DNA from: Promethearchaeota archaeon
GTDB taxonomy: Archaea; Asgardarchaeota; Lokiarchaeia; Sigynarchaeales; SOKP01
Assembly: GCA_016839845.1 (NCBI GenBank)
Contig: JAEOTL010000310.1
Coordinates: 1-25,794, forward strand
Reading direction: 5' to 3'
DNA: 25,794 bases
Positions 1 to 25,794 of this stretch are shown piece after piece. A program made the position numbers and the translations under genes. How positions within the stretch are numbered: the stretch's first letter is position 1; each line of letters begins with the position of its first letter. The notes below the pieces were generated by a model, which saw only the letters and a program-made list of their open reading frames with translations, searched no databases and was not told the origin of the DNA.

Positions 1-315
1 GATATAGTCAGGACTGTGGTCTTCTTTATCGAATTTCTGCTATTTGCAGAATTAAGCATGTGTCAAGCTTCAGGTATTCAATGTTTAAATCCTGCTTATG
101 GCGAAAAAGATGGGAGCATGAGAGGAAATACGATGATTTCAATGTTGTTATTACAACCCTTGATGTTTTTTCCGATCTTGGTGATAATGTTTATCACAAT
201 AGGATCTATTGAAATGATTCTATTAGTGATCCAAGGTCTTGTATTCCTTTACATTGCGGGGACCAGCCTTCCATTGCTGTATTTTGGTTTGAGGAAATTA
301 AATAAAATCGAATAA
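1..315 (+). CDS. C-terminal fragment of a multi-pass membrane protein (possible ABC-2 type permease)
   Basis: The reading frame is open from the first base of the window to the TAA at 313-315, so this is the 3' end of a gene that starts outside. About 104 residues are visible. They hold at least three hydrophobic segments: one at the very start (VVFFIEFLLFAELSM), one around LLQPLMFFPILVIMFITIG, and one around LLVIQGLVFLYIAG. A polar loop with NPAYGEKDGSMRGN lies between the first two. A loop with Asn-Pro and acidic residues before the last helices is reminiscent of ABC-2 type permease subunits, but no diagnostic motif is present and the function is uncertain. An internal GTG at 16 is open to upstream sequence and is unlikely to be the true start. 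Confidence 0.6.
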   Translation, partial: DIVRTVVFFIEFLLFAELSMCQASGIQCLNPAYGEKDGSMRGNTMISMLLLQPLMFFPILVIMFITIGSIEMILLVIQGLVFLYIAGTSLPLLYFGLRKLNKIE

Positions 316-344
316 GGGGAATTTTAATCTAAATCCCTTTTTTT
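314..344 (+). terminator. Hairpin plus T-run after the membrane-protein fragment
   Basis: The arms AAGGGGAATTT (314-324) and AAATCCCTT (331-339) pair with a two-base bulge and are followed by seven T (338-344). This sits directly on the stop codon of the partial gene and fits a transcription end. In archaea the T-run matters more than the hairpin. Confidence 0.5.
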
Positions 345-454
345 ATCAACTCTAAAATAAATAAAATATATTGGATAGGTGATGAATATAAGATTAAAAG
401 ATAGGTATTGGGTTCTGTATAGTTCTATAAAATGATAAATATGGAGAGAAAAAA

Positions 455-1096
455 ATGTCAGATAATATTGATTTAGAAGCTCTAGAAAAAAAAACGTGGA
501 GAACTACCCTTGTAGATGGGATTTTTGAGATTTATCTAGGTATTTTGCATTTGAGCCTTACTCTTGGTATTGTTCTCGATGAGGTTGTTCCTGCACCTTA
601 TAATTCAATTTTCTCTTTTTCAATCATTTTCATTGGGTTAATTTTTTTCCTTATCGCTAAAAAATACATAAGCCAACCAAGATTAGGCAAGGTTAAATTC
701 GGACGTGCACGAATTGTAAGAAAACTGAAAACAATTATTATTCTAACGATTAATTTTCTTATTGTGCTTATTATTTATTTAGTTGGTGCCTTAAATCCGC
801 AATTTAGATTAATCTTACCACCATATCTTTATGGATTAATCATCGGGTTATTATTTGTAACACTTCCCTTAAGTTTCGTTGCATATTTCCTTCAATTTAC
901 CCGGTTATATATAATTGCGTTATTATTTGGAATAGGATTCTTCCTTGATGAATTATTTGCACTCCTACTTATACCAGAACCGTTTGATTCACTTTTAGCA
1001 TTTGGGATGATAAGTATTGCTATTATAAGTATTGGAATAGTTGTTTTTATTCGTTTCTTGCAAAAATATCCATTACCAAAGGAGGAAATCACTTAA
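455..1096 (+). CDS. Six-helix membrane protein, paralogue A
   Basis: This 213-residue protein has a conserved cytosolic-looking start (IDLEALEKKTWRTT, then DGIFEIYLG) followed by about six hydrophobic segments. A basic loop carries QPRLGKVKFG at about residues 74-83, between helices 2 and 3. The C-terminus is a short basic tail ending in KYPLPKEE. It is clearly paralogous to the next gene (1099-1749): both share the N-terminal motif, the QPR-G-VKFG loop, TLPL..AYFL.F.RLY and the IRF..KYPLPK tail. A GGAG site lies just before the ATG. It starts a three-gene operon, with a two-base gap to the next gene, that ends in a winged-helix regulator. I do not recognise a named family or a catalytic motif, and no signal peptide is evident. 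A membrane sensor or envelope protein controlled by that regulator is inference only. Confidence 0.8.
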   Translation: MSDNIDLEALEKKTWRTTLVDGIFEIYLGILHLSLTLGIVLDEVVPAPYNSIFSFSIIFIGLIFFLIAKKYISQPRLGKVKFGRARIVRKLKTIIILTINFLIVLIIYLVGALNPQFRLILPPYLYGLIIGLLFVTLPLSFVAYFLQFTRLYIIALLFGIGFFLDELFALLLIPEPFDSLLAFGMISIAIISIGIVVFIRFLQKYPLPKEEIT

Positions 1097-1098
1097 AA

Positions 1099-1749
1099 AT
1101 GTCAGAAAAAATAGATCTAGAACAACTTGAGAAGAAATCGTGGCGTTCGACCTTTCAAGACGGACTTTGGGATATTTATTTGGGGTTACTTTTCATGGGT
1201 TTCGGAATTTTTTCGCAACTTTTTGATTCCGTTAGCGCTGTTAATGCCATTATAATCATTACAATTTGGTATGTCTCAGCATTTTTTTTCTTTTTTATCG
1301 GGAAAAAGAAAATTACTCAACCCCGCATGGGCTTTGTGAAGTTCGGCAAGAAACGCAAGAGTAAAAAGATTAAACTGTCGATTTTTTTAATGTTTATGGT
1401 TAGTGTAAATATAATATTTTTGTTTCTTCCCCTTAGTGGTTTTGAATTATCTCTGAACCCATTGATTTTCTTATTGATTGTAGGCTTAGTGTTTATTACT
1501 CTTCCACTTTGTGTGATTGCTTATTTTTTAGAATTTGATCGGTTATATCTAATGGCAATCATGGGGGGCTTAGGCTTGTTTATTTCCGAATTAATTCACC
1601 CGGTTGTGGGAAATCCACTTCATATGTTACTAACCTATTGTCCTATCGGAGGAATCATAGTCGTGTGGGGCGCTATCGTTTTAATTCGATTTATTAAAAA
1701 ATATCCTCTTCCGAAGAGCGAACAAATACAGGAGGTGAAAGATGGGTAA
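1099..1749 (+). CDS. Six-helix membrane protein, paralogue B
   Basis: This 216-residue protein is the tandem paralogue of the preceding gene, with the same layout: N-terminal IDLEQLEKKSWRST and DGLWDIYLG, then about six transmembrane segments. A basic loop holds QPRMGFVKFGKKRK, and the tail reads LIRFIKKYPLPK. It begins two bases after the previous stop, and a GGAGG site lies in the end of the previous gene (about 1080-1084). Its last eight bases overlap the start of the winged-helix gene, so all three are probably co-transcribed and translationally coupled. The clear divergence between the copies suggests an old duplication that may form a heteromeric pair. No enzymatic motif is visible and the function is unknown. 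Confidence 0.8.
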   Translation: MSEKIDLEQLEKKSWRSTFQDGLWDIYLGLLFMGFGIFSQLFDSVSAVNAIIIITIWYVSAFFFFFIGKKKITQPRMGFVKFGKKRKSKKIKLSIFLMFMVSVNIIFLFLPLSGFELSLNPLIFLLIVGLVFITLPLCVIAYFLEFDRLYLMAIMGGLGLFISELIHPVVGNPLHMLLTYCPIGGIIVVWGAIVLIRFIKKYPLPKSEQIQEVKDG

Positions 1750-2074
1750 AAAACCCGAGAAATTAAATCCAATAAATCCCTCTTTACCTCCGATAGATCG
1801 ACTCATTCACGAACCCGCACGTTTGACAATCTTAGCTAATTTATACGTCGTTAAAGAGGTAGATTTTATTTTCCTAAAAAATCAAACAGAAATGACGTGG
1901 GGGAATCTCAGTAGTCACCTCAGTAAACTCGAGGAAGCTGGGTATGTGAGTGTTAAAAAAGAAATAGCTGGTAAGAAGACTAAAACGCGTATTAAGCTAA
2001 CTGAAGAGGGACGAGGAGCATTTCGAGAATATCGGCAAAAAATGGATAGCTTTCTTAAAGGTCTCCCAGAATGA
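1742..2074 (+). CDS. Winged-helix transcriptional regulator
   Basis: This 110-residue protein looks like the stand-alone winged-helix DNA-binding family related to MarR/ArsR. It has the entry motif DRLIHEPARLTILANLYVV and then a recognition-helix region with MTWGNLSSHLSKLEEAGYVSV. The wing carries KKEIAGKKTKTRIKLTEEGR, and the tail FREYRQKMDSFLKGL resembles the dimerisation helix of this group. No sensor domain or metal-binding cysteines are present. A strong AGGAGGTGA site lies just before the ATG, inside the upstream membrane-protein gene, which it overlaps by eight bases. In bacteria, regulators of this type are often found next to small membrane proteins that they are presumed to control. 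Regulation of this operon is therefore the simplest reading, but it is inference. Confidence 0.85.
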   Translation: MGKKPEKLNPINPSLPPIDRLIHEPARLTILANLYVVKEVDFIFLKNQTEMTWGNLSSHLSKLEEAGYVSVKKEIAGKKTKTRIKLTEEGRGAFREYRQKMDSFLKGLPE

Positions 2075-2155
2075 TCAAGATCTAACTAGGTTTCATAAAT
2101 AATAAATAAAAATAAAAAAAAATTGTTTCTCACAGATGGTTAAAGATTTACTAAA

Positions 2156-2647
2156 TTAACAACATCCATCTTGCTCGTGACCGCATCCACAACCACAAGC
2201 ACTGGGTGGATCAGGGTCTAATTTTGTATCAACAACCTTAATTTTGAAATTTAAGGTTTTCCCCGCCATTGGATGGTTTAAATCGATAATCACATGGTCC
2301 TCTTCAACAGATTTTATGGAAGCAGGTGTTTGACCTTGAGGTCCCATTACCATGAGCATCATACCTGGTTCGATCTCCAGATTCTTAGGGAATTGATCTT
2401 TTGAAATTTTTTGAGAGAAGCCTTCTCTTCGTTCACCATAGGCTTCAGAAGGTTCAAGTCTTATGGTATACTCTTCCCCAAGATTTTTTCCTATAACAGA
2501 ATTATCGAATCCCTTAATTAATTGTCCAGCTCCTACTTGGAATTTCAAGGGGTCGCCTCCGTTCATATTTGTGCTATCAAACACAGTCCCATCATCAAAA
2601 GTTCCTTCGTATTCGACTTTTATCCATTCTCCTTTTTGAACTGACAT
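2156..2647 (-). CDS. FKBP-type peptidyl-prolyl cis-trans isomerase, SlyD-like with metal-binding tail
   Basis: This cytoplasmic folding helper and prolyl isomerase has 163 residues. The FKBP half-domain is seen in VEYEGTFDDGTVFDST, PLKFQVGAGQLIKGFD and the EPSEAYGER motif. The inserted-in-flap (IF) chaperone domain follows. The chain then returns to the FKBP fold with DLNHPMAGKTLNFKIKVV, the SlyD/archaeal short-FKBP signature. The tail has SACGCGCGHEQDGCC, a Cys/His-rich segment typical of nickel- or zinc-binding SlyD tails. A GTG three codons upstream (2656) is possible, but the ATG at 2647 starts a normal MSVQKGE N-terminus. It also lies about 25 bases from a TATA-like element, so a leaderless transcript is likely. 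No operon partner is evident. Confidence 0.92.
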   Translation of the reverse strand: MSVQKGEWIKVEYEGTFDDGTVFDSTNMNGGDPLKFQVGAGQLIKGFDNSVIGKNLGEEYTIRLEPSEAYGERREGFSQKISKDQFPKNLEIEPGMMLMVMGPQGQTPASIKSVEEDHVIIDLNHPMAGKTLNFKIKVVDTKLDPDPPSACGCGCGHEQDGCC

Positions 2648-2657
2648 GTATATCACG

Positions 2658-2679
2658 TTTTATAATTATTATAAAAATA
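2658..2679 (-). promoter_or_regulatory. TATA promoter with palindrome for the FKBP gene
   Basis: Minus-strand TTTTTATAA lies about 25 bases before the ATG at 2647. It is embedded in a perfect inverted repeat, TTTTATAAT-T-ATTATAAAA, at 2658-2676 on the plus strand. The AT-only composition means the palindrome could be chance. Confidence 0.45.
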
Positions 2680-2757
2680 ATAGTGGGATGACTTAAGAGT
2701 TAATTGATTATAATTTAATAATCGTACAAATAAAACAACCCTATTTAAAATAAAGTG

Positions 2758-3147
2758 TTATCTCCCAAAAAACGATTGAATAAATGTATCTGAAAATTGC
2801 CTTCTCTGAACCCCTTCTGTTTGAATTTTTTCTCGGATCTCAGACTTATTGAAAGCTCCTTCTACTGCTCGAAGGAATAAGTCTCCATCAGAAGATAATT
2901 GATACTTATTATAATCTGGTCGGGAGATAAGAGAGGATTTGATTAAAATTGTTAGATGATTTGATAAAGCTGTTTTTTGTAAATTAGTTTCTTGTTTTAA
3001 ATCACTGAATGTTTTTTCCCCGGTTAATAATGTGACTAAAATTCTTAACCTCTTCTCATTGCCAATCGTCTTTAAAATGCGTAAGATTTCCCCAAAGGAC
3101 ACTTCAAGAGCAGTTAGCAACCCATACAAAGTTTTTTTCTCTGACAT
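2758..3147 (-). CDS. ArsR-like winged-helix regulator
   Basis: This 129-residue protein has an ArsR-type winged helix at residues 20-90. It contains ILKTIGNEKRLRILVTLLTGEKTFSDLKQETNLQKTALSNHL in consecutive parts (helix 1 to the recognition helix), then SSLISRPDYNKYQLSSDG for the wing. No CxC metal site is present, so it is not a classical metal sensor. It follows the GyrI-like gene by 18 bases with an AGGAAGA site, so the two form a bicistron: a DNA-binding subunit and a separate ligand-binding subunit. This layout suggests the two proteins do together what a single AraC/MerR-type activator with a GyrI-like domain does elsewhere; that is inference. The C-terminal 35 residues are basic and of unknown role. 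Confidence 0.85.
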   Translation of the reverse strand: MSEKKTLYGLLTALEVSFGEILRILKTIGNEKRLRILVTLLTGEKTFSDLKQETNLQKTALSNHLTILIKSSLISRPDYNKYQLSSDGDLFLRAVEGAFNKSEIREKIQTEGVQRRQFSDTFIQSFFGR

Positions 3148-3165
3148 TGTAATTCTTCCTATTTT

Positions 3166-3675
3166 TCATACTTCTTTAATCGGTATATACCAATCAATTT
3201 CGGATTCGGGATCATCAAGACCTTTATAACGACGACGGTCATACATTTGAAGCACATAAGGATATCCTTGCTCATATCCATTTTGTGGCATCCATTCTTT
3301 ATACACATAACCCCCTGTTTCAAATTTGTTTGCCATGGTACTAGTAAAAATAGCATAAGTTGTTTTTGGGAGTATCTTTAAGAACATTTCCAAAGGAACT
3401 TCGTCTATACTACTAATCTCCATACCCACCATCAGATAGTAATTTTGAGTTTCTTTAAATTCTTCAGGTTCAAGATGTAATTCCCATGCAATGTTAGTAT
3501 CTAAACTAATTTTGTTCATTAAAAGGTTATATTTATAAGAAAGGGCACCAAACCGTTGCCATAGTTTTCCTACCTCATTTTCAATAGACCATTCCTCAGC
3601 AGAATGAAAGGGATCCCCATAAAAAACACAGCCTAACAGTTTGAAAGATTTATCTTCGAGAATTGTTATTTCCAT
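3166..3675 (-). CDS. GyrI-like small-molecule-binding protein
   Basis: This 169-residue protein resembles the GyrI-like/AraC effector-binding fold (Pfam GyrI-like, SHS2 modules). It opens with MEITILEDKSFKLLGC and contains a first repeat around VGKLWQRFGAL. The second half has the typical pattern LPKTTYAIFTSTMANKF followed by a Trp/Pro-rich hinge, YKEWMPQNGYE, and an acidic end, DPESEIDWYIPI. The late Glu and the aromatic pocket are typical of members that bind cationic or hydrophobic drugs. It has no DNA-binding domain; the ArsR-like gene 18 bases downstream would supply one. A second in-frame ATG at 3687 would add four residues; 3675 gives the canonical family start. Confidence 0.82.
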   Translation of the reverse strand: MEITILEDKSFKLLGCVFYGDPFHSAEEWSIENEVGKLWQRFGALSYKYNLLMNKISLDTNIAWELHLEPEEFKETQNYYLMVGMEISSIDEVPLEMFLKILPKTTYAIFTSTMANKFETGGYVYKEWMPQNGYEQGYPYVLQMYDRRRYKGLDDPESEIDWYIPIKEV

Positions 3676-3724
3676 GATGAAAATCATAAAGTTTTGACTT
3701 CTATAATAAAAAAATAGATACAGA

Positions 3725-3736
3725 ACTATTTAAGCT
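3725..3736 (-). promoter_or_regulatory. Likely TATA element of the GyrI-ArsR bicistron
   Basis: Minus-strand AGCTTAAATAGTT lies about 50-60 bases upstream of the ATG at 3675, predicting a short leader. The 140-base gap up to 3828 also holds a plus-strand candidate, GATTTAAATAG near 3775, for the divergent TrmO-like gene. Confidence 0.4.
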
Positions 3737-3828
3737 TTCCTATTTTTAGTGAATGAGTCCTAGAAATATCGGAAGATTTAAATAGTAATCTAAATATCTA
3801 GAAACTACCGATAAAAAGGTACACAACA

Positions 3829-4341
3829 ATGAGAGAAGAAAAATTCATATTGAAACCCGTAGGTCATGTAAGAGTTGAAGGAAATGATCCTTTGAATGCT
3901 GATTACTATGTGGATATCGATCCAAATTATCACTCGGCATTGAAGGCATTAAATAAGTTTAGTCATGTAATGGTTTTATGGTGGGCTCATAAGAATGACA
4001 CTGAGGCAATCAGGAGCCAAGAACAATGGTCTATCACGCCACCATATGGAGAAAATCCACAAGAGACGGGAATTTTTGCTACTCGGGCAGAGTACCGTCC
4101 AAATCCTATCGCGATTACAACTACTCCCATTATAGAAGTTGATGAGAAGAAGGGGATCGTTAAAGTAGGGGGGCTGGATGCGTTTAATGGGACACCTGTA
4201 ATTGACCTTAAAGCGTACTTTCCCATCTGTGATAGAGTTAGAGATTGTCATATTGCACCATGGTTGAAAGAATGGCCAGAATGGATGGAAGATGGAATTA
4301 CATGGTGGCAAGAACAAGGTTTTTTTGAGGATAACGAATGA
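3829..4341 (+). CDS. TrmO/TsaA-family SAM-dependent methyltransferase
   Basis: This 170-residue protein belongs to the TrmO (UPF0066) family. The best-known member N6-methylates t6A37 in tRNA with S-adenosylmethionine through a small beta-barrel. Visible family motifs are KPVGHVRV at the start, NKFSHVMVLWWAH, GIFATRAEYRPNPIAITT (residues 81-97) and GGLDAFNGTPVIDLKAYFP (114-132). The length matches the N-terminal catalytic domain only; the C-terminal extension of the E. coli enzyme is absent, as is common in archaea. The conserved tail of the RPNPIG-LS motif has become RPNPIAITT, and the region between FSH and FATR is unusual (QEQWSITPPYGENP). It may therefore be a paralogue with another substrate. 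It is followed by a hairpin and T-run, so it is probably monocistronic. Confidence 0.88.
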   Translation: MREEKFILKPVGHVRVEGNDPLNADYYVDIDPNYHSALKALNKFSHVMVLWWAHKNDTEAIRSQEQWSITPPYGENPQETGIFATRAEYRPNPIAITTTPIIEVDEKKGIVKVGGLDAFNGTPVIDLKAYFPICDRVRDCHIAPWLKEWPEWMEDGITWWQEQGFFEDNE

Positions 4342-4344
4342 TAC

Positions 4345-4377
4345 ACTTAAATCTAGTTTTAAGTTTTAAATTTTTTT
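4345..4377 (+). terminator. Hairpin plus T-run after the TrmO-like gene
   Basis: The arms ACTTAAA (4345-4351) and TTTAAGT (4358-4364) form a seven-pair stem with a six-base loop. A run of seven T follows at 4371-4377, just after the stop codon. Confidence 0.5.
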
Positions 4378-4418
4378 AATTACAATAATAAACATGAAAA
4401 AAAAGTAGGATAAAAATT

Positions 4419-4994
4419 ATGGATAGCAAAAAAATCCCAAAAACTGGGAGAATTGGAAGATTTGCCAAGATAATTGAAAAAGATCATGGAGAAGACTTGC
4501 TGCTGGAAGTGATGCAAGACTCTGATAAATATGCTTCATTAAAAGCCCCTGAAAAAGCTGCATGGTGGTTTTCTGCTATGGAAAGATTGGAAAAAGGAGT
4601 AGGTAATGAAAAATCTATAGGAATTATGAAACAATGTGGTCAGAAATGTTGTGGACAGGGGATAAGAAAAACTGCAAAGAGATTAATGGATGAATCAAAA
4701 TCAATGGAAGATTTTCTAGAAAAAGCTAGTAATTATGAAGTAAAAGAAGGAGAAATAGAATATATATTAAAAGATGATAAAACAATAATTGGAACTTTCA
4801 ACAGATGTTTTTGCGGGCAAGTTAAACAAACCAAAATACCTTTTAAAAATACAATTTATTGTCAATGTTCCGCTGAATTTCATAAGCAATTTTTTATAGC
4901 TGCCCTTGAGAAGCCTATCGAAGTTGAACTGACTCAATCAATAATTAGTGGAGCAAAGACTTGTAGATTTGTTATTCACATTAAAGAGGAGTAA
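4419..4994 (+). CDS. Cysteine-rich protein of unknown function
   Basis: This 191-residue soluble protein has eight cysteines. C73, C77 and C78 sit in CGQKCCGQG, C130 and C132 in RCFCGQ, C148 and C150 in CQCSAEFHKQFF, and C182 stands near the end. An AGGAT site lies before the ATG. The N-terminal half is helical. The second half (EGEIEYILKDDKTIIGTFNRCFCG to GAKTCRFVIHI) reads like the closing part of V4R or thiazoline-carboxylate-hydrolase-like folds, where a conserved Cys sits in a final strand. That resemblance is weak. The paired cysteines suggest a bound metal or an Fe-S centre. Its neighbours are a TrmO-like enzyme and a GNAT, with no clear functional link. I do not recognise the family with confidence. 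Confidence 0.75.
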   Translation: MDSKKIPKTGRIGRFAKIIEKDHGEDLLLEVMQDSDKYASLKAPEKAAWWFSAMERLEKGVGNEKSIGIMKQCGQKCCGQGIRKTAKRLMDESKSMEDFLEKASNYEVKEGEIEYILKDDKTIIGTFNRCFCGQVKQTKIPFKNTIYCQCSAEFHKQFFIAALEKPIEVELTQSIISGAKTCRFVIHIKEE

Positions 4995-5060
4995 AGTTAT
5001 ACATTAGATCGGTAATTTAATTTCGATTTTTGTATTAAAACATGAAAAGAGGGAAGAAAA

Positions 5061-5831
5061 ATGGTAAGAATTTTAGATGTGAATGAGCAAAATATTGAAG
5101 AACAAGAGTTATTTTGCAAAAAAACAAAGAAGAAATTCCCAGGTTATCAAAACAAAGTCAAATGGATAAAGGAACGTTTTAAAGAAGGTTTGAAATACAA
5201 ACTGCTATTAGTAAAGGAAGGGAATAAAGAAACTTCCCGTGGAATGATTGAATATATCCCTGGGGAGTATAATTGGCGGGGAATCCAAGCTGACGGATGG
5301 ATGGTTATCCATTGCTTATGGGTAGTAGGGAAATATAAGAACAAAGGTTATGGTAATGAACTTCTACAACTAGTCATAAAGGATGCAAAGGAACAAGGAA
5401 TGCATGGAATCGTGGGTATGTCAGCTGATAAAGGAGGATGGCTACCAAATACAAAAATATATCTTAGTAATGGGTTTGAAAAGGTGGATGAGATTGAACC
5501 ATATTTTGGCCTGTATGCAAAAATTTTTTCTAAAAATCCCCCAAAGCCGAAATTCCATCCACTTTCTGAGGATATGATTCAGAAATACAGCAAGGGTGTC
5601 ACTATTATTTATACTGACCAATGTCCCTATATCGTAGATCTTGTCGAAGAACTAAAGGATAGTTTTAAAAATAAGAAAGATATGTTCAATGCTCAGAAGT
5701 TAAATAACTGTAAAGAAGCCCAACAAAATGGTGTATTTCCATATGGCACATATTGTATTTGCCTAGATGGGAAAATTTCTTTATACAAGCACTCCACTAA
5801 AAAGGATATTCTTCAACACTTAAATTCTTAA
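5061..5831 (+). CDS. GNAT acetyltransferase with YoaP-like C-terminal domain
   Basis: This 256-residue protein has two domains. Residues 1-158 form a GCN5-related N-acetyltransferase fold: the acetyl-CoA-binding motif GKYKNKGYGNELL is at 90-102, preceded by the strand MVIHCLWVV, and the late strand IYLSNGFEKV is at 133-142. Residues about 175-256 match the YoaP-like domain often fused to such GNATs. This part has a thioredoxin-like look: TIIYTDQCPYIVDLVEEL, then NAQKLNNCKEAQQNG, then PYGTYCICLDGKI. The acceptor substrate is not known for this family. The start ATG is preceded by GAGGGA. The gap to the next gene is 45 bases and includes a TATA-like element, so it is probably transcribed alone. 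Confidence 0.88.
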   Translation: MVRILDVNEQNIEEQELFCKKTKKKFPGYQNKVKWIKERFKEGLKYKLLLVKEGNKETSRGMIEYIPGEYNWRGIQADGWMVIHCLWVVGKYKNKGYGNELLQLVIKDAKEQGMHGIVGMSADKGGWLPNTKIYLSNGFEKVDEIEPYFGLYAKIFSKNPPKPKFHPLSEDMIQKYSKGVTIIYTDQCPYIVDLVEELKDSFKNKKDMFNAQKLNNCKEAQQNGVFPYGTYCICLDGKISLYKHSTKKDILQHLNS

Positions 5832-5841
5832 AAATACCTAT

Positions 5842-5853
5842 TATTATTATAAA
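5842..5853 (+). promoter_or_regulatory. TATA element of the Fpg/Nei-like gene
   Basis: TTATTATAAATG is centred about 26 bases before position 5873. This predicts transcription starting within a few bases of the ATG at 5877, an almost leaderless message that supports the chosen start. Confidence 0.45.
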
Positions 5854-5876
5854 TGCCAAAATGAGTTGATTGTCCA

Positions 5877-6719
5877 ATGAGTATTGAGTTACCAGAAGCC
5901 TTAATTCTTGCTAGACAAATGGATAGGGAATTAATCGGAAAACTGATTGAAGATTACGAGCTTAGAGATTATGAAAGGCTCCAAAAAATCGGGTTCTTGA
6001 ATGAAAATATCAAGGATTTTGATTTACTGTTAGGAAGTAATATAAAGTCAGTTATAGCAAGAGGAAATCTTATCCGGATGATATTAACCAATGATACTAA
6101 TCTATTGATTGGTCCAGAATATGGTGGGAAAGTATTATATCATAAAGATATTAAAAAACTTCCTGAGAAAATTCATTTGAAACTCGTTTTCACGGATAAG
6201 ACGGTATTAACAATACGACTTACAGGGATGGGAGCTTTAAAAACTGTCAAAAACAGCGATTTACAGCAATCTTATCTATATCAGCGAGATTTTTCTGATG
6301 TTCTATCACCCTTAGATGAAACATTCACCATGGAAAATTTTTCAGAATTGTTGATGACTTTGAAGAGAGGAATTAAATCAATACTTGTTGGGAAAGATGC
6401 TGTACTTGTGGGCTTATCTAACAGTGCGTTTCAGGATATAATTTATAGAGCCAAACTTTTTCCCAAAATAAAAGGTTCTGATTTAAATGAATATCAACAA
6501 AAGGCACTATTTGAATCTATCAATACCGTGGTAAATGAAAGGATTAGATTAGGGGGCAAATTTCAGTTTGTTGACTTATACGGAAAAAAAGGTCTGTATA
6601 TACCCGCGATGGGACCCAATATGAAGGGGAAAACATGTTCTGAATGCGGTTCTGGTATAGAAAAATTTAGTGTGGGAGGAGGACAAATCTATTATTGTCC
6701 CCAATGTCAAGAAGGATGA
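5877..6719 (+). CDS. Fpg/Nei-family DNA glycosylase-like protein lacking the N-terminal proline
   Basis: This 280-residue protein has the full layout of formamidopyrimidine-DNA glycosylase/endonuclease VIII. The N-terminal helix starts IELPEALILARQM. A beta-sandwich domain follows, then the helix-two-turn-helix segment VGLSNSAFQDIIYRAKLFP (178-196). A C-terminal zinc finger uses C254, C257, C274 and C277 (TCSECG and CPQCQ). Such enzymes excise oxidised bases through the N-terminal amine after Met removal. The classical start is Met-Pro-Glu-Leu-Pro-Glu; here it is Met-Ser-Ile-Glu-Leu-Pro-Glu, so Ile takes the place of proline and one residue is added. An in-frame TGA at 5862-5864 and no other start codon leave 5877 as the only ATG start. 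A subgroup annotated as endonuclease VIII in bacteria also lacks this proline, from memory. Confidence 0.88.
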   Translation: MSIELPEALILARQMDRELIGKLIEDYELRDYERLQKIGFLNENIKDFDLLLGSNIKSVIARGNLIRMILTNDTNLLIGPEYGGKVLYHKDIKKLPEKIHLKLVFTDKTVLTIRLTGMGALKTVKNSDLQQSYLYQRDFSDVLSPLDETFTMENFSELLMTLKRGIKSILVGKDAVLVGLSNSAFQDIIYRAKLFPKIKGSDLNEYQQKALFESINTVVNERIRLGGKFQFVDLYGKKGLYIPAMGPNMKGKTCSECGSGIEKFSVGGGQIYYCPQCQEG

Positions 6720-6817
6720 TTCCCTTAATTATCCCTGTGAGTAAGTTAGTAATAACCTGATTGATCTTAAGAAAAAGGTTAAAAAAATTTTTTATTTTTA
6801 AGAAATCTATAAGATCT

Positions 6818-7633
6818 ATGTCTATTATCGGGATCGATCAAGATTTATGTTCAAAATGTAAAATCTGCTTTAAAGTATGTGATAGAAGGTATTTTCAAGA
6901 GGATTCATCAGGAAATATCGAGTACAAAAATCTTACCAATAGTTGTAATTTTTGTGGACATTGCATTGCTGCGTGTCCTGAAAATGCAATAAGGCACAGT
7001 TTTAACTGGGAAGACGATACAGAGGCATATTCAGAACCGATGGTACCTTATGAAAAAACGATGCAATTACTAAGAATGAACCGTTCAACTAGAAATTATC
7101 AGAATAAAGAAGTTCCAAGAGAATTAATTGAAAAAGTATTCAATGCAATGAGGTATGCCCCAAGTAGTGGAAACACAAGATTATGGAAATATAAAGTCCT
7201 TTCCAATCCAGAAAAAATCGCAGAATTAGGGGATATAATATCCCAAACAATGTGGGGATATTGGGGATTTAATTCATATGAACAAGCAAAGAAATATTAT
7301 GAATCGATGGGAAGAGATACGATTTTTAATAAAGCCCCGATTGTGATAATTCTTTATTTCGAAAGAGCTGCTCCCAATAATACTATGTATGCGATCTGGG
7401 GTGCGGATACTGGTGTCGCTATCACATATGGTAGACTTGCTGCAGAGAGCCTTGGTTTAGGAACCTGTTGGATGAATGTTATTTTAGGTGCTATTACTTT
7501 AAGAAAAGAAGAGATTTTAAATATAATTGGAATTAAGGGACTTGTATTAGGAGCGATGACATTAGGTTATCCAGCAATCAAATATAGTAGGGCTACGCCA
7601 CGTGCACCGGTAGATGTAGAAGGATTAGAATAA
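6818..7633 (+). CDS. Ferredoxin-nitroreductase fusion protein
   Basis: This 271-residue flavoenzyme is typical of strict anaerobes. Residues 1-60 are a two-cluster ferredoxin domain with cysteines 11, 14, 17, 21 and 43, 46, 49, 53. Residues 75-271 are a nitroreductase fold that binds FMN: the family start motif NRSTRNYQNKEVP is followed by MRYAPSSGNTRLWKY, the dimer region around WGADTGVAITYGRLAAESLGLGTCW is present, and the end reads LGAMTLGYP. The protein likely moves electrons from ferredoxin to FMN for reduction of nitro or quinone-like substrates. A TTG at 6761 is in frame, but the ATG at 6818 starts right before the first ferredoxin strand and is preferred. It converges on the DinB-like gene with a 14-base gap. 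Confidence 0.92.
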   Translation: MSIIGIDQDLCSKCKICFKVCDRRYFQEDSSGNIEYKNLTNSCNFCGHCIAACPENAIRHSFNWEDDTEAYSEPMVPYEKTMQLLRMNRSTRNYQNKEVPRELIEKVFNAMRYAPSSGNTRLWKYKVLSNPEKIAELGDIISQTMWGYWGFNSYEQAKKYYESMGRDTIFNKAPIVIILYFERAAPNNTMYAIWGADTGVAITYGRLAAESLGLGTCWMNVILGAITLRKEEILNIIGIKGLVLGAMTLGYPAIKYSRATPRAPVDVEGLE

Positions 7634-7647
7634 TATCCTAAATTTTC

Positions 7648-8172
7648 TTAACAAGGAGAATCTAACTCATCTTCCAGCAATGCTCGTAAGAGCTGAATTT
7701 TTCCATAATGCAGTGCTGTATGGGAAGCAGTTATAAAAAGCCAATGGGATATACTCAATGGTTCTTCTACTGACTCAACTATAGAATAAAATTCCTCATC
7801 GTTAAGGGAAGCAATGAACTTTCGACTTTGATTACGCACTTCAGTAGCCCACTCTAAAACATTCTCTACTGAATCGATTGATTTGCGGATCTCATCAATT
7901 GGCCACCAATCTGTGCCAAAAATTTCATAACCTGGAGGGATAATAGTGGTTTTTAGTTTTTGAATAATATGTCCTATATGAAATCGTTCACGATGAGCTA
8001 TATGCCCTACGTGCCAAATTAATGGTAGTTTCTTAGGATCTGGTACCCAAAACAATTGCTCCTCAGACAATCCATATATAATCCAGGCATAATGTGAATA
8101 CCAAAAACCCTCCGGAGGTTTTTTTTTAAGATCACCAAACATCCATAAGGCTACTTTTTTTAGTTCTGACAT
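7648..8172 (-). CDS. DinB-like metal-binding four-helix protein
   Basis: This 174-residue protein resembles the DinB/YfiT superfamily of four-helix bundles that hold a metal through three histidines. Candidate ligands are in HVGHIAHRERFHIGH (residues about 54-68) and in TASHTALHYGKIQLLRALL near the end. Long helices and a Trp-rich loop (GTDWWPID) lie between. Members act as thiol-dependent transferases, for example with bacillithiol or mycothiol, or have no known role; no substrate can be inferred here. A strong AAGGAGGGATCA site is immediately before the ATG. It lies downstream of the flavoprotein gene on the same strand, 113 bases away, and may have its own promoter. Confidence 0.85.
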   Translation of the reverse strand: MSELKKVALWMFGDLKKKPPEGFWYSHYAWIIYGLSEEQLFWVPDPKKLPLIWHVGHIAHRERFHIGHIIQKLKTTIIPPGYEIFGTDWWPIDEIRKSIDSVENVLEWATEVRNQSRKFIASLNDEEFYSIVESVEEPLSISHWLFITASHTALHYGKIQLLRALLEDELDSPC

Positions 8173-8285
8173 TGATCCCTCCTTGTTAGACTTTTAATTT
8201 TGTATTGTTTTTCCTTAGTGGGTGAGTCCTTAGAAGTTTATGTCATCTGTAAAAACTGATTTATTCTAAGATTTTTTACACTGGA

Positions 8286-8834
8286 TTAATTGTCGTTCTT
8301 TGCCGCTTCCTTTCCAGCTTTACGGGCTTTTTCTATTAAATTAGCATCATTCTTAACATCCCCACGACGATTAAAGCCAGGAGCAAGCACTTTCTCAACC
8401 AATTCAATATTTAAATAACTAAAAACATCCTCTAATAGACCTGTTGTATGTCGAGCATATGTTTCACTCCCCCCACCTAATGGAACAACCATTATAACTC
8501 GTTTCCCCTTGAATTCTTGGTGCTTTGGGTGATACCATCGATCTAAAAAAGCTTTAAACTGTGCTGTAGGGCCCCACCAATAGACGGGAGTACCTAATAT
8601 CCAAAGATCGCTCTCTAACATCTTATCTAGTAACTCCGTCATGTCATCTTTTTGAGCACATTGACCTGTTTTATAACAACTATTACACGCTTGACATGGC
8701 TTTATCTCTAACTTATTCAAGATAATTTTTTCTGTTGATGCACCGGCTTCTGCAGCACCAGCCAACACTTCATCTACTAAAGTATCAGTATTCCCACCAA
8801 TTCGAGGAGAACCCACAATTCCTAAAACTTGCAT
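8286..8834 (-). CDS. Iron-sulfur flavoprotein-like NAD(P)H-dependent FMN reductase
   Basis: This 182-residue protein has a flavodoxin-like fold. The FMN phosphate loop GSPRIGGNTDTL is at residues 8-19, and the second FMN-contact region LGTPVYWWGPTAQFKAFLDR is in the middle. Between them a compact cluster motif, C47-x2-C50-x2-C53-x5-C59, matches the spacing of the archaeal iron-sulfur flavoprotein (Isf) 4Fe-4S site. Isf in methanogens transfers electrons from ferredoxin and can detoxify oxygen or peroxide. A related role in anaerobic redox balance is likely; the exact substrate is unknown. It is transcribed divergently from the S9 peptidase gene through a shared AT-rich promoter. Confidence 0.9.
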   Translation of the reverse strand: MQVLGIVGSPRIGGNTDTLVDEVLAGAAEAGASTEKIILNKLEIKPCQACNSCYKTGQCAQKDDMTELLDKMLESDLWILGTPVYWWGPTAQFKAFLDRWYHPKHQEFKGKRVIMVVPLGGGSETYARHTTGLLEDVFSYLNIELVEKVLAPGFNRRGDVKNDANLIEKARKAGKEAAKNDN

Positions 8835-8854
8835 AATTCAAAAAAGAGCAAAAC

Positions 8855-8880
8855 AATATATAAATTTTTATAAAAAATTG
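8855..8880. promoter_or_regulatory. Divergent promoter region (flavoprotein / S9 peptidase)
   Basis: The AATATATAAAT core (8855-8865) is nearly self-complementary. Read on the minus strand it is a TATA element about 25 bases before the ATG at 8834. On the plus strand, TTTTTATAAAA (about 8866-8876) lies about 25 bases before the ATG at 8895. Both messages would have little or no leader. Confidence 0.5.
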
Positions 8881-8894
8881 CATTGTTAGTTTTT

Positions 8895-10733
8895 ATGAGC
8901 GATATTTATCTAGATAATCTGATGACATTACCAATTATGTGGAATGCCACACTTTCTCCAGATGGGAAGAGAATTGTGTTTAGCTGGCAAAATGTTCATC
9001 CCAATGTGGACGTTTTTTATACTTCCCTTAATGATCCATCTGGTCCAGTTGCCCTTTCGAAAACTCCGGAAGCTACATTGTTCGCAAGCTTTTATCCAAA
9101 CAGTCAGGCCATCATTGTAGGGGAAGATAAAAACAGAAATGAACGCGTTAGGTTATTTAAAATTAATTTCGCTGAACCGGAGAACATGATTCCCCTCACA
9201 ATGGAAGATCCTCCTTTTTTTATCAGGGGTGGTAGAATTCATCCAAATGAAAAATGGCTGGTTTATGGGGCAAATTATAATTTTGCTTCAAAACAGGAGA
9301 TCGAACCTACCTGGGTATATCGTCACGATTTAATAAATCAAGAAATTATGGTTTTAGCAAAACCAATTAAGCCAGCTTGGGTTTTACCAAAACTTTCTCA
9401 AGCGGGAAATAATATCCTCTATAACAGAAAGGAACTCCACCCAAAAGGAGATCAAATCTGGATGGTTGATATTGAAGGGAATGACGATTTTGAGATATTA
9501 AACTTTGGGGAAAAAGCAAGAATAAGGGCTTCTTGGCTCCAGGATAGTAAGAGAATAGCATTCTTAACTGATACTAAAAAGAACAAAATGCAGAAATATT
9601 ATTCAGTAGGTTTTTTTGATATCAAAACAAACGAAATAGAGTGGATAATTGATGACCCCTCTAGAAATATTGAATTTTTGGGCGTCCCTAAGAACAGTGA
9701 CCATTTAATTATCTCAGAAATCAAGAAGGCAAAGCTGAGAGCTTCGATACTCGATTTAAAAACAAGAGAAGAAATGATCTTACCTGACATAAGAGGAACT
9801 TTAATTCCTATTGGAACAGTTCCACCAGAAGAATGGGTGGGCATCTATTATTCTTCTACTCATCCGCCTGATCTTGTTAGGTTTAAGCGGGAATCTATTA
9901 AACCCGATAACTTCGTTTCTTTAATTAATGTATGGGATCTCACTAGAATAAATAAAAATGACCTTACTCCAGCGGTAGGTTTTGAATGGAAAGCAAATGA
10001 TGGATTGAACATTCATGGTTGGCTTTACACACCGACCGAAACTAATGGGAAAACAATTGTGTACGTGCACGGAGGACCGACTGATCATTCCAGTGATATG
10101 ATTTATCCGGAACTTCAATATTATGCACATCGAGGTTTTACAGTATTGGATCCGAATTACAGGGGATCAACTGGTTACGGTGTGGAATTCGAAGATCTTA
10201 TCAGAGAAAAGGGATGGGGTGAGGATGAGCAACGAGATATCTGGGATGGAATTGATGCATTATTTCAGCAAAATATTGCTGTTAAGGGTAAGGTCGGCAT
10301 AACCGGTACAAGTTATGGGGGATATTCTGCATGGTTTGGAATAACGAAAGCACCAAAAGAAATAATTGCTGCTGCTGTTCCAATATGCGGGATGACAGAT
10401 TTAATCGTTGATTACGAAACTACAAGACCTGACTTGCGACCGTATAGTGAAGAAATGCTTGGGGGGACACCGGATCAAATTCCAGAAGTATATTATACGA
10501 AATCTCCTATAAATTTTGTGCAAAACATCAAGGGGAAATTACTTGTGATACAAGGAGCAAATGATCCTAACGTGACGCCCAAGAACGTCGAAGAAGTCAG
10601 AAAAAAACTAGGAGAACATAAAATCGACTATGATGAGTACATATTTGAGGATGAGGGTCATGGTATTGTTAAAACAAAAAATCAGAAGATTTTATTCAAG
10701 AAGATTGCTGATTTTTTTGATGACGCATTATAA
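8895..10733 (+). CDS. S9-family serine peptidase (prolyl oligopeptidase / acylaminoacyl-peptidase type)
   Basis: This 612-residue cytoplasmic peptidase has the S9 two-domain plan. Residues 1-360 form a beta-propeller with WD-like blades, for example TLSPDGKRIVFSW near the start and ASWLQDSKRIAFLTD. The alpha/beta-hydrolase domain begins at VGFEWKANDGLNIHGWLYTP. The catalytic triad is visible: Ser473 in GTSYGGYSAW, Asp557 in VIQGANDPNVTP and His589 in EDEGHG. The oxyanion region has VYVHGGP, and NYRGSTGYG is the typical family motif. No signal peptide is present. A TTG at 8883 is in frame, but the ATG at 8895 is favoured by its distance from a TATA element. Likely roles are peptide turnover or removal of blocked N-terminal residues. 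Its stop codon overlaps the stop of the convergent neighbour. Confidence 0.94.
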   Translation: MSDIYLDNLMTLPIMWNATLSPDGKRIVFSWQNVHPNVDVFYTSLNDPSGPVALSKTPEATLFASFYPNSQAIIVGEDKNRNERVRLFKINFAEPENMIPLTMEDPPFFIRGGRIHPNEKWLVYGANYNFASKQEIEPTWVYRHDLINQEIMVLAKPIKPAWVLPKLSQAGNNILYNRKELHPKGDQIWMVDIEGNDDFEILNFGEKARIRASWLQDSKRIAFLTDTKKNKMQKYYSVGFFDIKTNEIEWIIDDPSRNIEFLGVPKNSDHLIISEIKKAKLRASILDLKTREEMILPDIRGTLIPIGTVPPEEWVGIYYSSTHPPDLVRFKRESIKPDNFVSLINVWDLTRINKNDLTPAVGFEWKANDGLNIHGWLYTPTETNGKTIVYVHGGPTDHSSDMIYPELQYYAHRGFTVLDPNYRGSTGYGVEFEDLIREKGWGEDEQRDIWDGIDALFQQNIAVKGKVGITGTSYGGYSAWFGITKAPKEIIAAAVPICGMTDLIVDYETTRPDLRPYSEEMLGGTPDQIPEVYYTKSPINFVQNIKGKLLVIQGANDPNVTPKNVEEVRKKLGEHKIDYDEYIFEDEGHGIVKTKNQKILFKKIADFFDDAL

Positions 10734-11414
10734 TTGTTCATAGTCGAAGAGAAATGCCTTTCCTTTTTTGCCAACCACTTTAAGAATCCCCATTTTTCTT
10801 AAACAGTAGCTCATTTTACGGGCAAAATGTACAGATTTTTTAAGAGATTTTGCCAGATCCATATTTGTAAAGGGTGTCCTCAAATCAATAGGTTTTAACA
10901 TAAGAAAATCAACAGGTGTGTAAAATTCCCTTCTTTCCAGTATTCGAACTAACCTTCTATCACTAATACTCCACCCTTTTCTTCTCCAACCTCCTTTCCA
11001 ATCATTTACTTGAATTTCTTCTATTTGAGTTAAGAGGAGTTCTATTGTAAAATTAGGATTCGAAATAATTTCAGGGATTCGTATAAGTTCTTCGAAAATG
11101 TCAATATAGGAACCATGTTTTGGGGATAACCTGTTCCGAATCTCATCACCCGATCGTAGATCTATATATCGTATCCATTTATCCTTTATAATCGGATACA
11201 CTAACCTCACAGGATGGGTTATTACTAAATTTTCAAGTTTTCTTTTTATAGCTGAGAAATTTTTCGTTTGGATCTCTATTAAGGATCCATTGCGTACAAT
11301 ATCTATTATATAGTTATCAACTGGTTCTTCAATTTTATCCCCGGGTTCTTTATACCATTGTTTTAGAGCGGAATGAAATGAACTCTCTTTTAAGGTCCCG
11401 ATAAGATTAGACAT
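10728..11414 (-). CDS. Possible PD-(D/E)XK-like protein with C-terminal winged helix
   Basis: This 228-residue protein has two parts. Residues 1-85 show a helix with E10 and H14 (KESSFHSALKQWY), then E30-PVDNYIIDIV with D38, then LIEIQTKNF with E47-x-Q49, then H67 and VRLVYPI. The order Glu, Asp, Glu-x-Gln on adjacent strands mimics a PD-(D/E)XK nuclease core with Gln in the Lys position. Residues 120-228 look like a winged-helix unit: TPVDFLMLKP, then TNMDLAKSLKKSVHFARKMSYCLRKMGIL, ending in VGKKGKAFLFDY. I recall similar archaeal proteins annotated only as DUFs. A DNA-related role is suggested, not shown. It shares a stop-codon palindrome with the S9 peptidase gene. Confidence 0.75.
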   Translation of the reverse strand: MSNLIGTLKESSFHSALKQWYKEPGDKIEEPVDNYIIDIVRNGSLIEIQTKNFSAIKRKLENLVITHPVRLVYPIIKDKWIRYIDLRSGDEIRNRLSPKHGSYIDIFEELIRIPEIISNPNFTIELLLTQIEEIQVNDWKGGWRRKGWSISDRRLVRILERREFYTPVDFLMLKPIDLRTPFTNMDLAKSLKKSVHFARKMSYCLRKMGILKVVGKKGKAFLFDYEQL

Positions 11415-11544
11415 ATTGTTTGTAATTGATTCGTTAGGAATAAGTAGATACCTTACAATTCATATTAAAAAAGGCAGTAATATCGAGAGATTATTGAATT
11501 ATTAAAGAAAGACAAATCTAATGATAAAAAGATTTTTGATCTTG

Positions 11545-12258
11545 TTAAAGAAATTGTAGCAGTTCAGGTAATTTCTTTATACTTCTCACGCTCTCTAACG
11601 AAGGCCTACTGTACAGATTAAAGTGAACAGGAGTCATCCCGACTTTCATTGCCATTTTAACATCTAAATCCAAATTGTCTCCCACATGTAATATCTTTTT
11701 AGGATCATCAGTCTCCATAGCATCTAAAGCAATCTGATAAACTTCTATATGAGTTTTGTTATATCCATAATCTTGGGTATGAATAAAGATCTCAAAAAAT
11801 TCAAAAATTTGCAATTCTTTCAGTTTTAGCTGACATCTCTCACGATCAGCATGGGTGTGCAGTCCAATCTTGATATTTTTAGCTTTAATTTGTGCCAAAG
11901 TTTCCCTGCTCCCCGGATACAACCGGTAGGACTCAAGAAAATGCTCATTGAATTCTTCACTAATAATTTCACTAGTTCCTTCGGTATTTACACCCATTTT
12001 ATCAAGAACAAACGAATTAAGATAATCCCAATCTTCCTGCGAAAAATTCATATAACTCTTGTCTAACTTATCAGCTTCATCCCATTGCTTTTGCATCCCT
12101 TCCCATATTCTGGGATCATCATATTTAATTTCTTTTCCTAACTTTTTGGCAATTCTTGACCATGTATTAAAAACAGCATAATTAGAATCAATTAGAGTAC
12201 CAAAAAAGTCGAAGTATACCCCAATAATATCTGTTGTCATATATGCACCTCTATTCAT
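11545..12258 (-). CDS. HAD-superfamily hydrolase (haloacid dehalogenase-like phosphatase)
   Basis: This 237-residue protein carries the four HAD motifs. Motif I is FDFFGTLID with nucleophile D17 and Phe in place of the second Asp. Motif II is in IGLHTHAD, motif III is Lys in YGYNKTHIEVYQIA, and motif IV is HVGDNLDLDVKMAMKVGM. A helical cap lies between motifs I and II, as in subclass I phosphatases and haloacid dehalogenases. Loss of the second motif-I Asp is common in the dehalogenase-like group, so phosphatase activity is not certain. Its ATG overlaps the TGA of the DUF3795 gene (ATGA), so the two are translationally coupled; a GAGGTG site precedes a second ATG at 12240. The likely operon head is the polyamine synthase-decarboxylase fusion. 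Confidence 0.88.
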   Translation of the reverse strand: MNRGAYMTTDIIGVYFDFFGTLIDSNYAVFNTWSRIAKKLGKEIKYDDPRIWEGMQKQWDEADKLDKSYMNFSQEDWDYLNSFVLDKMGVNTEGTSEIISEEFNEHFLESYRLYPGSRETLAQIKAKNIKIGLHTHADRERCQLKLKELQIFEFFEIFIHTQDYGYNKTHIEVYQIALDAMETDDPKKILHVGDNLDLDVKMAMKVGMTPVHFNLYSRPSLESVRSIKKLPELLQFL

Positions 12259-12734
12259 CTAGGGATTTGACATTTCCCAGATCTAACATCTGTATAGCAA
12301 AACCCATCCCGTCTTCGAAATTCTTGCTCTTTGATCCATTCCTCTACTCCGAGTTCTTTCAGTCTTTGCCCATCAAATAATAATGTTCCCTCACTTTTCG
12401 CAAAGAGTTTAATTTTATCGCATGGATATTCACTACAAAAAGGACAAGCTTTAATTTCTTTTTCTTTAGCACATTTTCTTATCCCGCAGAACGGGGCCCC
12501 ACATTTATCAGTTTTACAACATTTATCCTCTTCTACATTTATTAACGTATTAAGTAATGTCCAAAAGTCTCCAAATTCTTTAAACTGCTGACCCCATCCT
12601 TCGAAATCCTCTTTAACTAGGACCTTCTTTAATTCAGCGGCTCTTTTGGGAACATTCTGATGATTACCACATAACTTACAATATACACCACAATATGCGA
12701 GATAATCCTCATTTTCCATAGTTTTTACTATCAT
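12255..12734 (-). CDS. DUF3795 cysteine-rich protein (copy 1)
   Basis: This 159-residue protein fits DUF3795. It opens with YLAYCGVYCKLCG, the family's CG-x2-C-x2-C signature. A cysteine-rich centre (CCKTDKCGAPFCGIRKCAKEK, read in parts) and CPFCSEYPCDKIK follow, then LKELGVEEWIKEQE and a final CYTDVRSGKC. The many cysteines suggest a zinc or Fe-S site. DUF3795 has no known function. It begins 15 bases after the BpsA-AdoMetDC fusion gene and overlaps the HAD gene by four bases, so all three are likely one operon. A second ATG at 12719 is possible; neither start has a well-placed ribosome site. A second DUF3795 gene is at 21442-21870. Confidence 0.85.
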   Translation of the reverse strand: MIVKTMENEDYLAYCGVYCKLCGNHQNVPKRAAELKKVLVKEDFEGWGQQFKEFGDFWTLLNTLINVEEDKCCKTDKCGAPFCGIRKCAKEKEIKACPFCSEYPCDKIKLFAKSEGTLLFDGQRLKELGVEEWIKEQEFRRRDGFCYTDVRSGKCQIPR

Positions 12735-12749
12735 TCCTTTATATTTTAA

Positions 12750-14174
12750 CTAATCGAATTCAAGTAGTTCATACTTCATTGGTGTTTCCTTTCCCCGTTC
12801 TGCATAGAAGAAATCAGATTTCTCTGGATGTAAGTTCTTCTTTAAGAATGTTATAACTTCTAATCCCTTTGAAAATTCATCACATATGAATATATCAATA
12901 CTAATATATCCATGTTCTGGCCATGTGTGAATTGCAGCATGGCTTGTCTTCAATATTGCAACAGCACTAAATCCATAAGGTTGGTACTGATGCTGATATA
13001 CATCAAGAATCGTTAATCCTGCTGATATAAGAGAATCTAAAAAAATATTCTGAATTTTCTCATTCTCTAATAGAATTTCTTGTTCAGTAAAATGTAATTC
13101 TCCCATAAAGTGGAATCCAACAGGAAGATATTGAAATCTCTCCCTTGATTTAACTTCAGATGTGTAAATTGGACCAGTTGAAAGGTTAAAATTATATTTA
13201 CTACTCGGACTCTTTATTGAATGCAAGTAATAGAGATGGCTAAATTGCCCAATTATACTCGCACCTTTGTAATGGTTAAAATCAGGAATCATTTCGTTTA
13301 TAGTAAAGCCATGATCCAGTATTGAAAACTGCAATTTCTGCATTCCTTCGGGAGGTTTATTCCCAAAACTGAGAAGACAGGTCTTTCCAATTAATGGGTG
13401 AATTATGCCATCAATATTGATATTTGATTTTAAAACTTGACTTGCTCTTTTTAGAAATAATCTTAAACCTTCGTTGGTATAGGGAGGATCCATTACCACA
13501 ACATCAAATTTATTAAGGATTTCATTGGGGCATGGTTTTCTAAGATCATGGGGTAACACATTAAAATTGTTAATTGAGAGTTCCTCTACTGTTTTGGATA
13601 AATAGTCTAGAACTCTTTTATCTATATCCAGTACAGTAATCTCCTCTGCTAAATTAGTAAGTCCCACTGCCAGTGATATAAGATCATCGTCTCCTAAAAA
13701 AAGGATCTTTCTTCCCTCAATGTCTCCTTTTTTCAGTAAATAAAGTGTTTTTTTTATCACCGTTGAGAAGTCAGCATGGGATTGATCGAGAGCAAATTCT
13801 GGAGGAGGTCGGTTTTCGAGAAAGTTCTTAATAGTATGTAAATGTGAAAATTCAGTAGGTATTTCTTTAATGACACTTTCAAAGTCAACGGGGAGAGGAT
13901 CATATTCAAACTTTAAATTTAAGTTCGTCATTACCCATTCTCGCCCTTTCTTACCAAGAAAATTTTTTTTCTCAATAATACCCGCTTTAACCAGTTCATT
14001 TCTAGTAGCAGCAAGAGTGGGGATTGCGATACCTGTCTTTTGAGACACAATTTTGTTTTTCAAGGAAGGGAAGCGAAACATTGTCAATAGTACTAAGCGA
14101 ATCCCTTCAAAACCTTCAGCTAACTGCGCTCTTTCAGCTATTATTGTTAATTTTTTTTCTGCTTCTTCATTCAT
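12750..14174 (-). CDS. Fusion of branched-chain polyamine synthase (BpsA) and S-adenosylmethionine decarboxylase
   Basis: This 474-residue bifunctional enzyme should make and use aminopropyl groups for polyamines. Residues 20-85 form a winged-helix segment typical of BpsA. Residues 125-335 are the BpsA catalytic domain: DQSHADFST at 130-138, the GDDDL loop at 161-165, VLDID at 181-185 and DPPYT at 229-233. Residues 345-474 are a prokaryotic AdoMet decarboxylase. Its autocleavage serine is S411 (KTSHAAIHTWPE), with S403, H416 and C431 at the spacing of the proven catalytic residues in the Thermotoga enzyme; the usual Glu before the serine is Thr. Cleavage before S411 would yield a 410-residue chain carrying BpsA and a 64-residue pyruvoyl chain. 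BpsA makes N4-bis(aminopropyl)spermidine in thermophilic archaea. It heads a probable operon with DUF3795 and a HAD hydrolase. Confidence 0.93.
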   Translation of the reverse strand: MNEEAEKKLTIIAERAQLAEGFEGIRLVLLTMFRFPSLKNKIVSQKTGIAIPTLAATRNELVKAGIIEKKNFLGKKGREWVMTNLNLKFEYDPLPVDFESVIKEIPTEFSHLHTIKNFLENRPPPEFALDQSHADFSTVIKKTLYLLKKGDIEGRKILFLGDDDLISLAVGLTNLAEEITVLDIDKRVLDYLSKTVEELSINNFNVLPHDLRKPCPNEILNKFDVVVMDPPYTNEGLRLFLKRASQVLKSNINIDGIIHPLIGKTCLLSFGNKPPEGMQKLQFSILDHGFTINEMIPDFNHYKGASIIGQFSHLYYLHSIKSPSSKYNFNLSTGPIYTSEVKSRERFQYLPVGFHFMGELHFTEQEILLENEKIQNIFLDSLISAGLTILDVYQHQYQPYGFSAVAILKTSHAAIHTWPEHGYISIDIFICDEFSKGLEVITFLKKNLHPEKSDFFYAERGKETPMKYELLEFD

Positions 14175-14324
14175 TATCTTGGTGTTTATACTTCAATTTC
14201 TTGAATAATAATTTCCTTTCTTTTTTCTTTTTTATGATTATCCTGTTAAATATTTGATTTTTCAAAATATTCAAATAGCAATAAAAATGCTTTAATTTAT
14301 CACAAAAAGAAATTAATTTGGAAA

Positions 14325-16217
14325 ATGAAAGATATATATGTGATTCCGAATGGTGACGGGGATGGAAGTGAAAGTTCTCCCTGTAGCCTTGAAATAGCGA
14401 AAAAACTGGTTAGGAAAATTAATCAGGACATGTCGTCTGATATTACCGTGTATATAGATGGAGGTACTTATTTTTTAAGTAATCCTTTTATACTATCACA
14501 TGAAGATTCGGGTTCCAATGGATTCAAGATTCGATGGGTAAATCAGCCTGGCTCAAGACCTATTTTTTCAGGTGCTCAAAGTATAACCAACTGGTCCCTG
14601 CATGATGCTGATCTAAACATTTGGAAAGCATCTATACCCAAAGGACTATATTTTGAACACCTTTGGATTAATGGCAAACGATTAAGGAGGGCTTGGTCTG
14701 GCTGGAATCCGAAAGGGTTCAAAAATACTAGGAAAGGGATTAAAGTCTTGGATCCAAATATTGATATATCAAAATGGCAGAATATTAACGATATTATAGT
14801 AACTAAAAAATTGATATGGAGACATATACCGTGCAGAGTACACCAAATTAAAGATCGAAGGCTATTTTTGAATGCTAAATGTATCCAAACCTATATAGTT
14901 CCTCAGAGTTCTTTGGGAGTTCTAAATCAAGAGGCATTAATTTGGATGAATAGTCTTGTAATCTCCAATGCGGATATTGCTCTTGAAAATGTGTATGACT
15001 TTTTGACAGAAGAGGGTGAATGGTATCTTGATAGTTCGGAATCGGAAATTTATTATAAACCCTTTAAGGATGACGAATTTAATGCAAAATCAGAGTTGAC
15101 ATATTCGAATTTAAAAACTTTTATACTTCTAAATGGAACAGTACAAAATCCGATAAGTAACATAGAAATAAAAGGTATAACCTTTGAATATAGTGGGGGT
15201 ACAAAGATGGGCATTACCGCTGGGTCACCTACAGAACCTACATTAGCAGTTACACCAAAACCCGAGAACGCACTTCAGATTAATGCTGGTCTATCAATTA
15301 TAATTAATTCTAATATTTTTAAGCATATTGGATCAGACGCAATCCACTTTGATCTGAAAGGCAATGATATTAAAATTATCGGTAATGGATTCTGCGATAT
15401 CTCACGAGCAGCAATATCACTCAATCAAACAAATACAATTGTGAGTGAGGCAAACAAAAGTGGAATGCTCCCAGAAAACGCCGATAAGTTTTTTGATGGA
15501 GTCGAAATCAGTAATAATTACATTCGGTATACTGGAATTGACGATATTGGTGCAGCTATTGTATATTCGGAATTCTCACGTAATATAAAAGTTTATCATA
15601 ATGAAATTCGAGAAGTACCAACTCTCGCAGTTCGAAACGGTTGGCGGTTCCTTGCGTGGAAAGAACACACAGGTAACATTGAATATGCATGGAACAAGGT
15701 TTCTGATGTAGGTCAAGCGAATATGGGGGATTATGGGGGCTTATATATCTCTTGTTGTAATGTAGGGAAATCAAGTATTCATCATAATTATATTAATGGA
15801 GCAGGCTTATCTAATAGAAATAATGGTATCTATTTAGATGTCTATGCTTCCGGTGTAAAAATTTATAATAATGTTTGTAAAAATATGCCCCAAAAATCAG
15901 AATTAGGAATTGGGGGATGGTTAGGGCTGATTATTTCTGAATATAATGAAATTTTTGAGAATTGGACAGATAGTATTTTGATGGTTGATTCTTCAATTCC
16001 AGATAATCGGACAGAACCTTCACCAACAAATAAGCTTTATGATAACTATTATCATTCCAAGGACAGTGGAGATTGGCCTATTGAAGCCCAAAATGTAATA
16101 GAAAATGCAGGGTTGTTGCCAGAATACAAGCTTGTTCAACACATCATTGATAGTGAGTTAAATAAAGGTTATTTTCCATTAGTTAAGTTGTATACTTATT
16201 CTAAAAAAGAAAAATAA
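14325..16217 (+). CDS. Right-handed parallel beta-helix protein, GH141-like
   Basis: This 630-residue protein begins with the pattern usual for this family: DIYVIPNGDGDGSESSP, then SLEIAKKLVR, TVYIDGGTYFLSNPF and HEDSGSNGFKI. FEHLWINGKRLRRA (110-123) follows. The rest is a parallel beta-helix with repeated N-x-I or N-x-F turns, for example IINSNIFKHIGSDAIHF, VEISNNYIRYTG and IKVYHNEI. A conserved DYGGLY motif is at 469-474. This layout matches glycoside hydrolase family 141 and related carbohydrate enzymes (alpha-L-fucosidase or xylanase described). No signal peptide or transmembrane segment is present, so it should stay in the cytoplasm, which is unusual for polysaccharide hydrolysis. A TTTAATTTAT element about 30 bases before the ATG supports the start. 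Its catalytic acids cannot be assigned by eye. Confidence 0.85.
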   Translation: MKDIYVIPNGDGDGSESSPCSLEIAKKLVRKINQDMSSDITVYIDGGTYFLSNPFILSHEDSGSNGFKIRWVNQPGSRPIFSGAQSITNWSLHDADLNIWKASIPKGLYFEHLWINGKRLRRAWSGWNPKGFKNTRKGIKVLDPNIDISKWQNINDIIVTKKLIWRHIPCRVHQIKDRRLFLNAKCIQTYIVPQSSLGVLNQEALIWMNSLVISNADIALENVYDFLTEEGEWYLDSSESEIYYKPFKDDEFNAKSELTYSNLKTFILLNGTVQNPISNIEIKGITFEYSGGTKMGITAGSPTEPTLAVTPKPENALQINAGLSIIINSNIFKHIGSDAIHFDLKGNDIKIIGNGFCDISRAAISLNQTNTIVSEANKSGMLPENADKFFDGVEISNNYIRYTGIDDIGAAIVYSEFSRNIKVYHNEIREVPTLAVRNGWRFLAWKEHTGNIEYAWNKVSDVGQANMGDYGGLYISCCNVGKSSIHHNYINGAGLSNRNNGIYLDVYASGVKIYNNVCKNMPQKSELGIGGWLGLIISEYNEIFENWTDSILMVDSSIPDNRTEPSPTNKLYDNYYHSKDSGDWPIEAQNVIENAGLLPEYKLVQHIIDSELNKGYFPLVKLYTYSKKEK

Positions 16218-16257
16218 GCGCAAATTAATGTTTCACAATTTTATAATAATACTACCC

Positions 16258-16602
16258 CTACTCTCCCAATAATACGTTATTTAAGAATCCAATCCCCCTA
16301 GGAGTAGCTTTCCAACCACTTTTTGTATTCATAATGTAAAATAATTGTTCTAACATTGTTAGATGATAATTAATCTGTTCTACATCTTGAAAATTATTCT
16401 TTATTTGTTCAATTGTTCTTATATTCGTTCCTATGAATTTTAACAATTCCCTTCTTGTTGGATTCATCATAGTTCTATACGCTCGTTTATGATCTTCTTT
16501 ATGATCAATATCTTTTGTTAATCGTAAGTGTTCTTCCATTTCTTCCTCAGTTAATTTACAAATTTTCAATATATCTTTCATATCCATAGATTTATCCCCC
16601 AT
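16258..16602 (-). CDS. Small winged-helix protein of the AOR operon
   Basis: This 114-residue protein has a winged-helix core at about residues 40-100. MMNPTRRELLKFIG leads into TIEQIKNNFQDVEQINYHLTMLEQLFYI, and a wing with SGWKATPRGIGFLNN follows. It looks like the ArsR-type or archaeal HTH group, with no metal-binding cysteines. The N-terminal 35 residues are acidic and helical. The ATG at 16602 overlaps the AOR gene's end by eleven bases; another ATG at 16587 sits behind a G-rich stretch and may be the real start. As last gene of the ferredoxin-AOR operon it may regulate that operon, which is inference. Confidence 0.8.
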   Translation of the reverse strand: MGDKSMDMKDILKICKLTEEEMEEHLRLTKDIDHKEDHKRAYRTMMNPTRRELLKFIGTNIRTIEQIKNNFQDVEQINYHLTMLEQLFYIMNTKSGWKATPRGIGFLNNVLLGE

Positions 16603-18502
16603 CAAACTTCTCTAAATTTAATTCTTTAATTTTAGTATCAGTAGGGATACCATTGATTATATCCCATCCTCTTTCATCATAATAATCATCGAGTAGTTGG
16701 TTAGCGAGATCTAGTGTGATTACTTGTCCCCCCATGAAATCTTGAATTTCAAGTTGTGTATTACCAAATGCTAAGGGTTTAAACCATCCTTTTGGGAACT
16801 TATCATCTTTTCTGCTGAATCCTTCTTTTGTATTCATAATCTTAAGTAAATTCCAGGTACGCTCAGCAGCAATTCTTAAATCTTCTGGTTGTAACTCAAT
16901 ACCAGTTACCACGTTATAAAATTCTGTGGCTAATTCAAGACCCCAAAATCGATTCATCTGGGCTCTTGCACATAGTCCAAGTGACGTCAAAACGGTATAC
17001 CAATCCTCAGAATAACGTGTAAGTCTTCCTACATTAATGCCCATGATCTCTAAGGGGGGATTAAAAATTCTACTTATAGCAGAGTCGGGAACTCCCATCC
17101 GTTTGAAATGAATTTTGAATCTTTCGAGAGAACCTCCTGCACCAACGTAGGTAGGAGACCCCCCAGAAGCTACGTGTGACCCTTTAGGGTTTACTACTTG
17201 CTCAAATTCCATTGTCCCAAGACGCATTAATCGAGGTTCAAATACAATATCCAACCCTTTTACTGTCAATATTTCATCTGCTAAAGTTTCATTAGATTCA
17301 GCCAATTTTTTCCATCCATCCGCTAGTAAATCACCAAATCCCTCTCTGTGTACAATACTTTCAATTAAATTAATCAACGTGTTAAAATCATTCTTCCACT
17401 CAAAGCCCAAATCAGCTTGATTAATTACTCCCTCTTTATACATTCTACCAAGGAATTCAATGAGAGAAGTTATTGTAAGTGAATCTAATCCATATCTACT
17501 TATAATATCATAAGCTTTAACAGCGTGATATGAAGAATCAAGACACTCTAAGTTAAGCATCATTAAAGGATTTATAACGGACGAGGTGTAATTAACTAAA
17601 TCTTTGAATTCTCCTTCTCTTATTTCAAGAATGTCTTTATCCGCCATAGGACAAGAAGGACAGGCAATTCGCCTTTTCTTTAATTTCTCTATATAGAATT
17701 TTTCACTCGCTTGTCTTGCTTTTTCCTTTTCCCCTTTAGCTAATAATGTCCCATTAACGGGTAAGCTTCGGAGCATTCCTAACTCAATCCAAGAATCTCG
17801 GTGAGCATAATTCCGTACCCTCTCAATTTGTTTCTCATATAACTTAGAAAATTCTTTTGGGTAGGCTACGGAAATACCCATTGTTCCTTTAACTGCAATT
17901 GCTTTGAGATTTTTGGAACCCATTACAGCACCTAACCCTCCTCGCCCAAATGTTGCGGTTTTATCTATTAAAGCGAGTGATCCATACACCAAATTCTCGC
18001 CTGCCTGTCCTATGGCAATTACACCACTATTCGTATTTTTCTTCCATAGAAAATTAGTCGTTTCTACAATGTCTTTACCCCATAATTCGGTAGCATCACT
18101 TAATTCCACATGATCATCGATAATTGTTAAAACCACTTTTTTATCTGATTTACCTGATATAATTATGTGGTCAAATCCCGCATGTTTTAAATTAAACCCA
18201 AAACTCATGCTCCCACAAGAGTTAGCAATGGCACCCGTTGCCGGAAATTTTGATAAACCTACAGTACGGGAAGCGCCAGGAGTAATAGTTCCTACAAGAG
18301 GTCCTGTCCCAAGAATAATGACGTTTTCCTCAGAAAGAGAGTCAATCTTTGGTCTCAGAATTTCAGCTCCAAGCTTGCAATTCATCCCCATCCCACCAAT
18401 AAATAGTTTGAGATCTTCCAATCTCTCACGTTCAACTGTAATATTATCATTCGTTAGATCTACTTTAAGGATCTTTCCTGTATACCCATACCACTCTTTC
18501 AT
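16592..18502 (-). CDS. Aldehyde:ferredoxin oxidoreductase, divergent large subunit
   Basis: This 636-residue tungsten (or molybdenum) bis-pterin enzyme oxidises an aldehyde to a carboxylic acid with ferredoxin as acceptor. The first domain is clear: YGYTGKILKVDL, GTGPLVGTITPGASRT, FPATGAIANSCGS and FGRGGLGAVMGSKNLKAI (185-202). The cluster site is C281-x2-C284-x3-D288 plus C511, so Asp stands where the family has its third Cys. The two pterin-contact motifs D-x-x-G-L-(C/D) appear as S335..GLD340 and T506..GLC511, each missing the leading Asp. This marks a divergent subfamily, and its substrate cannot be read from sequence. The ATG at 18502 follows a GGAGGAGGT site and overlaps the ferredoxin stop (ATGA); a longer frame to 18562 lies inside that gene and is rejected. 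Confidence 0.93.
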   Translation of the reverse strand: MKEWYGYTGKILKVDLTNDNITVERERLEDLKLFIGGMGMNCKLGAEILRPKIDSLSEENVIILGTGPLVGTITPGASRTVGLSKFPATGAIANSCGSMSFGFNLKHAGFDHIIISGKSDKKVVLTIIDDHVELSDATELWGKDIVETTNFLWKKNTNSGVIAIGQAGENLVYGSLALIDKTATFGRGGLGAVMGSKNLKAIAVKGTMGISVAYPKEFSKLYEKQIERVRNYAHRDSWIELGMLRSLPVNGTLLAKGEKEKARQASEKFYIEKLKKRRIACPSCPMADKDILEIREGEFKDLVNYTSSVINPLMMLNLECLDSSYHAVKAYDIISRYGLDSLTITSLIEFLGRMYKEGVINQADLGFEWKNDFNTLINLIESIVHREGFGDLLADGWKKLAESNETLADEILTVKGLDIVFEPRLMRLGTMEFEQVVNPKGSHVASGGSPTYVGAGGSLERFKIHFKRMGVPDSAISRIFNPPLEIMGINVGRLTRYSEDWYTVLTSLGLCARAQMNRFWGLELATEFYNVVTGIELQPEDLRIAAERTWNLLKIMNTKEGFSRKDDKFPKGWFKPLAFGNTQLEIQDFMGGQVITLDLANQLLDDYYDERGWDIINGIPTDTKIKELNLEKFDGG

Positions 18503-18744
18503 TTTACCTCCTCCATTATTTCTAAAGCTCCATAAAGACAATGTGAAACACATTGCCCACACTTAGTACATTTCTCTGTAAAATAAATTCTTGGAGACAA
18601 TTGATACGAATCTTGAATTTGGATGAACGCCCTAGCAGGAGCAAATTTTTTTTCATATACGGAAGAACAGATTAATTGACATATTCGGCAAAATGTACAT
18701 TTTTCTTCATGAACAATAATTACTGGTGGGTTTTTCTTTGACAC
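18499..18744 (-). CDS. 8Fe ferredoxin, probable electron-transfer subunit of the AOR
   Basis: This 81-residue protein has two 4Fe-4S sites. The N-terminal one reads CTFCRICQLIC (C-x2-C-x2-C-x3-C) and the C-terminal one CTKCGQCVSHCLYGALE. An insertion of about 27 residues separates the motifs, as in ferredoxin-like subunits of AOR and HydN/DmsB-type proteins. It should pass electrons from the AOR large subunit, whose gene starts within its stop codon (ATGA overlap). The start is GTG at 18744; a TATA element about 25 bases upstream suggests a leaderless message. Comparable small subunits are known for Pyrococcus WOR5 and bacterial AOR complexes. Confidence 0.9.
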   Translation of the reverse strand: MSKKNPPVIIVHEEKCTFCRICQLICSSVYEKKFAPARAFIQIQDSYQLSPRIYFTEKCTKCGQCVSHCLYGALEIMEEVK

Positions 18745-18760
18745 GCTTAATCTAAATTAT

Positions 18761-18773
18761 TGTATTTTTTATC
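18761..18773 (-). promoter_or_regulatory. TATA element of the ferredoxin-AOR operon
   Basis: Minus-strand GATAAAAAATACA is centred about 25 bases before the GTG at 18744, predicting a leaderless transcript for the three-gene operon. Confidence 0.5.
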
Positions 18774-18831
18774 TTATTAATGATTTTTTGTGCTATAACA
18801 TCAAATATCTTCTATTCTTTAAATTTCTATC

Positions 18832-18842
18832 AAAAAAAAAAA
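18832..18842 (-). terminator. T-run after the CPBP protease gene
   Basis: Eleven consecutive A on the plus strand are an eleven-T tract on the minus strand, 60-70 bases after the CPBP stop. This is the usual archaeal termination signal. The rest of the 160-base gap (18745-18904) holds the ferredoxin promoter and nothing else I can identify. Confidence 0.5.
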
Positions 18843-18904
18843 GAATAAAAGCTTGAGAATTAGGCTCTTGGAAAAATGGTTGGTAATTTTTTATATAAAA
18901 TTTA

Positions 18905-19555
18905 CTAAGCAATTATCACAAGTCCACCAAGAATATGGGCAATTATTGACCACCAGATAGTACCTGTTTTTTTAGCAAGTAGGCTAAGGTAGATACCGAA
19001 AAATGCTGACCCCAATACCAAACCAATTACGCCGGAGTTAGACGAGATAGAACCTGGTACGAAATGCCAAAGTGAAAACCACAAGGTCGACCATCCAATT
19101 CGGTACCAATTATTCTTTGGAAATAATTCCATGTACACACCACGCCATAGTAGTTCCTCGAAAATCCCGTTCCCAAATGATGTCATCACTAACCCAAATA
19201 CGATCCAAATACTTTCTTTTGGATAACTCATCCCAGCCACAAATCTCCAGATACCTGCGAGTAACATAGGAACGAGAACCAGAACAACTATAATCTTATC
19301 AGGTTTCTGAGGTCGAACAAGTTCCCTTACTCGCTTTTTACCAATTATCCATAATGAGAATACCAAACACCACGTCAGCCAGTAGGTCATCAATCCTAGA
19401 TACCATGCTAATCCGGGTCCAACAAGTCTAACGTACAGTTGGAAGACTAGAAATGTGCTGGTGATCAATACAAAAGGCATCACAATTGCGAATTTTCGTT
19501 TAAAAGGGTTTTTTGAGATTTCCTCTTCCTTATTTTTAATTGTCTTAATTAACAT
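18905..19555 (-). CDS. CPBP-family intramembrane metalloprotease (CAAX/bacteriocin-processing type)
   Basis: This 216-residue membrane protein has about six to seven hydrophobic segments. It carries the CPBP (ABI) motifs: motif 1 FEELLWRG with E133, E134 and R138, motif 2 WFSLWHF with H164, and motif 3 WWSIIAHIL with H207. These residues form the glutamate/histidine metal site of the Rce1-like fold. Members process prenylated proteins or peptides, confer bacteriocin immunity, or act with regulators. An ATG at 19597 would add 14 residues, but a TATA element at 19571-19586 would lie inside that longer gene. The TATA position predicts transcription starting at the ATG at 19555, which is therefore preferred. 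It is divergent from the PadR gene across a repeat-rich control region and may be co-regulated. Confidence 0.88.
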   Translation of the reverse strand: MLIKTIKNKEEEISKNPFKRKFAIVMPFVLITSTFLVFQLYVRLVGPGLAWYLGLMTYWLTWCLVFSLWIIGKKRVRELVRPQKPDKIIVVLVLVPMLLAGIWRFVAGMSYPKESIWIVFGLVMTSFGNGIFEELLWRGVYMELFPKNNWYRIGWSTLWFSLWHFVPGSISSNSGVIGLVLGSAFFGIYLSLLAKKTGTIWWSIIAHILGGLVIIA

Positions 19556-19570
19556 CAGAAAACACCAATA

Positions 19571-19586
19571 GTATATTTTTATACTA
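19571..19586 (-). promoter_or_regulatory. TATA element of the CPBP protease gene
   Basis: Minus-strand AGTATAAAAATATAC is centred about 24 bases before the ATG at 19555, which points to a leaderless message. Confidence 0.5.
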
Positions 19587-19600
19587 AGAATATTCAAAAG

Positions 19601-19650
19601 TGCTAAAAAACTTTCTAGAGACCAATTTTTAGCATTTAGAAAAATGCTAA
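19601..19650. repeat. Three copies of TGCTAA in alternating orientation between CPBP and padR-like genes
   Basis: TGCTAAAAA (19601-19609) is the exact reverse complement of TTTTTAGCA (19626-19634). A third copy, AAATGCTAA (19642-19650), pairs with TTAGCATTT (19629-19637) around a four-base loop. The middle copy is thus shared by two inverted repeats. The first copy abuts the upstream side of the CPBP promoter and the last abuts the padR TATA element, which fits an operator for both directions. Confidence 0.6.
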
Positions 19651-19660
19651 TATTTATATA
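19651..19660 (+). promoter_or_regulatory. TATA element of the PadR-led operon
   Basis: TATTTATATA is directly after the third TGCTAA copy. Its position predicts transcription starting near 19680, inside the inverted repeat at 19670-19697, with a leader of about 60 bases. Confidence 0.45.
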
Positions 19661-19669
19661 CTCTTGATC

Positions 19670-19697
19670 AATAATATTCTATATCTGGAATATTATT
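19670..19697. promoter_or_regulatory. Perfect inverted repeat, likely repressor operator
   Basis: AATAATATTC (19670-19679) and GAATATTATT (19688-19697) are perfect ten-base arms with an eight-base spacer. The site straddles the predicted transcription start of the padR-like gene. PadR proteins commonly bind palindromes at their own promoters, so this is a good autoregulatory operator candidate. Confidence 0.55.
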
Positions 19698-19741
19698 AAA
19701 TGAGAGTATTCATAAAAAATTAATTGAAAACAGTCTTGAAA

Positions 19742-20308
19742 ATGACAGCAAAAATAGAGTACAAATTAAATCATAGAGAATTTGTAGTGTTGGGCTTAAT
19801 CGCAGAATTTCCTAGCCATGCCTATAGTATTAATCAAAGAATCGATGAGAGAGGAATGAGGGATTGGACAAGTATTGGAAAATCATCAATATATAATGAT
19901 TTAAGCAACCTAGAGGAAATTGGGTTAGTAAGTTTTCACACAGAAGAATTTGATAATCGCATACGAAAAGTTTATTCAATTACGGATTATGGTTCAAAAA
20001 TACTTATAACAAAAACCTATAATGTATTAAGAGAATTCATTGGAAGAAATGATGAAAATTTTTATGTAGCTTTTTCAATGCTCCCAATTCTGACAAAAGA
20101 ACAGCAAATTGAAGCGTTTACACATTCTTTTAATGCTATTGAAAGACATAAAAAAGAACTAGAGGATATGTTGGAAGAGAATTCCAAAATGCCTTTGAAT
20201 GTTAGGGGATTATTCTTGCACCCCATTAAAATCTTAGAAACTGACCTAGACTTCTTAAATTTCGTTTTAGAGGAAATTAAAAATAGAGGAGGAAAAGATG
20301 GCAAATAA
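19742..20308 (+). CDS. PadR-family transcriptional regulator
   Basis: This 188-residue protein has the PadR winged helix at residues 8-85. LNHREFVVLGLIAEFPSHAYSI starts it, SIGKSSIYNDLSNLEEIGLV is the recognition helix, and RKVYSITDYG forms the wing. The C-terminal 90 residues (MLPILTKEQQ, ERHKKELEDML, ILETDLDFLNFVLEEI) form the helical dimerisation part of PadR subfamily 2. PadR proteins are usually ligand-released repressors of drug-response genes. A TTG at 19724 is in frame but weak; the ATG at 19742 is chosen. The gene overlaps the BtrH-like gene by eleven bases, with that gene's ribosome site (GAGGAGGA) inside its 3' end, so it heads an operon. Confidence 0.9.
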   Translation: MTAKIEYKLNHREFVVLGLIAEFPSHAYSINQRIDERGMRDWTSIGKSSIYNDLSNLEEIGLVSFHTEEFDNRIRKVYSITDYGSKILITKTYNVLREFIGRNDENFYVAFSMLPILTKEQQIEAFTHSFNAIERHKKELEDMLEENSKMPLNVRGLFLHPIKILETDLDFLNFVLEEIKNRGGKDGK

Positions 20309-21431
20309 ACATATGGTAAAGGATTTTGTTCATAGAGTGGGTCATCACTGTGAGTCTTCTTCAATGCGAGATGTGTTTGAATTTTATGAATTCCCTATGT
20401 CGGAAGCAATGGCTTTTGGGCTTGACGCAACGATGGGATTCGGTTTTTTCGATACTACAAATAGTGTATCGTTTATTCCAGAATCAGATATTCCCTTTTT
20501 CCTTGGGGGTAAACAAGGAACTATCGTTCCTAATTCCTTAGCCTGTCGTTTATTAGGAATTACATTAAGAAAACAATCATTCACTAGTGCTGATAAAGCG
20601 TGGGAGGAGTCGAAGAAATTAATTGATCAAAATGTTCCCTTAATTCTTGAAATTGATTTAGGATTTTTACCGTATTTTGAGAGAGAAGGGGAGGTTCACT
20701 TTGGCGGTCATGCAATAACACTAGCAGGGTATGATGAGGAAAATGGGATCGCGTATGTAGGAGACACTGAACACGATGGATTTCAAGAAGTTACGATAAA
20801 ACAATTAAAGAAAGGTCGAAGTTCCGAATATGGACCTAAATTTATGCGCCCAAATAATGCCCAATTTTCTATGAAAAGAAGACCAGACGGAAAACATCCT
20901 CCTCTAGCTGCAAGCGTTAAGGTGGCGATCCAAAAAGTAGTAAATAATATGCTGCGTCCTTCGGTAAACAGTAGCGGAATTCAAGGCCTAAAATTGTTCG
21001 CGTCTTCAATCCCTCGATGGGATGAAAAGTTAATTGGGGAAACCAAGGATCCTGAAGGAAACTCAATTTCACGCTCAAGATTAATGTTTGAGTTAATGTA
21101 CGGCTATATAGAAACATGGGGAACCGGTGGGGCGTCCTTTAGAAATTTATACAATAGTTTTCTTAAAGAATTATTAACCCATCCTGAATTAAAAGAAGGG
21201 TCAAAAGCCTGGACTAAAGATGAATTTAAAATGATAGAAGATAGTATCCCGCTTATTGAAGACTCTGCCAAAAATTGGACGTCGATTGCAGAGACTTTAA
21301 ACCATGCTGCAATTGAATTCAATGATGATTGTTTAAGCAAAGTAAATTTGCATGAATTACAAAATTTAGCTCTTACCATCCTCTCAAAAGAAGAACAATT
21401 ATTCAAAAAATTATCAAAAATAAGGAACTAG
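20298..21431 (+). CDS. BtrH_N / DUF4872 domain protein (BtrH-type acyltransferase-like)
   Basis: This 377-residue protein fits the BtrH family. Residues 1-140 match the BtrH N-terminal domain: GHHCESSSMRDVFEFY with C18, then the SEAMAFGL region. A GGHAITLAGYDEENG segment with a likely catalytic His follows at about 145. This Cys-His order resembles a papain-like or C39 peptidase fold. The remainder, with DPEGNSISRSRLMFELMYG and a helical end, matches DUF4872. BtrH itself transfers an acyl side chain from a carrier protein onto the aminoglycoside ribostamycin. No carrier protein is seen here, so a transferase or amide hydrolase acting on another small molecule is plausible but unproven. It is translationally coupled to PadR, and DUF3795 starts ten bases downstream. 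Confidence 0.85.
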   Translation: MANKHMVKDFVHRVGHHCESSSMRDVFEFYEFPMSEAMAFGLDATMGFGFFDTTNSVSFIPESDIPFFLGGKQGTIVPNSLACRLLGITLRKQSFTSADKAWEESKKLIDQNVPLILEIDLGFLPYFEREGEVHFGGHAITLAGYDEENGIAYVGDTEHDGFQEVTIKQLKKGRSSEYGPKFMRPNNAQFSMKRRPDGKHPPLAASVKVAIQKVVNNMLRPSVNSSGIQGLKLFASSIPRWDEKLIGETKDPEGNSISRSRLMFELMYGYIETWGTGGASFRNLYNSFLKELLTHPELKEGSKAWTKDEFKMIEDSIPLIEDSAKNWTSIAETLNHAAIEFNDDCLSKVNLHELQNLALTILSKEEQLFKKLSKIRN

Positions 21432-21441
21432 GAGATACAAA

Positions 21442-21870
21442 ATGGTAGAAAAAGCTCTAGCTGCGCCCTGTGGGATATATTGCGGTTCGTGTCGTCAATA
21501 TCTTGTATTGAAGAAAGACCTCTTAGAAGAGAAAGGGTTAAAAATAGGTTGTAGGGGATGCAGAATTAGAAATAAAAACTGTGCGTTTATACGAAGGGAT
21601 TGTCCCCCTCTCAGAAATAATGAATTAGAATTTTGTTATGAATGTGATAAATTTCCTTGTCAAAACTTAAAAAAAATTAGTAATACTTACACAGAAAGGT
21701 ATTCTTTAAGCCTAATAGAAAATTTAAAAAGAATGAAGGAAGTTGGAGTTAATAAGTGGCTCCAAGAGCAAGAAGAGCTCTATACTTGCCCTAAATGTGG
21801 GGGAGAGATTTGCATTCACGATGAAGAATGCTATGATTGTGGTAATGAAATAAATCCAAATATAAAGTAA
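21442..21870 (+). CDS. DUF3795 cysteine-rich protein (copy 2)
   Basis: This 142-residue protein shows the DUF3795 signature APCGIYCGSCRQYL at the start, then CRGCRIRNKNC and CYECDKFPCQNLK, then VNKWLQEQEE. A C-terminal zinc-ribbon-like segment follows (TCPKCGGEICIHDEECYDCG), which copy 1 lacks in this form. At least fifteen cysteines imply one or more metal sites. An AGGAG site sits just before the ATG, which follows the BtrH-like stop by ten bases; the methyltransferase gene follows after sixteen bases. The function of the family is unknown. Confidence 0.87.
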   Translation: MVEKALAAPCGIYCGSCRQYLVLKKDLLEEKGLKIGCRGCRIRNKNCAFIRRDCPPLRNNELEFCYECDKFPCQNLKKISNTYTERYSLSLIENLKRMKEVGVNKWLQEQEELYTCPKCGGEICIHDEECYDCGNEINPNIK

Positions 21871-21886
21871 GAGGAATTAAGAGGAA

Positions 21887-22558
21887 ATGAAAGAAAAAAT
21901 ACTAAAAGAATTAGATGCAGATGGGATCCGATCAGTTTTTCTTAAGTATACGAGATTAGCTTATGAAAGTATCCCAGAGATAGACAAACCTCTTATCCTC
22001 GATATTGGATGCGGAACAGGGATGCCTACCTTAGAATTGGCTAAGTTAAGCAATGGTGAAATAACTGGCATTGATATTGATCAAAAAGTTTTGGACAAAT
22101 TCAACCTAGAAATTAAACAAAAAGGTCTTACAAGCAGAATTAAAGTATTTAATCGTTCGGTGTATGACACAAAATTCGAGGACAACACGTTTGATATTAT
22201 TTGGGAAGAAGGTGTTATACATCTTCTTGATCTCAAAAAAACCTTAACAGAATGTAATAGAATTTTAAGACTGAATGGTTTCTTGGTTACAGGTGAAGCA
22301 ACGAAGTGGGCGGGAAGGAAGCTTAAACATTTCCCTCGGTACGGATTTGAGCTTATTAAAGAAATACCTTGGGAAGAAGGATGCTGGTGGAATGAATATT
22401 ATAGCCCGTTGGAAGAAAAAATAAAAAATCTGCGAAATAAATTTAACAATCTGGATGAAATCAAAGAAATTCAACAACATTTGATGGAGATCGAAATGGT
22501 TAAGAAAGATCCCTTACAGTTTGATTGCGTAACTTATATAATGCAAAAGATTAACTAA
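21887..22558 (+). CDS. Class I SAM-dependent methyltransferase
   Basis: This 223-residue protein has the Rossmann-type methyltransferase motifs. Motif I is LILDIGCGTGMPTLEL (G41-C-G-T-G45), the acidic end of strand 2 is ITGIDIDQKVL, and NTFDIIWEEGVIHLL is motif IV. ECNRILRLNGFLVTGE follows as post-motif III. The C-terminal part has a Trp-rich segment (PWEEGCWWNEYY) that may form the substrate lid. It belongs to the UbiE/Methyltransf_11 type that methylates small molecules, but the substrate cannot be read. An AGAGGAA site lies before the ATG, and the UvrA-like gene starts 19 bases after its stop, so it is part of the PadR-led operon. Confidence 0.9.
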   Translation: MKEKILKELDADGIRSVFLKYTRLAYESIPEIDKPLILDIGCGTGMPTLELAKLSNGEITGIDIDQKVLDKFNLEIKQKGLTSRIKVFNRSVYDTKFEDNTFDIIWEEGVIHLLDLKKTLTECNRILRLNGFLVTGEATKWAGRKLKHFPRYGFELIKEIPWEEGCWWNEYYSPLEEKIKNLRNKFNNLDEIKEIQQHLMEIEMVKKDPLQFDCVTYIMQKIN

Positions 22559-22577
22559 TGGAGGGGAGGAGTTAAGA

Positions 22578-25073
22578 ATGGATGAGATAAAAGTCGTGGG
22601 AGCTAGGATTCATAATTTAAAGAATATTAACGTTAATATTCCGAAAGGAAAGATGATTCTTATTACGGGAGTGTCTGGTTCCGGTAAATCAAGCCTAGCT
22701 TTTGATATAATATTTGATGAAGGGATGAATAGATATCTTCAGTCAATTGGTTTTCCCCCGAAATTTGAAGATGAAAAACCCTTCGATTTAATTGAAGGTT
22801 TAAGTCCGACTGTTGCAGTAGAGCAGAGAACCACCCGCATTTTTAATCCTCGTTCCACAGTAGGGACTAGAACAGGTATCTACGGGATGTTAAGGATGCT
22901 CTATGTAACTGAAGGTGTTTTAATTTGCCCGATATGTAAGGAACCTGTAAATGATAATCTTGAATGCGACCTATGTGGTATGGTTATAGAGAGACTTCAG
23001 ATAAAGCATTTTTCATTTAATGAACCCTCAGGAATGTGTTTGGAGTGCAGAGGAAGAGGATATACATCACATATTTCAGAAGATCTGATTATCCCCGACG
23101 ATAATAAAAATATTATTGAGATTACGAAAGCAGGCTCAGCAGTCTTCGCAGATCAATTAAAATTGGTACAACAATTACCAAACTTTTATGATTTCGATAT
23201 AAATACTCCTTTTAGGGATTTATCAGAGGATATAAAAAAAATGTTCCTATATGGTAGTGGTAAAACACTAGATTTTAAATGGGAGTCTAAAAGGTTTTCG
23301 GGTAAATTAGAATATGAATATGAAGGAATAATACCCCATATTAAACGGGCATTAGCAGAAAGCAAAAGTGCCTATAGAAGAAATAGAATAAATAATTACA
23401 TGATAAAATCAAAATGTGAAGAGTGTGAGGGATATAGGGTAAATGAACAGGCTCGAAGTATCAAGCTCGGAGATAAACATATTGGCGAATTAGCTTTGAT
23501 GACTATTGATAATTTTATCGACTTTCTAGATCATCTTTCAGAAAATAATGTCCAGAGTCCTCAAGGTAATTCTATAGTAGACAGTTTAAAGGAAGGATTA
23601 AGCCATATGGCAGATGTAGGTTTATCATATTTACATTTGAATCGATCACTTCCAACTCTGAGTGGAGGAGAGCTCCAAAGATTATCACTTATGACTCATT
23701 TAGACGCTGGCCTTGATTCCCTCATTTATATATTAGATGAACCAAGTATGAGTTTACATGAAAAAGAAAAAGATTCTTTAATTAAAATATTACTAAGGCT
23801 TAAAGACTTAGGAAATACTGTTATTGTTGTTGAACATGATAAGCGGTTTATTGAAATTGCGGATGAAGTAATTGATATAGGCCCTGGAGCGGGAATCAAT
23901 GGGGGAAATATAGTTTATCAAGGATTACTTAGAGCGATCAAATCAATTAAGGAATCCCATACTGGTCAGTTCTTAGCGGGTATTGTATCACTTCCTAAAA
24001 AATCTAAGGAAGATCAAAGGACTATTAATAATACAACCAAATTCATTACTCTCAAAAATGCTAAGACCAATAATTTGAAGAATGTAACATTAAAGATTCC
24101 TTTAGGGATGATGGTGGGGTTATGTGGGGTATCAGGGTCCGGAAAAAGTTCATTGATTTTGGACACCTTGGTTCCTTTATTAACCCCCTATTACAAGAGA
24201 GGAGCTGATTTGCCCAAAAAGAAAGCAAATAATAACAGCAATAATGAAGAAAATGGAGATGAACTGCTCGAATATTCTGGTACTGTCGAAGGATGGGAAT
24301 ATATCGATAAATTAGTAGTAGTAAGTCAAAAACCGATTTCAAGAGTAAGAACTTCCACTCCTAGTTCGTTTATAGGAATTTGGGATAAGATTAGGAATGT
24401 TTTCGCTAAAACCCCAGAAGCCAAGAAAAGAAAATATGCAGCAGGTCATTTCTCCTACAATTCGGATAAGGGAAAATGTCCCTCTTGTAAAGGGCAAGGA
24501 GTACAAGATCTTCAGATATCCTTTCTTAGCAGCTTTGAAATACCATGCAAAGAATGCAAAGGCTCAAGATACCTACCCGAAATTTTAGAGGTTAAATATA
24601 AAGGAAAATCAATAACAGATGTACTTAATATGACTGTTACAGAAGCTTTGGAGCTATTCAAATCACAAAGTAGTGTAGCCAACGTCTTAAAGATATTGGA
24701 TGAAATTGGTATGGGATACATAACATTAGGACAACCGGCCCCAACTCTTAGTGGGGGTGAAGCCCAGAGAATAAAATTAGCAAAAGAACTAGGCAAAACC
24801 CGGAAGGGAAATTCACTATATATATTGGATGAGCCTACAGTAAGTTTATCATTCTATGATGCTGTGAAACTCATGGAATTGCTTGAACAACTCGTACAAG
24901 AAGGAAATAGCGTAATAATTATAGAACACGACCCAGACATCCTCGAGTATACCGATTATCTTATTGAATTAGGTCCTGAGGGTGGCCCTCGAGGAGGAGA
25001 GGTAATTGCGATTGGAACTCCTGAAGAAATTAAAAAGAATAAAAATTCCAATACGGGTTTTTATTTAAATTAA
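22578..25073 (+). CDS. UvrA-like double ABC ATPase (copy 1), probably not canonical UvrA
   Basis: This 831-residue protein has the two-ATPase plan of UvrA. The first half has Walker A GVSGSGKSS (31-39), a four-Cys unit CPIC..CDLC (117-133), CLECRGRGY (154-162), signature LSGGELQR (361-368) and Walker B ILDEPS (385-390). The second half has Walker A GVSGSGKSS (517-525), zinc segments CPSCKGQG and CKECKGSRY, LSGGEAQR (724-731) and ILDEPT (749-754). It is about 110 residues shorter than typical UvrA, and both D-loops are altered: EPSMSLH and EPTVSLS where EPSIGLH and EPTTGLH are usual. An Asn-rich insert lies at 551-560. No uvrB or uvrC is nearby. UvrA-like relatives such as DrrC give resistance to DNA-binding drugs, which suits the PadR-led setting. 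A GGAGGGGAGGAG site precedes the ATG. Confidence 0.9.
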   Translation: MDEIKVVGARIHNLKNINVNIPKGKMILITGVSGSGKSSLAFDIIFDEGMNRYLQSIGFPPKFEDEKPFDLIEGLSPTVAVEQRTTRIFNPRSTVGTRTGIYGMLRMLYVTEGVLICPICKEPVNDNLECDLCGMVIERLQIKHFSFNEPSGMCLECRGRGYTSHISEDLIIPDDNKNIIEITKAGSAVFADQLKLVQQLPNFYDFDINTPFRDLSEDIKKMFLYGSGKTLDFKWESKRFSGKLEYEYEGIIPHIKRALAESKSAYRRNRINNYMIKSKCEECEGYRVNEQARSIKLGDKHIGELALMTIDNFIDFLDHLSENNVQSPQGNSIVDSLKEGLSHMADVGLSYLHLNRSLPTLSGGELQRLSLMTHLDAGLDSLIYILDEPSMSLHEKEKDSLIKILLRLKDLGNTVIVVEHDKRFIEIADEVIDIGPGAGINGGNIVYQGLLRAIKSIKESHTGQFLAGIVSLPKKSKEDQRTINNTTKFITLKNAKTNNLKNVTLKIPLGMMVGLCGVSGSGKSSLILDTLVPLLTPYYKRGADLPKKKANNNSNNEENGDELLEYSGTVEGWEYIDKLVVVSQKPISRVRTSTPSSFIGIWDKIRNVFAKTPEAKKRKYAAGHFSYNSDKGKCPSCKGQGVQDLQISFLSSFEIPCKECKGSRYLPEILEVKYKGKSITDVLNMTVTEALELFKSQSSVANVLKILDEIGMGYITLGQPAPTLSGGEAQRIKLAKELGKTRKGNSLYILDEPTVSLSFYDAVKLMELLEQLVQEGNSVIIIEHDPDILEYTDYLIELGPEGGPRGGEVIAIGTPEEIKKNKNSNTGFYLN

Positions 25074-25139
25074 ATTTACTTAACTCAATAGTTAGAAAGA
25101 CGTAAAAATAATTTTCAACATAAAAAAAAAAATAAATCA

Positions 25140-25794
25140 ATGGATATCGAGATAAAAGGAGCAACAGAAAATAACCTTAAGAACATCGACGTTACATTTT
25201 CCGGTGGCTTAACGGTCGTAACCGGAATATCAGGGAGTGGAAAATCTTCACTTGTGTTCGATACTCTATATCATGAGTCAAATCGTCGATTGATCGAATT
25301 ATTCGGCTATAGTCGAAAATGGGCGAGTCAGAGATCCTCTTATAAACTTGCTCCAGCTAAAGTAGGGTCAATAAATGGATTAGGTCCCGCAGTTGCGGTT
25401 GGACAGAATTTACTAAATAGAAACCCCGGCTCAACTTTAGCTACCGCATCAGGATTGCATCCCTTATTTAGATTGCTCTATGCAAGGTTTGGTATAAGAA
25501 AATGTCCTAATTGTGGTGCCGATGTTAATATCTTAACCCATGATGAAATACTTAATTATCTTGTTAGCCTGGCTCAGGAAAAATCTATTGTTGTGTATTC
25601 CCAACTCGTAAATAACGCATTTGGAAGTCACAAAACTTTACTTCATCTTTTATCAGAGCAATTTGCCTTGAAAGATCTGTATATAGATAATAAAGAATGG
25701 GATGGTTCTGAATTAGATCCTAATAAACTTCATAATATCTTAATAAAATTAGCACATATTGATAATTCAGCTTCAATTGAATCTATACGTGAGA
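25140..25794 (+). CDS. UvrA-like ABC ATPase (copy 2), 5' part, truncated by the window edge
   Basis: The frame opens with ATG at 25140 and stays open to the last base, giving 218 residues. It starts MDIEIKGATENNLKNIDV, then has Walker A GISGSGKSSLVFDTLYHE (about 30-47). GLGPAVAVGQNLLNRNPGSTLATASGL follows in two overlapping parts, matching the UvrA region that reads as VEQ..NPRSTVGT in copy 1. A CPNCGADVN zinc-type pair comes next. It is clearly a distant paralogue of the preceding gene, not a fragment of it. The 66-base gap holds an A-rich tract but no clear TATA element, so co-transcription with copy 1 is possible. Length, second ATPase half and zinc sites cannot be judged. Confidence 0.9.
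   Translation, partial: MDIEIKGATENNLKNIDVTFSGGLTVVTGISGSGKSSLVFDTLYHESNRRLIELFGYSRKWASQRSSYKLAPAKVGSINGLGPAVAVGQNLLNRNPGSTLATASGLHPLFRLLYARFGIRKCPNCGADVNILTHDEILNYLVSLAQEKSIVVYSQLVNNAFGSHKTLLHLLSEQFALKDLYIDNKEWDGSELDPNKLHNILIKLAHIDNSASIESIRE

Follow-up and report, generated by a model that had tools for sequence, protein, structure and literature searches.

We found that one gene of a Promethearchaeota archaeon encodes a domain of the branched-chain polyamine synthase (BpsA) family and an AdoMet decarboxylase (AdoMetDC) in a single chain, and this fusion architecture is genuine. We propose, with a probability of roughly 55%, that the protein is a self-supplying bifunctional aminopropyltransferase of Lokiarchaeia and Hodarchaeales that takes the place of spermidine synthase, both activities being predicted from sequence. 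The gene lies in the window, by which we mean the whole analysed stretch of 25,794 nucleotides (contig JAEOTL010000310.1), and forms one open reading frame on the minus strand with an ATG start and without internal stop; the plus strand across 12750-14174 contains many stops. A preliminary description of these positions had named no strand. The features are listed in Table 1.

Table 1. Features of the fused gene and of its predicted product (positions in the window).
Feature	Position	Strand	Basis
Fused gene, 474 aa, BpsA-family + AdoMet decarboxylase	12750..14174	-	profile matches, predicted structure, fold comparison
N-terminal helical region of BpsA part, residues 1-95	13890..14174	-	predicted helices
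Catalytic BpsA-family domain, residues 96-334	13173..13889	-	
GDDD, residues 161-164	13683..13694	-	alignment to Tk-BpsA Gly157-Asp160
DPPYT, residues 229-233	13476..13490	-	alignment to solved BpsAs
Inter-domain tether, residues 335-349, motif PIYT[SA]E.K	13128..13172	-	alignment
Class 1b AdoMet decarboxylase domain, residues 350-465	12780..13127	-	
Predicted autocleavage site T410-S411	12942..12947	-	conservation and T. maritima counterpart
Predicted alpha chain, residues 411-474, including H416 and C431	12753..12944	-	sequence

In profile searches with the 474-aa protein both domains scored far above their cut-offs, with Pfam BpsA_C at residues 113-327 (E 1e-44) and Pfam AdoMet_dc at residues 355-461 (E 1.1e-27), which bears out the earlier claim of two domains in one intact reading frame. 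The N-terminal part belongs to the BpsA family by a PF01861 match over cut-off and by the BpsA fold of its predicted structure, for which the fold comparison ranks BpsA best, ahead by 7 Z units. It had also been described as a complete BpsA domain. The family assignment stands, but because the BpsA_C match covers only positions 4-208 of the 243 in the profile, and the C-terminal part is altered, the word complete is too strong. Residues 1-95 appear winged-helix-like by Pfam HTH_24, at 15.5 bits and hence under the cut-off of 21.9.

Residues were counted in one alignment of 193 proteins, using 121 Loki-type sequences (the window protein and the best 120 of 415 homologues) and 67 Hodar-type sequences, some of them partial; P0188-P0193 were left out and P0194-P0202 stand outside these counts. 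GDDD at 161-164, DPPYT at 229-233, S403, T410-S411, H416 and C431 were all found where the preliminary description had placed them. GDDD, DPPYT, IYT, T410, S411 and C431 are each present in 121/121 Loki-type proteins, E340 and H416 each in 120, and S403 in 117, with Thr in the other four. All 65 Hodar-type fusions that are readable at these positions (of 67) contain GDDD and S411.

The C-terminal domain reaches 91.9 bits with NCBIfam TIGR03330 (cut-off 75.65) and has the counterparts of S63, H68, C83 and S55 of Thermotoga maritima SpeD, placing it in class 1b of the AdoMetDCs; the counterpart of S55 is S403, which we take to be a class 1b residue. The catalytic positions S403, S411, H416 and C431 are thus conserved and in register, as had been claimed. 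While T. maritima SpeD is itself a class 1b AdoMetDC, the fusion holds this domain at the C-terminus of a larger chain. The two also differ in the residue before the cleaved Ser, which is Glu in T. maritima SpeD but Thr in 121/121 Loki-type proteins; Glu is found there in 65/65 readable Hodar-type sequences. The roles of S63, H68 and C83 are described in PMC10407285, which also names a central-region Pro whose conservation distinguishes a true AdoMetDC from SpeDA. Two prolines, P399 and P419, are candidates for this position, and each is kept in 121/121 Loki-type sequences. The AdoMetDC domain is apparently competent. Predicted autocleavage would leave the BpsA part with the beta chain and would release an alpha chain of 64 residues, both as described before. 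A highly divergent two-domain protein of 455 aa, P0202, has TSN instead of TSH at the cleavage site.

According to the 2026 review PMC12979288, Asp159 and Asp160 in the GDDD motif of Thermococcus kodakarensis (Tk) BpsA hold the aminopropyl group of decarboxylated AdoMet (dcAdoMet), Asp225, Glu259, Tyr290 and Tyr316 are the acceptor-side residues, and five acidic residues at 339-345 serve as aminopropyl carrier; diamines are described there as weak substrates. The alignment shows GDDD, the Asp of DPP (D229) and the Tyr of FN.Y (Y302) retained in the fusion. However, the Glu of DPPET in Tk and of DPVEG in Thermus thermophilus (Tt) BpsA (EC 2.5.1.128) is replaced by Tyr232 within DPPYT, and the acid after DPP/DPV is absent throughout the fusions, with Tyr in 121/121 Loki-type and 67/67 Hodar-type proteins. 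Glu259 of Tk, a Glu in both solved enzymes, aligns to Pro274, a correspondence taken from chained alignments and based on sequence only. The C-terminal acidic cluster has given way to IYT[SA]E, in which E340 is the single conserved acid, and the chain carries an AdoMetDC in addition. With two Glu of both solved enzymes exchanged and the acidic carrier tail cut down, the tetra-amine product that had been assigned to the protein is doubtful. Thus, the BpsA part is, on alignment evidence, different from textbook BpsA.

The tether looks like a remodelled BpsA carrier tail rather than new sequence, because at the same place unfused Y-type relatives mostly carry IYTG[DE] or similar and some classical Asgard BpsAs retain acidic-cluster tails, e.g. 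EDIYVDEE. In the Loki-type proteins the acid of IYT[SA]E stands amid an otherwise variable tether, and the Hodar-type fusions mostly have IYTFDE. The predicted structure has a local pLDDT of 57-72 over residues 335-349, and the structural model alignment extends to Tk residue 349, with the Tk tail placed by model and not by sequence.

Mapping the two-domain proteins by taxonomy, as had been suggested, gave both domains in 195 of 202 distinct homologues among the matches listed, with Asgard hosts where the source names one (Promethearchaeota, Lokiarchaeota, Hodarchaeota/Hodarchaeales, Heimdallarchaeota, one Hermodarchaeota and a few Thorarchaeota); the best 120 of the 415 homologues from the first search all have two domains. 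A scan of genome contigs furnished 26 fusion loci, all of Lokiarchaeota/Lokiarchaeia and two of them on single-contig chromosomes. Our survey of 227 Asgard genomes gave 115 that match the alignment and 39 with the fusion, plus one with a partial fusion (G052). These 39 are 30 Loki-like and 9 Hodar-type genomes, including one partial copy at a contig end (G121) and a more divergent one (G185); in G060 there is a TGA early in the frame. The class labels of the genomes rest on titles given by the source and on protein names, and the transferase motif classes were assigned by eye. Fourteen of the 115 matched genomes, with a SpeD match only or short PF01861 relatives, do not enter the class counts (G014, G039, G040, G042, G098, G152, G164, G169, G180, G186, G187, G189, G190 and G202), and G052 and G090 likewise stand outside them. 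The novelty claimed for a fusion with BpsA holds in part: the fusion is undescribed in the open-licence literature searched, but it is common, with 39 of 227 genomes. A further protein, P0193, joins a PF01861 domain to one matching PF13640, which we take to be of the 2-oxoglutarate oxygenase type.

A single origin of the fusion, on which the trees of both domains agree, is supported but not proven. The transferase-domain tree, of a quick kind without bootstrap, was built from 70 of 90 rows (the 20 dropped rows were partial, near-duplicate or of the divergent DS[SP]H group) and joins the fusions and the unfused enzymes of G061 and G062 in one group (SH-aLRT 99). In the decarboxylase-domain tree the fusions group with G062 (97/98), and the G061 decarboxylase falls outside; G061 and G062 have long branches and their placement is unsure. 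In G062, which branches near the fusions, bpsA and speD are separate genes that share one orientation and stand in the order of the fusion, 18 bases apart (L084:48-1601). This tandem may be a state before fusion, which would then have come about via stop loss, or it may be a later split. Seven other genomes have speD directly upstream of bpsA. A polyamine operon around the fusion was considered and dropped: no polyamine genes were seen beside it in the 26 Loki loci, where the top shared neighbour family occurs in 10. The window also holds a PadR-like regulator and a BtrH_N/DUF4872 protein (19724-21431), whose relatives turn up close to the fusion at 9 and 8 of these loci, and a UvrA-like ABC ATPase (UvrA_DNA-bind) followed by a similar frame that runs off the window (22578-25793).

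For gene content we analyzed 46 genomes, the 39 with the fusion and 7 with adjacent unfused pairs. AdoMetDC is found in 46/46, in 45 of them as a single copy, and the fusion is the sole AdoMetDC in 38 of the 39 fusion genomes; G059 has two. Spermidine synthase (SpeE) was scored by TIGR00417 at no less than 100 bits, a threshold chosen in this analysis. Phylum-wide, this model matches in 41/227 genomes, with 5 over its strict cut-off and 19 at or above 100 bits, and it also matches in 10/14 control genomes, three of them archaea. At this threshold only G059, G129 and G007 (a 564-aa frame) have a spermidine synthase among the fusion genomes, leaving 36/39 without; the same search gave 0/20 for genomes with unfused Y-type GDDD enzymes, 0/23 for Y-type GDSD/GDGD, 9/10 for classical DPP[ED]/DPLE/DPSE (not G167) and 7/7 for divergent DS[SP]H. 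Pfam Spermine_synth matches in 14/46 genomes over its low cut-off of 22.9 bits and in 19/46 at E 0.001, exceeding 37 bits only in G059, G129 and G007. The fusion protein itself scores 21 bits, below this cut-off. Of the two weak matches examined, that of G003 turned out to be a general methyltransferase, and that of G185 was rejected because it scores 50.7, where polyamine aminopropyltransferase requires 260. In G129, a Loki bin, the spermidine-synthase-like gene adjoins another protein with GDDDL and DPPYD (L096:2621-4647), which is either a second polyamine operon or contamination.

We also looked for a carboxyspermidine route and rejected it: carboxynorspermidine decarboxylase (TIGR01047) is over cut-off in 0/46 genomes, with some match at E 0.001 in 29. 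The weak match of G004 is LysA over cut-off, beside DapF, and that of G051 is LysA-like and under cut-off; for all three PLP decarboxylases inspected, LysA or a LysA-like enzyme is the top-scoring assignment. Pyruvoyl arginine decarboxylase (PF01862) is present in 24/46 genomes, all Loki-type (24 of 29), and was found neither in the 9 Hodar-type genomes nor in G185. In G050 (L162:1551-2837) and G051 (L163:1590-2870), two Hodar-type genomes with a wider gap between agmatinase and deoxyhypusine synthase, the gap holds a PLP decarboxylase of the Orn/DAP/Arg family. This enzyme, LysA-like but under cut-off, is a candidate arginine decarboxylase. A second deoxyhypusine-synthase-like gene lies at most 440 bases from the pyruvoyl arginine decarboxylase in 21/24 genomes (L087:3914-5785, L092). 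Its product could be a homospermidine-type synthase; that of G002 falls short of the cut-off in all NCBIfam models matched.

Agmatinase-family and deoxyhypusine synthase genes are both present in 46/46 genomes. Their matches are 112-117 bases apart in 29/29 Loki-type genomes and 329-1717 bases apart in 9/9 Hodar-type genomes; the pairing was not found in G185. At L088:3114-4981 agmatinase is directly upstream of deoxyhypusine synthase, as in Haloferax, for which PMC5178350 favours a spermidine-free hypusination from agmatine. By analogy, the gene order suggests agmatine-based hypusination in Asgards. Because of this resemblance, deoxyhypusine synthase is no proof of a need for spermidine, and we dropped hypusination as an argument.

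The GDDD motif follows the donor supply. In 23 genomes (G015-G037; loci L109, L111-L114, L138 and L142-L158) the Y-type enzyme has GDSD (22) or GDGD (1), and AdoMetDC gave no match; G090, with GDYD, is likewise without AdoMetDC. The unfused Y-type GDDD enzymes are accompanied by AdoMetDC in 17/20 genomes, with none seen in G093, G096 and G097. Across genomes, the Asp that in Tk-BpsA orients dcAdoMet is thus linked to the presence of the donor, in support of our main reading. The correlation does not amount to many independent events, because it comes from one clade and one further case (G090). The GDSD/GDGD clade has probably changed its activity.

Reverse gyrase (TIGR01054 over cut-off) was found in 18/227 Asgard genomes, namely in 0/39 fusion genomes, 1/20 with unfused Y-type GDDD enzymes (G062), 10/10 classical and 3/7 DS[SP]H genomes among the classes counted. 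From this and from the lineage, which we take to be mesophilic, we infer that the fusion hosts are mesophiles. The absence of reverse gyrase over cut-off, together with that of SpeE at 100 bits in 36 of 39, sets them apart from the setting of the Tk and Tt BpsAs.

How could the fusion work? The C-terminal AdoMetDC would cleave itself between T410 and S411, turning S411 into the pyruvoyl group, and the pyruvoyl domain would then decarboxylate AdoMet to dcAdoMet. The N-terminal BpsA-family domain would bind dcAdoMet via GDDD and pass the aminopropyl group to an amine, converting putrescine to spermidine or agmatine to N1-aminopropylagmatine; branched products would be possible but not required. 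The tether would be a remnant of the aminopropyl-carrier tail, with its one nearly invariant acid, and the hand-over segment would therefore double as the link to the donor-making domain. Both activities, the acceptor, the carrier role of E340 and channelling are inferred here, and channelling between the domains is plausible. Replacement of spermidine synthase is the most likely reading because the genomes contain almost no other AdoMetDC or recognisable spermidine synthase. Use of putrescine would be a change, since Tk-BpsA is weak on diamines, and acceptor specificity cannot be read from the motifs. More tentatively, the DPPYT type may constitute a second, SpeE-independent class of spermidine-forming enzymes in non-hyperthermophilic Asgards, in which the carrier tail became a tether and one chain leads from AdoMet to spermidine by covalent relay.

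The protein might instead be a genuine branched-chain polyamine synthase, with its own AdoMetDC as the donor source, making branched tetra- and penta-amines from spermidine, or from homospermidine as the supposed product of the second deoxyhypusine-synthase-like protein. We consider this unlikely, though the most serious competitor: the Tyr in place of the Glu of DPPET/DPVEG, Pro274 opposite Tk Glu259 and, in the Loki type, the loss of all but one of the five tail acids speak against it, and because 36 of 39 fusion genomes are without spermidine synthase at 100 bits or more, spermidine-branching has no evident source of substrate. Given the scores of the G002 protein, homospermidine synthesis is a putative activity. 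Branched-chain polyamines are moreover described as products of thermophiles (PMC12979288), and reverse gyrase over cut-off is absent from all 39 fusion genomes. The replaced Glu creates a DPPY motif, a label that we take to denote amino-methyltransferases, and the N-terminal domain could accordingly be read as an AdoMet-dependent methyltransferase, fused for regulation or for another pathway. This is improbable, as GDDD is kept in 121/121 Loki-type and 65/65 readable Hodar-type fusions and lost in the absence of AdoMetDC, a dcAdoMet user would be expected to have AdoMetDC fused to it or next to it, and the predicted structure is closest to BpsA by the Z difference given above.

The decarboxylase half, for its part, could have switched its substrate to arginine or ornithine, as a pyruvoyl enzyme of the SpeDA/SpeDC kind that makes agmatine or putrescine. 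Such changes are frequent (PMC10407285), and the 9 Hodar-type genomes, in which PF01862 was not found, would offer room for one. Still, we regard it as very improbable: the domain is the only AdoMetDC homologue in 38/39 genomes, its fusion partner is a GDDD domain, which would need dcAdoMet, 24/29 Loki-type genomes already have a PF01862 arginine decarboxylase, the agmatinase cluster includes a PLP decarboxylase in both Hodar-type genomes inspected, and the central-region prolines are kept at both candidate positions, the diagnostics of PMC10407285 being applied in part. The unfused bpsA-speD tandem of a relative (L084) shows how two neighbour genes might be joined wrongly in assembly or annotation. 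Yet the fusion recurs in homologues from many assemblies and in 39 genomes, with a conserved tether motif and an identical junction, and these numerous separate intact copies, two on single-contig chromosomes, rule out artefact or pseudogene; a stop or frameshift at residues 335-350, which the preliminary description had named as a risk, is very unlikely for the same reason.

AdoMetDC-aminopropyltransferase fusions as such are already known. For those of the SpeE type from Pelagibacter and other bacteria, experiments with E. coli deletion strains established the two activities, and human spermine synthase is derived from AdoMetDC-aminopropyltransferase fusions (PMC11107197, PMC12803844). Like the Asgard protein, whose activities are predicted, they place a donor-making decarboxylase and an aminopropyltransferase on one chain. 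However, their AdoMetDC is N-terminal and their transferase of the SpeE family, whereas here the order is reversed with a BpsA-family domain at the N-terminus, so that the fusion falls outside that class. The named hosts are bacteria and human there, archaea here. SpeD1-SpeD2 fusions (PMC10407285) likewise contain a self-cleaving AdoMetDC, a property predicted for our protein, but have a second SpeD homologue as partner. In the context of such SpeD-SpeD fusions, the same paper found none of SpeD among extant archaea, and its accessible text makes no mention of BpsA. Within the open-licence papers searched, we found neither a description of a BpsA-AdoMetDC fusion nor an account of Asgard polyamine synthesis; there, the BpsA-family partner and the reversed order are new.

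In summary, we describe a widespread fusion in Asgard archaea, which are regarded as the nearest known relatives of eukaryotes. If our main reading is true, one gene would suffice to lead from AdoMet to an aminopropylated polyamine, which would account for the missing recognisable spermidine synthase in most fusion genomes; a new transferase family would join those found in AdoMetDC fusions, and BpsA-family enzymes would leave the "thermophiles only" box. In the available text of PMC12175538 and PMC12979288, bpsA is stated to be absent from mesophiles and confined to thermophiles. If the N-terminal domain counts as a BpsA, such statements need revision; otherwise, it represents a sister type.
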